A stretch of DNA of 64,000 nucleotides. Origin: Commensalibacter oyaizuii (GTDB taxonomy: Bacteria > Pseudomonadota > Alphaproteobacteria > Acetobacterales > Acetobacteraceae). Position numbers and translations under genes: made by a program. The notes under the pieces are model-generated. The model was given only the letters and a program-made list of their open reading frames with translations. It had not been told where the DNA came from and did no database searches. Positions 1-64,000 of the stretch are shown here, in pieces; the stretch's first letter is position 1; the number at the start of each line of letters is the position of its first letter. The stretch covers positions 1,564,001-1,628,000 of the forward strand of contig NZ_JASBAO010000001.1 in the NCBI RefSeq assembly GCF_029953265.1, given 5' to 3'.

Positions 1-2565
1 CTATTATTGACATTAGCTCTAATCAGCTACAATCCTTCCGATCCTTCTTTTAATACATCTTCAAATCAACCCCCAACCAATTTACTAGGGTACGTTGGTG
101 CACATCTTTCAGATGCTTTATTTCAATGGGTAGGCATAGCAAGCTTTTTCCCTGTTGTTGTTTTTTTGGCGTGGGGATGGCGGATTATACGTCACCAACA
201 TTTAAGAGGATTTATTATACGGATCATTGCGATGATCTGTGCCATTCCTGTATCTGCTGCAGTTATTGCCGCCATTCCTTTATTTATCGCAGACAATTAT
301 GTTCCTCAATGGCCCAGTCAATCAGGTATAGGAGGATCAGTAGGATTTGTAATCGCACAAACCTCGTTTACCGCGGCCCATGATGCACTAGGATTATTGG
401 GAAAAATTCTGATATGGATATTGGGAATTATTTTATCCGTATTGCTTATCCCCTTATCTATGGGACTTTCAAAACAAGAATGGCAACGAATTATAAATTT
501 CCTTCATCGCATCGTTGCAACTATCATATACGTCTTCTCTAAGAAGAAAAAAGAAGCCTCTGAATCTGATCGCTATACAAACAGCACTTACTCAGCGCCT
601 GTACGTACTTATAACAAGTCACCGTTTCAATCAGATCCAAACACGATTTATGACCAAGATTATATCCCCCCCTCTTATCAAGAGTCCATTCGGTCAACGA
701 CCCAAAATCCTCATCCTACTCCCAAAAAACAAACAGCCTCATCGCTTGCCCCCGACAATACCCCTATTTTTGATCCACAAGATCTAAACGATAAAAACGA
801 GCAAGCATCAACATCCTACTCATCTACCGTACAAAATTCAGCATCACAAACAGCATCACCCCCTGTAGAAATTCCACGACCTGCTGAATATTCTCAGCCA
901 AACCCTGTTGTACCGCCAAAACCAAAAGGTATTTTTTCTTTACTTAACAAACCAATCAAAGAGCACCTAGCTCCAATTAAAGAACATCTAACCCCTATCA
1001 AGGAAACAATACAAGCTGCTGATCCTTATAAAGAACCTCAACATTATGTCGCTGAAAATGCGTGGTCTTTTCCACCCGTGTCTTTGCTAAGTCAAAACCC
1101 TAATGCGACAAGCGGTGGCCCGACCCAAGAAATGTTGCAAGCCAATGCCCGCATGTTAGAAACAATTTTGGATGATTACGGGGTAAAAGGAACCATTGGC
1201 GAGATTTTATGCGGCCCCGTGGTAACATTATATGAGTTAGAGCCCGCACCAGGTATTCGTTCAGCCAGAGTAATAGGATTGGCTGATGACATTGCTCGAT
1301 CTTTATCTGTTATTTCCGTACGTATTGCAACCGTTCCAGGGCGTAATATTATCGGAATTGAAGTACCCAATTCAAGCAGAGAAATGGTTTACTTTTCTGA
1401 TATGTTAACCAGTGAAGCATGGCATCGACACACAGCAAAACTTTGCCTAGCGTTGGGAAAAAATATTTTTGGTGAACCTATTTATACCAATCTTGCTAAA
1501 ATGCCGCACCTTCTAATCGCAGGGACGACAGGTTCTGGTAAGTCTGTTGGGGTCAATGCCATGATTTTATCCCTTTTATATCGGTTATCCCCTGATGAAT
1601 GTAGGCTGATTTTAATTGATCCCAAAATGTTGGAACTTTCTGTATATGAAGGGATTCCCCATCTATTAACCCCAGTGGTTACCGATCCACACAAAGCACT
1701 ATCGGCATTAAAATGGGCCGTTCGTGAAATGGAACGACGGTATCGTTTAATGTCTCAATTAGGTGTTCGAAATATTGATGGATATAATCAACGCATCACC
1801 AATGCCCGCAACCAAAGCAAAGTCATGACCCGTCGCGTTCAGACGGGTTTTGATCCTGAAACAGGAAAACCAACCTTTGAAGAACAACAAATACCCTTAG
1901 AACATTTTCCATATATCGTTGTAATCATCGATGAAATGGCTGATTTAATGATGGTTGCGGGTAAAGATATTGAAGCGGCAGTTCAGCGCTTGGCGCAAAT
2001 GGCACGTGCTGCGGGAATTCATGTTATCATGGCAACCCAACGCCCGTCTGTTGATGTAATCACAGGAACCATTAAAGCAAACTTCCCCACCCGCATATCC
2101 TTCCAAGTGATCAGTAAATTTGATAGCCGTACAATTCTAGGTGAGCAAGGTGCCGAGCAACTGCTAGGCCAAGGGGATATGTTATTTATGCAAGCTGGCG
2201 GACGCATTAAACGTATACATGGTCCCTTTGTTTCTGATGATGAAGTCGACAAGGTTGTTCAACATTTGCGCCAACAGGGTGAACCTATTTATGTCGAGGA
2301 TGTAACTGCGGAGCCTGTTGAAGAAAATAATAATGGAAATGGCCGCTCTGGCGGTGGCAACGGGGATGATGATTTATATAACCAAGCAATAGCCTTGGTT
2401 GTACGTGAAGGAAAAGCGTCAACCTCTTTCATCCAACGTCATTTATCCATAGGGTATAATCGTGCAGCCAAAATTATTGAACAAATGGAAAAAGAGCGCA
2501 TCGTAAGTCCTGCAAACCATGTGGGTAAACGTGAAATCTTGATTAATAAAGCCCCAGAAGACTAA
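1..2565 (+). CDS. ftsK: DNA translocase FtsK (5' end outside window)
   Basis: Hexameric, membrane-anchored DNA pump that clears and aligns chromosome termini at the division septum. The reading frame is open to base 1, and the first visible residues are the tail of a transmembrane helix followed by the family's SYNPSDPSFN motif, so the true start lies upstream and the TTG at position 7 is not the start. Visible parts in order: hydrophobic helices to about nt 500; a Pro/Ser/Gln-rich linker to about nt 1070; the RecA-like motor with Walker A GTTGSGKS (nt 1522-1545) and Walker B VVIIDEMADLM (near nt 1920-1950); and a C-terminal winged-helix gamma domain (from about nt 2370) that in the family reads polar KOPS DNA signals. 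The length fits a full FtsK lacking only its first few dozen residues. It ends 4 bp before the next gene. Confidence 0.96.
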   Translation, partial: LLLTLALISYNPSDPSFNTSSNQPPTNLLGYVGAHLSDALFQWVGIASFFPVVVFLAWGWRIIRHQHLRGFIIRIIAMICAIPVSAAVIAAIPLFIADNYVPQWPSQSGIGGSVGFVIAQTSFTAAHDALGLLGKILIWILGIILSVLLIPLSMGLSKQEWQRIINFLHRIVATIIYVFSKKKKEASESDRYTNSTYSAPVRTYNKSPFQSDPNTIYDQDYIPPSYQESIRSTTQNPHPTPKKQTASSLAPDNTPIFDPQDLNDKNEQASTSYSSTVQNSASQTASPPVEIPRPAEYSQPNPVVPPKPKGIFSLLNKPIKEHLAPIKEHLTPIKETIQAADPYKEPQHYVAENAWSFPPVSLLSQNPNATSGGPTQEMLQANARMLETILDDYGVKGTIGEILCGPVVTLYELEPAPGIRSARVIGLADDIARSLSVISVRIATVPGRNIIGIEVPNSSREMVYFSDMLTSEAWHRHTAKLCLALGKNIFGEPIYTNLAKMPHLLIAGTTGSGKSVGVNAMILSLLYRLSPDECRLILIDPKMLELSVYEGIPHLLTPVVTDPHKALSALKWAVREMERRYRLMSQLGVRNIDGYNQRITNARNQSKVMTRRVQTGFDPETGKPTFEEQQIPLEHFPYIVVIIDEMADLMMVAGKDIEAAVQRLAQMARAAGIHVIMATQRPSVDVITGTIKANFPTRISFQVISKFDSRTILGEQGAEQLLGQGDMLFMQAGGRIKRIHGPFVSDDEVDKVVQHLRQQGEPIYVEDVTAEPVEENNNGNGRSGGGNGDDDLYNQAIALVVREGKASTSFIQRHLSIGYNRAAKIIEQMEKERIVSPANHVGKREILINKAPED

Positions 2566-2569
2566 TATT

Positions 2570-3223
2570 GTGCTCCCTTTTCCTATTTTATTTGAAAATA
2601 ATTACTTTATTATCATTAATAAACCTTCGGGTATGCCTGTATATACTACTAAACATACCCAACAAGCAAAATCTGTTGAAGATTTCTTCCCCTTACTTTC
2701 TAAACGTAAAGAGGGCCCGTGGTTAGTACATCGTTTGGATCAAGATACTGCAGGATGTTTACTAATCGCCTTACGCAAACAGGCATTAATTCAAGCGCAA
2801 CGTTGTTTTGAAAAAAAACAAGTTACTAAAACCTATTGGGCAATTGTTCAAGGAAAACCGAAAACTCTTGCAGGAACTATTCAAGCACCGCTCTTAAAAA
2901 CGATCATAAACAAAACGTGGAAAATAATTGTAGACCCTAAGGGGCAAAAAGCCATAACCATGTGGAAACTGCTAGGTAGTAACGGCACCATTAGCTGCTT
3001 AGAGCTCACTTTATTAACAGGACGAACACATCAGGCACGTGTACATTGTGCCTATATAGGTCATCCCATAGTTGGTGACCCCATCTATAGCCCCAACGCA
3101 CGAACACATCATTCGTTACAGTTGCTCAGCCGTTCTATTCAGTTACCACTCTCCCCTCCCCTTCATGCTGTGGCTGACCCTGAGCTATCAATGCGTGAAC
3201 TTTTAAAGGCCTGTAACCTATAA
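2570..3223 (+). CDS. RluA-family pseudouridine synthase
   Basis: Isomerises specific uridines to pseudouridine in rRNA or tRNA. The 217-residue protein is the catalytic domain alone, with no N-terminal S4 RNA-binding domain. The active-site motif HRLDQDTAG lies at residues 54-62, with Asp57 the predicted nucleophile, and the second family motif GRTHQARVH is near residue 152. The GTG start 4 bp after the ftsK stop suggests read-through or coupling from ftsK, but a functional link is not implied. The RNA target cannot be assigned from sequence: RluA- and RluC-like proteins and small single-domain relatives all share these motifs. It ends at a hairpin shared with the convergent rfb operon. Confidence 0.88.
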   Translation: MLPFPILFENNYFIIINKPSGMPVYTTKHTQQAKSVEDFFPLLSKRKEGPWLVHRLDQDTAGCLLIALRKQALIQAQRCFEKKQVTKTYWAIVQGKPKTLAGTIQAPLLKTIINKTWKIIVDPKGQKAITMWKLLGSNGTISCLELTLLTGRTHQARVHCAYIGHPIVGDPIYSPNARTHHSLQLLSRSIQLPLSPPLHAVADPELSMRELLKACNL

Positions 3224-3256
3224 AAAAAGCCCCAAGTAACATTATGGGGCTTTTGA
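3223..3256. terminator. Bidirectional terminator, pseudouridine synthase / rfbD
   Basis: Perfect 10-bp inverted repeat AAAAGCCCCA (3225-3234) and TGGGGCTTTT (3245-3254) with a 10-nt loop, A-rich on the left and T-rich on the right. It lies between two convergent genes and can act as an intrinsic terminator on both strands. Confidence 0.85.
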
Positions 3257-3276
3257 AGATCATTATTTAAAGAAAA

Positions 3277-4155
3277 TTAAGCTGAAAACAGTGTCTTTAC
3301 AACCTTTTCAACGCTGTCTTGCCATCTAGGCAGACGAACCTGAAAAACATCCTTTAATTTATCCGTATTTAAACGGGAATCCTGTGGGCGTTTTGCAGGC
3401 GTTGGCCAATCTTCAGTTTTAATTGCGGTGACTTCTGGCATCTTTTGACCATATTTCGTAGCTTGTTGCAATGTATACACTGCCAAATCATACCAAGTTG
3501 CATCACCCGTACCAACGGCATGATAAATACCTGTCCAGTCTTCATCCCATGTTTTTGTTAATATACGATCAGCAATAGACATAATAACCACAGCCAAATC
3601 ATCAGAGCAAGTCGGATTACCACACTGGTCGCCCACGACCTTTAATGCAGGATTTTTAGCACCAGCATTGATCATTGTACGGACAAAATTCTTACCATGA
3701 GCAGAATAAACCCAAGCCGTTCTTAAAATTACAGCCTTGGAATGCGCGCTTAAAATCGCTTGTTCACCCTCTGCTTTACTTGCGCCATAAACCGTTTGAG
3801 GAGAAATAGGATCGCTCTCAACATACGGAGATCCCTTATCACCTGCAAATACATAGTCCGTTGAAATATGAATTAACGGAATATCATATACTGCACAAAG
3901 TTTAGCCAATTGCGCAGGGCCGTCACGATTAACTAAATAGGCATCTTCCTGACTGGTTTCTGCTGCATCGACTGCAGTCCAAGCAGCAGTATTAATAATT
4001 AGATCAGTTTTTTTACCTTGAAAAACAGCTTTTAATGTTTCTGGCTGCGTGAAATCAAAATCAGGGCGCCCAACAAACGTTAAACGTGCATCGTTCAAAT
4101 TTTGCAAAGATGTTGCCAGCTGACCGTTCTTTCCACCAATGACTAAAATCGTCAT
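3277..4155 (-). CDS. rfbD: dTDP-4-dehydrorhamnose reductase
   Basis: Last step of dTDP-L-rhamnose synthesis: NAD(P)H-dependent reduction of dTDP-4-keto-L-rhamnose, supplying the rhamnose donor for surface polysaccharide. The 292-residue length is typical. The N-terminal dinucleotide-binding motif GGKNGQLA is at residues 7-14, the HISTDYVFAG segment starts near residue 96, and the extended-SDR catalytic pair is Tyr123/Lys127 (YGASK). The ATG at 4155 has a GGAG ribosome site 7 bp upstream. It is the last gene of the minus-strand run rfbB-rfbA-rfbC-rfbD, 12 bp after rfbC, and ends before a bidirectional terminator. Confidence 0.96.
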   Translation of the reverse strand: MTILVIGGKNGQLATSLQNLNDARLTFVGRPDFDFTQPETLKAVFQGKKTDLIINTAAWTAVDAAETSQEDAYLVNRDGPAQLAKLCAVYDIPLIHISTDYVFAGDKGSPYVESDPISPQTVYGASKAEGEQAILSAHSKAVILRTAWVYSAHGKNFVRTMINAGAKNPALKVVGDQCGNPTCSDDLAVVIMSIADRILTKTWDEDWTGIYHAVGTGDATWYDLAVYTLQQATKYGQKMPEVTAIKTEDWPTPAKRPQDSRLNTDKLKDVFQVRLPRWQDSVEKVVKTLFSA

Positions 4156-4167
4156 TACTCTTCTCCT

Positions 4168-4728
4168 TTATGGATATGAAAACCAACCTTCAGCAGCATC
4201 AAAACCTGGATTTTGTGCGTCTTTGTCAGACAAAATGGCTTCATCTTCTCGAATTGGCCAATCAATTGCCAATTTTTTACAATTCCATTTAACTGCACGT
4301 TCACTGGCTTTGTTGTATAATCCAGTACATTTATACTGCACCATTACATTACCTGTTAAAGTACAAAACCCATGCAAAAATCCAGGTGGAATCCAAAGTT
4401 GTGACCAGTTATCACTGGAAAGTTCTGCACCAACCCATTTCCCATAAGTCGGTGATCCCGTTCTGGCATCAATCGCAACATCCCAGATAGCCCCTTGGGT
4501 ACACCGTACTAATTTCCCCTGAGCGTGAGGGGCCAATTGACAATGCAGTCCACGCACAACGCCACGTTCTACAGATAAACTCTGATTATCTTGAACGAAT
4601 GGCAAATTAATCCCAGCCTCTTTCAGACGTTCTGCATTATAGGTTTCGGAAAAAAATCCACGATTGTCCTGAAAGCGAGGTGGCGTGATTAAAACAACCT
4701 CAGGAATAGCTAAACGTTCAATTTTCAT
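4168..4728 (-). CDS. rfbC: dTDP-4-dehydrorhamnose 3,5-epimerase
   Basis: Epimerises C3 and C5 of dTDP-4-keto-6-deoxyglucose to the L-rhamno form, the third step of dTDP-L-rhamnose synthesis. The 186-residue cupin-fold protein is the usual length. Family signatures seen: DNRGFFSETYN near residue 21, the active-site segment RGLHCQ with His62, and WIPPGFLHGFCTL in the second half. The ATG at 4728 follows AGGA with a 7-bp spacer. It sits 9 bp after rfbA and 12 bp before rfbD in one tight operon, so all four enzymes of the pathway are made together. Confidence 0.96.
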   Translation of the reverse strand: MKIERLAIPEVVLITPPRFQDNRGFFSETYNAERLKEAGINLPFVQDNQSLSVERGVVRGLHCQLAPHAQGKLVRCTQGAIWDVAIDARTGSPTYGKWVGAELSSDNWSQLWIPPGFLHGFCTLTGNVMVQYKCTGLYNKASERAVKWNCKKLAIDWPIREDEAILSDKDAQNPGFDAAEGWFSYP

Positions 4729-4737
4729 ATTTATATC

Positions 4738-5637
4738 CTATTTTTTAAAATGAGGTGCTTCATCAGCTAACTCAAATAACATACGGCCAAGTTCAGTCTT
4801 ATGAACCCTTTTGGCTAGTTCACGTAATTGATTTGCATCAATAAAACCACGACGAAAAGCCACCTCTTCGGGGGATCCTACCAGCATCCCTTGACGAGAT
4901 TGAATGGTTTGTACGAATGTACCCGCTTGCATTAAACTGTCAGGCATCCCAGCATCCAACCATGCACAGCCACGCCCCAGCCGTTCAACACGTAAATCAC
5001 CATTTTCTAAATAAATCTTATTTAAATCGGTTATTTCGTACTCTCCTCGAGGGGATAATTTGATTTGTTTAGCATATTCTGTGACTTTTGAATCGTAAAA
5101 ATACAAACCCGTCACTGCCCAGTTTGAAGGAGGATCCAACGGCTTCTCAATAATCTGTTCGGCCTTACCTTCTTCATCAAAAGAAACCACACCATACCGC
5201 TCTGGATCACGCACCTGATAAGCAAAAACAGTAGCACCTTGAACACGTTGAGCAGCCTGTTGTAACAAAACACTCAGGTGATCGGCAAAAATTAAGTTAT
5301 CCCCCAGTACTAGCGCGCACGGTGATTTATTTAACCAATCCTCTGCCAAAATAAAAGCTTGTGCCAAACCATCGGGCTTGGGCTGAATACAATATTCGAA
5401 CTTTACCCCCCAATCAGAACCATCCCCCAGTAACCGTTTAAATTGTGGAAGATCTTGGGGTGTAGAAATAATCATTATATCTCGAATACCCGCCAACATC
5501 AGAGTTGATAGCGGATAATACACCATTGGTTTGTCATAAACGGGCAATAACTGTTTACTAGAAGCTAAAGTCAACGGATGAAGGCGAGTTCCAGACCCAC
5601 CTGCTAATACAATACCTTTCATAGGTTTTTCTTGCAT
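4738..5637 (-). CDS. rfbA: Glucose-1-phosphate thymidylyltransferase
   Basis: Makes dTDP-glucose from glucose-1-phosphate and dTTP, the entry step to dTDP-L-rhamnose. 299 residues. The nucleotide-binding signature [13 protein letters not shown] starts at residue 11, and the product-binding LVLGDN and the EKP motif further on fit the RmlA family. Two starts are possible: the ATG at 5637 has AAGGA 8 bp upstream and is preferred. An internal ATG at 5622 gives the more usual MKGIVLAGG beginning but has a weaker ribosome site. Spacing to rfbB is 11 bp and to rfbC 9 bp. Confidence 0.96.
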
Positions 5638-5648
5638 GAGGCGGTTCC

Positions 5649-6701
5649 TTATTTCACACCAAGGCGTTGACCATTATATCGTTTATCACGAATGGATTTC
5701 CACCAATTCTGATTATCCAGATACCACTGTACGGTTTTACGAATCCCTGTTTCGAAAGTATGTTCTGCTCTCCAATTAAAGGATCGTTGGGCATGTGAAG
5801 GATCAATTTCATAGCGAAAATCATGACCAGGACGGTCACCAACAAACGTAATCAACCGCTCGTATTTTCCTTGAGGGTCTGGCTTTAATTCGTCCAAAAT
5901 GTCGCAAATTGCTTTGACGACTTCTAGGTTTGTTCTTGGCTGTTGTGCACCAATTGCGTAGGTTTCACCAGGTTTTCCCTGTTCAACTGCCTTAACCAAT
6001 GCTACGGCATGGTCTTCGACAAATAACCAATCGCGAATATTGTCACCTTTACCGTATACAGGTAATGGTTTCCCTTCTAACGCATTGATAATAATCAAAG
6101 GAATTAATTTTTCAGGGAAATGCCAGATCCCATAATTATTAGTTGTATTCGTAACAAAGGTCGGTAAGCCATAAGTATGGTGCCAAGCACGCACTAAGTG
6201 ATCTGACGCTGCTTTTGAGGCTGAATAGGGACTACGTGGATCATAGGGCGTTGTTTCTGTGAATGGTTCATCGTCAAGTTCGAGAGCCCCGAACACCTCA
6301 TCTGTGGAAATATGATGAAAACGGAACTGTTCCTTTTTGTCAGTTGGTAGCCCTTTCCAATATTCATATGCCACATTTAATAACGTATAAGTACCAACAA
6401 TATTGGTCTCGATAAAAACGCCTGGACCATCGATCGAACGATCAACATGGGATTCTGCTGCCAAATGCATCACGGCATCAGGTTTATATTGCTCGAACAC
6501 CTTTTTCAAAGCGTGAGCATCGGTTATATTAACATGGCAAAAAGCATATCGATCGCTTTTATCAATCTCAGCTACTGTCTCCAAAGACGCTGAATACGTC
6601 AACGCGTCAACATTTACGACATGATGCTGTGTATTACGAATTAAATGACGAACTACCGCAGAGCCAATAAAACCACACCCGCCAGTTACAAGAATTTGCA
6701 T
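5649..6701 (-). CDS. rfbB: dTDP-glucose 4,6-dehydratase
   Basis: Converts dTDP-glucose to dTDP-4-keto-6-deoxyglucose with tightly bound NAD+. The 350-residue extended SDR carries GGCGFIGS at residues 7-14, the family's catalytic Thr133-Asp134-Glu135 (ISTDEVFG) and the Tyr159/Lys163 pair (YSASK). It is the first gene of the rfbB-A-C-D operon. Its upstream region (6702-6866) is very AT-rich and shared with the divergent histidine phosphatase, so both promoters probably lie there. The ribosome site is weak (TAAG). The gene order B-A-C-D differs from enterobacterial rfbBDAC. Confidence 0.96.
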
Positions 6702-6866
6702 ATTAGGACTTACCTTAACCTGATAAATTTAGGATTGTTAATATATTTAATAATTTTAAAAAATAATATCAACTCATTTGATTTTGTTCTTAAAAACATT
6801 TTTTTCTTTTCTATTATATTCTGATATAAAATAATTAATATTTTTATATAATAATGAAATTCAATT

Positions 6867-7535
6867 ATGTCTAAATCCACATATCAATTTATAGATAATA
6901 CTCAATTCCTGCAAAATACAACTCGCTTTTGGTTTGTTCGTCATGCCATTGTTAATTCTCAAGATCGATCCTATTTATATGGCACAAAAAATGTGTCAAT
7001 TTGCCCTGATTATGTAGAACAACAACGCCCCATCTATCGCCACCTAGCAAATAGATTACCCCAAACACCGCACTGGTTTGTGACCTCTCTCTCAAGAACA
7101 TACGACACTGCTAAAAATATCCAAAAAGCAGGGTATGGACACCAAGACTTACAAATTGAAGATGCTTTTTTAGAACAAAATTTGGGAGAATGGCAAGGAC
7201 TCCCCCATGATGTGGCGGCCAAACATTACACGCACCCACCGCATCCTTTTTGGCCATTTTGTGCAGAAGAGTGCCCACCAAAAGGCGAAAGCATGCACGA
7301 TGTTGAAAAGCGCATTGCTCCAAAGTTGGAAGAATTTTCAACACAATATCTAGGCCAAGATGTTATCATCATTTCACATGGCGGCGCAATTAGAGCAGCA
7401 CTCGGTTATGCTTTAAAAATCTCCTTAAATACTGTTTTATCATTTTCTATCTACAACCTTTCAATCACAGTTTTAGAAAGCAATCAACATCATTGGAGAG
7501 CAATATCCATAAATGAATTTCCATTTTCAGTTTAA
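6867..7535 (+). CDS. Histidine phosphatase family protein
   Basis: Phosphoglycerate-mutase-like phosphatase. The catalytic pocket is recognisable: Arg25-His26 in FWFVRHA (the phospho-accepting His, here RHA rather than RHG), LGEWQG mid-protein, and the second His in IIISHGGAIRAALGY near the C-terminus. The 222-residue length fits the family. The substrate is unknown: members include cobalamin and sugar-phosphate phosphatases, and nothing nearby suggests cobalamin work. It lies between the rfb operon and a flippase remnant, so a role on a sugar phosphate is possible but is only a guess from position. Confidence 0.82.
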   Translation: MSKSTYQFIDNTQFLQNTTRFWFVRHAIVNSQDRSYLYGTKNVSICPDYVEQQRPIYRHLANRLPQTPHWFVTSLSRTYDTAKNIQKAGYGHQDLQIEDAFLEQNLGEWQGLPHDVAAKHYTHPPHPFWPFCAEECPPKGESMHDVEKRIAPKLEEFSTQYLGQDVIIISHGGAIRAALGYALKISLNTVLSFSIYNLSITVLESNQHHWRAISINEFPFSV

Positions 7536-7612
7536 AAAATTTTATAAAACTACAATACAAGATTATTTTTATGAAAGCTTATACTTAAGAAACAGTATAA
7601 ATATCTTGAAAC

Positions 7613-8886
7613 TTGCTTGGAGTATATATATCTGCTCAACATATTCCCTCCAATAGAGGCAGCTTAAGACGTTCTGGCTATAACTCTTTAAAACTATTGG
7701 GAGGTAAAGCCGTAAATGTTCCTTTGGGTTTAATTCAAACCTTCTTAACTATTCATCTATTGAGTGATAAAGGGTATAGATTTCTTATTTTGGTGCATTC
7801 TTTTGTCCAAACTATTGGATATCTAGCAGAATTCCAATCTTGGCAAACCGTTTTGCATTATGGATTAAAACCCTATGAAAATAAGAATATACGGCTATTA
7901 CAACATGTTTTAAGATTTTCTTTTTTACTTGATATCTTTAACTGTCTGTTTGCCCTAGCTTTCGGGGTTATTTGTTCGATTTATTTAAATCACTATCTCG
8001 GGTGGCCTCCAGAGTGGCATTATCTAGGGATCATTTATAGTTTTTGCGTGATTTTTACAACCAGCGCAACATCAAATGGTATTTTACGTCTTTTAAATCG
8101 GTATGATTTGATAGCAATTCAAGGAGTTGTTTTAGTATTTGTCAGACTTATTGGTATTGTTTGTCTAACTCTGATCGGCGGAGGGATACAAGGTGCTGTA
8201 ATTGTCTGGATGTTAGCTGCTTTTATCAGTTTTTCAAGCCTTCTAGCCTTTGCACTGATACAATTGCATCACCACAATTTATTAAAGGGCTTTTTTAGCC
8301 ATCTTAATGAAGGAATGACCAAAAATTTACCTGGGATCTGGAAATTTGCTTGGAATACAAACCTTAATTTGACATTTTCACTAGCTTATAAACAGATTAC
8401 CGTCTTGATTATTGAAGAAGTATTAGAGCCTGTTGCTGCTAGGCATTATAATGTTGCTAATAAAATTTCTGAGGCTATTGCCAAGCTCATTATTTTATTA
8501 CAATCGACTCTGTATCCAGAAATGATAAGATCATGGCAAGGTAGTAAACCAAGCCCTCTCTATAAAATGGCTTTTCAAATTACTTTACTAACAGGATGAA
8601 TAACAACCCTTATTTTTCTAATTCTTCCCTATGTAGCAGTTCCAATCTTAAAGCTATTACTACATAAATCACCCCCCCCCTGAAATCTTGGCGCTATTAT
8701 ATTGGCTAGTAGGGGCAGGATTCATTTTAATCTGGGGAATATGTTTGGAACCGATCCTAATCACAACTGGAAACACGTGGGGAGTGGCCCAGCAACACTC
8801 ATTGCAGCATTTTTGCTAATTTCTTTACAGTTAGGGTTCATTCTTTATAAACCAAGAAAGATTACAACAACTACCAATAGGGTATG
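7613..8886 (+). pseudogene. Decayed polysaccharide flippase (Wzx-like) gene
   Basis: Remnant of an oligosaccharide/O-antigen flippase. The first 328 codons encode a multi-helix membrane protein with family-like text (RRSGYNSLKLLGGKAVNVP near the N-terminus). A TGA at 8597-8599 then ends the frame. Recognisable coding continues downstream: the original frame runs to a run of nine C (8672-8680), after which the coding signal moves by one base (EILALLYWLVGAGF), and it returns to the first frame near 8775 (GPATLIAAFLLISLQLGF) before stopping at 8885-8887. One stop and two opposite frame shifts show an inactivated gene. The product would have moved lipid-linked sugar units across the inner membrane, in keeping with the nearby rfb operon. 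Sequencing error in the homopolymers is possible but would not explain the TGA. Confidence 0.8.
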
Positions 8887-8918
8887 AAATTTAAAAATAA
8901 ATAATATATTTGAAATTT

Positions 8919-8994
<76 letters not shown>

Positions 8995-8999
8995 CACCA

Positions 9000-10706
9000 C
9001 GTCAATGACGACATCTTTTGTTTCTATCAAGACAAGAAACAGAATACAAGAGAAATAATATTTTTTATATTCTTTGTCCACCTGGCCTTGAACACATACG
9101 ACTTTACCTTTGTCTTAAACCTTTAATCCTGGCTAAATATAATGGATAATGGTGTTATTTTCCTTAAGTTAATACAATATATTAAATAGGATTTCTAAAT
9201 TAATCATAGTAAAACTGTAGAAATATTTAATTCTACACGATGAATGTATATTTTTCATAAATTTGTGAAAATAATAAATTAACTGAAACGAAATACTGTT
9301 CTGGTAGTGGTCTACGATGAATCTACTTCTCTACTCTATCAGTTGATCACGATTAATGTGTTATAATTATTTAAATTTTTGTTTTTTTTGTTTACCAAAA
9401 ATTAATATTTTGTTAACTATTAGCACTTTAAATTTTATATAATAGCTTATAATAAAATATGCGATATTCTAAAGATTCCTAATTATCTACAAATAATAAT
9501 GATTAAATTTTTACTTTTGTATCGTGCTAACTTCTTGTTAAATTCTTGTGACATTTATAAAATGAATTTTAAATAATACCTACCCTCTTAAAATAGTTAA
9601 ATTAGCAATGTGGATGTAATTTTAAAATTCTAATGCAGCAAGCAGCTTCTATTATTAGATCGCCAGATCAAATGTTTACAAATACGCATATTATAATTAG
9701 CTAAAATATACTTCGACTTATATAAATAATTTATAATTGCAAGTGACGAAGAGATAAGTATTAATTAAAACTTTATAAATATTTTCTATAAATATCTATG
9801 AATACATTAATATCTAAAATACAATCAATGGAATATATACTCCTAAACAATCAGCGAAATTAATTAATAAAGATCGCAGAAGTAAAAGTGCTATTTATTG
9901 ATGATCATAATCTGTTTTATTCTAATCTTTGTTTCATTTAGAAATAAAATGAAATTCAAAATTGCATATAAAGTTTCAAATGAATTAAAGAGATCGAATT
10001 TGTGAAAAATTCTTCTAAACATCTATTAGACGCAATATCAAATTCTTATATTTTAATTTTAACAGAGTGAAAAGCATTAAACTGCTGAAATATGCGTGAT
10101 CAAATATAAAAATATTAACAAAAAAGCATAAACTCTAACTTTTAGTCAAAAGTATAAAAACTATCTAAGGAAAAAAAACTAGCTTTGTTTACAAAAACGT
10201 TATTAGTAAAAAGATTATACATCTCCATGCTTTTTTCGAAAAAAGTATAGTTAAGCCACAAGTTCAAGATATTTTAAGAAACTAAAAAAATCTAAAATCA
10301 CATTCAGACTGTTTTCTATACTTTAGAAAAGCATACGAGTTAAAAACTCTCTCCATCATTAAATACCATGTAATTAATTTCGTTTATAGAAAACAGCATT
10401 ATCACAGAAAATATAAATAAATATATCCATGTATTAAAATATATCTTTAGCGCATAAAAAAAGATTTATTCTCTGCAAAAACCTATCTGCCAACAGGTAT
10501 GATTTTTAATAAATATGTTTGAACTAATTTAAAAAATAAATGGTAACGCTTAAACACATATTAGCATTTTCAACTGTATCAAAATTTACAAACATATTTC
10601 ACAAAATGAATATTCATTAATATTAGTTTTAAAAACTTAATATAATATACGCATCGAAAAAAACATCTGAATTGTAAAATCAACTAAATTAGCCATAATT
10701 TTATAT
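9000..10706. other. Gene-free AT-rich region, candidate replication origin
   Basis: About 1.7 kb with no plausible gene on either strand and visibly higher A+T than its surroundings. It lies between tRNA-Lys and the parB end of the partition operon. One sequence one base off the DnaA-box consensus is seen (TTATCTACA, 9483-9491). No perfect TTATCCACA was found. Short motifs recur, for example GTTTAC preceded by T (near 9388, 9674, 10188) and several GATC. The position beside parABS is what one expects near oriC in alphaproteobacteria, but the scarcity of DnaA boxes weakens the case. Alternatives are decayed DNA or unrecognised small RNAs. Confidence 0.4.
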
Positions 10707-10740
10707 ATTTGTCAGTATATCACTTTCTGTACTGACAAAT
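10707..10740. terminator. Perfect hairpin at the end of the parB operon
   Basis: Perfect 11-bp inverted repeat ATTTGTCAGTA (10707-10717) and TACTGACAAAT (10730-10740) with a 12-nt loop, 13 bp beyond the parB stop on the minus strand. The stem is AT-rich and the following T-run is poor, so it could be a terminator or a protein-binding palindrome at the edge of the gene-free region. Confidence 0.55.
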
Positions 10741-10752
10741 TTGACTTTAATC

Positions 10753-11670
10753 TTATTTTTTTAATACGTTTAAAATCTCATCGAATTGTTCCAGGGATTT
10801 ATAATATATCCGTACAGACCCTCCCTTACCGTCAAATTGGATCTGAACATTCAAGCCCAATTTGCCACGCAAATCTTTTTCTAATAGTTTAATCTCAGGA
10901 TCAACCAGCTCTACTTGTGCTTTCTTTTGAGGTTTCTTTTCTTTATCACGTTTAACCATTTCCTCAGTTTGTCGAACCGTTAATCCACGCTTAATTACCT
11001 CTTTCATTGCAGCTACAGGATCAGGATGTCCTAATAAGGCCCTGGCATGCCCGGCAGTAATATGACCATCTTTTAAACATAGGATTACTTCGGGAGGCAA
11101 TTGTAGTAATCGTATAGTGTTGGTTATATGAGGACGTGATTTGCCAACAGCTGTGGCCAACTCTTCTTGCGTCAGTTCAAATTCGTCCAACAATCGGGAA
11201 AAACCCTCTGCCTCTTCCACGATATTTAAATCTGCTCGCTGTAAATTTTCAACCAAAGCAGCAGCCATAGCATCGCTGTCACTTAACTGACATACCCTGA
11301 CGGGCACCTCGTGAACTGTTGCGAGTTGGGCAGCACGCCAACGACGCTCGCCAGCAATAATCTGATAATATCCTTGATGGCCGGGTTTTTCGCGCACCAA
11401 TAATGGTTGTAAAATCCCATGATGTTTAATCGATTCAGCAAGCTCAGCCAAAGCCTCTGGCATCATTGCCTGACGAGGTTGAAATGGCCCAGGTTCAACC
11501 ATTTCAATTGGTAAAGTTAGCAAAGTTATACCAGAAACCTGTTGAGCAGTTTGTCCTTCTTCAGTTTGTGTTTTATTCGAAACCGATGGAACTTCTGTAA
11601 CAGCCCCACCCAACAGAGCTGCCAATCCCCGCCCCAGCCGTGCTTTATCCTGACCTTTTTTTACTGCCAT
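10753..11670 (-). CDS. parB: Chromosome-partitioning protein ParB
   Basis: CTP-dependent DNA clamp that loads at parS sites and spreads to form the partition complex. 305 residues: the basic N-terminus with LGRGLAALLGG (which in the family contacts ParA), the ParB/Srx nucleotide pocket with GERRWRAAQLA and NLQRADLN, a helix-turn-helix region (ELATAVGKSRPHITNTIRLL) that reads parS, and a C-terminal dimer domain. The ATG at 11670 follows AAGG with a 9-bp spacer, 24 bp after parA. The two parS sites it should recognise lie 1.4 and 3.6 kb away, in rsmG and mnmE. It ends at a perfect hairpin beside the gene-free region. Confidence 0.97.
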   Translation of the reverse strand: MAVKKGQDKARLGRGLAALLGGAVTEVPSVSNKTQTEEGQTAQQVSGITLLTLPIEMVEPGPFQPRQAMMPEALAELAESIKHHGILQPLLVREKPGHQGYYQIIAGERRWRAAQLATVHEVPVRVCQLSDSDAMAAALVENLQRADLNIVEEAEGFSRLLDEFELTQEELATAVGKSRPHITNTIRLLQLPPEVILCLKDGHITAGHARALLGHPDPVAAMKEVIKRGLTVRQTEEMVKRDKEKKPQKKAQVELVDPEIKLLEKDLRGKLGLNVQIQFDGKGGSVRIYYKSLEQFDEILNVLKK

Positions 11671-11694
11671 TTTTAGGTACCTTTTGCATTAGAC

Positions 11695-12483
11695 TTATTG
11701 AAAACGACGCATTAACTCTTTGGCTAGGCTGATATACGCCATTGCACCTGAGGATTTGTGATCATACAGCATGATCGGTTTACCATAGCTCTGTGCTTCT
11801 GAAATACGTATATTTCTGGGTATGACCGTCTTGCAGACTTTATCGCCAAAAAATGCTTTGGTGTCCTCAGCAACCAGTTCAGATAATTTATTTCGTTTAT
11901 CATACATTGTCAGAACAATTGCACGGATGTCCAACTCTGGATTTAAAGACTTTTGAACACGTGTTACTGTTTTGACTAAATGACTGATCCCTTCCAATGC
12001 CAGAAATTCACACTGCAATGGCACGATCACACCACTTGCCGCTACCAGCGCATTTAACGTCAACATTCCCAGACTGGGTGGACAGTCAATTAAAATATAA
12101 TCATAATGCTGAGTTAAAGTTTCCAATCCCTTTTTAAGACGAAATTCACGTTCTGGTACATCAATTAGCTCTAACTCTGCCCCCGCTAAATTTTCATCAG
12201 CCGTTATTAACGACAAATTGGGAACAATTCCATCTTTAATCATTTCATCTTTGATGGTACCGTCAATTAATAAATGATAGGTTCCAATCTCACGATTTGT
12301 ATAATCCACGCCAAGAGCTGTTGAACTATTCCCTTGCGAGTCCAAATCAATCAACAAAACCTTTTTCTTCGCAGCTAATGCCGTAGCTAAATTAATGGCT
12401 GTTGTGGTTTTACCAACGCCACCCTTTTGATTGGCAATCGCTAAAATATGTGTAGCTTTGGACTTTAGATTTTTATTATTCAT
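11695..12483 (-). CDS. parA: Chromosome-partitioning ATPase ParA
   Basis: Deviant-Walker ATPase whose DNA-bound gradient moves ParB-parS complexes and segregates origins. The P-loop KGGVGKTTT lies near residues 20-28, with LIDLDSQGN and the DCPPSLG motif following in family order. About 262 residues, as usual. A GTG (12484-12486) directly precedes the chosen ATG at 12483, and either could serve; no clear ribosome site is seen. It begins within a few bases of the rsmG stop, indicating translational coupling in the mnmE-mnmG-rsmG-parA-parB run. Confidence 0.97.
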   Translation of the reverse strand: MNNKNLKSKATHILAIANQKGGVGKTTTAINLATALAAKKKVLLIDLDSQGNSSTALGVDYTNREIGTYHLLIDGTIKDEMIKDGIVPNLSLITADENLAGAELELIDVPEREFRLKKGLETLTQHYDYILIDCPPSLGMLTLNALVAASGVIVPLQCEFLALEGISHLVKTVTRVQKSLNPELDIRAIVLTMYDKRNKLSELVAEDTKAFFGDKVCKTVIPRNIRISEAQSYGKPIMLYDHKSSGAMAYISLAKELMRRFQ

Positions 12484-12488
12484 CACTA

Positions 12489-13115
12489 TTATACAATACG
12501 TTTAAATTGATTAACTTTTAATATAACCCCGTCAGAACTCGTCTTACTAGGAATTTTTTGGAACTCAATTTGCCATTCTTTTTGAGCTTGCGCAATTTCA
12601 ACGTCAACTTGCCGACCTTTCAAAAATAAGCAATATCCGTGATCGGTTAACCGTCCATTGCAAAGAAACAAAAGCTGGTCTAACGATGCCAAAGCACGAA
12701 CACTGATCATATCTACCAATGGCATTTCAACCTGTTCAATACGTTGATTAAAAACGGTTACATTTACGTCCAGTTGCCTGGCAACTTCTCTTAAAAAGAC
12801 AGCTTTTCGAACATCAGATTCAACCATAATCATCGGCACCCCGGTCACAATGGATAGAACCATACCAGGAAATCCACCACCCGACCCAAGATCTGCCATC
12901 CGTTGTACTTTCGATTCCACAAAATCAACCAACTGCATACTATCGATAATATGACGATCCCAAATATGATCGATATCTTGTCTTGAAATCAAATTAATTT
13001 TAGCATTCCATTGTCGTAATAATGAAACATAAACATTCAGTTTTTCTATTGTTTCACGTGAAACATTTTTATAGACGCCTTGATGATCAATATTATCTGG
13101 ATACACGTTTTGCAC
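12489..13115 (-). CDS. rsmG: 16S rRNA (guanine-N7) methyltransferase RsmG (GidB)
   Basis: S-adenosylmethionine-dependent methylation of 16S rRNA at the conserved G527. About 208 residues, with the SAM-binding motif [22 protein letters not shown] upstream of it and [12 protein letters not shown] further on, all typical. The start is uncertain: a GTG at 13115 lies inside the mnmG 3' end (23-bp overlap) with AAGGA almost touching it, and another GTG at 13106 has better spacing. The N-terminal peptide NVSRET is encoded by a perfect parS site (13050-13065), so the reading frame carries a partition site. Confidence 0.94.
13050..13065. promoter_or_regulatory. parS partition site 1 (inside rsmG)
   Basis: Perfect 16-bp palindrome TGTTTCACGTGAAACA, the canonical bacterial parS bound by ParB. 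It lies in the 5' part of rsmG, read there as the peptide NVSRET, about 1.4 kb from parB. Confidence 0.96.
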
Positions 13116-14982
13116 TTCCTTCAGGATTGCGTATATACGCTAAAATAGCCATCAAAGCTGATGGAGTAACCCCCGGGATGCGTTGGGCTGCACTAAAGCT
13201 AATCGGCCTTACCGCTTCTAAACGTTCCTGCATTTCACGACTAAGACCACCAATCTTTTTATAATCTAAATCAACAGGAAATACGATTTTGGCTTCTTGA
13301 TCTAATTGACGAATTTCTCTGGCTTGTCTTACTAAATATCCATCATAACGGGCCTCAGTACGAACATAATTCCTTATATGCTCGGGCAATTGCAAAAACC
13401 ATGGGGCTAGACTACGCATCACTTCATCGGATGGTGACAAAGATAATATTTCGAATAATGAACGCCAACGCCCGTCAGACGAAATACTCATCCCATATTC
13501 TAGCAATGTTTTTGGAAGAAATTTTTCCTCTTTAGCCTTAGCAATTGATTGTGCAATATCATCTTGATCTTGACGGTATAAAGCTAACCGCTCAGAACCA
13601 ATACATCCCAACTTTTCACCCAAAGGTGTTAAACGGACAGCTGCATTATCTGCACGCAACGTTAACCGATATTCAGCACGTGAAGTAAACATACGATATG
13701 GCTCTGTTACACCTTGCGTAGTTAAATCATCGATCATTACCCCAAGGTAACCTTGACTGCGATCAATAACAATTTTATCGGCACCACTGGCATGTAATGC
13801 CGCATTCAACCCTGCCAACAATCCTTGAGCAGCAGCCTCCTCGTAACCTGTTGTCCCGTTAATCTGCCCTGCTAAAAACAATCCTGGAAATACTGGCAAT
13901 TCCAATGTTGGATTTAACGAACGTGGATCGATAAAATCGTATTCTACGGCATATCCAGGACGAACAATAACAGCATTTTCTAAACCAGGGATAGAACGCA
14001 CCATTTGCTCTTGAACATCGGCCGCCAAACTGGTTGATATACCATTAGGATAAATTAAATCCCCACCTTCATTAGCGGGTAACGCCTCTGGTTCCAGAAA
14101 AATTTGATGGTGATCTCGACCCGCAAAGCGTACAATTTTATCCTCAATTGAAGGACAATATCTGGGCCCCTTTCCTGTGATTGCACCACCATACATTGCC
14201 GAACGATGAAGATTATCCTGAATAATTTGATGCGTTCGAGGTGTTGTTGCTGTAATACGACAAGAAATCAAAGGATTATACACTTTGGAGGTAAAACGAC
14301 TAAAAAACTCGGGCTTTTCATCCCCTTTATCCTCTGCCAAGCTGATCATATCGATGCTAGACTGCAGCAGTCTTGGTGGGGTCCCAGTCTTTAGACGCCC
14401 CATACGCAACCCCAACGCTTCTAACCTAACTCCTAACAAGGTTGCTGGGCTTTCACCCACCCGCCCTGCTGGTTCGCTTCTTTCGCCAATATGAATAACA
14501 CCCCGCAAAAAAGTACCCGTTGTCAATACAACCGCCCCTGCACTAAATTCACGACCGTCTTCGCAAGCGATACCTTCAATAATGTTATATTGACCAACCT
14601 TTAGATCAGCAACGGCACCCTCGACAATATCCAGATTAGGAATAGCAGCCAGTAAATCCTGAATGGCTTGACGATATAACATGCGATCAGCTTGCGCACG
14701 TGGACCATGCACAGCTGGCCCCTTAGAACGATTAAGCAACTTAAAGTGAATTCCAGCCCGATCAGCAGCCCGAGCCATAATCCCGTCCATTGCATCAATT
14801 TCACGAACCAAATGTCCCTTACCAATACCGCCAATGGCTGGGTTACACGACATTGTTCCAACAGTATGTCGATAATGGGTCAATAATAATGTTTTTGCAC
14901 CCATGCGTGCCGCTGCAGCTGCTGCCTCGCTACCTGCGTGCCCACCACCAACGACAATTACATCATATTTAGCATTTCCCAT
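13093..14982 (-). CDS. mnmG: tRNA uridine-5-carboxymethylaminomethyl synthesis enzyme MnmG (GidA)
   Basis: FAD-dependent partner of MnmE in making cmnm5U at the wobble position of several tRNAs. 629 residues from the ATG at 14982, giving [17 protein letters not shown] with the FAD-binding GGGHAG at once, as in the family. An in-frame TTG at 15012 would add ten residues and overlap mnmE, and is less likely. Other family marks: [43 protein letters not shown] and the C-terminal helical domain. It lies 19 bp after mnmE and overlaps the rsmG start. Confidence 0.96.
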
Positions 14983-15001
14983 TGTATTTCTCGTCTTAAC
15001 C

Positions 15002-16339
15002 TTATTTACCAATACAGAATTGGCTAAAAATTGTATCCAACAGATCCTCTACACCAACTGAGCCTGTTAATCTACCTAAACTTTGCATTGCCAATCGCAA
15101 CTCTTCACCGCGCAACTCTGGCCATTCTACGCGTTTAGCCTCTTCTAAATGCTGAACGCATTCCATGATCCCCAAACGATGACGAATACGGGTCAAAGGT
15201 GGCGGGCCTTGATGGGTGGTCAAATATCGTGCCCGTTCTGCCAAAACACGTTTTAAGTCAGCAATTCCCTCGCCCGTTTTAACACTTATAAGCAAAGTTT
15301 TAATATCTTTTGCAACAAATGTTTCACGTGAAACATTTAAATCGATTTTGGTTCTGATCCAAAAATCGCAACGCACTTCTGGTTCTTTGATATCAACAGA
15401 TGCATCGGTTAAACATAACACACAATCTGCCTCCTGCCCAATCTTCTGTGCCCTTCTGATTCCCTCTGCCTCGATCACGTCTTGGGTTTCACGCAATCCA
15501 GCCGTATCAACCAAAGTAACTGGCACGTCGCCCAACACCACCCTAACTTCAATTGCGTCGCGTGTTGTACCAGCCTGTTCAGTCACAATGGCGGCATCAC
15601 GATCCACTAATAGATTTAGTAAACTGGATTTCCCTGCATTTGGTGCCCCTAAAATAGCAAAAACCAAACCACGACGTAATCTTTCCCCTCGTCCGGCATC
15701 ATTCAAATGATCATTCATTTCTTGATGTAAGACTGCAATCGTATTTTTTAAATTTCGTTCTACTTCTTCGGGTAAATCTTCATCAGGAAAATCAATCAAA
15801 GCTTCTTGATATGCCAGAACCTCGCGCAATTTATTGGCCCACTCACGATAAACGATACTAAGACCACCCTCAGTTTGTTCCAGAGCTTGCTTTCTTTGCG
15901 CTTGAGTCTCAGCTTCTACTAAATCTGAAATACCCTCAGCCTGCAGTAAATCAACCTGACCATTGATAAATGCTCTTTTTGTAAATTCGCCCGCCTGTGC
16001 AGGTCTGGCACCATAAAAAGCCAACGCCTCTGCAACTGCATCAATGACGGCTGGACCTGCATGCAAATGCAATTCTGCGCTATCTTCACCTGTATAACTT
16101 TTGGGGCCTGGAAACCAAATAACCAGGGCTTGATCCAATAATTCATCCCCTTCTGACCCGCGTTTCCATAGCCTGCGAACAGAGGCCTGACGAGGCATAG
16201 GCATCGTGTCACATAATTTCTCCAAAATCTGCAAGGTCAACGCCCCACTAATTCGCATAATAGCAACCGCTCCTCGTCCAGAGGCCGTTGCCAATGCAAA
16301 AATAGTTGAATCTGAAGAAAAAGATGAAAGTGTATTCAT
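15002..16339 (-). CDS. mnmE: tRNA modification GTPase MnmE (TrmE)
   Basis: GTPase that works with MnmG on wobble-uridine modification. 445 residues: N-terminal tetrahydrofolate-binding domain, a helical domain, an inserted G domain with P-loop GAPNAGKSS and switch motif DTAGLRE, and the diagnostic C-terminal FCIGK carrying the conserved Cys. A loop in the G domain contains NVSRET, encoded by the second parS site (15320-15335). First gene of the minus-strand run reaching to parB. The start ATG at 16339 has only a weak ribosome site. Confidence 0.96.
15320..15335. promoter_or_regulatory. parS partition site 2 (inside mnmE)
   Basis: Perfect TGTTTCACGTGAAACA, identical to the site in rsmG and about 2.27 kb from it. 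In mnmE it is also read in the frame that gives NVSRET. Two sites this close form the ParB loading centre. Confidence 0.96.
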
Positions 16340-16532
16340 AAATAACGGACTTGGCTATAACTATAAAAATCTCAATTTATCTTGATCTTTATCCTTAACA
16401 TACTTTTAAATTTTACAATATATCTAAGAACATTAAATTTAAGCCATTTTCACAAAATAACCACTAACCTTGATTTTATTTAAAAAAATATAGTATTGAT
16501 ATAGAAACAATTAACTATGAAAGATATTCTTT

Positions 16533-16844
16533 ATGATTCGTGATTTATCCCACAACGAAGTTGCACAAGTTTCAGGCGCTCTTTTGGGAGCTTCTTTATT
16601 AAGCAATTTAGGTTCAGCAATCGGTTCAATTGCTGATCAAGCATTCAAATCCGTACACGGCGTTGCCCCAGCAGTATCTTATGAACCCTTCGCATCTCAA
16701 TTGGGTTTGGGGATTGGATATATTTTTGATTCTGTTTTCGATCACTCGCTCAGCAGCTTAGTATCAAGCAACATGACAGCAGGTATTTCTGGCATTGTTA
16801 ATGCAGTAAAAGCAAATAACGCATATCTGTCCTCTCTAGCTTAA
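16533..16844 (+). CDS. Bacteriocin-like peptide precursor with double-glycine-type leader
   Basis: 103-residue product. Its first 16 residues, MIRDLSHNEVAQVSGA, match the leader pattern of class II microcins/bacteriocins (R-x-L-x-x-N-E-h-x-x-V-S-G-G), here with Gly-Ala in place of Gly-Gly. Peptidase-C39 ABC exporters cleave after such a motif. The remaining 87 residues are hydrophobic and rich in Gly, Ala and Ser (for example LLGASLLSNLGSAIGS), with no Cys, which fits a membrane-active peptide. No exporter, peptidase or immunity gene lies beside it, so it would rely on a transporter elsewhere. Its own strong terminator follows. The function is inferred from leader and composition only. Confidence 0.65.
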   Translation: MIRDLSHNEVAQVSGALLGASLLSNLGSAIGSIADQAFKSVHGVAPAVSYEPFASQLGLGIGYIFDSVFDHSLSSLVSSNMTAGISGIVNAVKANNAYLSSLA

Positions 16845-16878
16845 TTTAAAAAATTTAATTACATTTTCCTCTTAAATT

Positions 16879-16920
16879 AAGGCTGTATCTAACAATGTTT
16901 AGATACAGCCTTCTCTTTTC
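16879..16920 (+). terminator. Terminator after the leader-peptide gene
   Basis: Perfect 14-bp stem AAGGCTGTATCTAA (16879-16892) and TTAGATACAGCCTT (16899-16912) with a 6-nt loop and a T-rich tail. It isolates the small gene from ogt. Confidence 0.85.
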
Positions 16921-16973
16921 TGACAAACAAATAGTATAATCAGTTTTTTATTAAATAATCAAAGTATATACTA

Positions 16974-17423
16974 ATGTCACAAATTTCTTTTCACTCGCCT
17001 ATTGGTGAGATCAGTATCGCTGAAGAGGATGGTTTTCTCGTTTCTATCGATTGGGGATGGGGGAGTATTCAAGAAGAAACCCCTTTACTTTTACAAGCTA
17101 AACAACAGTTAAATGCGTATTTTGATGGTGAATTAAAAAACTTTGACTTGCCTCTTCGTCCCTACGGCACCCCCTACCAACTTAAAATATGGAAAACTTT
17201 ACAAACAATTCCATATGGGGAAACACGTACTTATCAAGAAATTGCACAAATCGCTGGGGGAAGTCCACGTTCAGTTGGTGGTGCGAATGGTGCAAACCCT
17301 TTACCTATTATCATTCCCTGTCATCGTGTTGTAGGTTTAAAGGGTTTAGGGGGATATTCTGGCGGTGATGGTATTGAAACCAAACAACATTTATTAAATC
17401 TAGAACAATTATTTAAAAAATAA
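16974..17423 (+). CDS. ogt: Methylated-DNA--protein-cysteine methyltransferase
   Basis: Suicide repair enzyme that takes the alkyl group from O6-alkylguanine onto its own cysteine. The 149-residue protein has the active-site motif IIPCHRVVG and the following LGGYSGG, preceded by IPYGETRTYQEIA in the DNA-binding half. The length fits Ogt rather than two-domain Ada: there is no N-terminal Ada zinc domain. Monocistronic, between terminators on both sides. Confidence 0.93.
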   Translation: MSQISFHSPIGEISIAEEDGFLVSIDWGWGSIQEETPLLLQAKQQLNAYFDGELKNFDLPLRPYGTPYQLKIWKTLQTIPYGETRTYQEIAQIAGGSPRSVGGANGANPLPIIIPCHRVVGLKGLGGYSGGDGIETKQHLLNLEQLFKK

Positions 17424-17436
17424 AACTTTAACGCGC

Positions 17437-17472
17437 AAAAAAAGCCAGTACTGATAACAGATACTGGCTGGC
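17437..17472. terminator. Bidirectional terminator, ogt / rho
   Basis: Inverted repeat GCCAGTA (17444-17450) and TACTGGC (17462-17468) with an A-run on the left, between the convergent ogt and rho genes. It can stop transcription on both strands; the minus-strand T-run is the better one. Confidence 0.7.
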
Positions 17473-17499
17473 TGTATAATACATTGATGATGTTGATTA

Positions 17500-18771
17500 T
17501 TATGTATTCATAGCATCAAAAAAATCTTGGTTATTTTTGCTATATTTCAACTTATCTAATAAGAAGTCCATTGCATCCATTGTCCCCATAGGGGCCAAAA
17601 TACGACGCAACACCCAAATCTTAGATAAAACAGCACGATCCACCAGCATTTCTTCTTTACGCGTGCCACTACGTGTAATATCAATAGCTGGGAAAGTACG
17701 TTTATCAGCTAACTTACGATCCAGAACTAATTCAGCGTTACCTGTTCCCTTAAACTCTTCGAAAATAACCTCGTCCATACGGCTACCTGTATCGATCAAA
17801 GCGGTTGCAATAATTGTTAAAGAACCACCCTCTTCGATATTACGGGCTGCACCAAAAAAGCGTTTAGGACGTTGCAATGCATTTGCATCCACACCACCTG
17901 TCAATACCTTACCAGATGAAGGAACAACAGTATTATAAGCCCGCGCCAAACGGGTAATTGAATCAAGTAAAATTACCACATCACGTTTATGTTCAACCAA
18001 CCGTTTTGCTTTTTCCAAAACCATTTCGGTAACTTGAACATGACGATGGGCTGGCTCGTCAAAAGTCGATGAAACGACTTCCCCTTTAACAGAACGAATC
18101 ATATCTGTTACTTCTTCTGGACGCTCATCAATTAACAATACAATTAAAATAACTTCGGGATGGTTGGTTGAAATGGCTGTTGCAATGTTTTGCAACATAA
18201 CGGTTTTACCTGTTCTTGGTGGGGCAACAATCAATGCCCTTTGCCCTTTACCGATAGGGGTAACTAAATCAATGACGCGATGTGTAAAATCTTTATTAGG
18301 ATTTTTACTGTCCATCAATGATGGTATTTCCATTTGCAAACGGTCATTTGGAAATAATGGCGTTAGATCATCAAAATTGATACGATGTCTTATTGCGTCT
18401 GGATCTTCAAAATTGATTGTGTCGACTTTTAATAAAGAAAAATACCGCTCTCCCTCTTTAGGTGCGCGAATTTCACCAGAAACAGTATCCCCTGTTCGCA
18501 ATCCCAGTCGACGTATTTGAGCAGGAGAAACATAAATGTCATCAGGGCCTGGTAAATAATTCGATTCAGAAGATCGTAGATATCCAAAACCATCAGGGAG
18601 AACTTCTAATGTGCCTTCTCCGTAAATTGCTTGATTATTTTCAGCAAGCTTTTTTAGGATGGCAAACATCATATCCTGTTTACGCAGTGAGGATGCATTC
18701 TCAATCTGCAAACTTTCTGCATAGGCAAGAAGTTCTGCTGGAGATTGAGCCTTAAGTTCGGCAAGTTGCAT
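17500..18771 (-). CDS. rho: Transcription termination factor Rho
   Basis: Hexameric RNA helicase that ends transcription of untranslated RNA. 423 residues: N-terminal helical region, RNA-binding OB fold with [17 protein letters not shown] (about 51-67), Walker A APPRTGKT (183-190), Walker [17 protein letters not shown] and the secondary RNA-contact segment near [20 protein letters not shown]. All family parts are present and no insertion is seen. It is transcribed away from the trp genes, with 344 bp of AT-rich sequence upstream. Confidence 0.97.
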
Positions 18772-19115
18772 TAAATGGCTCTAATTATAGAAAAAATCAT
18801 GAATGAAAAGGAAATATGATTCAAACACCATGTGTAGATTGAATGAACATCTATTTTTATTCTGCCATTAAAACTTCAAAATAAAAAAACATATTCCATA
18901 CGAAAGGAATTTGGAGAAAACCAAAATTGACAAAATTTTTATCATAAAAAATAGATTAAGTCAAGCATAGTAATAATAAAAACTAACTGTAATTATTTTT
19001 CAGCTATTTTATAGTGATATAATTTACTGATAATATATTTATTATGATATAATTCAACTTTTTACAAAATATAATTAATGATTCCTTTAACTCGGTTACC
19101 TTTGGGGAGAAAAAC
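18772..19115. promoter_or_regulatory. Divergent intergenic region, rho / trpB
   Basis: 344 bp without a gene, very AT-rich, between two divergent genes, so it should hold both promoters. No convincing hairpin attenuator, Trp-rich leader peptide or riboswitch was recognised. The only clear element is the trpB ribosome site GGGGAG at the right end. Confidence 0.5.
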
Positions 19116-20342
19116 GTGAGGCCTAAATCTGAGCTGCCTTTAAACAGCCTGCGTCAAGGACCAGATGAACGCGGTCGTTTTGGCACATTTGGTGGCATTT
19201 TTGTTTCAGAAACACTGATTCCTTTGATTCTTGAGCTACAAAACGCATATAAAGAAATTCAAAATGACCCTAAATTTCATCAAGAATTAAACAGTTATCT
19301 TAAACACTATGTCGGTAGACCAAGCCCACTTTGGCTGGCCAAAGGATTAACCAACATTGGCAATGGTGCGCGCATTTATTTAAAACGCGAAGACCTAAAC
19401 CATACAGGGGCCCATAAAATTAATAATGTTATGGGACAGATTCTATTGGCACGTCGCATGGGTAAAACACGCATTATTGCTGAAACAGGCGCGGGTCAAC
19501 ACGGGGTTGCCACGGCTACGGTTTGCGCATTATTTGGTATGGAATGCGTTATTTACATGGGGGCGGTTGATATTGAACGTCAAAAACCCAATGTATTTCG
19601 TATGCAATTGCTGGGTGCAAAAATAGTTTCCGTAACAGCAGGCAACGGTACCCTAAAAGATGCTATTAACGAGGGGATGCGTGATTGGGTTACCAATATC
19701 CATAACAGTTATTACTTGATGGGAACGGTTGCTGGGCCTCATCCATACCCACAAATGGTGCGTGATTTTCAATGCGTGATTGGCAATGAAACCAAAGAAC
19801 AAATCATGGAAGCAGAAGGTAGATTACCCAACACCATTATTGCTGCTATTGGTGGTGGATCAAACGCAATGGGAATATTCCATCCATTTCTTGACGATTC
19901 GTCAGTACAATTGATTGGGGTTGAGGCTGGTGGCATGGGTCTAGATAGCGGCGAAACAGCAGCATCAATCGAACGAGGTTCTTCTGGTGTATTGCATGGT
20001 AATCGAACCTATCTATTACAAGATGAAGACGGCCAAATCATTGAACCATATAGCATCAGTGCTGGATTAGATTATCCAGGGGTCGGACCAGAACATTCAT
20101 GGCTGCACGATATTAAACGTGTCGAATACGTTGCCATCAACGACGATGAAGCGGTCAAAGCATTTCAAACCTGCACCACCAAGGAGGGTATTATCCCAGC
20201 TTTGGAAAGTTCACATGCCATTGCCCATGCTTTGAAAGTGGCCCCCACCATGAAACCAGAAGATATTATCATCATCAACCTCTCTGGACGAGGAGATAAA
20301 GATATCAATAGTATAGCTAAATATTTAGAGGTAGAATTGTGA
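19116..20342 (+). CDS. trpB: Tryptophan synthase beta chain
   Basis: PLP enzyme that joins indole and serine to make tryptophan. 408 residues. The PLP-binding lysine is Lys101 in [12 protein letters not shown], and the phosphate-binding glycine loop GGGSNAMG is downstream. The start is GTG at 19116 with a good GGGGAG site 6 bp upstream. The stop overlaps the trpA start (GTGA), so the two subunits are made in step. trpF, often just upstream in alphaproteobacteria, is absent here. Confidence 0.97.
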
Positions 20343-21166
20343 GTCGTATTGCCCAATGTTTCGCCACATTAAAACAACAACAGCGTGGTGCCTTTATTCC
20401 TTACGTCGAAGCTGGGGATCCTGATTATGCAACGGCTTTGGCTATCCTAAAAGCCATGCCGACGGTAGGTGCTGATTTGATTGAAATTGGCATGCCATTT
20501 AGTGACCCAATGGCAGATGGACCAACAGTACAAATGGCTGCCAACCGCGCCCTAAAGGCAGGGGCAACCATGAAGAAAACGCTGCAAATGGTCTCTGATT
20601 TTCGTACAGAGAATCAACATACCCCTATTATTCTGATGGGATATGTAAATCCTATCGAACATTATGGCTACGAACGTTTTTGTCAAGATGCCGCCCAAGC
20701 AGGCGTTGATGGATTAATTATCGTTGATATGCCGCCAGAAGAAATGGATAATATCCAAACTTATGCCAAACAAAACCACATCGATATTATTCATTTAGTT
20801 GCACCTACAACCTCTCCTGAACGATTGAAAATGATTTTGAAAGATGCTTCTGGATTTATCTATTATGTCAGCATTGCAGGCGTTACTGGGACTAAAACCG
20901 CAACTTATGACGACTTGAAAAAAGCTATTCCTCATTTACGCGCTGTATCAAATCTGCCTATTGCTATTGGATTTGGATTATCAACGCCAGAACAAACAGC
21001 CAATGCAGTAAAAATTGCAGATGGAGCCGTAGTTGCCTCAGCGTTATTAAAAACACTGGCATCTACACTGGATGAAAATAATCGTCCTACCCAAGATACT
21101 GTATCCAAAGTCATTAATCATACAAAATTGCTTGCCCAGGGCACCCACAGCGTGGTTAAACAATAA
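20339..21166 (+). CDS. trpA: Tryptophan synthase alpha chain
   Basis: Cleaves indole-3-glycerol phosphate and channels indole to TrpB. 275-residue TIM barrel. The family's catalytic acids are in place: Glu49 ([11 protein letters not shown]) and Asp60 (PMADGP). The [10 protein letters not shown] and GFGLSTPEQ phosphate-binding segments are also seen. The GTG start overlaps the trpB stop by 4 bp. It is followed after 46 bp by accD, an arrangement common in proteobacteria. Confidence 0.97.
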
Positions 21167-21212
21167 TTTATTCCATATTAATAACAAAACCAAAAAGAAG
21201 AGGTTTATGTAA

Positions 21213-22082
21213 ATGAGTTGGCTTACCGAATATGTTCGTCCTAAGATCCAGGGTTTTTTAAAAAAAGACGTGCCTGATAATCTTTGGAAAAACTGTGAAG
21301 ACTGCGGTCAAATGCTGTTAATCAAAGATTTAGAAAAAAATCTGAATATCTGTCCACACTGCGATCATCATATGCGTGCCTCAGTTGCACAACGCTTTGA
21401 ATGGACATTCGATAAAGATTCTTACACTCGTCTTGATTTACCCAAAGCCGCGGTCGATCCATTACAATTTAAAGATAAGAAAAAATATACGGATCGATTA
21501 AAAGAAAACAAAAGTAAATCACAGCTTGACGAATCTATTGCTGTCGCACACGGCACTATCGAAGGACAAAAAGCTGTTGTTGCCATTATGGCTTTTGAAT
21601 TCATGGCTGGTACCATGGGTGCAGCTTTTGGCGAAGGCTTTATTGCTGCGGCACGATTGGCATTATTGCACAAATCACCATTAATTGTCTTTACTGCCTC
21701 TGGTGGGGCCAGAATGCAAGAGGGGATGTTAAGCCTCATGCAAATGCCCAGAACTGTTATTGCTGTAGAAATGTTAAAAGAGGCACAAATTCCATATATC
21801 GTGGTTTTTACAAACCCAACCACTGGGGGGGTAACCGCTTCATTTGCTATGCTTGGTGATGTTCATATTGCTGAACCCAATGCGTTAATTGGCTTTGCTG
21901 GCCCACGCGTTATTGAAAATACAGTGCATGAAAAACTGCCCGAAGGGTTTCAGCGCTCTGAATATCTAGTAGAACATGGAATGATTGATATCGTCGCAAA
22001 ACGTTCAGAATTGCGTCCGACTTTATCCAAAATCTTACGCTTACTCTGTCATAAAACGCAACCTTCTGAAAAAGTAGCATAA
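21213..22082 (+). CDS. accD: Acetyl-CoA carboxylase carboxyltransferase beta subunit
   Basis: Transfers carboxyl from biotin to acetyl-CoA for fatty acid synthesis, together with AccA (not in the window). 289 residues. N-terminal zinc ribbon with Cys28, Cys31, Cys47 and Cys50, then the crotonase-like carboxyltransferase core with SGGARMQEGMLSLMQM and TNPTTGGVTASFA. The ATG at 21213 follows AGAAGAGG with 9 bp spacing. folC begins 6 bp after its stop. Confidence 0.97.
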   Translation: MSWLTEYVRPKIQGFLKKDVPDNLWKNCEDCGQMLLIKDLEKNLNICPHCDHHMRASVAQRFEWTFDKDSYTRLDLPKAAVDPLQFKDKKKYTDRLKENKSKSQLDESIAVAHGTIEGQKAVVAIMAFEFMAGTMGAAFGEGFIAAARLALLHKSPLIVFTASGGARMQEGMLSLMQMPRTVIAVEMLKEAQIPYIVVFTNPTTGGVTASFAMLGDVHIAEPNALIGFAGPRVIENTVHEKLPEGFQRSEYLVEHGMIDIVAKRSELRPTLSKILRLLCHKTQPSEKVA

Positions 22083-22088
22083 TTCTTT

Positions 22089-23402
22089 ATGTCTTCTGTA
22101 TCTTCTCCTATTTTAACGGAATTTTCAGGTCGATCTGGGCAAATTCTAGAACGTCTTAATCGATTATATCCTGCTTTAATTGATTTATCTTTAAATCGTT
22201 TAAAACGGCTTTTAACAGATTTAGGAAATCCTGAACGCAACCTTCCTCCTATTATTCACGTAGCGGGAACCAATGGAAAAGGCAGCACTTGTGCTTTTTT
22301 ACGAGCAATAGGAGAAGCAGCAGGGTGGAAAATTCACGTCTCCACCTCACCTCATCTTGTTGACGTTACGGAACGCTTTCGAATTGCAGGGCAACTGGTC
22401 AGCGAAGCAGAGTTGTCAGAAACCTTAATCGACATTGAACGCATTAACAACAATCAACCCATTACAGTTTTCGAAGTATTAACAGCCGCAGCCTTTGTAT
22501 TATTTGCAAAATACCCTGCTGATTTAGCAATCATTGAAGTTGGGCTTGGGGGACGTTTTGATGCAACCAACGTCATTACCCCTTTGGTAAGTGTTATTAC
22601 TTCCATTTCTATGGATCATGAAGCATTTTTAGGTAACAGTATTGATAAAATTGCGATGGAAAAGGCAGGCATTATTAAAGCAAATGTGCCTGTTGTCTGT
22701 GATCAACAAGACCCCCAAGCATTGCATGTTTTACGAGATATTGCACAATCTTTATCTGCCCCTTGTCGCATTAAAGGGCAAGAATGGGATATTACCCCTT
22801 CTTATAACCAGTTAACCTATACTGATGAGCAAGGAAGCCTAAAATTACCTATGCCTAGTTTACTGGGGGCGCATCAATGTCGCAATGCAGGGCTTGCCAC
22901 AGCAGCATTAAGAACCAGTAAACTTGCGATTCCAGATCGTGCTTGGCAAGGAATTGCCAATGCTCAATGGCCTGCTCGATTGCAACAATTACACGGCCAG
23001 TTAACCCAGTATATTCCAATAAATAGCGAATTATGGCTTGATGGGGGACATAACCCAGATGCGGGGAAAATCCTGGCGGATATGATCAAAACTCAATGGC
23101 AAGATAGGCCTCTACATATCATTGTTGGAATGAAAGATAGTAAAAACGTTCAGGATTATCTGTCCCCTCTTTTACCGTTATGTACTTCTATTCAGGCGGT
23201 TGTAGAACCTGATCAACATTTGGCTATGCCCATCCCAGAAATTATTAAGGCATCTCAATATACAGCCACTGCTGGGGGGACGGTTAAACAAGCCCTATCA
23301 ATCATCAAAAGTCAAACTGATAATCCTGTACGCATTTTAATTTGTGGCAGTCTATATCTAGCAGGCAGTGTCTTACGTCAAGATGGTTGGAATAGTTTAT
23401 AG
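22089..23402 (+). CDS. folC: Folylpolyglutamate synthase / dihydrofolate synthase
   Basis: Adds glutamate to dihydropteroate and folates. 437 residues. ATP-binding P-loop VAGTNGKGSTCAF at about 58-70, the ligase motif IIEVGLGGRFDATN, the SISMDHEAFLG segment and the C-terminal WLDGGHNPDAGK motif are typical of the Mur-ligase-like FolC family. Last gene of the trpB-trpA-accD-folC run. A hairpin terminator follows. Confidence 0.95.
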   Translation: MSSVSSPILTEFSGRSGQILERLNRLYPALIDLSLNRLKRLLTDLGNPERNLPPIIHVAGTNGKGSTCAFLRAIGEAAGWKIHVSTSPHLVDVTERFRIAGQLVSEAELSETLIDIERINNNQPITVFEVLTAAAFVLFAKYPADLAIIEVGLGGRFDATNVITPLVSVITSISMDHEAFLGNSIDKIAMEKAGIIKANVPVVCDQQDPQALHVLRDIAQSLSAPCRIKGQEWDITPSYNQLTYTDEQGSLKLPMPSLLGAHQCRNAGLATAALRTSKLAIPDRAWQGIANAQWPARLQQLHGQLTQYIPINSELWLDGGHNPDAGKILADMIKTQWQDRPLHIIVGMKDSKNVQDYLSPLLPLCTSIQAVVEPDQHLAMPIPEIIKASQYTATAGGTVKQALSIIKSQTDNPVRILICGSLYLAGSVLRQDGWNSL

Positions 23403-23411
23403 CCCTTTATA

Positions 23412-23442
23412 CCCTTCATTTTTATGAAGGGCAGCTTTTTTA
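23412..23442 (+). terminator. Terminator after folC
   Basis: Stem CCCTTCAT (23412-23419) and ATGAAGGG (23424-23431), a 4-nt loop, followed after four bases by a T-run. It closes the trp-acc-fol run. Confidence 0.75.
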
Positions 23443-23540
23443 AAAATCCAATCGTCAAAAGACAAGATTCGATATACCATCTTATAACTTGTTTTATTTT
23501 TTGATTAACTCAATCATTTTATCAAGATAAGAAAAGTATA

Positions 23541-24719
23541 ATGAAAAAAATTATTGCTGCTGCACTGCTTATCTTTTCCCAAGGACCAATCACCGGTCAA
23601 GCAGCCCCTTTGGGGGATACGGGTGATCCATCCTCTGTACCTTACGGAAATATAATGGTCATTGACCAATTTACAGATCCTGGCCCATCAGGCGTTGCGG
23701 TGACTAATTCTGGTAGATTATTTATTAGCTTCCCCCGTCATGCTCAAAATCATACGGATTCTACCCTTGCTGAAATTGTTGATGGAAAACGTGTTCCTTT
23801 TCCTAATAAAGAGACAAGTATGCCTTCTGATCTTCCACTTAAAGATCGGTTAATTTCTGTACACGGTATTACTTTGGATAAAAAAAACAATCTGTGGGTT
23901 ATCGATGACGGAAAACGTGCTGGTATTCACGGCATCCCTGACGGTGCAGCCAAAGTAGTAGGGTTTGATATTAATACTCGAAAAATTATTGCTTCCATCC
24001 CTATTCATGCCCCTGCATTGTTACAAGATAGCCATCTTAATGATCTGCGTGTTGATTTAAGCCATGGCAAACAAGGTACTGCCTATATCACAGACTCTTC
24101 CTTTGGAACCTCACCTGCTCTGGTAATTGTGGATATTGCAACTGGTCAACAACGCAGAGTCCTAACCAATCATAAATCCACTCAACCAGAAAAAGGATTT
24201 GTTGCATATTTGGCAGGGAAACCACGTTTATATGACCCCAAAAATCCAACTTTCCCTGTGGGTGGTGCCGATGGAATTACCCTAAGCCAAGATTCAAAAA
24301 CCCTGTACTTTGCACCGCTAACCAGTCGTCGTTTATATGCAATCCCCACCGCCATCTTATCCGACTTTAAAGTGACGGAAGATAATTTGAAAAAAAATGT
24401 TCAAGATCTAGGAGAAAAAGGATTCGCAGATGGTTTAGCCAGTGATCAACAAGATCGCATTTATACCACCAATGGAGAACATAATAGTATATGGCGTCGT
24501 TGGCCAGATGGCCATTTTGACCTCGTTGCCCGTGACCCGCGCCTTGACTGGCCAGATGGTATTGCAACAAATAACCAAGGGATTTATGTCGTCGCAGGCC
24601 AATGGGAAAGATTACCAGGATTTAATCATGGAAAAAATTTAAGAGAGCCTAATTACCTATTACTTTATATCCCTTTCAAAACCGCTCCAACGATTAAACC
24701 TAGTCAAAACAATCAATAA
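23541..24719 (+). CDS. Exported major-royal-jelly / Yellow-like beta-propeller protein
   Basis: 392 residues with an N-terminal signal peptide (Lys-Lys, hydrophobic core, likely cleavage near GQAA, about residue 22), so exported to the periplasm or beyond. The rest resembles bacterial members of the MRJP/Yellow (L-dopachrome-tautomerase-related) six-bladed propeller family: LDKKNNLWVIDDGKR, HLNDLRVDLSHGKQGTAYI with an Asp-Ser after it, GGADGITLSQDSKTLYF and DGLASDQQDRIYTTN. Related propellers include gluconolactonases, so lactone hydrolysis of oxidised sugars is an alternative role. No enzymatic activity can be assigned. Single gene between terminators. Confidence 0.75.
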   Translation: MKKIIAAALLIFSQGPITGQAAPLGDTGDPSSVPYGNIMVIDQFTDPGPSGVAVTNSGRLFISFPRHAQNHTDSTLAEIVDGKRVPFPNKETSMPSDLPLKDRLISVHGITLDKKNNLWVIDDGKRAGIHGIPDGAAKVVGFDINTRKIIASIPIHAPALLQDSHLNDLRVDLSHGKQGTAYITDSSFGTSPALVIVDIATGQQRRVLTNHKSTQPEKGFVAYLAGKPRLYDPKNPTFPVGGADGITLSQDSKTLYFAPLTSRRLYAIPTAILSDFKVTEDNLKKNVQDLGEKGFADGLASDQQDRIYTTNGEHNSIWRRWPDGHFDLVARDPRLDWPDGIATNNQGIYVVAGQWERLPGFNHGKNLREPNYLLLYIPFKTAPTIKPSQNNQ

Positions 24720-24722
24720 ATG

Positions 24723-24755
24723 AAAAACCTTACACATACATAATGTAAGGTTTTT
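24723..24755. terminator. Bidirectional terminator, Yellow-like gene / mmsA
   Basis: Perfect 12-bp stem AAAAACCTTACA (24723-24734) and TGTAAGGTTTTT (24744-24755) between convergent genes, with A and T runs built into the stem. Confidence 0.85.
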
Positions 24756-24762
24756 AAAATAC

Positions 24763-26265
24763 CTAATTCATCGTTGGCATTGAAAATTGACTGCCCTCAC
24801 GCACACCAGAAGAAGGCCAACGTTGAGTAACAGTTTTACGTCTTGTATAAAAACGTACCCCATCAGGACCATAAATATGTAAATCTCCGAATAAAGAGCG
24901 TTTCCATCCCCCAAAACTGTGATATGCCACAGGCACAGGCAAGGGAATATTGACACCAACCATACCCACCTGAATATGATCACAAAAATAACGAGCAGCC
25001 TCGCCATCTCGGGTGTAAATACAGGTACCATTTCCATACTCGTGCTCGTTGATCAACTTCATGGCTTGTTCCATCGTTTCAACGCGAATAACTTGTAGTA
25101 CTGGGCCAAAAATCTCTGCCTTGTAGCTATCCATTTGTGCATTAACATGATCAATCAGTGTGGCCCCCACAAAAAAACCGTTTTCATATCCACTAACTTT
25201 TATATGACGACCATCAACAATGATCTTGGCCCCTTGTTGTTCAGCACTGGTAATGTGACCGATAATTTTTTCTTGATGTTGCTTGGTGATTACTGGACCA
25301 AAATCATTACTAGCCTCTGAATAAGCCCCTAATTTTAAGGTTTTCATGGCTTTGCTTAACTCTTGGACAAGTTTGTCCCCCATTTCATCACCAATAGTCA
25401 CTGCAACGGATAATGCCATACAACGTTCGCCAGATGATCCAAACGCAGCCCCCAATAAAGAACTAACAACATTATCCAGATCTGCATCAGGCATCACGAT
25501 GGCATGGTTTTTTGCCCCGCCCAAGGCTTGGCATCTTTTCCCATTGGCCGCAGCCGTTTTGTAAATATACTCAGCGATTGGGGTCGACCCGACAAAGCTG
25601 ATCGCTTGCACCCGTTTATCCTCTAATAACGTATCAACTGCTTCCTTACCACCATTCACAACATTTAAAACCCCTTTGGGTAATCCTGCTTCGTATAATA
25701 ATTCTGCAATGTAAAATGTTGAACTTGGGTCACGTTCGGAAGGTTTCAAAACGAACGTATTTCCACATACGATCGCCAGTGGAAACATCCATAGCGGCAC
25801 CATGGTTGGAAAATTAAAAGGTGTAATCCCAGCAACAACCCCCAAAGGTTGAAAATCACTCCATGCATCAATATTGGTGCCTACATTTTTGGTGAACTCG
25901 CCCTTTAATAATTCAGGTGCCCCACAAGCATATTCAACGACCTCGATTCCTCGTTGTAACTCTCCTCTGGCATCATGTATAATTTTACCATGTTCTTCGC
26001 CAATTAAATGAGCAATCTTATCAGCATTTTTTTCTAATAATTCTTTAAAACGAAACATAATCCGTGCCCGTTTTAAAGGGGATGTATCTCTCCACTCAGG
26101 AAATGCATCTTGTGCCGCAGCAATAGCCTTTTCTACTGTTTCTTTTGCAGCTAACGCTACTTTTTTACTGACAGCCCCTGTTGATGGATTGTACACATCT
26201 TGGGTATGTGCTGTATCTTGTATCTGTTCACCATTAATCAAGTGGCCTATGACGTTGCTGGGCAT
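24763..26265 (-). CDS. mmsA: CoA-acylating methylmalonate-semialdehyde dehydrogenase
   Basis: Oxidises (methyl)malonate semialdehyde with NAD+ and CoA to propionyl- or acetyl-CoA, in valine, inositol or beta-alanine breakdown. 500 residues. Catalytic Cys282 in GSSGERCMA. The GGAKNHAIVMPDADLD segment, lacking the general-base Glu of ordinary aldehyde dehydrogenases, and the C-terminal FGDLHIYGPDGVRFYTRRKTV are diagnostic of this CoA-dependent branch. The ATG at 26265 has AGGAG 9 bp upstream. It stands alone: no iol or valine-degradation gene is beside it, so the physiological pathway is open. Confidence 0.93.
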   Translation of the reverse strand: MPSNVIGHLINGEQIQDTAHTQDVYNPSTGAVSKKVALAAKETVEKAIAAAQDAFPEWRDTSPLKRARIMFRFKELLEKNADKIAHLIGEEHGKIIHDARGELQRGIEVVEYACGAPELLKGEFTKNVGTNIDAWSDFQPLGVVAGITPFNFPTMVPLWMFPLAIVCGNTFVLKPSERDPSSTFYIAELLYEAGLPKGVLNVVNGGKEAVDTLLEDKRVQAISFVGSTPIAEYIYKTAAANGKRCQALGGAKNHAIVMPDADLDNVVSSLLGAAFGSSGERCMALSVAVTIGDEMGDKLVQELSKAMKTLKLGAYSEASNDFGPVITKQHQEKIIGHITSAEQQGAKIIVDGRHIKVSGYENGFFVGATLIDHVNAQMDSYKAEIFGPVLQVIRVETMEQAMKLINEHEYGNGTCIYTRDGEAARYFCDHIQVGMVGVNIPLPVPVAYHSFGGWKRSLFGDLHIYGPDGVRFYTRRKTVTQRWPSSGVREGSQFSMPTMN

Positions 26266-26368
26266 ATAATTTTACTCCTGACCAATTATCATTTATAATT
26301 TAGAAAATATTTTTCATTTTATTAAAAAAATACATCTATTTAGAAATAAAATTCTATATGCAATTTAT

Positions 26369-26415
26369 AAAAAAACACAAGGTAATTTTATGCCTTAACA
26401 CGTCAATACCTTGTG
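26369..26415 (-). terminator. Terminator after the rhamnose-dehydrogenase-like gene
   Basis: On the minus strand, CACAAGGTA and TACCTTGTG (26407-26415 and 26376-26384) pair across a 22-nt loop and are followed by seven T. It ends the SDR transcript before mmsA. Confidence 0.65.
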
Positions 26416-26441
26416 ATCAAAAACAATTATATCCCTAGTTC

Positions 26442-27215
26442 TTATTGTAAATTTACAAATAACCCGCCGTCTACTAATAATGAAGCCCCTGTTACATATC
26501 GAGCCATATCCGATGCCAAAAATACGACAGGCCCCGCCAAATCATCGGGTTCCCCCAACCGCCCCAAGCAGGTACGACTGCGCATATAGGCTAATTTATC
26601 AGGGTCGGATAAATCTTCCTTATTAATATCTGTGGCAATGGTTCCTGGTAAAACGGCATTACACCGAATGTTATATGGCCCCAGCGCCACAGCACAAGAT
26701 TGCATTAACGATAATAAACCTGCCTTGGTTGGGGTATAGTGCGTTTGCATTGCCCCACCGACTAATGCACTGATAGAACTGATCGCAATGATTGACCCAC
26801 CTTTCCCTTGTTTTTTCATTTGATTAGCAGCTGCTTGGACTGCGAAATAAGCCCCATTTAAATTGGTGTTCACTGTTTGCATGTACACTTCTTTGGGCAT
26901 GTCTAAAAAAGAATGGAACGGACAAATCCCCGCATTATTAACAAACACATCCACCTTACCAAAGGTTGAAACCGCCGCATCAATCAACCGATCACCAGTA
27001 TCTAAATCCGCCGCATCACCACCAACCTCGATTGCTTGCTTATCTAAATCTTGAATCTCGGATACTACATTTTTTGCAGCAGCCAAACCCGATGCACGAC
27101 CGCTGTGACCAATGACAAGCTTTGCCCCTTGTCGAGCACACTCGAGCGCAACCGCACGACCGATCCCCCGCGAAGCCCCAGTAATGATAACAACTTTATC
27201 CTTTAATAACATCAT
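26442..27215 (-). CDS. SDR, probable L-rhamnose 1-dehydrogenase
   Basis: Short-chain dehydrogenase of 257 residues with TGASRGIG at 12-19, NNAGICPFHSFLDMP, catalytic Tyr160/Lys164 (HYTPTKAG) and the C-terminal LLVDGGLFVNLQ. As I recall them, the L-rhamnose 1-dehydrogenases of Sphingomonas and Azotobacter share the stretches ICPFH-FLDMP, SSISALVGG-MQTHYTPTKAG and the VNLQ end, so this assignment is fairly specific. It would oxidise L-rhamnose to rhamnonolactone. The other rhamnose-degradation genes are not adjacent. Two ATGs in a row (27215, 27212) follow GGGAAAG. It is transcribed divergently from glpD. Confidence 0.72.
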   Translation of the reverse strand: MMLLKDKVVIITGASRGIGRAVALECARQGAKLVIGHSGRASGLAAAKNVVSEIQDLDKQAIEVGGDAADLDTGDRLIDAAVSTFGKVDVFVNNAGICPFHSFLDMPKEVYMQTVNTNLNGAYFAVQAAANQMKKQGKGGSIIAISSISALVGGAMQTHYTPTKAGLLSLMQSCAVALGPYNIRCNAVLPGTIATDINKEDLSDPDKLAYMRSRTCLGRLGEPDDLAGPVVFLASDMARYVTGASLLVDGGLFVNLQ

Positions 27216-27410
27216 TCTTTCCCATAATATCTTCTAACGTTAACAACCCATTTCGCCATCATATTAACAATACCCAGTCTGTATCCAACCCCGTTAAAAT
27301 AATGATATTAATAATCTATTCTTAAAAACATGATACAAATTCTCGTGAATTTATTTGAAATTAAAGATGAACAAAACAAATAAAAGAGTAAGAAAAAACA
27401 GGAGATACTT

Positions 27411-28919
27411 ATGACAGACCAAACAACTTATGATCTTTTGATTATTGGTGGAGGGGTCAATGGTACTGGAATTGCCCGTGACGCAGCAGGGCGTGGATTG
27501 AAAGTATTATTAGTTGAAAAAGACGATCTTGCACAGCATACATCCTCTGCCAGTACGAAATTGATCCATGGCGGATTACGCTATCTCGAATATTATGAAT
27601 TTAGACTGGTTAGAGAAGCCCTACAGGAACGTGAACGATTACTAGGATTGGCCCCTCATATTATTCATCCCTTGGTTTTTGTGCTGCCTCATCGCAATGC
27701 AGTACGCCCTGCTTGGATGATCCGTATGGGATTATTTATGTATGACCATCTTGCATGCCATCCAAAGCTGCCCAACTCAAAACTGATTGCCTTGCAACAA
27801 TCCCCCTACGGCAAAGCCTTACGTAACGATATTAAAAAGGGCTTTACCTATTCTGACTGCGCTGTTGATGATAGTCGTTTAACCATTTTAAATGCCAAAG
27901 GTGCCCATCATCTAGGTGCAGAAATCCGTACACAAACAACCTTATTAACCACAAAACGCGAAGGAGGCTTTTGGACGGCAACCTTGCAAGACAATAGAAT
28001 GCAAACGACCTCGACCATTAAAGCAAAAGCCATTGTCAATGCTGCTGGTCCTTGGGTTGCAGATATATTAAAGGAAAGATTACACGTTCACAGCAAAATG
28101 AATGTTCGCTTGGTCAAAGGCAGTCATATCGTTGTAAAAAAACTGTTCGAGGGCCCACAAGCATACATCCTGCAAAATGAAGATAAACGAATTGTTTTCG
28201 CCATTCCTTATCATGATGAATTTACTTTAATTGGTACGACCGATATTCCTTGGGACAAATCACCTAATGCTCTACCCAGCATTGATGGCAATGAAACCAG
28301 CTATTTATGCAACTCCATTAACAACTATTTTAAAACCTCAATTACCCCTGAAGATGTTATTTGGGATTATTCAGGCGTGCGCCCACTTTATGACGATGCC
28401 TCCAGCAATGCTTCTGCGGTAACCAGAGATTATCATTTGGATTTAAATCATGACGCAGGGCTTGCCCCATTATTATCAATTTTCGGTGGGAAAATTACCA
28501 CGTATCGTCGTCTAGCAGAACATAGTATGGAACAATTATCCCCATATTTTAAATACAGCCGCAAAGCATGGACAGACTCTGAACCTTTGCCTGGGGGAAA
28601 TATAACCAATGGTGATTTCAACCTCTTTTACAATAACTTTCGTAAGACTGTCCCTTTCCTTGATGAGGCTACTGCAAAACGCATTGCCCATGGATATGGA
28701 ACGGATGCATTTGTCTTATTGAATAAAGCAACCAGCAAAGAAGAATTAGGCATTGATTTTGGACATGGATTAACCCAACGCGAAGTTGATTATCTGGTCG
28801 AGCATGAATGGGCTATAACTGCTGAAGATATTTTATGGAGAAGAACAAAACTAGGATTGTATTTTTCAAAAGAAGAGCAAAGCACCCTTGAACGCTATCT
28901 TCAAGACAAAAATCAGTAA
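27411..28919 (+). CDS. glpD: Aerobic glycerol-3-phosphate dehydrogenase
   Basis: Membrane-associated FAD enzyme that oxidises glycerol-3-phosphate to dihydroxyacetone phosphate and feeds electrons to quinone. 502 residues. N-terminal FAD site LLIIGGGVNGTGIARDAAGRG, the ASTKLIHGGLRYLEYYEF motif, DYSGVRPLYDD and the FGGKITTYRRLAE segment are typical of GlpD. The ATG at 27411 follows AGGAG with 6 bp. First gene of glpD-glpF-glpK, 32 bp before glpF. No GlpR repressor gene or clear GlpR operator was seen. Confidence 0.96.
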   Translation: MTDQTTYDLLIIGGGVNGTGIARDAAGRGLKVLLVEKDDLAQHTSSASTKLIHGGLRYLEYYEFRLVREALQERERLLGLAPHIIHPLVFVLPHRNAVRPAWMIRMGLFMYDHLACHPKLPNSKLIALQQSPYGKALRNDIKKGFTYSDCAVDDSRLTILNAKGAHHLGAEIRTQTTLLTTKREGGFWTATLQDNRMQTTSTIKAKAIVNAAGPWVADILKERLHVHSKMNVRLVKGSHIVVKKLFEGPQAYILQNEDKRIVFAIPYHDEFTLIGTTDIPWDKSPNALPSIDGNETSYLCNSINNYFKTSITPEDVIWDYSGVRPLYDDASSNASAVTRDYHLDLNHDAGLAPLLSIFGGKITTYRRLAEHSMEQLSPYFKYSRKAWTDSEPLPGGNITNGDFNLFYNNFRKTVPFLDEATAKRIAHGYGTDAFVLLNKATSKEELGIDFGHGLTQREVDYLVEHEWAITAEDILWRRTKLGLYFSKEEQSTLERYLQDKNQ

Positions 28920-28951
28920 GCTCTTTCTTAATATTCAGAAAGCTAATTATT

Positions 28952-29740
28952 ATGCCCACTACAAAACAATTTATTGGTGAACTGATATCAGAGGCCATTG
29001 CAGTAGCTATTATTATTTTCATTGGCTGCTCTGCTGCAGCAATGTTGCTGATGTATGATCCCAGCCCTTATCAAAATGCGTATTGGGGGGTAGCTATTGC
29101 ATGGGGATTATCTGTGACATTTGCAATATATGCAACAGGCAGCATCAGTGGAACCCATGCTAATCCTGCGGTTACATTAGCACTGGCCTTGTATCGTGGA
29201 TTTGCATGGAAAAAAGTACCCGCTTATTGTTTGGCGCAAATACTGGGTGGCATCTGCGGGGCTGTTTTGGTTTATTGTTTATACTACTCTGTCATTGATC
29301 ATTATAATGAAGTTCACCATATCACCCGTGTTTTAGGTGGGGGGGCAGGTGTATTTGTAACCTCTCCTGGGCTTTCTATAACGCCGATCCATGCTTTTTT
29401 TAATGAGATTTTACTTACTGCCTTTTTGGTCTTTTGTATTTTTGCCATTACAGAAAGTTATAATACCGTGGCACCTCAGGCAAATAGTGGTGCCTTTATG
29501 ATTGGTCTAGTTGTTGCAGCCATTGGTGCATCAGCAGGATATCTGGAAGGGTGGGCAATTAATCCTGCTCGGGATTTAGGGCCCAGAATTTTTATCTATT
29601 TAATGGGATGGGGGCCAGCAGCATTTCCTGGATTACCAAATTATTGGTGGGCACCCATCTGTGGCCCGTTAATTGGCGGCATTGTTGGGGGTGGCGCATA
29701 CCAATTATTAATCAGACCTTTCTTACCTCGCCCAATTTAA
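28952..29740 (+). CDS. glpF: Glycerol uptake facilitator (aquaglyceroporin)
   Basis: Inner-membrane channel for glycerol. 262 residues, six membrane helices and the two half-helix NPA motifs: ANPAVTLALAL (Asn71-Pro72-Ala73) and INPARDLGPR (near residue 204). Asp after the second NPA and the preceding Gly-Trp region fit the glycerol-conducting rather than water-only branch. It contains a run of seven G (near 29339-29345) but the frame is intact. Middle gene of the glp operon. Confidence 0.95.
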   Translation: MPTTKQFIGELISEAIAVAIIIFIGCSAAAMLLMYDPSPYQNAYWGVAIAWGLSVTFAIYATGSISGTHANPAVTLALALYRGFAWKKVPAYCLAQILGGICGAVLVYCLYYSVIDHYNEVHHITRVLGGGAGVFVTSPGLSITPIHAFFNEILLTAFLVFCIFAITESYNTVAPQANSGAFMIGLVVAAIGASAGYLEGWAINPARDLGPRIFIYLMGWGPAAFPGLPNYWWAPICGPLIGGIVGGGAYQLLIRPFLPRPI

Positions 29741-29775
29741 GAACTCTTATAATTCACAGTGGATGGACAAACAAT

Positions 29776-31278
29776 ATGCGCAAAGCTCAATATATTATCG
29801 CATTGGATCAAGGAACAACATCAACACGCAGTATTATCTTCACCCCTACTGGCCAGGCTTTATCCGTCAGCAGACGTGAATTCCCTCAACATTACCCTAA
29901 ACTGGGATGGGTAGAGCATAATCCAGAAGACATCTGGAATGATGCCATTTTCACCATCAAAACAGCGATTAGCGAAGCCAAATTAGATAACAAAATTTCT
30001 GAAATTGCAGCCATTGGCATCACCAACCAACGTGAAACCGTTGTCTTATGGGACAAAGCCACTGGGAAACCTCTATACAATGCCATTGTCTGGCAAGATC
30101 GGCGTACCAGTGAATATTGCCAAAAATTAAAAGCCACGGGGATAGAACAAACCATTCATGAAAAAACAGGATTATTGCTAGACCCTTATTTTTCGGCAAC
30201 AAAGCTGGCATGGCTATTGGATAATGTTGCAAATGCACGTGCACGTGCAGAACGTGGAGAATTGGCCTTTGGTACTATCGACAGTTTTTTATTATGGCGT
30301 TTAACAGGCGGCAAAGTGCACGCAACGGACGCCACCAATGCCAGCCGTACGTTGTTATTTAATATCAAAACACAATCTTGGGATCCCGAGCTTTTGAAAA
30401 TCTTTAATATCCCTGAATCTCTACTACCAGAAGTTAAAGATAATAGTACATTATTTGGAACAACAAATTCTGAATTGTTTGGACACGCTATTCCCATTAT
30501 GGGCATGGCTGGCGATCAACAAGCAGCTTTAATTGGTCAGGCCTGTTTTGAACAAGGTATGACCAAAGCAACCTATGGTACAGGGTGCTTTATGTTGTTA
30601 AATACAGGGGATCAAATGGTGATCTCTCAAAATCGTATGCTAACCACAACAGCCTATCGATTAAATGGTAAACCAACCTACGCATTAGAAGGTTCTATTT
30701 TTGTTGCAGGTGCTGCAATCAAGTGGCTGCGTGATGGTATTGGGTTAATTACCCACGCTTCACAAACCAATGACATGGCAACACAAGTTGAAAATAACCA
30801 CGAAGTCTATATGGTTCCTGCTTTCGTGGGGTTAGGTGCCCCCCATTGGGCCCCCAATGCCAAAGCACTAATCACAGGGTTAACCTTTAATGCAACCGCA
30901 GCCCATGTTGCCAGAGCAGCCCTGGAATCCATTGCTTATCAAACTTATGATTTAGGCAAAGCAATGAAAAAAGACAGCAACAGCGACATCATGACCATTC
31001 GTGTCGATGGAGGCATGTCAGCCAATGATTGGTTCTGCCAATTCCTAGCTGATATTATGAATATTACGGTTGAAAGACCATCATATATCGAAACCACCGC
31101 CATGGGAGCAGCCTATTTAGCGGGAATGGCCAGTGGCATTTGGAACGATCTTTCCGATGTCTCCCAACACTGGGCACAAGGATCCACCTTCCGATCCAAT
31201 ATGAAAGAAGACGAAAGAACAAAAAAAATAAAAGGGTGGAATTTCGCTTTGAAGCAAGCCCTATTAACTGACGACTAA
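29776..31278 (+). CDS. glpK: Glycerol kinase
   Basis: Phosphorylates glycerol entering through GlpF, trapping it for GlpD. 500 residues from the ATG at 29776, which gives MRKAQYIIALDQGTTSTRS with the FGGY ATP motif at 10-17. A longer open frame starting inside glpF is not used. Other marks: GITNQRETVVLWDKATG, QDRRTSEYC, GMAGDQQAALIGQ and the C-terminal RVDGGMSANDWFCQ. Last gene of the operon, closed by a strong hairpin. Confidence 0.96.
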   Translation: MRKAQYIIALDQGTTSTRSIIFTPTGQALSVSRREFPQHYPKLGWVEHNPEDIWNDAIFTIKTAISEAKLDNKISEIAAIGITNQRETVVLWDKATGKPLYNAIVWQDRRTSEYCQKLKATGIEQTIHEKTGLLLDPYFSATKLAWLLDNVANARARAERGELAFGTIDSFLLWRLTGGKVHATDATNASRTLLFNIKTQSWDPELLKIFNIPESLLPEVKDNSTLFGTTNSELFGHAIPIMGMAGDQQAALIGQACFEQGMTKATYGTGCFMLLNTGDQMVISQNRMLTTTAYRLNGKPTYALEGSIFVAGAAIKWLRDGIGLITHASQTNDMATQVENNHEVYMVPAFVGLGAPHWAPNAKALITGLTFNATAAHVARAALESIAYQTYDLGKAMKKDSNSDIMTIRVDGGMSANDWFCQFLADIMNITVERPSYIETTAMGAAYLAGMASGIWNDLSDVSQHWAQGSTFRSNMKEDERTKKIKGWNFALKQALLTDD

Positions 31279-31289
31279 TTTGCACAGTA

Positions 31290-31321
31290 AAGTTTTCACG
31301 TATATTTACGTGAAAACTTTT
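31290..31321 (+). terminator. Terminator after glpK
   Basis: Perfect 13-bp stem AAGTTTTCACGTA (31290-31302) and TACGTGAAAACTT (31307-31319) with a 4-nt loop and T tail. The arms resemble half of a parS site, but the spacing and centre differ. Confidence 0.85.
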
Positions 31322-31361
31322 AATCTTAAAATTAGATTACGTTCAAGATTACTCTAATTCA

Positions 31362-33302
31362 TTAAAATACAATATTAACCTTATTAGGTTCTATTTGTGC
31401 CAACGAAACATTTTTTCTATTTAAAATTATACATTGTGCTTTGCTTTTTTTGTTTGCAATATACGCATTGTTATCTTTGTAAGACACTAACAGGTCACTT
31501 TGATTAACATTATATAAAGTAGCAATTAAGAGATTTTTTGAATTGATTTCTGTAATAGCATTACCCTGCATATTCGTTGAAATCTGGTAGTTATTTATAT
31601 GGTTTAACTGAATGTTCAAATATCCATCTTGGTTATCAAATGTTGCATCGCAATTACCTGATGAATATTCTAAACGCCCACCTGTCACTATAATTGAAGT
31701 TGTATAATCTTTGGCCTTCCCTTCTAGACTACTTATTACCTCAAAATTCTCAACGCCGGTCTGAATTGTTTGATTTGTTAAACCACCAACAACACGAATA
31801 GTTCGTTCCTGAAATGCATATCCTCCATAAATATGTTGCGACCCACCAGCAGTCTCATCAGTGGTGGCACCTTTAACCAATACTGAACCTTGACCATCAT
31901 TTACAGAATAGGAAATAAACCCCTTCCCAGCATTTAATACCAGCTTCGAAGTTTTTTTTCCGCTGTCAAGAACATTAAAGCGACCAGCATGACTATATAT
32001 ATTAACAGAACCATCAAAAAACGTCATAGAATTATAATATTGTTGTCCTTGACAATAAATATCATTTTGACCGCTAATATTGCGGATATATGTATAATCC
32101 CCGTTTAGATAAATCGTGTTTTTACAATCCCCTGTGATAACTGTACTATAAGATTTATTATTTGCGTTTATCACCACTTCATAATCAGAATTAAGATTCG
32201 TTGTATCAATCGTATCATTCCCATTACTGGTGACCTCATATTTTCGATGATTGGGCAAATTATTAGGAATATAAATAATTTTGTTCTTGATTGATGGTAA
32301 CGTTACAGTTTTAAATGCATTCGTATAATATCCATAATCACCATTATCAATAATCTGTATTTGCCCCTCAGGCGATGATGCAGAAAAAATCTGACTTTCA
32401 TCGTATGTCAAGATAGGATGAGCAGTATCAACAGACATTGCATTCCCCACAGAATCAGATTCTGGACCTGTATAATAACTACCTAATGACCAATTTTTCA
32501 TATCCAAAAAAATTGCAGCATTATCAGGATCTTTGTCAGCCATATATTTAGCCATTTGCAACAAAGCTTGATTTAAATTAATTTCTACATGATGCAATTC
32601 CCCTTTATCTTCTTTAAAAAGGATATACTGGCGAGCAGCATCATTAATGCCATCACGACCATTATGATAGGAATTTGCATTAAATATTGCCCCAGAGTAA
32701 TTCCCTTTCGAAATATTTGTGTATCCCGAAGGTTCACCGCGACTATCTGATAACATAACCTGCAAAAACATTCCAAAAACAGGAAGGTCAGTATTATAGT
32801 AAGGGGATTCAGGATCATTAAAAACGACTGTAAAACAATTACCTGTATATGCCGCACCAAATCCTTGACCAACACTAACCGTACGTATCCGTTGATAAAC
32901 AGATAATTTAATTAAATGATCGAACGTAAAAGATCGTCCTTTCACATAATACGAAAGAAATACGTCTCGAATATTTCCACCATTTACGGATAATCTATAT
33001 GTATAATCTTTTTCTGGTCCATAAACGACTAACCCACTCGATTCTTCTGAATTTCCAGTATGCCATGAATATAAAGCATCTCCCAAAAGAGCATCATAAT
33101 CAGCAGGGTTATTCATAATCGGTTGGGAAGGATCGAAAACATCAGAGGTTGGGGTGTGCCACTGTAAAAACCACCAATCTTGATCTTTTCCACCTTCCAT
33201 ATTGGGCAAATTGGGATGCTGAATTAATTGTCCATCATGATCGCCTAAATTAAATTTCAAATTTGGCCCTGTAATACTTGGGTCTGTACAAATATTCTTC
33301 AT
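31362..33302 (-). CDS. Unknown protein with Asn/Gly-rich probable beta-solenoid
   Basis: 646 residues, not recognised. The N-terminal half (to about 330) is a globular region rich in Tyr, Asp and Trp (QDWWFLQWHTP, YSWHTGNSEESSGLVVYGP). From about 340 to the end, short beta-like stretches with many Asn, Asp, Gly and Ser repeat (for example NGNDTIDTTNLNSDYEVVIN and TIYLNGDYTYIRN), as in secreted adhesins or parallel beta-helix proteins. There is no N-terminal signal peptide and no clear RTX nonapeptide, so export, if any, would be by another route. The start is supported by AAGG 6 bp before the ATG. Flanked by the glpK terminator and a 526-bp AT-rich region, it stands alone. A surface or secreted role is an inference. 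Confidence 0.55.
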   Translation of the reverse strand: MKNICTDPSITGPNLKFNLGDHDGQLIQHPNLPNMEGGKDQDWWFLQWHTPTSDVFDPSQPIMNNPADYDALLGDALYSWHTGNSEESSGLVVYGPEKDYTYRLSVNGGNIRDVFLSYYVKGRSFTFDHLIKLSVYQRIRTVSVGQGFGAAYTGNCFTVVFNDPESPYYNTDLPVFGMFLQVMLSDSRGEPSGYTNISKGNYSGAIFNANSYHNGRDGINDAARQYILFKEDKGELHHVEINLNQALLQMAKYMADKDPDNAAIFLDMKNWSLGSYYTGPESDSVGNAMSVDTAHPILTYDESQIFSASSPEGQIQIIDNGDYGYYTNAFKTVTLPSIKNKIIYIPNNLPNHRKYEVTSNGNDTIDTTNLNSDYEVVINANNKSYSTVITGDCKNTIYLNGDYTYIRNISGQNDIYCQGQQYYNSMTFFDGSVNIYSHAGRFNVLDSGKKTSKLVLNAGKGFISYSVNDGQGSVLVKGATTDETAGGSQHIYGGYAFQERTIRVVGGLTNQTIQTGVENFEVISSLEGKAKDYTTSIIVTGGRLEYSSGNCDATFDNQDGYLNIQLNHINNYQISTNMQGNAITEINSKNLLIATLYNVNQSDLLVSYKDNNAYIANKKSKAQCIILNRKNVSLAQIEPNKVNIVF

Positions 33303-33772
33303 AAAAAACCTTAAAATTAAATAAAATATAAAAAAATTTATAAAAAAATAGTATATACATAGTAAATGTAAATAATATTTATGATATATATTATATCATA
33401 TAAGATTATTTATTTTTAAATTTAAATTTTTACTTATTTTTATTATAAATATACAAGTATTAAAGTTATTATGAATATTACGATACTAAGGATATCAACT
33501 ACATTAAAATCGTGGGTAAACCTCTCCACGCCTTAATGCATATGAATAAAGTAGCATATGACTGCTATAATAATTTTTATAATGAATCTATGCAGCCAAA
33601 TATCGCTCTGTAGCACTTGTGATTGAAATAATTATTTAAAATAATATTGTTAACCTAAAGCCGTGCAATAAATGTGAAATATGCACAACCTAAACCTACC
33701 ATCACTAAATAATCAGTAAAACTAAACTTACAAACAGTATCTCAATATCTTGAAGCAAGAATTTACAACTAC
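33303..33772. other. AT-rich gene-free region upstream of the 646-residue protein gene
   Basis: About 470 bp with no credible gene. The left 150 bp are almost only A and T and probably contain the promoter of the minus-strand gene at 31362-33302. The middle holds less AT-rich sequence (33500-33620) that may be the remnant of a lost gene, but no family could be recognised. Confidence 0.4.
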
Positions 33773-33810
33773 AAAAAAAGGGCATACCTCAATACAAGGT
33801 ATGCCCCTTT
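33773..33810 (-). terminator. Terminator of the RND efflux operon
   Basis: Read on the minus strand: GGGCATACCT, 7-nt loop, AGGTATGCCC, followed by seven T. A classic intrinsic terminator 19 bp after the outer-membrane lipoprotein gene. Confidence 0.88.
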
Positions 33811-33828
33811 ATAATCAAAAATATAAGT

Positions 33829-35358
33829 TTATTTTTTTACGATCGAAGATGTCGTGCTTGCAGTATTGATTGCAGAAGACTGATAATCTGTATCAGCACT
33901 CCAACCACCACCCAACGTTTTGTATAATGTAGAAAGACTTTGCATATACTGCAAACGAGATTGGATGGCTGAGACCTTTGCCGTCAATAACGTTCTTTGT
34001 GCAACCAAAGTACTCAAGTAACTATCAATCCCATTTTTAAAACGCGCAAATGAAAGTTGGTAATCTTTCTGACTGGCTTTGACATTTTCAATATCAGCCC
34101 CCCATTTTTCCTTTAAAGTGGCTCTGGCAGATAATGAGTCGGCAACCTCTTTAAAAGCGGTCTGAACAACATATTGATAATGAGCAGCAGCAGCGCGAGC
34201 CTTTGCCTTCGCCGTTCTTAACTGAGCCAAGTTCTGACCTTCATCCAAGAGCGGCACCGTTATTTTGGGCATTACAGACCATGCAGCAGAATAAGGCCCA
34301 AACATCTGTGCAAAAGTACTACCTGCAGTCCCTCCACTTGTTGTTAACTGAATAGAAGGGAAAAATGCAGCACGTGCATATCCAATATTTGCATTTGCTT
34401 CTTTTAACAAATGTTCCGCTTGGCGAATATCAGGACGACGTTCCAACAGATCTGAAGGCAGACCAGATGCAACTTCTGGCATCGATACAAATTGATCCAA
34501 AGAAGGGTTAGGCCCAACGGACTGTAACACAGAAGCTGGGATTGGTTGCCCCACCAACAAGGTCAAGCTATTCATATCATTTGCAACAGTATTTAAATAA
34601 ACTTGCTCTTGACTTTTAGCCTCTTGCAGTAATTCAACAGCTTGAGCAACAGCTTGAGCGTTTTGTTGACCGTATCTATGCATACCCTTGATTAAATTTA
34701 AATTACTTTGGCGATTTTGGATACTTTGTTGGATGGTTCGTAAACTATCCATATCCGCAAGCCACGCCATATACGTATTTGCAACTTCACTGATTAAAGA
34801 TATTTGCACAGAAATAGTGTTTTCTTGTTGTGCTAAATAACTTTCTCTGGCAGCTCGGGTCAAACTGCGAACATGGTCAAACAAATCAATTTCATAGTTC
34901 GAAATACCAAGCCCTGTTGAAAGCGAATTAGAGTGAACTGACCTTGCCCCACCGACACCAAATGTTTTACCGGGGCTTGTTTGATAAGAAGCCCCTGCAT
35001 TTGCATCGATTGTTGGGAAAATCTCACCCCTTTGCCGGATGTAACTGGCGTGACTGGCTGTAATATTTTCAATCGCTTCACGCAAGTTACGGTTATTTGA
35101 CAAAGACATTGCAATCAACTGACTTAACACAGGATCACGGAAAAAAACTTTCCATCCCACATTATAAGCCTGTGGTAATTTTGCCCCCTGTGTAAGCGGT
35201 GGTCCATAGGATGGCCCAATGGGCCAATCCCTTGCAATCGATGCATCAGGACGCTTATATTCAGGGCTCATGTTACATGCAGCAACCGATATTAACATCA
35301 AGGATACAACCGCTCCTTGCAAGGATTTTATGAAAACCTTGTTGCGTTTTATAACCAT
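33829..35358 (-). CDS. RND efflux outer-membrane lipoprotein (NodT/OprM family)
   Basis: Outer-membrane exit duct of a tripartite drug/solvent pump. 509 residues with a lipoprotein signal ending in the lipobox VAAC (Cys28), so lipid-anchored, then two TolC-like repeats. The GLPSDLLERRPDIRQAEHLL motif in the middle is the family signature. It is the third gene of the minus-strand operon adaptor-permease-channel, starting 4 bp after the permease gene, and is followed by a strong terminator. Confidence 0.93.
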   Translation of the reverse strand: MVIKRNKVFIKSLQGAVVSLMLISVAACNMSPEYKRPDASIARDWPIGPSYGPPLTQGAKLPQAYNVGWKVFFRDPVLSQLIAMSLSNNRNLREAIENITASHASYIRQRGEIFPTIDANAGASYQTSPGKTFGVGGARSVHSNSLSTGLGISNYEIDLFDHVRSLTRAARESYLAQQENTISVQISLISEVANTYMAWLADMDSLRTIQQSIQNRQSNLNLIKGMHRYGQQNAQAVAQAVELLQEAKSQEQVYLNTVANDMNSLTLLVGQPIPASVLQSVGPNPSLDQFVSMPEVASGLPSDLLERRPDIRQAEHLLKEANANIGYARAAFFPSIQLTTSGGTAGSTFAQMFGPYSAAWSVMPKITVPLLDEGQNLAQLRTAKAKARAAAAHYQYVVQTAFKEVADSLSARATLKEKWGADIENVKASQKDYQLSFARFKNGIDSYLSTLVAQRTLLTAKVSAIQSRLQYMQSLSTLYKTLGGGWSADTDYQSSAINTASTTSSIVKK

Positions 35359-35362
35359 TCTC

Positions 35363-38300
35363 TTATTCCCGTTCCTGGTTGGTCGCTACAGTATTTTGAT
35401 TAAGTGGGTGTGGTTTGACTTTAAATAAATTCAATACAACGATAAAGAAAACCGGCACGAAATATAGTGCCAACAACGTTGCCGTAATCACCCCACCAAC
35501 AACACTGGTACCAATGGCTACATGGCTGGCTGCACCAGCCCCTTTCGCAATTGCCAAAGGAACAACCCCAATAACAAACGCCAAAGACGTCATTAAAATC
35601 GGACGAATACGTTCCCTTGCTGCTAAAACTGCGGATTCTTCTAGTGTTTTACCAGCATCAAAATGCTCTTTGGCAAATTCAACAATCAAAATCGCGTTTT
35701 TCGCAGCCAATCCAACCGTCGTTAACAACCCAACTTGAAAATAGATGTCATTATCAATCCCACGCAGATAGGTTGCTGCTGCGGCCCCAATAATACCCAA
35801 AGGCGCAACTAAGAGCACAGCAAACGGAATAGCCCAGCTTTCATACAACGCAGCCAAAGATAAAAAGACCGCTAATATAGACACAGCGTAAAGTTTACCT
35901 GCTTGCCCTGAGGATTTAACTTGCTCAAACGACATTCCTGTCCATTCATAGCCAATCCCCTTGCCTAATTCATCAGCGTAACCTTCAATAATCTTCATTG
36001 CAGTACCAGTACTAATACCTGGTGCCCCCTGTCCCATGATTTCATAAGAAGGATAACCGTTATAAGTCTCAACCTTTTGAGAGGTCATTTTCCATTCACC
36101 ACTGACAAAAGCGGTTAAAGGCACCATATTACCATTATTGTTACGAACAAACCAACGACGTAAATCATCAGGGGCCATACGGGATTTAATTTCACCCTGC
36201 ACGAAAACATGCTTAACACGGCCTCTAAGATTGAACAAACCTGCATCAGAGGACCCTAAAGCAATCGATAATGTCTGGTTAATATCATCAATGCTAACCC
36301 CTTGGGTATGAGCTTTGTCTCGATCAATATTGAAATAATACTGTTGAGCATCAGGAAGCCCATTAGCACGTACAGCAACCAAACGATGATCTGCCCTAGC
36401 TTTTTTTAACAATTGATCCCTTGCTTTTGCAAAAGCAACATCATCTAAATGCCCACGATTTTGTAATTCAAAGTCAAACCCAGTCGCAGACCCTAAATCC
36501 ATAACTGGAGGGGGAATAAATGCCAAAATATTAGCACCAGGAACCGCGGATAACGCCCTCATCGCTCTTGTTGCAATCGCTTGCGCAGACGCTTCTGGAT
36601 TCCCTGTACGTAGATGAAAGTCTTTTAAACGGGCAACACCAAAAGAAGCACTTTGTGCCTGCCCACCAAAGTTAAATCCAACAGCGGTAAATGCGAAATC
36701 TACATATTTCTTTTCTTTATTAATGAAATAATCTGTGATTTTTTTATTTACACCTGCTGTCATAGCAGCTGATGCACCAGGGCTTAACGAAGCCTGTGTG
36801 AAAACAACCCCTTGATCTTCATCTGGCAAAAACCCTTCTGGCAGCGCATGGAAAATAGCTAATGCACCCGCAGTCAATCCAACATATACGATCATGGTAA
36901 TCCGAGTATGATGAATCATACCCTTCACCCCTTTGATGTATCCATTGACCATTTTTTCAAAGCCAGAGTTAAATTTAGTGAAAAACCAGCCATGTTTTTC
37001 ACCTTTTTCTTTAGCCTTTAGGATCGTTGCACATAGTGCAGGGGTAAAAATCAATGCAACTACAACAGATAACCCCATCGCAGCGACAATACTAATCGAA
37101 AATTGACGATAAACCACCCCAGCAGAACCACTAAAGAATGCCATAGGAATAAAGACAACAGATAATACCAATGCAATACCAACGAGGGCGCCACTAATTT
37201 GATCCATTGATTTTTGGGTTGCAGATTTAGGATCGCTATGATCCTCTTCCATCACACGTTCAACGTTTTCAACCACAACGATAGCATCATCAACCAATAA
37301 CCCAATGGCCAGCACCATGGCTAACATGGTTAAGGTATTGATCGAAAACCCTGCCATTTCTAATATTGCGAATGTTCCTAATAAAACTACAGGAACAGCA
37401 ATTGTCGGAACAAATGTTGCCCTTAAATTCTGTAGAAACACATACATAACCACGATCACCAAAATAATCGCAATGACAAGGGTTTCAACCACCTCTTCCA
37501 TTGATTCAATAACGAATTCAGACGTATCCAAAGGATAACGATATGTTGTATTCGGTGGAAAATATTTAGAAAGCTCTTTAATTTTGGCATGAATGGCATC
37601 TGCCAATGCCAACTGATTGGCACCAGGGGCCAATTTTACACCAAATGCCGCAACAGGGCTGTTATTTAACAAACCAACAGGTTGATAGGTCATTGGGCCA
37701 AGGCCTACTTCGGCCACATCTTTTAACCGAATACGAGCACCATTTGTTTGTGTTTTGATAACAATATTTTTAAATTCCTCAGGGGTTACAAGACGTCTAA
37801 CGCCCCCTGTATAAATATCAAAACGTTGATCAGGTAATGCTGGTAATTTACCAAATTCACCCAAAGGCTGCTCAGAGTTTTGAGAGGCAATCTCATTCAT
37901 CACATCCGTTGGATTAAGTTGATAATCATGCAACTTATCAGGATCCAGCCATACGCGCATCGCATATTCAGAAGAAAAGGGCGTATAATCTCCCAATCCG
38001 TTTAATCGAGTAATTGGATTTTGCACATCACTTGCCAACAGATCACCCAACGCACCTTCGTTCATGGTGTTATCTGAAGATTGAATAGCAAAGATCATCA
38101 TATTACTTTTATTGGATTTTGAAATACGAATACCTTGCAAAGCCACAGTAGACGGTAATAAAGAACGTGCAACATCCACACGGTTCAAAACCTGCACCTG
38201 CGCAACGTCAGGGTTCGTACCTTGGGAAAAAGTCAACGTAATTGTTGCAGTACCATCGGCGTTGGCAACCGTTGACATATATTCCATATTATCCAAACCA

Positions 38301-38515
38301 TACAGATTCTGACTGACAGGATCAATGATCGTTCTTTGAACTGTATCAGCTGTTGCACCTGGATAAGTAAAACTTAAAGTAATAGGTGGAGGGGCAATGG
38401 CAGGCCATTGAGCAATGGGCAATGTTATAATTGCAATCATTCCAATCATCGAGATAAGAATAGCAATTACCCAAGCAAAGATAGGCCTGTCGATAAAAAA
38501 ACGCGACAACGACAT
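35363..38515 (-). CDS. RND multidrug efflux permease (AcrB/MexB family, HAE1)
   Basis: Proton-driven inner-membrane pump of 1050 residues, the full HAE1 length. The N-terminus FFIDRPIFAWVIAILISMIG is typical. The proton-relay pair is in GLLVDDAIVVVENVER (two adjacent Asp in helix 4), and the C-terminal half carries the second membrane bundle with GLAAKNAILIVEFAKE. Two large periplasmic loops are present. It lies between its adaptor (23 bp upstream) and channel. Substrates cannot be told from sequence; relatives export drugs, dyes, bile salts and solvents. Confidence 0.95.
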   Translation of the reverse strand: MSLSRFFIDRPIFAWVIAILISMIGMIAIITLPIAQWPAIAPPPITLSFTYPGATADTVQRTIIDPVSQNLYGLDNMEYMSTVANADGTATITLTFSQGTNPDVAQVQVLNRVDVARSLLPSTVALQGIRISKSNKSNMMIFAIQSSDNTMNEGALGDLLASDVQNPITRLNGLGDYTPFSSEYAMRVWLDPDKLHDYQLNPTDVMNEIASQNSEQPLGEFGKLPALPDQRFDIYTGGVRRLVTPEEFKNIVIKTQTNGARIRLKDVAEVGLGPMTYQPVGLLNNSPVAAFGVKLAPGANQLALADAIHAKIKELSKYFPPNTTYRYPLDTSEFVIESMEEVVETLVIAIILVIVVMYVFLQNLRATFVPTIAVPVVLLGTFAILEMAGFSINTLTMLAMVLAIGLLVDDAIVVVENVERVMEEDHSDPKSATQKSMDQISGALVGIALVLSVVFIPMAFFSGSAGVVYRQFSISIVAAMGLSVVVALIFTPALCATILKAKEKGEKHGWFFTKFNSGFEKMVNGYIKGVKGMIHHTRITMIVYVGLTAGALAIFHALPEGFLPDEDQGVVFTQASLSPGASAAMTAGVNKKITDYFINKEKKYVDFAFTAVGFNFGGQAQSASFGVARLKDFHLRTGNPEASAQAIATRAMRALSAVPGANILAFIPPPVMDLGSATGFDFELQNRGHLDDVAFAKARDQLLKKARADHRLVAVRANGLPDAQQYYFNIDRDKAHTQGVSIDDINQTLSIALGSSDAGLFNLRGRVKHVFVQGEIKSRMAPDDLRRWFVRNNNGNMVPLTAFVSGEWKMTSQKVETYNGYPSYEIMGQGAPGISTGTAMKIIEGYADELGKGIGYEWTGMSFEQVKSSGQAGKLYAVSILAVFLSLAALYESWAIPFAVLLVAPLGIIGAAAATYLRGIDNDIYFQVGLLTTVGLAAKNAILIVEFAKEHFDAGKTLEESAVLAARERIRPILMTSLAFVIGVVPLAIAKGAGAASHVAIGTSVVGGVITATLLALYFVPVFFIVVLNLFKVKPHPLNQNTVATNQERE

Positions 38516-38538
38516 ATTAAAATTCCAGATATAACAAC

Positions 38539-39705
38539 TTAAATTGGCACTTCACCGACGGGGGTGCGCCCTTCTTCTGCTTTTACTTTTTGACCAGGAC
38601 TGTATGATGTTGGGTTACTAACCAAAACGCGATCACCGGCTTGAATACCCTTGGTTACAACCCAATAAGTTTCCTGCAAACGTTCCAACCCAATCTCACG
38701 GCGTTCAATAACATTGTCTTTATTAATAATATAAAGATATGGCTTGTTATCTAATGCTCTCATAATTCCTTCTTGTGGAACCAAAAAGGCCGTTTGCATT
38801 CCCTCATGCATAATTGCACGTACATACATTCCAGATAATAATAATTTATCGGGGTTACGAACAATTGCACGTTGGATAACAGATCCTGTTTCCTGATCTG
38901 TAACCACTTCTGTAAACAATAGATTTGCTTGCAATGGATATCGGGTATTATCTTCCAAAATCAAATCGATAGGAACATGCGCCGATCCCCGCAGAGTTTG
39001 TAACTTACCATCTGCTAAACGAGAGCGTAGACGCAACTGCTCAACAGTGGGCTCAATAATATCTACGAAAACAGGGTCAAGTTGGGTAATAATTGCAACA
39101 GGATTTGCTTGGTTAGTTGCCATTAATGCACCTTGCGTTTTAATAGAGCGACTGATCCGCCCTGAAATCGTTGCATTGATTCCTGTATATTCTAAATCTA
39201 ATTCGGCTTGGCGGACTGCGGCGCGATCACTTTCGATCGTAGCTTTTGTTGCTTCTTGGGCGGCTAATGTGTCGTCATAATCCTGACGGCTAACTGCATC
39301 CATATTTTTCAAAGGCGCATAACGTTTTAATTTTAACGTTTGAGCTCTAAATGTTGCAAGATCGCTATTTAATTTTCCTTGAGCATTTTTTAATGCTGCT
39401 TGATAAGGTCTAGGGTCAACTTGATATAATTGTTGCCCTTGAAAGACATCTGTACCTTCTTCAAATAGTCGCTTATAAAGGTACCCGTTAACCTGGGGAC
39501 GAACTTCTGAAACCCGCATGGGGGTAATACGTCCTGTTAACTCAACTAATAATTCCACCTCTTGTGGATGAACCGTTACAAAATTTGCATTCGGTATTGG
39601 CTGAGTAGCTTTCTGTTTTTTACATGCAGTAAGTGGCAATAATAAAACAAGAAATACAGCACACTCCTTGTGCCATTTAGTAAAGAAAGAATCTGTTATT
39701 GTCAC
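38539..39705 (-). CDS. RND efflux periplasmic adaptor (AcrA/MexA family)
   Basis: Membrane-fusion protein joining the permease to the outer-membrane channel. 388 residues with a lipoprotein signal ending at LTAC (Cys28), a lipoyl-like region (VRPQVNGYLYKRLFEEGTDV), an alpha-hairpin and a beta-barrel domain, in family order. The start is GTG at 39705 behind AGGGAAG. First gene of the operon. No TetR- or MarR-type regulator is beside it, but a 14-bp palindrome lies 47-60 bp upstream. Confidence 0.94.
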   Translation of the reverse strand: MTITDSFFTKWHKECAVFLVLLLPLTACKKQKATQPIPNANFVTVHPQEVELLVELTGRITPMRVSEVRPQVNGYLYKRLFEEGTDVFQGQQLYQVDPRPYQAALKNAQGKLNSDLATFRAQTLKLKRYAPLKNMDAVSRQDYDDTLAAQEATKATIESDRAAVRQAELDLEYTGINATISGRISRSIKTQGALMATNQANPVAIITQLDPVFVDIIEPTVEQLRLRSRLADGKLQTLRGSAHVPIDLILEDNTRYPLQANLLFTEVVTDQETGSVIQRAIVRNPDKLLLSGMYVRAIMHEGMQTAFLVPQEGIMRALDNKPYLYIINKDNVIERREIGLERLQETYWVVTKGIQAGDRVLVSNPTSYSPGQKVKAEEGRTPVGEVPI

Positions 39706-40242
39706 TTTTCTTCCCTATTTCCTTTAAAACAGTAGTTATTTGCTTTTACAAGCTTTTATAAAAGCATGCTTCTACAAACCGATAAATATATTTCGTTATT
39801 ATTTTTTTAATTCCTACAAAAGAGGCTTGTGCACTCTTAGTTACTTTACCATATAACATATATAGACCTTAAATTAGCAATAAATAATTTCATTTTTTGA
39901 AACGTGTTCAATTATAAAACGAATTAAAAAGCGAAACTAAATAAAAAAAACGATGTGTAAAACCTAAAGATAGGCCTAATAATCAGCATATTAATAAATA
40001 TATTAATCATTGTATACTCAAAACAAAAAGCTAATTTTATGGTCGTAATTCAATAAGCTTATATAAAAAATTCATAAATAAAATAGTTGTTAAGATTATG
40101 ACGAAAAATCGATATCTCAACATCGTTCTTTTTTAGTTATAAAAGTAAATTTAGAGCAAATTCTTAAGAAAAAATTGTCTATTTATAAAATTAGCTTATA
40201 TAAGAAAAAAGGAAAGAAGATGAATAAGGGAAATAATATATA
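39706..40242. promoter_or_regulatory. Divergent AT-rich region, RND operon / yggT
   Basis: 537 bp without a gene, between divergent genes, so expected to carry both promoters. The perfect 14-bp palindrome GCTTTTATAAAAGC (39752-39765) lies 47-60 bp upstream of the adaptor start codon and could be an operator. The rest is very AT-rich with no recognisable RNA or ORF. Confidence 0.45.
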
Positions 40243-40524
40243 ATGATGCAATTATACGGTCTAATCGATACATTATTAAATGTATACACGCTGATTTTAT
40301 TACTATATTGCGTTTTTAGTTTTTTACATGGTTTTGGAGTTGTCAATATCTATAACGGCTTTATGGGAAACATCTATAATCTTTTAAGCCAACTTTGCGA
40401 TCCTCCATTAAATGCCATTCGGCAATTAATACCTAACGTTGGAATGATGGACTTCAGTCCTGCCATCTTACTAATGTTGATTAATTTTTTACTTAAACCC
40501 TTATTACGTTCTTTACTCTTTTAA
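40243..40524 (+). CDS. YggT family membrane protein
   Basis: 93-residue protein with two hydrophobic segments and the family's central motif, an aromatic-rich helix followed by LCDPPLNAIRQLIP. YggT proteins are implicated in osmotic-shock tolerance and, in some bacteria, cell division or respiratory-complex assembly, but no biochemical role is certain. Two adjacent ATGs at the start; AAGGG lies about 13 bp upstream. Monocistronic, with a strong terminator shared with the convergent glycosyltransferase gene. Confidence 0.85.
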   Translation: MMQLYGLIDTLLNVYTLILLLYCVFSFLHGFGVVNIYNGFMGNIYNLLSQLCDPPLNAIRQLIPNVGMMDFSPAILLMLINFLLKPLLRSLLF

Positions 40525-40545
40525 AAAATTACGAAAACCCACTTT

Positions 40546-40576
40546 AAAAAAAGCGCTTTTACAGCGCTTTTTTTAT
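40546..40576. terminator. Bidirectional terminator, yggT / GT39 gene
   Basis: AAAAAGCGCT (40548-40557) and AGCGCTTTTT (40563-40572) pair perfectly over a 5-nt loop, with A-run and T-run on the two sides, between convergent genes. Confidence 0.87.
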
Positions 40577-40583
40577 CTTTCTT

Positions 40584-42269
40584 TTACGGAGCCACTTTAT
40601 ATAACCCTAGATCCAATTTTTTTCCTGTGGAATAATTCAATCCGTGGATACGACCCAACTCTTTCACCCGAAGATGATTCATTTCTAATGCTTTATTAAA
40701 GCTATCTTCTTTTTTTCGATCAACAAGTGCCAAACCACAAGCAGCATTATCTTTTAAAAACTGAGCACTTTTTTCAGGGTTAATTAATTTCGTTTCTTTA
40801 CCCACTAAAAAAACCAAACTAGGTTCAGAATAAGAAGCAGAAGCTAACACACTTTGTTCGCAAGGTTTCAATACCTCAACCGTTTTCGCAATTTTATTGC
40901 TCAACCATTCAGAACTAAGCCCTGGGATCAAAATAACAAATAATTCAATATAAACAACTAACGATGCAGCAATAGAAATCACAGACGCACGTTGAATATT
41001 GTCCTCTTTGACAATACAATATACTGCATAGGCAATTAAAGTCAGAACACCTACCGCCCCAATCATTGCCCCCCAGAACCATATTCCAGACATATAATAC
41101 GCCCAGCAAATCCCACCAACAGCCAAAATAGTCCCAACAACAACCCATAAAGCAAGATAAAGGTGAAATAACCCCCTACCCCACCTTGACACAGGCCCAT
41201 GCCAATCTTTGGAAATCCCCCACAATGCGGCAGAAGTCAAAATAGCAATCGCGGGATAAGTTGGTAAAACATAATGAGGCAATTTAGTTGCGATGACCTC
41301 GAAAATAAGCCAATGAGGAATAATCCAACACAACAAAAATTTAATAGAATCTAACTTGCGATTTTTCCAAATGAACGGCAAAGACCATGCCGTGAATAAA
41401 GAACCAGGCCAAAAAGTAATTAAGAAAATCAAAATATACAAACCAGGTGGGGATCCGTGGGCTTGCTGACCAGATGCCACTTTTCCTAAAAAATTGACAC
41501 CAACGGCATTACTAAAAAATTGACCATCGCTTACAATCCAAATGGCTATACACCACGGTAATACGATAAATAACGTTAATACCCAGCCCCAAGCAGGACG
41601 CAAGTGCTGCCACCAAGATTTATCCTTTTGCACCCATGCCAAAACAATCGGGGTAAGCATTGTAGGTATCAAAACCACAGGGCCTTTTAACATTAGCCCA
41701 CATCCAACAGCCCCCCAATAAATCAATGCTACTGAAATAGGCAGTTTTTGGGTTTGTAATCTTGCCAACCATGAGCGGGCCAAACTGCTTTGGGCAAGCA
41801 AAATAAAAAATAATAATGTGGTGTCAATCGTTGCCATTCGGCCCTCGGCCATTAGCAATACCGAAACAGCCAAGAATAGTCCTGCCAACAACCCCACATA
41901 GGAATCAAACAGCAAACTACCAATCCAAACCGTCAATAAAACAGCCCCAACGGCGGAAAATAACGAAGGAATACGATAAGCCCACAAAGCTTTGTCATGT
42001 AAATTACTTGTCGCTTTTACAGCGATAGCTTCGAGCCAATAAATACCAGCAGGTTGTAAATAACGCGGTTTATCTTGAAACCTCACATCAATATAATTCT
42101 TGCTTTCTATCATCTGAGATGTGGCTTGCATATAACGTGCCTCATCGCGATCCAATGGGGGCAAGCTGGCACGGCCAGGCAAAAAAAGCATAAAAACAAA
42201 TAAGGCAAGCCACAGATAATGGCTTGCCCTCATACGAAATGACTGATCTGTATTAGAAAAAAGGGTCAT
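40584..42269 (-). CDS. GT39-family membrane glycosyltransferase (ArnT-like)
   Basis: Polytopic enzyme of 561 residues that takes sugar from a polyprenyl-phosphate carrier. The first periplasmic loop has the family's acidic motif LDRDEARYMQATSQMIESKN and the following DKPRYLQPAGIYWLEA, typical of ArnT/PMT-type transferases. About a dozen hydrophobic helices follow, then a soluble C-terminal domain. The acceptor could be lipid A, as for ArnT, or another envelope glycan. The gene follows the GT2 carrier-charging gene by 9 bp, and the pair lies directly downstream of the ATP synthase F0 genes on the same strand. ATG at 42269 with AAGGG upstream. Confidence 0.82.
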   Translation of the reverse strand: MTLFSNTDQSFRMRASHYLWLALFVFMLFLPGRASLPPLDRDEARYMQATSQMIESKNYIDVRFQDKPRYLQPAGIYWLEAIAVKATSNLHDKALWAYRIPSLFSAVGAVLLTVWIGSLLFDSYVGLLAGLFLAVSVLLMAEGRMATIDTTLLFFILLAQSSLARSWLARLQTQKLPISVALIYWGAVGCGLMLKGPVVLIPTMLTPIVLAWVQKDKSWWQHLRPAWGWVLTLFIVLPWCIAIWIVSDGQFFSNAVGVNFLGKVASGQQAHGSPPGLYILIFLITFWPGSLFTAWSLPFIWKNRKLDSIKFLLCWIIPHWLIFEVIATKLPHYVLPTYPAIAILTSAALWGISKDWHGPVSRWGRGLFHLYLALWVVVGTILAVGGICWAYYMSGIWFWGAMIGAVGVLTLIAYAVYCIVKEDNIQRASVISIAASLVVYIELFVILIPGLSSEWLSNKIAKTVEVLKPCEQSVLASASYSEPSLVFLVGKETKLINPEKSAQFLKDNAACGLALVDRKKEDSFNKALEMNHLRVKELGRIHGLNYSTGKKLDLGLYKVAP

Positions 42270-42278
42270 TCTATCCCT

Positions 42279-43004
42279 TCAATATTTGGTAATTTTTTTT
42301 GGTAAGCGAATCCGATTTAATAACCACATTACACCCAATAAATCACGGATGCCAAGTAAAGCTCGGTTTAAATTCGTATATTTTGAGAATCCATTTAAAC
42401 GTTGGCGGTGATGCACAGCGTAACATAACAAGGGAACACCCCGATGCTGTAATAAGGCGGGAATAAAACGATGTACACCTTCAAAATGAGGCAATGCCAT
42501 AAAATCATCTCGACGAAATATTTTTAGTGGGGCCCCCGTATCAACGCACCCATCTTTTAACAAAAACCTGCGTAAGCCGTTGGCAAAACGCGTTGCAAAA
42601 CGGCGAGAAAAATTGTCATTACGATTTAAACGTACCCCAACCACCAAAACTGATGAGTCTGAATGACGTTCTGATTTTTCCCACATGGCAATTAAATCTT
42701 TTGGATCATCTTGGCCGTCCCCATCCATTGTTGCGATCCACTCGCCTTTTGCTGCTTTGATCGCAGTTACCAAAGCCTGGGATTTCCCACAACGCCGATC
42801 GTGGGATAAAATAAGTAGTTTAGGGAGGAGTGTTTTCTTCACAGCTAACAGCTGTTCCATTGTACCGTCTGTACTACCATCATCAACAAAAATAACTTCT
42901 GCGTCTGGTAAGTCAGGTAAAACAGCAGCAATTTCTTGGCAAACGGGCAAAACATTATCCGCCTCGTTTAAAACAGTCACAACAATTGAAAGTTTATGGG
43001 TCAT
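42279..43004 (-). CDS. GT2 glycosyltransferase (polyprenyl-phosphate sugar synthase type)
   Basis: 241-residue GT-A enzyme with SIVVTVLNEADN at the N-terminus, FVDDGSTDGT and DGDGQDDP (metal-binding DxD region), and KIFRRDDF. This is the DPM1/ArnC-like layout without C-terminal membrane helices. It would load a sugar onto undecaprenyl phosphate at the inner face. The adjacent GT39 enzyme would then transfer the sugar outside. The sugar cannot be named. It begins 29 bp after atpF. Confidence 0.83.
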   Translation of the reverse strand: MTHKLSIVVTVLNEADNVLPVCQEIAAVLPDLPDAEVIFVDDGSTDGTMEQLLAVKKTLLPKLLILSHDRRCGKSQALVTAIKAAKGEWIATMDGDGQDDPKDLIAMWEKSERHSDSSVLVVGVRLNRNDNFSRRFATRFANGLRRFLLKDGCVDTGAPLKIFRRDDFMALPHFEGVHRFIPALLQHRGVPLLCYAVHHRQRLNGFSKYTNLNRALLGIRDLLGVMWLLNRIRLPKKITKY

Positions 43005-43033
43005 TTTAACAACGAGACGGATAATATTAAAAA

Positions 43034-43540
43034 TTAAGCAACATGACGATGATTAGCAATTGCCTTAGGTAAATCAGAAATTGCACGGTCAATCAATGGC
43101 TTATCTTTTTCCTCTGTCAATACCGAAGCAATCACTTCATAGGCTGCTTTTACAGCGATATCTGCGGCTTCGCGACGCACAGTATTAACAGCTTCCTGTT
43201 CAGCAGACGCTAAGCGAAGACGAACCAATTCCTCATGACGGCGTGCTGCTGCGTCGGCTTCTTTCCTTGCATTTTCAGCAATCCGTTCAGCAGCCTCTTT
43301 TGATTCTGCCAACATCCGTTCAGCTTCTGCTTTGGCTGCTTCATGCTCTCTTTGAGCTGCAGTATATATTGCTTCTGCTTCGTGGCGTAAACGACTTGCT
43401 TCTTCAAGATCTTGTCTAATTTTATTACTGCGGTTATCCATGGCGGCAGCTAGTGGACGCCATACTTTTTTTCCAAAGATAATAAAAAATAGAACAAAAG
43501 CAACCGCAGACCAAAAATGAGGTTCTTGTAACAAATGCAT
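43034..43540 (-). CDS. atpF: ATP synthase F0 subunit b
   Basis: Peripheral-stalk subunit of 168 residues: one N-terminal membrane helix (FWSAVAFVLFFIIFGKKVW) and a long charged Ala/Glu-rich coiled coil (to about residue 140). In alphaproteobacteria b and b' form a heterodimer stalk. The basic WRPLAAAMDNRSNKI after the helix is typical. ATG at 43540 with AGAGAAA upstream, 17 bp after the b' gene. Last F0 gene before the glycosyltransferase pair. The F1 genes are not in the window, as is usual in this group. Confidence 0.93.
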   Translation of the reverse strand: MHLLQEPHFWSAVAFVLFFIIFGKKVWRPLAAAMDNRSNKIRQDLEEASRLRHEAEAIYTAAQREHEAAKAEAERMLAESKEAAERIAENARKEADAAARRHEELVRLRLASAEQEAVNTVRREAADIAVKAAYEVIASVLTEEKDKPLIDRAISDLPKAIANHRHVA

Positions 43541-43557
43541 TTTTTCTCTGCCTACTC

Positions 43558-44166
43558 TTACGATTTCGCTGTCAAAATTTGGGTAACTTTATTGCTAACA
43601 ATTTGGTTATCTACCTCTTCATTTAACAATTGTTTTACCAAAGTTTGGGCGACATCCTTTGCCATTAGATCTACTTGACTTAACGCACTGTTACGTGCCT
43701 TTAAGATACGTGCCTCAGCTTCACGGGTTTCTTGATCGAGACGTGCCTGCAATTCGTGCATCTGCTTCGTTGCAGCCGCTCTTGTATCTTGAATAATCGC
43801 GTCAATCTTTGCTTGAGACTGCATTGCTGCTTCGCTACGTGTTTTATTTAACGCTTCTACAGCTCTATCAGCTTGGGCTTTCGCCTGTCTAGCGGACTGC
43901 ATATCTTCGTCCAGTTTAGAACGACGATGTTCAATCACGCTTTCGATTTGAGGAACTGAAAAATATTTAATAGCAAGAAACAAAGCAAAGAAAATGATCA
44001 AAACCCAACCAAATTGAGCAATGACCAGGGGGTTATTGAATTCCATCTGTGGCATGCCAGCAGCCCTGGCATTCGTGGCCATGACAGGGGCCAGCAACAA
44101 GCTTAACGTCCCCCCAGCCACGAGAGACGCCACCAGACGGGAATAACAGGCTGAAAAGCGTCTCAC
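43558..44166 (-). CDS. ATP synthase F0 subunit b'
   Basis: Second stalk subunit, 202 residues. The membrane helix FGWVLIIFFALFLAIKYF is followed by VPQIESVIEHRRSKLDEDM and a coiled coil of Ala/Gln/Glu. An N-terminal stretch of about 40 residues before the helix, itself hydrophobic and ending ATNARAAG, looks like a cleavable signal and is longer than in short b' proteins. The start is GTG at 44166 behind a strong AGGAGGT with 6 bp spacing. Between atpE (11 bp) and atpF (17 bp). Confidence 0.92.
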   Translation of the reverse strand: MRRFSACYSRLVASLVAGGTLSLLLAPVMATNARAAGMPQMEFNNPLVIAQFGWVLIIFFALFLAIKYFSVPQIESVIEHRRSKLDEDMQSARQAKAQADRAVEALNKTRSEAAMQSQAKIDAIIQDTRAAATKQMHELQARLDQETREAEARILKARNSALSQVDLMAKDVAQTLVKQLLNEEVDNQIVSNKVTQILTAKS

Positions 44167-44177
44167 GTAAAGACCTC

Positions 44178-44411
44178 CTACATAAAGAGAATAAGGAAGG
44201 CGATCAGAAGAGCGTAAAGCGCAACAGCTTCCGTGAGAGCAAATCCCAACATACCAAGTCCAAAAACATGAGGACGTGAAGCAGGGTTACGAGCAATACT
44301 GCTAACCAATGTTGCAAAGATATTACCAATACCAATACCAACACCAGAAAGTGCAATAACAGCGAGACCAGCACCGATTTGCTTTGCAGCCATCAGAAGT
44401 GTATGATCCAT
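44178..44411 (-). CDS. atpE: ATP synthase F0 subunit c
   Basis: Rotor-ring proteolipid of 77 residues, two hydrophobic helices joined by the polar loop SIARNPASRP. The proton-carrying carboxylate is Glu61 in FALTEAVALYALL. There is no Na+-binding Gln/Ser-Thr pattern evident, so it is taken as H+-driven. The first helix is Gly-rich (GVGIGIGN), as needed for ring packing. The start has AGAGGA upstream. 49 bp after atpB and 11 bp before the b' gene. Confidence 0.97.
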   Translation of the reverse strand: MDHTLLMAAKQIGAGLAVIALSGVGIGIGNIFATLVSSIARNPASRPHVFGLGMLGFALTEAVALYALLIAFLILFM

Positions 44412-44460
44412 TTGATTTTTTCCTCTATAGTAAAGATAAAAAAGTTAAACAAAACGAAGA

Positions 44461-45213
44461 TTAATGCTCTATTGCCTCTTGTAAATACATACAAGTTAAA
44501 ATTGCAAAAACATATGCCTGCAACGCACCAACCAGTAATTCAAGAGCAATTAGAGCCACATTCAATACAATAGGAAGAACCCCTAATGGGCCCCCCAATG
44601 CTAACCCCAACCCTGTGGCCAACAAAATTGTAAAACCAGCAAACATTTCCAACATCACATGCCCTGCAACCATATTCGCAAACAAACGAATAGATAGACT
44701 AATAGGTCTAGATAAATAGGAAAGAATTTCAATAGGAACAAGCAACGGTGCCATTGCTATTGGTGCGCCTGCTGGCATAAAATGCGCAAAAAACTTCAAC
44801 CCTTGATTCTTTAATGAAACAATGATTGCTAAAAAAAACACCATCAAAGCCAAAGTCGCTGTAACAACAATATGACTCGTAAACGCAAATGAAAACGGCA
44901 ATAACCCCAAATAGTTACCTGTTAAGATGAAAAAGAACAGGGTAAATATAAAAGGGAAAAAACCTTTTCCTTTGGTTCCCATTGTGCCAATGGCCATACC
45001 ATGCACAAATTCATAGCACATTTCCGTTGCAGCCTGATAACGACCAGGTACAATAGCTTTATGGCGCATACCAAAATAAATAGCCACAGGCACAATTACA
45101 GCAGCTACAACCATCATTAATTCTGACTGAGTGAACTTGATCGATTCACCCAACGCCCCAAAAACTGGATGTAACTCAAATTGACCGAGTGCGTCTATCT
45201 TGTGACCGGCCAC
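44461..45213 (-). CDS. atpB: ATP synthase F0 subunit a
   Basis: Stator channel of 250 residues through which protons pass to the c-ring. The essential arginine lies in SLSIRLFANMVAGHVML, and the following helix carries LELLVGALQAYVFAILTCMYL. The N-terminus is short and has the HPVF segment seen in family members. GTG start at 45213 behind GGGAG. 45 bp after atpI. Confidence 0.97.
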   Translation of the reverse strand: MAGHKIDALGQFELHPVFGALGESIKFTQSELMMVVAAVIVPVAIYFGMRHKAIVPGRYQAATEMCYEFVHGMAIGTMGTKGKGFFPFIFTLFFFILTGNYLGLLPFSFAFTSHIVVTATLALMVFFLAIIVSLKNQGLKFFAHFMPAGAPIAMAPLLVPIEILSYLSRPISLSIRLFANMVAGHVMLEMFAGFTILLATGLGLALGGPLGVLPIVLNVALIALELLVGALQAYVFAILTCMYLQEAIEH

Positions 45214-45258
45214 TATTTTTCTCCCACCACTAAATCGAATCCTTTTGAAGAAACAATA

Positions 45259-45564
45259 TCATTTTGAACTTATATCACTAGGTTTGACAATACGCCAGAC
45301 ATTAAGCACACCCGCACTCATTCCTAATATTGAAAATATAATCATAAATAATGGACGGGTTGATAACCAATAATCCAATCCATAACCAATAATAATTCCA
45401 ACCAGAAAGGCCGAAAATAACTCAACCCCAGCTCTTAATACAAACCTCCATAACTCATTATCATCCTCTGACATATGAAGATGATGTTGTTTTTTCGAAA
45501 CATTCAGTCGTGATTCGAAATTTCGTAATTTTTTATCAAATTGATCGGGCTCTTTCTTTTTCAT
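45259..45564 (-). CDS. atpI: ATP synthase accessory protein AtpI/AtpZ type
   Basis: 101-residue protein with a charged N-terminal half and two membrane helices (ELFSAFLVGIIIGYGLDYWL and FMIIFSILGMSAGVLNVWRI), the layout of the I protein that heads alphaproteobacterial F0 operons and assists c-ring assembly. The ATG at 45564 follows GGAAAG. First gene of the atpI-atpB-atpE-b'-b run. Confidence 0.88.
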   Translation of the reverse strand: MKKKEPDQFDKKLRNFESRLNVSKKQHHLHMSEDDNELWRFVLRAGVELFSAFLVGIIIGYGLDYWLSTRPLFMIIFSILGMSAGVLNVWRIVKPSDISSK

Positions 45565-45907
45565 TTAACTTTCCAAAGACACAGCCTGTATCCTTTGATA
45601 AAAAATACAAGGCTAACTAGTTTGGTAAAAAAACCTATTTGTACAAGAAAGGCAATATTTTTTTTACATTTTGTAATAGCTAATGCTTTTCTTTTGCAAA
45701 TCAGCAACTACTTTAAAAAAAAACAAATAAAAATTACACGTTATTTAGTGACAATTATAACAATCTATTAAAAACATTTTAATCATAATATGCTCATAAA
45801 AAAGAACAAAGGTAAAACTATATCAATATTGAATAAAAACAGCCCATGTCACGCAAATCAAACACATGTGCCAATAATTTTACCTCGTAAATAAAAAATT
45901 ATCACAC
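45565..45907. promoter_or_regulatory. Intergenic region upstream of the F0 operon
   Basis: 343 bp, AT-rich, without a gene. It should contain the promoter of atpI on the minus strand. No RNA gene, clear terminator hairpin for the preceding minus-strand gene, or palindrome stands out. Confidence 0.45.
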
Positions 45908-46672
45908 TTATTGGGGAATGTAATCATATGCAGGGCTACCCGCAGGGGCACCAAAGGGGGGGGCATTAAATTGCGACAATTCAACCATGTTTGTTTCTGA
46001 ATTTCCTAGCAACCTAGCCTGCAATGCTTTGCCCAAAGCACTAACACTGCCCATCCCTCTGGCATAAATAGTTTTTCCAGCGGCTAACTCAAACGATAAT
46101 TTTTTTAAATCAGAAGGAACAATATAAATCACAGTTCCATCTTTTAAAGTCATCCCCATAATTTGTCCTTGTAAGTTATGTAACAAACGTTCAATACGAC
46201 CGTTTACATACAAATCTGGACCTGTGGTTGGTACAGGGGAAAATCCTGCTTCTGGACTGTCCTCTTGTATTTTTTTCCCTCGTTGATTTTCAATTAAAAA
46301 TGCTTGTACCAAAGGTAAGGAATGTGCTTTTAATCCCCGAATGGTAATATCTTGTCCTGGGCGCACCAACGTTTTGATGGCTTCGCCAAACATTGTAGAA
46401 AAGATAACCTGAGTACCGTCCGTTAACAGCAAACCACCCAAATTTCCATATGGTGTTGGTAAATATTGAGCAACATTGCCTTTGACTTTGGGTAAAACCG
46501 ACAAATCCATAACATCTGCCCCAACAACCAAATGTGCCGAAGCAGGATTAACAACGGTGTGGTGCATATCCTTGGTTCCTTTTGCAATACTGTATCCCGA
46601 TCCAGTACCTATTCCAATCAGCATACATAGTGCAAAGCGAAACGAATTTTTACGAGTATAATATGACGACAT
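45908..46672 (-). CDS. Exported protein with two OB-like repeats
   Basis: 254 residues from the ATG at 46672. An upstream in-frame TTG is unlikely to be the start. The N-terminus (RKNSFRFALCMLIGIGTG) is a signal peptide or anchor. The body contains two similar segments of about 55 residues: VKGNVAQYLPTPYGNLGG..LTDGTQVIF..GQDITIRG and VNGRIERLLHNLQGQIMG..LKDGTVIYI..GKTIYARG. Both end in Gly-x-x-Ile-x-x-Arg-Gly, suggesting duplicated small beta-barrels (OB-like). The C-terminal tail is Pro/Gly/Ala-rich. Function unknown. It is divergent from the POT transporter gene. Confidence 0.7.
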   Translation of the reverse strand: MSSYYTRKNSFRFALCMLIGIGTGSGYSIAKGTKDMHHTVVNPASAHLVVGADVMDLSVLPKVKGNVAQYLPTPYGNLGGLLLTDGTQVIFSTMFGEAIKTLVRPGQDITIRGLKAHSLPLVQAFLIENQRGKKIQEDSPEAGFSPVPTTGPDLYVNGRIERLLHNLQGQIMGMTLKDGTVIYIVPSDLKKLSFELAAGKTIYARGMGSVSALGKALQARLLGNSETNMVELSQFNAPPFGAPAGSPAYDYIPQ

Positions 46673-46828
46673 AATAATAAAACTAAAAAACAATTTAAAA
46701 CACGATATTCTTACTATAATAATCTATTCTTACGAGATGGCTATATATATTTGTCCTAACTATCTGTCATCTACAAATCGTTCTATAAATATATTCCAAC
46801 CATTTATTTTATTCATCGGGAAGAAACC

Positions 46829-48337
46829 GTGACTATATCTGCTTTATCCAATCCTAAAAACAAAGCTTTTTTCGTTGTCTTGTTTATCGAACTTTGGGAA
46901 CGTTTTGGATATTATGGTATGCAAAGTATTCTAGTCCTGTTCCTCAGCAAACATATGCGGTTTGGAGATAATGATGCCAATCTTCTAATTGGTGCGTTTG
47001 CAGCGATGACCTATGCAGCCCCTGCGCTGGGGGGATGGATTGGGGATAAAGTCATTGGTAATCGTCGTGCTATGTTATGTGGCAGCATTATATTGGCCAT
47101 TGGTTACTTATTATTATCTGCAGCAACCTATTATACCAGTGGTATTTTTGTCACCATGGCCATCATCAGTGTAGGTAATGGATTATTTAAGCCCAATGCA
47201 GCAACATTGGTAAGGCGGATCTATGATAATGAAGATAGCAAACTTGACGTTGCGTTTACCCTTTATTACATGGCCGTTAATGTTGGATCGACTGTTTCGA
47301 TGCTGTTGTGCCCTATTTTAAAGGATCATTACGGGTGGGGTGCAGCTTTTTTAGCATGCTGTTTTGGATTAACACTGGGTATTGGTAATTATTATATTAC
47401 GCAAAAACGCCTGCAACCTTATATTCCTCAAAAAGATCGATCCCCACTTACTTGGTCTATTTCCAGTTTGATCTTTTTGGGGATATTAGGGTCTATTTTA
47501 GGAATTACAGGCATTTTAACATCACCATTTGTTGCCCAATGGTGCATTGTCGGTGCTGCCATCATTGTAATTGTTTTATGGATCAATATGTATCTAAACA
47601 TTGATCAACATTATAAGTTCGGATTAAAAATCATGTATATCCTGACCTTAGAAGGCATGATATTTTTTATCTTTTACCAACAGATGTCAACATCTTTAAC
47701 ATTATTTGCAGAACGCAATATTGATCCAGCTTTCTACATTGGGCCCTATCACCTTTTTAATTGGTCGGCTGGACAATTTCAGGCTTTGAATCCAATTTGG
47801 ATTATGATTCTAAGCCCTTTACTGACGTTATTATATACATATTTAAATAAACGAAACAAAGATTTTTCAATAGCTACTAAATTTATCAGTGGTTTTATCT
47901 TTGTTGCGGTTGCTTTTTTAATTTGGTGGGTTATGTGTTTACGTGCGCAGACCAATCAACTTTCATCTTGGGTTATGATTTGGGGATATTTTTTCCTCTC
48001 TTTTGGGGAATTGCTAACCAGTGGTCTGGGGCTGGCAGTTATTGCGCGTTACGTTCCGTCTTCAATGAACGGTTTCATGACGGGATCATATTTTATGGCT
48101 TCGGGCATATCCCTTTATATCGGCAGCAAAATTGCCAATATTGCTGCTCCTGCTCATATCAATGATCTTAGTGCTGATAAAACGTTGTTACTATATCAAC
48201 ATTTATTTTTAAATCTGTTTATTATTGCTGTTCTTGCCGTAATAATCTTGATGGTTCTGATTCCAATTGTAAAAAAATGGAACAGACATCACAAAGAAAA
48301 TATGCTTGCCTATCAACAATCAACCGTTAATAAATAA
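46829..48337 (+). CDS. POT-family proton-coupled oligopeptide transporter
   Basis: 502-residue MFS-type importer of di- and tripeptides. The diagnostic helix-1 motif ExxERFxYY is at residues 21-29 (ELWERFGYY), followed by ALGGWIGDKVIGNRRAM between helices 2 and 3. About 14 hydrophobic segments, as in bacterial Dtp proteins. GTG start at 46829 with GGGAAG upstream. Its stop codon abuts the stop of the convergent MATE gene with no base between. Confidence 0.93.
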   Translation: MTISALSNPKNKAFFVVLFIELWERFGYYGMQSILVLFLSKHMRFGDNDANLLIGAFAAMTYAAPALGGWIGDKVIGNRRAMLCGSIILAIGYLLLSAATYYTSGIFVTMAIISVGNGLFKPNAATLVRRIYDNEDSKLDVAFTLYYMAVNVGSTVSMLLCPILKDHYGWGAAFLACCFGLTLGIGNYYITQKRLQPYIPQKDRSPLTWSISSLIFLGILGSILGITGILTSPFVAQWCIVGAAIIVIVLWINMYLNIDQHYKFGLKIMYILTLEGMIFFIFYQQMSTSLTLFAERNIDPAFYIGPYHLFNWSAGQFQALNPIWIMILSPLLTLLYTYLNKRNKDFSIATKFISGFIFVAVAFLIWWVMCLRAQTNQLSSWVMIWGYFFLSFGELLTSGLGLAVIARYVPSSMNGFMTGSYFMASGISLYIGSKIANIAAPAHINDLSADKTLLLYQHLFLNLFIIAVLAVIILMVLIPIVKKWNRHHKENMLAYQQSTVNK

Positions 48338-49699
48338 TTATTTCTGAAAAGGATGTTCCAATTTAATCCTTTTGATAACCATAAATGCACATATGACTGC
48401 CACGCACCCAAAAGGCATCACACCAATAGTCTGCCCTATTAATACACCCTTGGGGCCATAAGCCGCCCCAATCCAAACAAATGGAATGGTTCCCAAAGTA
48501 GCCCGCCCCCAATTAAATGCTGTTGATAGCAAAGGATAGCCTAAGTTATTAAATGCAGTGTTGGCCACAAATAACATCCCTAAAAATAAATTTCCTAAAA
48601 TAACCCAACGACAAAAGATTCGCATTAAATCCGCTCCTTCTGCATGTAAAGAGAACAATTTAACCACCCAATTTTCTGTGCAGAAGAAAAAGATCCAAGC
48701 AACCAAAACGCATAAGAATACAAGTTTTAACGAAACCATTAATGTTTCATGCATTCGGTCACGAAATCCACCACCAAGATTTTGTGAAATGATGGGACCA
48801 ACAGACCCCGTCAGCGCAAACACGAACGCAAAAGCCAAAGGGACAATACGATCTATGGCTGTTTGACCAGACATTGCATTGCTGCCAAAGCTCGACATTG
48901 TACGAACAACAAACAATCCCCCGACAGGAGTAGCTAAATTTGTTAAAATTGCAGGAAAAGAGATAGTTAATACCCGATAAGAATCTTTCAAAATCGTAGA
49001 CCATTCAGGCTTTATAATTAACTTATAAGACCGCAAGCAGTAAAATCCAGAAACTGCAACGGCCAAACGTGAACAAACCGTACTAATTGCCGCCCCCTCG
49101 AGTCCCATATTAAACCATAAAATAAATAATGGATCCAAAAAAGCAGCAACCAAAGCCCCGATAACCGTAACGTTCATAGATCGTTTCGCGTCACCAACAG
49201 CACGCAGCAAACCCGAAAAAACCATCCCCAAAGCAATCAAAAATACAAACGGAGATACGATACTTACAAAATGGCAGGCTTGTTCTAGTTCTACCCCTCT
49301 GGCTCCTAGATGGTATAATATTGGGCGACGAAATAAGGCCATCACCCCACCCAAAATTACCATTATAACCGTCATGAACATTAAAAAAGAGGTCACCATC
49401 CGCCCTGCTTTTTCATGCTGACGCGCCCCAATCAAGCGTGCTGTAATGACCACCGTACCAATGGACATGCCAATACAAATTGCGATTTGTAAAAAACCAA
49501 TGGAATTTACAAAACCTATTGCTGCAGTAAATTGAGGATCGCCTAATGTAGATATGTAAAAAAGATTTAAAAAATCAACAATAAATACGGCCATTAATCC
49601 AACCGTACCCGTTCCAGCCATCACAATAACATGCCGCATGATTGACCCCTCACAAAAACGTGGTTTGTGAAGAGATTTATCATCAGCAGACATTTTCAT
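48338..49699 (-). CDS. MATE family efflux transporter
   Basis: Cation-coupled multidrug exporter of 453 residues with two bundles of six helices. Family-like text includes GTVGLMAVFIVDFLNLFYIS in helix 1, the VITARLIGARQHEKAGRM segment after helix 2 and its counterpart in the second half (GPIISQNLGGGFRDRM). No substrate is evident. ATG-x-ATG at the start without a good ribosome site. The SDR gene at 49748-50551 lies 48 bp upstream on the same strand, so co-transcription is possible. Confidence 0.9.
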   Translation of the reverse strand: MKMSADDKSLHKPRFCEGSIMRHVIVMAGTGTVGLMAVFIVDFLNLFYISTLGDPQFTAAIGFVNSIGFLQIAICIGMSIGTVVITARLIGARQHEKAGRMVTSFLMFMTVIMVILGGVMALFRRPILYHLGARGVELEQACHFVSIVSPFVFLIALGMVFSGLLRAVGDAKRSMNVTVIGALVAAFLDPLFILWFNMGLEGAAISTVCSRLAVAVSGFYCLRSYKLIIKPEWSTILKDSYRVLTISFPAILTNLATPVGGLFVVRTMSSFGSNAMSGQTAIDRIVPLAFAFVFALTGSVGPIISQNLGGGFRDRMHETLMVSLKLVFLCVLVAWIFFFCTENWVVKLFSLHAEGADLMRIFCRWVILGNLFLGMLFVANTAFNNLGYPLLSTAFNWGRATLGTIPFVWIGAAYGPKGVLIGQTIGVMPFGCVAVICAFMVIKRIKLEHPFQK

Positions 49700-49747
49700 A
49701 ATTTAAAAATAACCTTATATCTTATCAAAACAGAGTTCTTTAAACGC

Positions 49748-50551
49748 TTAGAACCTTTTATGATCTTTTTCCTTTGAATAACGCAAATAAAATTTTTCCA
49801 ATAAATAAATAGGTAATAAATCAGTTATACGGGCGATCCATGCCATCCATAACGGAAATATTATCCTTCTTTTATTTGACATTATCCCCTTTATAATTTT
49901 TTTTGCAGCAATATCAGGATCCATAATCCCCGGCATTGAAAAATCATTTAAATCTGTCAAAGGCGTACGAACAAATCCACAACATACACTGGTCAAATAA
50001 ATACCGTGCGATTGCCATGCACCACCACCAGACACCATAAATCGATCAACCGCCGCTTTAGAAGCGCAATAAGATGGCGCCCATACTGAATTCACAAAAC
50101 CCGCAATCGAAGCAATGGCTGCTATTCTGCCACGCGATCCATCTGCTTTTTTTTCTTGCCTTTTCATCACCTCTATTGCAGGTAATACTGTGTTCAGCAC
50201 ACCATCGATATTTGTTTTCATTAACTGACGCGTTACAACAGAAGACTCTGGTAACTGTTGGGGACAGCTTTTATTCACTGTGCTTGCAGAAACGCCAGCA
50301 CAGGCCAAAACCAAATCCAATTGCCCAACAGATTGTATCCATTGTTCCATAGCCTCTTGATCACGAACATCCAAAAGCTTGGTTTGCACAGATGCCCCAC
50401 GGCTGATACATTGTGTTGCAACCCGTGTTAAAGCACCAGAATTTCTACCACACAAATACAAACGAATATTTGGACGTGCTAAAGATAATGCAATGGCTTT
50501 ACCAATACCAGAAGAGGCCCCAGTAATTAATACTGATTTCAAATTTGTCAT
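49748..50551 (-). CDS. Short-chain dehydrogenase/reductase
   Basis: 267 residues with the NAD(P) motif TGASSGIG, the ACAG segment (normally NNAG) in LVLACAGVSA, a catalytic Ser region followed by YCASK, and a basic C-terminus (YLRYSKEKDHKRF). The classical SDR core with a hydrophobic C-terminal stretch (IIFPLWMAWIARITDLLPIY) suggests membrane association, as in lipid- or ketone-reducing members. The substrate is unknown. Upstream of, and co-directional with, the MATE gene. Confidence 0.78.
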   Translation of the reverse strand: MTNLKSVLITGASSGIGKAIALSLARPNIRLYLCGRNSGALTRVATQCISRGASVQTKLLDVRDQEAMEQWIQSVGQLDLVLACAGVSASTVNKSCPQQLPESSVVTRQLMKTNIDGVLNTVLPAIEVMKRQEKKADGSRGRIAAIASIAGFVNSVWAPSYCASKAAVDRFMVSGGGAWQSHGIYLTSVCCGFVRTPLTDLNDFSMPGIMDPDIAAKKIIKGIMSNKRRIIFPLWMAWIARITDLLPIYLLEKFYLRYSKEKDHKRF

Positions 50552-50664
50552 AAAGTTACTTTTCTATTTACTGTATCCAATATTATAATTATTTTTTCCA
50601 GTAAACCCATAGATTATTACAAAGCCGGTTGTTTTCAATACAAAATTAACTTTATATCCTGGAT

Positions 50665-50696
50665 ATAAAAAAGACAGGACTTTACCTGTCTTTTCA
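50665..50696 (-). terminator. Terminator after gloA
   Basis: AAAAGACAGG (50669-50678 on the plus strand) and CCTGTCTTTT (50685-50694) form a 10-bp stem with a 6-nt loop. On the minus strand it ends in a T-run. Confidence 0.8.
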
Positions 50697-50726
50697 ATGA
50701 CGACTTAAAATCAATAACCTTATTTA

Positions 50727-51254
50727 TCAGCGACCCATATCCCCATTTAGATCCGCCTGAACAATTTCTATCCAGTAGCCATCAGGATCCTTGATAAAAG
50801 CTATATCTTTCATAGAGCCTGAATCCAGTTTTTTTTGGAATTCTACCCCTAGCTTTTCAAATCGGGCACAGGCCTTACGAATATCTGGCACAGAGAAACA
50901 CAAATGTCCAAATCCTTTGGGTTCAGAATTACCACTATGATACTGCGTGTCATCGTTTTCTGTTCCCCAATTATGGGTAAACTCTAAAACACCCTCGCGA
51001 CTAAAAGCGTAGATTTGACGTTCTTTTGTGTCTTCGGGAATATTCTCATCGGCTGTCTTTACCAGAAAATATAATGAAAATTTCATTTCAGCAAAATCTA
51101 AACGGCGCAAAAGACGCATACCTAAAACCCCCGTATAGAACGCTAGGGATCGCTTGGGGTCTTTTACCCTTAGCATTGTGTGGTTAAACACATACCCTTG
51201 TGTTTCGGTATCGGGATTTTCAACAACGCCGTCTTGTTTTTCGGTATTAAACAT
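50727..51254 (-). CDS. gloA: Glyoxalase I (lactoylglutathione lyase)
   Basis: Isomerises the methylglyoxal-glutathione hemithioacetal to S-lactoylglutathione. 175 residues from the ATG at 51254, which has AGGAG 11 bp upstream. An ATG at 51287 would put this ribosome site inside the gene. The four metal ligands are visible: His in FNHTMLRV, Glu in VLEFTHNWG, His in GFGHLCFSV and Glu in YWIEIVQ. The inserted stretch before LEFTHNWG makes it the longer, eukaryote-like Zn type. Its partner GloB is not in the window. Confidence 0.93.
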   Translation of the reverse strand: MFNTEKQDGVVENPDTETQGYVFNHTMLRVKDPKRSLAFYTGVLGMRLLRRLDFAEMKFSLYFLVKTADENIPEDTKERQIYAFSREGVLEFTHNWGTENDDTQYHSGNSEPKGFGHLCFSVPDIRKACARFEKLGVEFQKKLDSGSMKDIAFIKDPDGYWIEIVQADLNGDMGR

Positions 51255-51409
51255 GGTGCTTTCTCTCTCCTTTATGCCAATCAACATATACTCGTATTAA
51301 ATATTGTTGATTAATAAATGTTCAATATAGCCCATCACTTTCCAAATGGAATATGCAAAATTTACTTCATTTGTACCAGCAAATTCCACAATATCATACC
51401 CAAGACGAT

Positions 51410-51458
51410 AACAGATAGATGTTATTGATGATCTTTTTACTTAAAATATCTATCTGTT
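51410..51458. repeat. Inverted repeat downstream of the diacetyl-reductase-like gene
   Basis: Perfect 11-bp arms AACAGATAGAT (51410-51420) and ATCTATCTGTT (51448-51458) separated by 27 nt. It sits just after the minus-strand SDR stop and upstream of gloA. It may be a terminator stem or a binding site; the T-run is poor. Confidence 0.5.
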
Positions 51459-51469
51459 AAAAACTAGCC

Positions 51470-52252
51470 CTAGCGATAAACGATTCCCCCATCAGTAATA
51501 ATTGACTGACCTGTTATATAATCAGAATCTTCGCTGGCCAAAAACGCAACCAATGCAGCCACGTCATCAGGGGTTTGGGCACGTCCAAGGGCAATATCTT
51601 CAACATATTTCTTATATGTTTCCCCTTTTGGTTTACCCGTAACCTTGGAAAACCCTTCATCAATCTCAACCCACATATCGGTTCCAACAATCCCAGGACA
51701 ATAGGCATTCACCGTAATCCCATCGTGTGCGTATTCCTTGGCTGCCACTTGTGTTAAAGCACGTACCGCAAATTTGGTTGCTGAATAAATACCCAACATA
51801 ACCATCGCATCGTGACCAGCGATAGAAGCTGCATTAATAATTTTTCCTTTTTGTTTGCGATGCTTGAATTTAGCAGCTGCAGCCTGAATACCCCACAGCA
51901 CCCCATTCACGTTAATTTTGAAAATACGATCCACAATTTCTGGGGTTACGTCAGCCAGAAACTGAACTTGCGCGATACCTGCATTATTGATGATGGTATC
52001 AAACCCACCCAAAGTTTTTTCTGCATGATCGACAGCAGCAAATACTTCGTCACGATTACTGATATCGGCTGTAATTGCAACGGCCTTACGGCCTAATGCT
52101 TCGATCTCCTTGGCGACCTGATTTACCCCATCCTTTTTAATATCTACCAAAGCGATATTCGCACCCTCTTGAGCCAAACGTAAAGCAATACCACGACCAA
52201 TGCCCTGAGCAGCACCTGTAACCAAGATTGTTTTGTTGTGAAGTCTCATCAT
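51470..52252 (-). CDS. SDR, diacetyl/acetoin reductase type (BudC-like)
   Basis: 260 residues. [12 protein letters not shown] at the NAD site, [17 protein letters not shown], catalytic YSATKFAV, and the segment [14 protein letters not shown], which is characteristic of (S)-acetoin-forming diacetyl reductases and meso-butanediol dehydrogenases. It would interconvert diacetyl, acetoin and 2,3-butanediol with NADH. No acetolactate synthase or decarboxylase is adjacent, so another small polyol may be the substrate. Two adjacent ATGs (52252, 52249) follow AAGGAG. Confidence 0.78.
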
Positions 52253-52496
52253 ACCTCTCCTTATATTGGGATATAAAGATATTGTAGTGAAAGAAAAACC
52301 GTCTCAACAAGCTTTATGATGCAAGGTTATTGTCACGTTAAAGTTATAAAATTGATTTAAATATCAATATACCTCGATAAACCCTTATTTCTTGGTGTTC
52401 GTAATCATTTACCTATCCGCCTTGTGATTTGAAGCAATAAGCTTATTCCCGTAGCTTATTTGTTCCACTGCCAATTTTTAAGAAAAGTATACCATC

Positions 52497-53704
52497 ATGA
52501 AAAAATGGTCTGCGAATCGAAGAAATACCGTTTTTGCTGCTGTCAGTAGTTGGGGATTAGACGCATTTGATTTCTTTTTACTGATCTTTGTTATCGACAA
52601 TATTGCTGATAGTTTTCATGCTTCTAATGCTGATGTCTCTATCGCGATATTTCTGACTTTGGCGATGCGGCCTATTGGTGCAGTTTTCATTGGAAAAATG
52701 GCAGAAAAATACGGAAGAAAACCTGTGTTAATGGCCAATGTTGCAACATTTTCCATTCTAAGTGCTCTGTCGGCTTTCGCCCCAACATTATCCATATTTA
52801 TTCTTATACGATGTATCTATGGTGTTGCAATGGGTGGTATTTGGGGGGTGGCCTCTTCACTTGCTTTTGAAACAATACCTTCACATGCCAAGGGGTTTGT
52901 TTCGGGTTTATTTCAAGCAGGATACCCCTTGGGATATCTTACCGCATCGGTTATTTATGCGCTGTTCTTTAATAGCCTTGGATGGCAATATCTTTTCATC
53001 ATTGGCACGTTTCCGATTTTGCTGGTTGTATTTATTTACTTCTTTGTTGAAGAATCATCGACTTGGTTAAAAAATAAATCAGCACAAAAAACAACCATTG
53101 CAATTATGCCTATTATTCGCAGCAATTGGAATATTTGCATATATGCCATTATTTTGATGGCTTGTTTCAATTTTTTCAGCCACGGCACGGGGGATGTTTA
53201 TCCACTTTTTTTAAAAGAGCAGCATCATTTCTCACCTTTCTATGTCAGCGCGATAGCAATTGCTTATAATATTTCATCCATTATGGGCGGATTATTTTTT
53301 GGTTACTTGTCTGAAAAAATTGGCCGTCCACAAAGCATTATTATTGCGTGCGTTGGCGCCATTCTTTTTGTACCATTATGGGCCTTTTCCAGCGGTCTAT
53401 GGTCTTAGGAATAGGGGCGTTTATAATACAATTTATGGTACAAGGTGCATGGGGGGTTGTTCCTATTTATTTGACTGAATTAACCCCACCCCACGCACGT
53501 ACCATTCTACCTAGTTTATTTTATCAATTTGGAAATTTGTTGGCCTCGATGAATTCGACCATACAGATCAATATCGCCGACCATTATCACCATAACTATG
53601 GCATTGCATTGGCCGCTGTTGCCAGCATCTCCGCATTTTGTATTATTTCCTTGGTCACTTTCAGTATAATCAAACCAAATCGTACGATACGAGCATATTC
53701 ATAA
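52497..53704 (+). pseudogene. Frameshifted MFS transporter gene
   Basis: The first 303 codons encode a 12-helix-type major facilitator (SSWGLDAFDFFLLIFVIDNI in helix 1, the KYGRKP loop between helices 2 and 3), resembling metabolite:H+ or sialic-acid-type symporters. At about 53404 the frame ends in TAG, while matching sequence continues one frame over (LGIGAFIIQFMVQGAWG...) to 53704. Adding one base, for example turning TCTTAG into TCTTTAG, restores a continuous 402-residue protein. So a single-base loss inactivates it, unless it is a sequencing error. No other damage is seen, so the event is recent. Confidence 0.8.
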
Positions 53705-53735
53705 TCCAAAAACTTTTAAATTCTATCTATTCACC

Positions 53736-53760
53736 TCCTTATAATGATTAATTATAAGGA
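53736..53760. promoter_or_regulatory. Palindrome upstream of frmA
   Basis: Perfect 10-bp inverted repeat TCCTTATAAT (53736-53745) and ATTATAAGGA (53751-53760) around a 5-nt centre, 37 bp before the frmA start codon. It could be an operator or the terminator stem of the frameshifted transporter gene. The arms lack the GC content of a terminator. Confidence 0.5.
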
Positions 53761-53785
53761 AAGATAAAATAGTCGAAATATTTAA

Positions 53786-54919
<1,134 letters not shown>

Positions 54920-55302
54920 CCGCATTTCCTATTTATTGTATAGTTGCACAAAACCACAGGGGGTATTATAAATCTTCGCCCCTTCAAAGCTTTGATATCT
55001 TTAAAACCATGTAATAACGAGAATTTGATAAGGGCATAAATCTTATCGAATTCTGCACTAAAACGATTATATATCCCTATAAATTTACATTGTTATTATC
55101 ACAATTTCGAAACAACAAATTAATCTTTACAAATGGTTACTAATCACGAGTGGCAATTAAGTAATTTTAAATGAAACATCTTAATCTTTGTAATTATTCC
55201 ATTCACGATCAAAGAAATTAGTGACTTGATAAAAAAATGAGATGACATCAGCATCAAAATTCCAATTAAATAATATTTTAATCATTTTGACGCAGGTGTT
55301 TT
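54920..55302. promoter_or_regulatory. Intergenic region upstream of the fucose operon
   Basis: 383 bp with no gene. Contains a 12-bp inverted repeat with one mismatch, GAATTTGATAAG (55021-55032) and CTTATCGAATTC (55042-55053), and two partly similar blocks starting TTAATCTTT and ending TCACGA (55121-55150 and 55182-55209). These could be operator sites for an unseen regulator of the fucose genes. No RNA gene recognised. Confidence 0.45.
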
Positions 55303-56544
55303 ATGGGCTCACCAATGACTACCCCTCAATTTAAAAATGCTTTAATTTTAATTACCAGTCTGTTCTTTATGTGGGGTCTATCCTACGGATTAGTCGATGT
55401 TTTAAATAAACACTTTCAAGAAGTACTTCATATCAACAAGGCACAATCTGGTTACATTCAGATTGCCTATTTTGGGGCTTATTTTTGTATCGCCATTCCT
55501 GCTGGTTTAATTAATACTAAATTTGGCTATAAAACTGGAATTATTCTAGGTTTATGTCTTTATGCACTTGGTGCATTTTTAACAATTCCTTCTGCCCAAT
55601 TACACAGTTTCCCATTATTTTTGTTTGCCTTTTTTATTCTTGCCCTGGGTCTTGGTAACCTTGAAACCTCTGCCAACCCTTATGCAATTGCTCTGGGCCC
55701 AAAAGAATCTGCATCAACACGAATTAACTTGTCCCAATGCTTTAATGGAGTAGGGGCCTTTATCGGTCCTATTGTCGGTGGCTATATGTTTTTTTCCCCA
55801 ACAGAGGGAAGTGTAACCGATTTAAACTCTGTCAAAATTACGTATATCATTATTGGGCTGGCTGTTTTGTGCCTTGCATTTGGTATTTGGAAAACGGCAC
55901 TGCCCGATATTCGTGAAAAAAACGACACGTCTCCCCTTGGACAGCAAGAACAAGCCTCTATGTGGGCTCATAAGGAGTTTATATTTGGTGTCGTCGCCAA
56001 TTTCTTTTACATCGCCGCACAAGTTGGTTTGGGTGCCTTATTCATTAATCTTACCGTTGAATGTCTTCCTAATACTACATCACAGTATGGGGCGTATCTG
56101 CTCTCTGTTGCCATGTTATTTTTCTTAGTAGGGCGGTTTGTTGGCACCTTTTTACTCACTAAATTTGCACCAGAAAAAATGGTTACTATCTATGGAATCT
56201 GTGCCACAATTTTATGCCTAATCATCACAAAAGCCATTCCCTATTATTCTGTCTATGCCTTAATCGCCAGTTTCTTTTTCATGTCTATTATGTTTCCAAC
56301 AATTTTTGAACTTGGGGTTCGGCATTTAGGATCAAAAACAAAAATAGGCAGTTCATGTATGGTTATGTCGATTTCAGGTGGGGCCGTCATGCCATTTTGT
56401 ATGGGATATGTGGCCGATAAAACCAACGATACAGCAACGTCCTTTATCCTTCCTGCAATATGCTTTGTTATCGTAACACTTTACGGGATATTTTACAAAA
56501 AGCTGCTTTCACCAACATCCAAATTGACAGCAAATGAAGGGTGA
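55303..56544 (+). CDS. fucP: L-fucose:H+ symporter (FucP family)
   Basis: MFS permease of 413 residues, 12 helices. The family pattern is seen in SLFFMWGLSYGLVDVLNKHFQ in helix 1, ALGLGNLETSANPYAIALGP mid-protein and GAVMPFCMGYVADK near the end, all typical of FucP/GluP-type sugar symporters. Fucose rather than another sugar is inferred from the three genes that follow, 40 bp, 32 bp and 11 bp apart, for lactone hydrolysis, fucose oxidation and mutarotation. First gene of the operon. Confidence 0.88.
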   Translation: MGSPMTTPQFKNALILITSLFFMWGLSYGLVDVLNKHFQEVLHINKAQSGYIQIAYFGAYFCIAIPAGLINTKFGYKTGIILGLCLYALGAFLTIPSAQLHSFPLFLFAFFILALGLGNLETSANPYAIALGPKESASTRINLSQCFNGVGAFIGPIVGGYMFFSPTEGSVTDLNSVKITYIIIGLAVLCLAFGIWKTALPDIREKNDTSPLGQQEQASMWAHKEFIFGVVANFFYIAAQVGLGALFINLTVECLPNTTSQYGAYLLSVAMLFFLVGRFVGTFLLTKFAPEKMVTIYGICATILCLIITKAIPYYSVYALIASFFFMSIMFPTIFELGVRHLGSKTKIGSSCMVMSISGGAVMPFCMGYVADKTNDTATSFILPAICFVIVTLYGIFYKKLLSPTSKLTANEG

Positions 56545-56584
56545 TTTGCTTCTTTCCTCTTTAATATAATAAAGGAACATAGAC

Positions 56585-57430
56585 ATGATTCATCCTGTAA
56601 AACGTATTGATGCACATCAGCATTTTTGGAAATACGATCCTCATCAATATTTATGGATGGATCATTCTATGTCCATTCTCAAACAAGATTATTTACCCAA
56701 CCAACTAACCCCCATCTTACAAAATCATAAAATGGATGGATCTATTGCCGTTCAAGCACGATCTATCCCCCAAGAAACAGATTTCTTATTAAATCTGGCA
56801 CAGTCAACTTCTAATATCTTAGGGGTAGTTGGATGGATTGATTTACGTTCTGCCCATTTACAAGATGCGTTAGCGCAATGGCACCATCAACCTTTACTAA
56901 AAGGATTCAGACATTTAATACAAGACGAACCTGCCCCTTCGGCGTTTTTAAAAGATACTGCATTTAATCAGGGGGTCAAAACTATCCTGCAAGCTGGAAA
57001 ATTATATGAGATAGTAGTACACGAAAAAGATTTATCTCAGGTTATTCAATTTTGCAAACAACACGACAATGGGCAACTGGTTCTTTGTCATTTAGGAAAA
57101 CCTGATCTTCAAAAATCCTCACTTCGTGAATGGCGTGATAAAATTGCCCCATTGGCAACCTTATCTCACGTTTCATGTAAGGTTTCTGGTCTGATTACCC
57201 AAGCTGTATGGCATCGATGGGATGTGGATAAACTGCTCCCTTATATTAATACAGCTCTGGAAATATTTGGACCTAAACGCTTAATGTTTGGCTCTGATTG
57301 GCCGGTATGTTTATGCGCTGGAACTGTCAATCAAGTCTATGATCTTATTGAAAAGGCAATAACCTCTTTATCCACCACTGAACAACACGCCATTTTTGGA
57401 GGGAATGCAACACGCATTTACCAAATTTAA
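56585..57430 (+). CDS. Amidohydrolase, probable L-fucono-lactonase
   Basis: 281-residue TIM-barrel hydrolase of the amidohydrolase-2 branch. Metal-site residues are seen in RIDAHQHFWKYDP at the N-terminus, VLCHLGKPD mid-protein and the C-terminal FGSDWPVCL Asp. Family members hydrolyse L-fucono-, L-rhamnono- and related aldonolactones or 2-pyrone-4,6-dicarboxylate. Given its place between a fucose permease and a fucose dehydrogenase, it most likely opens L-fuconolactone to L-fuconate. AAAGGA lies 8 bp before the ATG. Confidence 0.82.
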   Translation: MIHPVKRIDAHQHFWKYDPHQYLWMDHSMSILKQDYLPNQLTPILQNHKMDGSIAVQARSIPQETDFLLNLAQSTSNILGVVGWIDLRSAHLQDALAQWHHQPLLKGFRHLIQDEPAPSAFLKDTAFNQGVKTILQAGKLYEIVVHEKDLSQVIQFCKQHDNGQLVLCHLGKPDLQKSSLREWRDKIAPLATLSHVSCKVSGLITQAVWHRWDVDKLLPYINTALEIFGPKRLMFGSDWPVCLCAGTVNQVYDLIEKAITSLSTTEQHAIFGGNATRIYQI

Positions 57431-57462
57431 CGACAACTTTTATCCTATAAAGGATTGGACTT

Positions 57463-58242
57463 ATGGATCTTAAAATCAAAGACAAAATTTACATCATCAC
57501 AGGTGGAGGATCTGGAATTGGTGGTGGGATATCACTATCCTTAGCCAAGGAAGGTGCTATTCCTGTCATTTTTGGTCGCAGTGCTTTAAAACCTGAATTC
57601 AAAAAAGAAATAGAACAAATACAACCCAAATATGTATTTGTTCGGGTAAATTTAACCGATACAGAAGGTTGTAAAAAAGCTGTACAAGATATCTTAAATC
57701 AATTTGGTCGAATTGATGGACTGGTTAATTGTGCAGGTGGCAATGATAGTATTTCTCTAGAGGCGGGGATCGATCAATTTAGACAATCATTAGAAAATAA
57801 TTTAATTCATTGTTATGCAATGGCACATTTCTGTATAGATGCCCTTAAGAAAACACATGGCACAATCGTTAATATTGGCTCAAAAACCTCTTTAACTGGC
57901 CAAGGTAATACCAGTGGTTATACCGCGGCAAAAGGGGCATTACTATCCTTGACCCGAGAATGGGCAGCCTCGTATCTAGATGATAATATTCGTGTGAATG
58001 CCATCATCGTTGCCGAATGTTGGACACCCTTATATGAACGATGGATTCACAGTTTTGATAACCCAAAGGAAAAATTACAGAATATTACCAAAAATATTCC
58101 TTTGGGACGACGTATGACCACCATCGAAGAAATTGCTGATACCACCGTTTTCATACTATCCCCACGTTCATCTCATACAACAGGACAATGGATTATCGTT
58201 GATGGCGGATATACTAATCTTGATCGTGTCTTAACAGCATAA
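57463..58242 (+). CDS. SDR, L-fucose 1-dehydrogenase
   Basis: 259 residues. NAD(P) site TGGGSGIGGGIS, catalytic SGYTAAKGA with the preceding SKTSLTGQGNT, and a C-terminal IIVDGGYTNLDRVL. The run SLENNLIHCYAMAHFC and the IPLGRRMTT-EIADT segment resemble, as I recall it, the Burkholderia L-fucose dehydrogenase, so the substrate call is fairly specific. It oxidises L-fucose at C1 to the lactone handled by the upstream amidohydrolase. AAAGGA lies 8 bp before the ATG. Confidence 0.83.
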   Translation: MDLKIKDKIYIITGGGSGIGGGISLSLAKEGAIPVIFGRSALKPEFKKEIEQIQPKYVFVRVNLTDTEGCKKAVQDILNQFGRIDGLVNCAGGNDSISLEAGIDQFRQSLENNLIHCYAMAHFCIDALKKTHGTIVNIGSKTSLTGQGNTSGYTAAKGALLSLTREWAASYLDDNIRVNAIIVAECWTPLYERWIHSFDNPKEKLQNITKNIPLGRRMTTIEEIADTTVFILSPRSSHTTGQWIIVDGGYTNLDRVLTA

Positions 58243-58253
58243 TAGGAGGAAAA

Positions 58254-58601
58254 ATGGGCGTTATCACCCGTTATTGCCAAGCTTTGGACTTGGTCGACGA
58301 CCCAGCCTTTATAACCGAATATGAAGCCATGCATAAAAAAATATGGCCAGAGGTCGCCCAACATATTCGTGAAAGTGGGGTGATTGATATGCAGATATGG
58401 CGTATTGGAAATAGATTATTCATGATTATGGACGTCAATAGCCAGTTTAGCTTTGCACGTTCTGAACAAATGGCTGCAGATAATCCTATTTTAACACAGT
58501 GGGAAGAACAAATGTGGAAATATCAACTTCCAACCCCTTGGACCCCTAGGGGACAGAAATGGGTTCCTATGCAAAAAATCTTTGATTTAAATACCCAATA
58601 A
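58254..58601 (+). CDS. L-rhamnose/L-fucose mutarotase (RhaM/YiiL family)
   Basis: Speeds interconversion of pyranose anomers so that the dehydrogenase gets the right form. 115 residues, single ferredoxin-like domain with RYCQALDLVDDPAFITEYEAMH, KIWPEV and the C-terminal QKWVPMQKIFDL, matching COG3254. In this operon the substrate is expected to be L-fucose, though the family's founding member acts on L-rhamnose. A strong TAGGAGG site precedes the ATG. Last gene of the operon. Confidence 0.88.
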   Translation: MGVITRYCQALDLVDDPAFITEYEAMHKKIWPEVAQHIRESGVIDMQIWRIGNRLFMIMDVNSQFSFARSEQMAADNPILTQWEEQMWKYQLPTPWTPRGQKWVPMQKIFDLNTQ

Positions 58602-58777
58602 ATATTTATTTTGACGACTAAAATTCCTTCTTTATCGGTTATTATAACCAGATTACCTACAATAATCGTCCAATAACTATCTCTGTGTGTCTGGTTATTT
58701 TACTATTCCCTTCTTATTTATGAAATAAGACCTTTCTGATATAAGAAAATAAAAAACCGTTACTAAGGGAATTGATA
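58602..58777. promoter_or_regulatory. Intergenic region, fucose operon / gmk
   Basis: 176 bp. ATAACCAGA (58644-58652) and TCTGGTTAT (58690-58698) could pair over a 37-nt loop with T-rich sequence after it, a weak terminator candidate. A small inverted repeat CTTATTT-tatg-AAATAAG lies at about 58712-58729, just upstream of gmk. Confidence 0.35.
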
Positions 58778-59428
58778 ATGTCTGAATCTTTGTCTTCGTC
58801 CAAACAACCAGCAATCAGAAAAGGAATTTGTTTTGTACTATCCGCCCCCTCTGGTGCTGGTAAATCGACAATTGCCAACGCATTAAGAGCCTCACAATCC
58901 AATTTATATCCTTCCGTATCCGTAACAACACGCCCCCCCCGCCCAGGTGAGGTAGATGGCGTACATTACCATTTCATCAGCAAAGAGCAATTTAAAGAAT
59001 ATTCTGAAACAGGGAAATTGTTAGAATGGGCAACGGTTTTTGAACGGGGATATGGCACTCCAAAAGATCCAGTTGTTGAGCAATTGACCCAAGGCAAGGA
59101 CATGATATTTGATATTGATTGGCAGGGTCATCGCCAGATTCGTCAAGCCCTTCCCCAAGATGTCGTTAGTATTTTTATTCTACCTCCTTCTTTACAAGAA
59201 TTAGAGAAACGATTGACCAACCGTGCATCTGATCATCCAGAAGAAATTCATAAACGAATGCAAGCCGCATTAGATGAAATTTCGCATTGGAAGGAATTCG
59301 ATTATGTCATTATCAACAACAAACTAGACGAAGCCATTGCCCAAGCCGAAGCTATTTTGACCGCTGAACGTTTAAAAACAAACCGTCAGACATTCTTACA
59401 TTCTTTTACGAATGCTTTTACATTATAG
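58778..59428 (+). CDS. gmk: Guanylate kinase
   Basis: Phosphorylates GMP to GDP. 216 residues from the ATG at 58778 with AAGGGA 7 bp upstream; a TTG two codons earlier is disregarded. P-loop SAPSGAGKST, GMP-binding VTTRPPRPGEVDGVHY and the IDWQGHRQIR segment are all typical. The gene contains a run of eight C (58933-58940) but stays in frame. hldE starts 18 bp after its stop. Confidence 0.96.
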   Translation: MSESLSSSKQPAIRKGICFVLSAPSGAGKSTIANALRASQSNLYPSVSVTTRPPRPGEVDGVHYHFISKEQFKEYSETGKLLEWATVFERGYGTPKDPVVEQLTQGKDMIFDIDWQGHRQIRQALPQDVVSIFILPPSLQELEKRLTNRASDHPEEIHKRMQAALDEISHWKEFDYVIINNKLDEAIAQAEAILTAERLKTNRQTFLHSFTNAFTL

Positions 59429-59446
59429 CCCTGAAGGTTGAAAAAG

Positions 59447-60892
59447 ATGGATTTTTCTAATATTACGGTTTTGTGCCTTGGTGATGTTATGTTGGATCGA
59501 TTTATTTATGCCAACGTACAACGTATTTCCCCCGAAGCCCCTGTACCAGTTCTGCAATTAAATAATAAAAAAGAAATGCTTGGTGGGGCAGGAAACGTTA
59601 CCAGTAATATATTATCACTGGGGGGAAAATCCATTCTCATTGGTTTAGTCGGCCATGATGAATATGCTTCAACTATTCATGCATTGATGCGAAAAAAAAA
59701 CATTACCAGTGATTTTTTAGTTCAATCACGCTACCGGCCCACTATTTGTAAATCCCGTTTTATTGCCGCCAATCAACAGGTCATTCGTGCAGACGAAGAA
59801 AGCCTTCTCCCACTGACACATGAAGAAATTACAGGAATTAAACATTCTATTGATAAAGCAATCCCATTAACCAATGCTGTCATCATTTCAGATTATGGTA
59901 AAGGGGTGTGCCATCCTGAAATTCTTGAACATATCATCCAGCTTGCCAAAAACTGTGACATTCCAGTTTTTGTTGATCCAAAATCCAGTGACTTCTCTTT
60001 ATATCAGTACGCCACCTGTGTTACCCCCAATATAAAAGAAGCCAGTGAAGCCGTGAAACACCCTCTGGAAAATGACGAGGATTTTGCCCAAGCAGGTCAA
60101 ACACTGCTTGATATTACCAAAGGGCAAGCCATCTTAATCACCCGATCGGAAAAAGGCATGACTTTGGTTGAACATGGAAAAACTGTTGAAACCATTCCAT
60201 CTCGTGCCAGAGAGGTTTTTGACGTTTCTGGTGCAGGTGATACGGTCATTGCCACCTTAACGCTTAGTTATGCAGCAGGGTATACCTTATCCGAAGCCAT
60301 GCATATCGCCAATGCTGCCGCAGGTGTGGTTGTTGCCAAAGCAGGCACTTCGACCGCCACCATTGCTGAAGTTTTAACAGAACTGCAAGCACAAAAAAAC
60401 AATAACTTGCCTGAACTTATGGCGCCACATTTAATATCTCTAAGCGACCTTCAACAACAAGTTCAAAAATGGAAAAAACAAGGACTTACTGTTGGATTCA
60501 CCAACGGATGTTTTGACATCATTCATCCTGGCCATGTCTCTTTATTAAAATTTGCACGCGAACACTGCGATCGTCTTGTCGTTGCTCTGAACACAGATCG
60601 CAGTATCCAAGCCCTAAAGGGATCGCAAAGACCTATTAATATATTAGAAAGCAGGGCATCAGTCATCGCTGCATTGCGATATGTTGATGCTGTTATTGCC
60701 TTTGATGAAGATACGCCTTTAACTTTGATCTCCCATTTAAAACCAAATATTTTAATCAAAGGTGGGGATTATCTGCACAAAGACGTTGTTGGCAAAGATA
60801 TTGTTGAACAAAATGGAGGCAAAGTTATCTTAGCTGACTTACAAGAAGGCTTTTCTACCACAAACATTATTGATAAGATCACCAAAAATTGA
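59447..60892 (+). CDS. hldE: Bifunctional heptose-7-phosphate kinase / heptose-1-phosphate adenylyltransferase
   Basis: Makes ADP-heptose for the LPS inner core. 481 residues from the ATG at 59447 (AAGG 9 bp upstream); a TTG nine bases earlier is less likely. N-terminal ribokinase-like domain (about 1-330) with GGAGNVTSNILSLGG and the catalytic SGAGDTVIATL. C-terminal nucleotidyltransferase domain with GFTNGCFDIIHPGH and the closing EGFSTTNIIDKI. Both domains are complete. The stop overlaps a possible ATG of the next gene. Confidence 0.96.
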   Translation: MDFSNITVLCLGDVMLDRFIYANVQRISPEAPVPVLQLNNKKEMLGGAGNVTSNILSLGGKSILIGLVGHDEYASTIHALMRKKNITSDFLVQSRYRPTICKSRFIAANQQVIRADEESLLPLTHEEITGIKHSIDKAIPLTNAVIISDYGKGVCHPEILEHIIQLAKNCDIPVFVDPKSSDFSLYQYATCVTPNIKEASEAVKHPLENDEDFAQAGQTLLDITKGQAILITRSEKGMTLVEHGKTVETIPSRAREVFDVSGAGDTVIATLTLSYAAGYTLSEAMHIANAAAGVVVAKAGTSTATIAEVLTELQAQKNNNLPELMAPHLISLSDLQQQVQKWKKQGLTVGFTNGCFDIIHPGHVSLLKFAREHCDRLVVALNTDRSIQALKGSQRPINILESRASVIAALRYVDAVIAFDEDTPLTLISHLKPNILIKGGDYLHKDVVGKDIVEQNGGKVILADLQEGFSTTNIIDKITKN

Positions 60893-60927
60893 TGCTTAAT
60901 TCCCCCTTATTTTACAACGGAAAAGCA

Positions 60928-62127
60928 ATGAAAACTCCTCATCATATTATCCAGCAATATGATCTCTTTACCGATTGGCTTTTTTCTTATGCTTTCCCAT
61001 ATTGGGGCAGTATTGGATGCGATGGCACAGACAGCAACCCATATCTATGGGGGGTTCATGAGCAGTTAAAAATAGATGGAACCCCTGATCTGCCAGGATA
61101 CAAACGATTAAGGGTTCAAGCACGCCAATTATACAGTTTTACCCAAGCAGCATTATTTGGATGGACAACAGGGAATATTATTGCGGAGAGAATTTATCGT
61201 TTTATGCAAAACGCATATCAGGGTGAGGGGTGGTGGGCAAAAACATTAACCCGTGAAGGAAAAATACTAGATCATACCGCTGACCTTTACGATTTGGCAT
61301 TCATTATTTTTTCTCTGTCATGGTATGGTAAACTAAGTGGGAACGCCACACCTATACACCAAGCCAGACAAACCGTTCAATGGATTGAACGTTATATGGC
61401 CTATCCTAAGGGTGGCTATAAAAATACCTATCCTTTGACCCAAGGACTTAGACAACAAAACCCACATATGCATCTACTTGAGGCCATATTGGCTTTATAC
61501 GACACAACTCAATCTGAACAAGATCTAGTTATGGCGCATAAGCTTATCCATTTATTTAAAACCCGATTTTTTAACCAACAAATGGGTGTTTTGGAGGAAT
61601 ACTATACAGAAAACTGGTCCCCACCGTCTAATAATATCTTTATTAACGTTGAACCTGGACATCAATATGAATGGATTTGGTTACTGGCCGAGTATGAACG
61701 ATTAACAGGAATCGCACACCCTGTTGAAATGAAACAGATGTATGATTTCAACGAACGTTACAGTGTCGACCAACAGACTGGCCTTGTTGCCGACAAAATC
61801 AGACGTGATGGTACATTAGTTGATAAATCTGCACGTCTTTGGGTACAAACCGAAGCTATTCGTGCAACCAGTTTGATGCATGACGAAAAAAGTTATCAAC
61901 ATCTTTCAAAAATTCTGCATAACCTTTTATATCGTTATTTTCAATATTGCCCCAAAGGAACATGGCAGGATCAATTAACTCATTGTTATCATTACAATAA
62001 CACCAAAATTCCAACAAGCTCCTTGTATCATATCGTCAGTGGATATGTACAATTACATCAATCCTTAACTTATCCACGTTATCCACAGATTTCCCCACAA
62101 TCCACACCAGACAATAAACCTGAATAA
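60928..62127 (+). CDS. AGE-family (N-acylglucosamine 2-epimerase-like) sugar isomerase
   Basis: (alpha/alpha)6-barrel protein of about 399 residues, related to N-acylglucosamine 2-epimerases and mannose isomerases (with mannose-6-phosphate isomerase-type members). Typical text: RLRVQARQLYSFTQAALFGW, GKILDHTADLYDLAFIIFSL, NVEPGHQYEWIWLLAEYERL and RLWVQTEAIRATSL, carrying the family's conserved Arg, His and Glu. The start at 60928 has CGGA 7 bp upstream. An ATG at 60892 overlapping the hldE stop would add 12 residues. The substrate is not defined. Position after hldE suggests sugar supply to envelope synthesis. Its 3' end contains DnaA-box-like DNA. Confidence 0.82.
   Translation: MKTPHHIIQQYDLFTDWLFSYAFPYWGSIGCDGTDSNPYLWGVHEQLKIDGTPDLPGYKRLRVQARQLYSFTQAALFGWTTGNIIAERIYRFMQNAYQGEGWWAKTLTREGKILDHTADLYDLAFIIFSLSWYGKLSGNATPIHQARQTVQWIERYMAYPKGGYKNTYPLTQGLRQQNPHMHLLEAILALYDTTQSEQDLVMAHKLIHLFKTRFFNQQMGVLEEYYTENWSPPSNNIFINVEPGHQYEWIWLLAEYERLTGIAHPVEMKQMYDFNERYSVDQQTGLVADKIRRDGTLVDKSARLWVQTEAIRATSLMHDEKSYQHLSKILHNLLYRYFQYCPKGTWQDQLTHCYHYNNTKIPTSSLYHIVSGYVQLHQSLTYPRYPQISPQSTPDNKPE
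62070..62087 (+). promoter_or_regulatory. Tandem DnaA-box sequences upstream of dnaB
   Basis: TTATCCACG (62070-62078) directly followed by TTATCCACA (62079-62087), the second a perfect consensus DnaA box, with further TTCCCCACA just beyond. They lie in the last codons of the AGE-family gene, 55 bp before dnaB. They may let DnaA control dnaB or may be chance coding sequence. Confidence 0.55.
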
Positions 62128-62141
62128 TGGTATTATAAAAC

Positions 62142-63644
62142 GTGACTATTACAGAATCGAATTCCAATAAATTATCGCTTTTAAACATTTCCCAAAGGTT
62201 ACCTCCTGCAAATATTCAAGCAGAACAATCCCTGCTTGGGGCTTTATTGACCAACAATAAGGCCTATGACAAAATTGCGGACTTTTTAATTGGCGAACAT
62301 TTCGCAGATCCCATCAATAGAAAAATCTATGAAGCGATTGTTCGACGTATTGAAGCGGGACAAATCGCCGATGCTGTTACCTTAAAGGCAGAATTCGAAC
62401 ATTCTGGTATTTTAAATGAAGTTGGAGGAATCGCTTACCTAGGGCAGTTATTACAATCGATGGTTGGTATTATTAACGCCCGAGATTATGGAAAAACCAT
62501 TCATGATGCATGGATCCGCAGACAATTAATCGATATTGGCGAGGACATTGTTAATAGCGCGTTTGAATCCAATACCACGATTAATGGCTCTGACCAAATA
62601 AGTTTGGGCGAGGAAAGATTATTTCAATTAGCAACCCATAAGGGTCAAGACGGTGGATTTGTTTCTTTTGAAAGTGCATTAACAGATGCCATTGGTATAG
62701 CAGAAAAAGCCATTACCAATACCAGTGGTATAGCAGGTCTTTCAACAGGACTAAAAGATCTCGATAAAAGAACTGGGGGATTACATCCTGCCGATCTAAT
62801 TATTTTAGCAGGGCGACCTGCTATGGGTAAAACAGCACTGGCAACCAAAATCGCCTTTAATGCTGCCAAAAGTTTACTGCGTAATATGGAAGAGCGACAA
62901 TCCCACAACCAGCAAGTTGGTAGTGTTGCGATATTTTCTTTGGAAATGTCATCTGAACAATTAGCCACCCGTATCTTATCCGAGGAATCACGAGTTTCCA
63001 GCGAGCGAATCAGGCGAGGGGAAATTGGACAAAAGGAATTCGATCGCTTTGTTCAGGTCAGCCGCGAACTGTCACAACTTCCATTATATATTGATGATAC
63101 CCCTGCAATCAGTCTGTCTGTTATGCGAACCCGATGTCGCAGACTGGCCAGAACCAAAGGGATTAGTCTGGTTGTCGTCGATTATTTGCAGTTAATGCGC
63201 CCATCTGTGGGTAACAGACCGGAAAGCAGGGTCCTGGAAATATCCCAAATTACCCAAGGGTTAAAAGCCTTGGCCAAAGAATTCGAAATTCCTGTTATTG
63301 CTTTATCTCAGCTATCTCGACAAGTTGAGAACCGCGAAGATAAACGGCCACAACTTTCTGACCTTCGTGAATCTGGATCAATCGAGCAAGATGCCGATGC
63401 GGTTATGTTTGTTTATCGTGATGAATACTACTTGCAACAAAGAATGCCAAAACCCATCACTTTTGAAAGTGAGGACAAATATCAGATTGCTTTAGAAAAA
63501 TGGCAGGCTGATATGAATAAGGTCCATAATAAAGCAGAATTAATTCTTGAAAAGCAACGTCATGGTCCGACAGGTAAAATTGATCTGTTCTTTGAAGGGG
63601 AATTTACACGCTTCAGCGATCTTGATGATATTCACGATTTTTAG
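62142..63644 (+). CDS. dnaB: Replicative DNA helicase DnaB
   Basis: Hexameric fork helicase of 500 residues. N-terminal helical domain beginning LPPANIQAEQSLLGALL, then the RecA-like motor with Walker A GRPAMGKTAL, the FSLEMSSEQLATRIL segment, Walker B LVVVDYLQLMRP and the loop SRQVENREDKRPQLSDLRES with the conserved Arg. No intein or split is seen. The start is GTG at 62142. About 14 bp separate it from the AGE gene stop. Confidence 0.97.
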   Translation: MTITESNSNKLSLLNISQRLPPANIQAEQSLLGALLTNNKAYDKIADFLIGEHFADPINRKIYEAIVRRIEAGQIADAVTLKAEFEHSGILNEVGGIAYLGQLLQSMVGIINARDYGKTIHDAWIRRQLIDIGEDIVNSAFESNTTINGSDQISLGEERLFQLATHKGQDGGFVSFESALTDAIGIAEKAITNTSGIAGLSTGLKDLDKRTGGLHPADLIILAGRPAMGKTALATKIAFNAAKSLLRNMEERQSHNQQVGSVAIFSLEMSSEQLATRILSEESRVSSERIRRGEIGQKEFDRFVQVSRELSQLPLYIDDTPAISLSVMRTRCRRLARTKGISLVVVDYLQLMRPSVGNRPESRVLEISQITQGLKALAKEFEIPVIALSQLSRQVENREDKRPQLSDLRESGSIEQDADAVMFVYRDEYYLQQRMPKPITFESEDKYQIALEKWQADMNKVHNKAELILEKQRHGPTGKIDLFFEGEFTRFSDLDDIHDF

Positions 63645-63657
63645 ATATCATGCCCTT

Positions 63658-63684
63658 ATCAACAGAATGAATCGCTCTGTTGGT
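63658..63684. terminator. Weak hairpin between dnaB and the convergent hydrolase
   Basis: CAACAGA (63660-63666) and TCTGTTG (63676-63682) form a 7-bp stem with a 9-nt loop between two convergent genes. T-runs are short, so terminator function is tentative. Confidence 0.4.
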
Positions 63685-63697
63685 AAACACAATAGAA

Positions 63698-64000
63698 TTA
63701 TAACGAATTAATTCCCAAAAACTTAAACAATTTGGCAGGTCCAAATGACTTTGTTGCATCTCCGGAAAAAATATTGGTTTGCTCAATCCCCAAATCTAGT
63801 TTTTTAACCTTGCCTGTTTCTTTGGAAAAATCGATATCGTTTAAATTCACCCAAAAAATATTGGGGGTTAATGCTGATTCAAAAAAATAACGTTTATTTT
63901 TCTGATCAATTACAGTGCGCCAACGCGTAGACGAGATATTAGGTTCATTTTCTGTATTTAATCCATAAGGAACAGATACATTTCTAATAACCCCAAAAAC
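63698..64000 (-). CDS. Choloylglycine-hydrolase family protein, C-terminal part
   Basis: An open frame on the minus strand enters from the right edge and ends with TAA at 63698-63700, giving the last 100 residues. The text RWRTVIDQKNKRYFFESA, followed by IFWVNLNDIDFSKETGKVKKLDL and then GDATKSFGPAKLF, fits the C-terminal region of linear amide C-N hydrolases (bile-salt hydrolase / penicillin V acylase, Ntn fold). The catalytic Cys end lies outside the window. Substrate preference cannot be judged from this part. Convergent with dnaB. Confidence 0.75.
   Translation of the reverse strand, partial: VFGVIRNVSVPYGLNTENEPNISSTRWRTVIDQKNKRYFFESALTPNIFWVNLNDIDFSKETGKVKKLDLGIEQTNIFSGDATKSFGPAKLFKFLGINSL

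What the first reader, a model, noticed from the sequence alone, without database searches (positions are those of the whole stretch)
16533..16844. Orphan bacteriocin-like precursor with a Gly-Ala leader
The first 16 residues fit the class II microcin/bacteriocin leader (Arg-x-Leu, Asn-Glu-hydrophobic, Val-Ser-Gly-Ala), and the 87-residue core is hydrophobic, Gly/Ala/Ser-rich and Cys-free. The gene has its own strong terminator but no exporter or immunity gene beside it. This could be a secreted antimicrobial or signalling peptide of a gut symbiont, not obviously like a known family.
Basis: partly seen in the sequence, partly recalled or inferred. Interest (0 to 1): 0.68.

Follow-up and report, generated by a model that had tools for sequence, protein, structure and literature searches.

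The report
Unlinked member of exported peptide family
A small gene in an insect-gut bacterium encodes one of about ten related peptides that are probably cut and exported by a single secretion pump encoded far away on the chromosome, perhaps to harm neighbouring cells, although no shared gene protecting the producer was found.

Summary
The ORF is real: 16533-16844 (+), 103 aa, a 16-aa leader ending Gly-Ala, own terminator. It is an orphan only locally. Its genome (genus Commensalibacter) holds ten full-length members of the family. Five lie in tandem beside an HlyD-type adaptor and the genome's only Peptidase_C39 ABC exporter, about 0.56 Mb away; five, this one included, are scattered. A leader matrix from 22 other members ranks this leader first of 64,083 stop-free 14-codon stretches of the window; a core-only profile finds the ORF at 4e-17. 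A precursor sits between mnmE and ogt in 5 of 9 genomes of the genus and diverges faster than its neighbours. The exporter keeps its catalytic triad and a TolC is present. In two congeners no precursor was found beside the sole exporter, which points to export at a distance. No membrane ORF of immunity type recurs across the genus's precursor loci; single-locus candidates exist. Best reading: an exported peptide of a glycine-zipper family, working like class II microcins or Caulobacter CdzC/D, probably antagonistic. Export is well supported, toxicity is inference. This member lacks a GxxxGxxxG zipper and is only 9.7% Gly.

The parts
16533..16844 (+). CDS of the double-glycine-leader precursor, 103 aa plus stop
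   Evidence: homologues
16533..16580 (+). 16-aa leader ending Gly-Ala; hydrophobic residues at -4 (V), -7 (V), -12 (L)
16581..16841 (+). 87-aa core, Cys-free; helices predicted at residues 20-42, 50-69 and 74-102 (model of moderate confidence)
16608..16637 (+). first conserved glycine block, residues 26-35 (LGSAIGSIAD); G27 and G31 invariant in the 20-member alignment A1
16701..16730 (+). second conserved glycine block, residues 57-66 (LGLGIGYIFD); G58, G60, G62 invariant and D66 nearly so in A1
16879..16918 (+). intrinsic terminator: 14-pair stem-loop at 16879-16912, then a T-rich tail
15002..16339 (-). flanking gene mnmE (context only; conserved neighbour)
16974..17423 (+). flanking gene ogt, methylated-DNA cysteine methyltransferase (context only; conserved neighbour)

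Best explanation
The gene encodes the precursor of a small exported peptide. The exporter encoded about 0.56 Mb away (C39-peptidase ABC protein plus HlyD-type adaptor, with a TolC) recognises the leader, cuts it after Gly-Ala and exports the 87-aa helical core. It is one of ten members of a diversified family fed to that one exporter. The most likely role is short-range antagonism of other bacteria by inserting into their membranes, in the manner of class II microcins and CdzC/D. Shown here by sequence: leader, family, exporter with catalytic triad, a TolC, conserved gene position, unlinked layout. Inferred: cleavage, export, surface or extracellular location, membrane action, killing.
For: Ten full-length members plus one ORF matching at the leader end in the genome, five in tandem beside MFP and PCAT. 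A single C39 match in the genome; the exporter has Cys27, His100, Asp116, each five below the CvaB triad Cys32/His105/Asp121 given in PMC9746304 (passages). A TolC above the curated cut-off, 261.5 against 225 bits. Leader and core homology tested separately. In 299 family genomes, 12 of 12 with precursors have C39 against 94 of 299 overall (p 5.6e-7); these are only 4 genera, 4 of 4 against 42 of 102, p 0.026. In G100 and G105 I found no leader-bearing ORF around the only exporter, and the precursors found lie elsewhere. GxxxGxxxG occurs 32 times in 23 cores against 6.6 +/- 2.7 in shuffles (related sequences, not independent). Among the nine paralogues of this genome leaders are better kept than cores, 69% against 34% mean identity.
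Against: No small membrane ORF recurs across Commensalibacter precursor loci, and none with a membrane segment lies beside this gene, so no dedicated immunity gene is seen. This member has 9.7% Gly and no GxxxGxxxG; its own GxxxG count is not above shuffles. No segment reaches a membrane-like hydropathy. Its leader is less like its nine paralogues (mean 36%) than they are like one another (69%). Microcin V profile matches occur in relatives only, are below the cut-off where bits were shown, and cover the leader and start of the core. No expression, export or killing data exist here.
Confidence: 0.55

Rival explanations
1. Exported but not toxic: a surface or matrix peptide set that promotes self-aggregation, adhesion or biofilm in the insect gut. 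Different cores would give surface variation, and no immunity would be needed.
For: No immunity-type gene recurs across Commensalibacter precursor loci; many paralogues with diverged cores and better kept leaders; glycine-zipper spacing in the family, which PMC5380434 links to insoluble surface aggregates (passages).
Against: Exporter type and gene layout are those of microcins and Cdz; fast divergence at a fixed locus fits conflict as well. Single-locus membrane ORFs near some precursors could be immunity genes.
Confidence: 0.25
2. Signalling or self-lysis peptide, like the Naps of Neisseria: bacteriocin-like GG-motif peptides that act on the producer population.
For: PMC11798529 (abstract and passages) reports GG-motif bacteriocin-like peptides without detectable antimicrobial activity that promote autolysis.
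Against: Naps are described there as short and cationic, with an immunity-like gene (napI); this core is 87 aa with net charge -2. Receptor or sensor genes were not looked for.
Confidence: 0.12
3. A decaying leftover: this unlinked copy is no longer exported, being more diverged than the paralogues.
For: Leader 36% identical to paralogues, no full zipper, low Gly; no precursor at this place in 4 of 9 genomes.
Against: Intact ORF, own terminator, and intact ORFs at the same place in four congeners at 33-41% identity, with leader and conserved glycines.
Confidence: 0.08

Closest known systems
Cdz system of Caulobacter crescentus (CdzABCDI; [quoted passage not shown]
   Same: Alphaproteobacterial; small proteins with a leader ending G[G/A/S]; glycine zippers in the family; type I exporter (ABC plus MFP) with the TolC encoded elsewhere (PMC5380434: abstract, sections 13, 18 and 32, otherwise passages).
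   Different: That paper gives one to three toxins within 10 kb of the exporter; here ten members, half of them unlinked. No CdzI-like gene identified. This member has no GxxxGxxxG. CdzC/D sequences were not at hand, so no direct comparison was made.
Class II microcins (microcin V and relatives)
   Same: 15-18-aa leader with GG/GA and hydrophobic residues at -4, -7, -12; under 150 aa; PCAT triad; MFP; TolC (criteria from PMC11494933 and PMC9746304, passages).
   Different: Microcin V profile matches only in relatives, none for this protein; no immunity gene found; unlinked; Gly below 12%.
Nap peptides of Neisseria gonorrhoeae
   Same: Several bacteriocin-like GG-motif peptides in one genome; function not classical antagonism (PMC11798529, abstract and passages).
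   Different: Shorter cationic cores, one horizontally acquired island, immunity-like gene present.
Bacteriocin exporter (COG2274) reported in all Commensalibacter genomes studied
   Same: Probably the same exporter gene; PMC10149009 (passages only).
   Different: The passages that I saw name no substrate; the precursor family is what is added here.

Membership tests
Class II microcin | 15-18-aa leader ending GG or GA | tested here: met
   16 aa ending GA
Class II microcin | Hydrophobic residues at -4, -7, -12 | tested here: met
   V13, V10, L5
Class II microcin | Under 150 aa | tested here: met
   103 aa
Class II microcin | Glycine content 12-26% | tested here: not met
   9.7% for this protein; the nine paralogues have 14-18%
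Class II microcin | Encoded near its PCAT exporter | tested here: not met
   about 0.56 Mb away; five of nine paralogues are adjacent
Class II microcin | PCAT with catalytic Cys/His/Asp, MFP and TolC in the genome | tested here: met
Class II microcin | Cognate immunity protein in proximity | tested here: not met
   within 2 kb of this gene the only candidates of 30-280 aa are ogt and a 33-aa ORF without a membrane segment; immunity encoded elsewhere cannot be excluded
Class II microcin | Antibacterial activity | not testable with these tools
   no bench data
Cdz-like glycine zipper protein | 60-151 residues | tested here: met
   103 aa
Cdz-like glycine zipper protein | Leader ending G[G/A/S] | tested here: met
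   GA
Cdz-like glycine zipper protein | One or two uninterrupted glycine zippers (counted as GxxxGxxxG) | tested here: not met
   0 in this protein; 1 in each of the nine paralogues; interruption by Pro or charge was not scored
[quoted passage not shown]
   sequence ends KANNAYLSSLA; no threshold was applied
Cdz-like glycine zipper protein | Type I secretion genes within 10 kb | tested here: not met
   met by five paralogues only
Cdz-like glycine zipper protein | CdzI-type immunity protein | tested here: inconclusive
   no membrane ORF recurs across the genus's precursor loci; CdzI itself was not at hand to search with
Cdz-like glycine zipper protein | Surface-held, contact-dependent killing | not testable with these tools
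   needs bench work
Pfam MccV (PF17508) | Score above the curated cut-off of 27 bits | tested here: not met
   no match for this protein up to E 10; 15 of the 29 members of A2 match at E up to 1, best 1.4e-4; at most 17.3 bits in the 7 relatives shown singly

The most novel reading that the evidence does not exclude
Commensalibacter runs a scattered multi-peptide export system: one conserved C39 exporter serves up to ten diversified, independently placed precursors without cognate immunity genes. The products would be surface peptides for kin recognition or aggregation in the insect gut, or toxins resisted by a general rather than a cognate mechanism.
Probability: 0.3. Interest if true: 0.7.

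Novelty: new variant of a known kind. Interest (0 to 1): 0.5.

Why it matters
A bacteriocin exporter is on record for Commensalibacter, but the passages that I read name no substrate. If the reading holds, this names candidates: a diversified family of ten peptides in one genome of a genus of insect-gut symbionts. It also warns that microcin and Cdz searches restricted to the exporter's neighbourhood would miss half of such a set, and all that I found of it in C. communis. The absence of a recurrent immunity gene makes a clear test of whether these peptides are toxins at all.

Tried and rejected
Pfam and NCBIfam with the protein alone: nothing up to E 10. Single-protein scan of genome contigs: 225 pattern hits, none confirmed. 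Plasmid collection: no match. PDB by sequence profile: four antibody chains at E 0.2-0.27, taken as chance. Structure: AlphaFold2 on six sequences gave mean pLDDT 74.4 and pTM 0.59 for the best of five models (the others 68.5, 58.4, 55.8, 47.8), four helices, one of them in the leader. Foldseek had no match at E 0.001 or better; VIA-align Z was at most 7.3, which the tool calls common for helical bundles. No fold claim is made. I saw no entry titled microcin or Cdz in those lists, which excludes nothing.

Shared upstream motifs were sought by 9-mers: only AT-rich words recurred. Promoter scan at chance level. Separate terminators for the tandem genes: the scan found one in the cluster, at chance level, so this is not claimed. 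The tree has few supported branches (2 of 20 starred). The four mnmE-ogt copies put in it do not form one supported clade: this one pairs with C. intestini (91/83), G103 with G106 (100/100). Orthology therefore rests on position, not on the tree.

Immunity genes: a first scan took ATG starts only and left ORFs of 130 aa or more out of the recurrence test. While checking this report I repeated it with ATG/GTG/TTG and up to 280 aa: 85 candidates, 20 with a membrane segment by hydropathy. Recurrent in the genus are only ogt, two groups of 249-264-aa ORFs (one matches Peptidase_S24; one row of the first group and none of the second were scanned for families; two rows of the second group have one hydropathy segment) and one pair of 254-280 aa. 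In the three g85 genomes a 212-267-aa ORF with three segments and a 237-279-aa ORF with one segment recur. Twelve further membrane ORFs each occur at one locus, among them a 153-aa one with three segments beside the precursor in L018; any of these could be an immunity gene for one precursor.

Rows left out: the G051 match (E 0.007; its frame holds a 291-aa ORF without the leader), and the leader-bearing G297 ORFs (L069, L071) and G013 ORF (L070), which are not in A2. One of the ten own-genome matches (2146722-2147030) runs past a stop codon; the ORF itself is an intact 100 aa. Profile A2 found a match in G040, but A2 contained that sequence, so that hit is circular; with A1, G040 had none. The class-wide search found 3 of 385 genomes, all of this genus; remoter Cdz-like proteins would be missed by it.

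Literature, all in the open-licence library: 'Commensalibacter'+'bacteriocin' (29 papers, 15 listed, one read as passages), 'Commensalibacter'+'microcin' (1 paper, listing only), 'double-glycine leader'+'Acetobacteraceae' (none). I saw no description of this family there; no wider claim is made.

Full report
What is there. The ORF at 16533-16844 (+) encodes 103 aa. Its first 16 residues fit a double-glycine leader ending Gly-Ala; the 87-aa core is free of Cys and rich in Gly, Ala and Ser, but only moderately hydrophobic. A strong terminator follows at 16879-16912. Within 2 kb the only ORFs of 30-280 aa clear of larger genes are ogt and a 33-aa ORF without a membrane segment. mnmE lies upstream and ogt downstream.

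It is not an orphan in its genome. A whole-protein search of the source genome gave ten matches at E up to 10, itself included. A profile (A1, 20 sequences, ten of them from this genome) gives ten full-length members and one ORF matching at the leader end only. Five members lie in tandem (L014 11719-13962, minus strand), directly followed by an HlyD-type adaptor (10246-11556) and a C39-peptidase ABC exporter (8060-10249). That is the only Peptidase_C39 match in the genome at E up to 1. The other five, this one included, are scattered; this one is about 0.56 Mb from the exporter (coordinates).

Leader and core were tested separately. A leader matrix from 22 relatives, this protein left out, scores this leader 21.3 bits, first of 64,083 stop-free 14-codon stretches of the window, the next 9.3. 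Core-only profiles place this ORF first of 1,051 frames of the window: E 4.1e-17 from all 22, 4.3e-13 from eight exporter-linked members, 1.8e-10 from the nine paralogues. In A1, R3, E9, G15, G27, G31, G58, G60, G62 and G84 are invariant. Among the nine other paralogues of this genome the leader averages 69% identity and the core 34%; with this protein included, 62% and 33%.

Whose genome. Eight exporter relatives were found in named records: seven at 73-84% identity, titled Commensalibacter papalotli, C. communis, C. intestini, C. melissae and uncultured Commensalibacter (three loci of two assemblies), and one Clostridia MAG at 27%. The species of the window itself is not named by any search.

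Position and evolution. Of nine genomes of the genus, all have ogt. A precursor sits between mnmE and ogt in five: G000, G101, G102, G103, G106. In G105 the gap is 73 bp; in G104 it holds a 343-aa ORF. In G100 and G040 other ORFs lie upstream of ogt, and mnmE was not seen within the 1.5 kb held there. Against the window, the other precursors at this site are 33-41% identical, while in the same four genomes MnmE is 71-87% and Ogt 63-76% identical, and Rho, where next to ogt, 95%. The tree does not join the copies into one supported clade.

Exporter and precursors. All nine genomes of the genus have a C39 match, one of them two; with profile A1, eight of nine have a precursor, in G100 a weak match at 1.2e-4. 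The ninth, G040, has a different leader-bearing Gly-rich ORF beside its exporter. Leader-bearing ORFs adjoin the exporter genes in G000, G101, G102, G104, G106 (two loci) and G040, and in three genomes of another genus, g85. In G103 a precursor lies about 1.6 kb from the C39 domain. In G100 and G105 no leader-bearing ORF was found in the 17-22 kb around the sole exporter, and the precursors found are elsewhere; an ORF with an unrecognised leader could have been missed. In G030 the related precursor is on another contig than the exporter, which has two other short leader-bearing ORFs near it. In the 299 family genomes, 12 have precursors and all 12 have C39, against 94 of 299 (p 5.6e-7), but these are only four genera (4 of 4 against 42 of 102, p 0.026). 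The exporter has Cys27, His100 and Asp116, each five below the CvaB numbering given in PMC9746304. A TolC scores 261.5 bits against a cut-off of 225; the genome has 12 outer-membrane-efflux domain matches, so which protein serves the exporter is not known.

Mechanism. Shown by sequence: leader, family, exporter with intact triad, adaptor, TolC. Inferred: the exporter cuts after Ala16 and exports the core. The core is predicted helical (shallow alignment), and the family is enriched in glycine-zipper spacing: GxxxG 92 against 47.1 +/- 5.8, GxxxGxxxG 32 against 6.6 +/- 2.7 in 23 cores (members are related, so not independent). GxG is enriched too (73 against 48.3 +/- 6.1), so the four-residue spacing is not the only pattern. 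CdzC/D with such zippers stay on the producer's surface and kill on contact (PMC5380434; abstract, passages, sections). I judge short-range antagonism the most likely role, but this member lacks a GxxxGxxxG and is not itself enriched.

Against a classical bacteriocin. Around 27 precursor genes no small membrane ORF recurs across Commensalibacter loci. The wider scan does show other things: an S24-type neighbour of the exporter locus in some genomes, a three-segment membrane ORF beside the precursor in all three g85 genomes, and twelve membrane ORFs found at one locus each. Immunity could be among these, be encoded elsewhere, or be missed by the hydropathy cut-off. The rival, exported but non-toxic surface peptides, therefore keeps real weight.

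Comparison. For class II microcins, leader, size and machinery criteria are met; glycine content, linkage to the exporter and a nearby immunity gene are not. For Cdz-like proteins, size and leader are met; zipper and linkage are not met by this member, though the five clustered paralogues meet both. I do not file this protein as a member of either; it probably works like one. Unusual are the number and scatter of precursors for one exporter: PMC5380434 reports one to three toxins per system. PMC10149009 (passages) reports a bacteriocin exporter (COG2274) in all Commensalibacter genomes studied; the candidate substrates are what is added here.

Noticed in passing
L014:14289-15083 (-); similar ORFs in L080, L081 (one group) and L077, L078, L079 (a second group); L075:10139-10894: An ORF of about 250-264 aa lies next to the exporter/precursor locus in several Commensalibacter genomes. 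The G000 copy matches Peptidase_S24, so it may be a LexA/CI-like regulator of the locus. Families were searched only for the G000 copy; the L075 copy looks alike by eye.
   Followed up: partly
L077:12831-13100 (-), L079:13276-13545 (-), L080:16391-16570 (+): A second kind of leader-bearing ORF near the exporters: 89 aa, His/Asn-rich, in G106 and G102 (C. melissae), and a 59-aa ORF in G101 (C. intestini) whose C-terminal part looks similar by eye.
   Followed up: no
L073:6560-9494: In G105 a 1.6-kb unit with a 317-aa ORF (reads as a malate dehydrogenase, recalled) and a precursor is duplicated in tandem; the two precursors are identical.
   Followed up: no
L085:7214-7399 (+): An eleventh leader-bearing ORF in the source genome, 61 aa, with a different short core.
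   Followed up: partly
L089:6735-7888 (-): In G013, another genus of the family, three tandem precursors share the MRELSVVEL leader but have different, very Gly-rich cores with many GxxxG repeats, closer to the Cdz description; the C39 exporter is about 178 kb away.
   Followed up: partly
L077 and L078 (G106): One uncultured Commensalibacter assembly has two exporter loci, each with its own linked precursors; strain mixture in the assembly is not excluded.
   Followed up: no
L086:8380-9018 (+), L087:6674-7477 (-), L088:8116-8772 (+): In the three g85 genomes a 212-267-aa ORF with three hydropathy segments lies beside the exporter-linked precursor; it could be an immunity gene or an unrelated transporter.
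   Followed up: no
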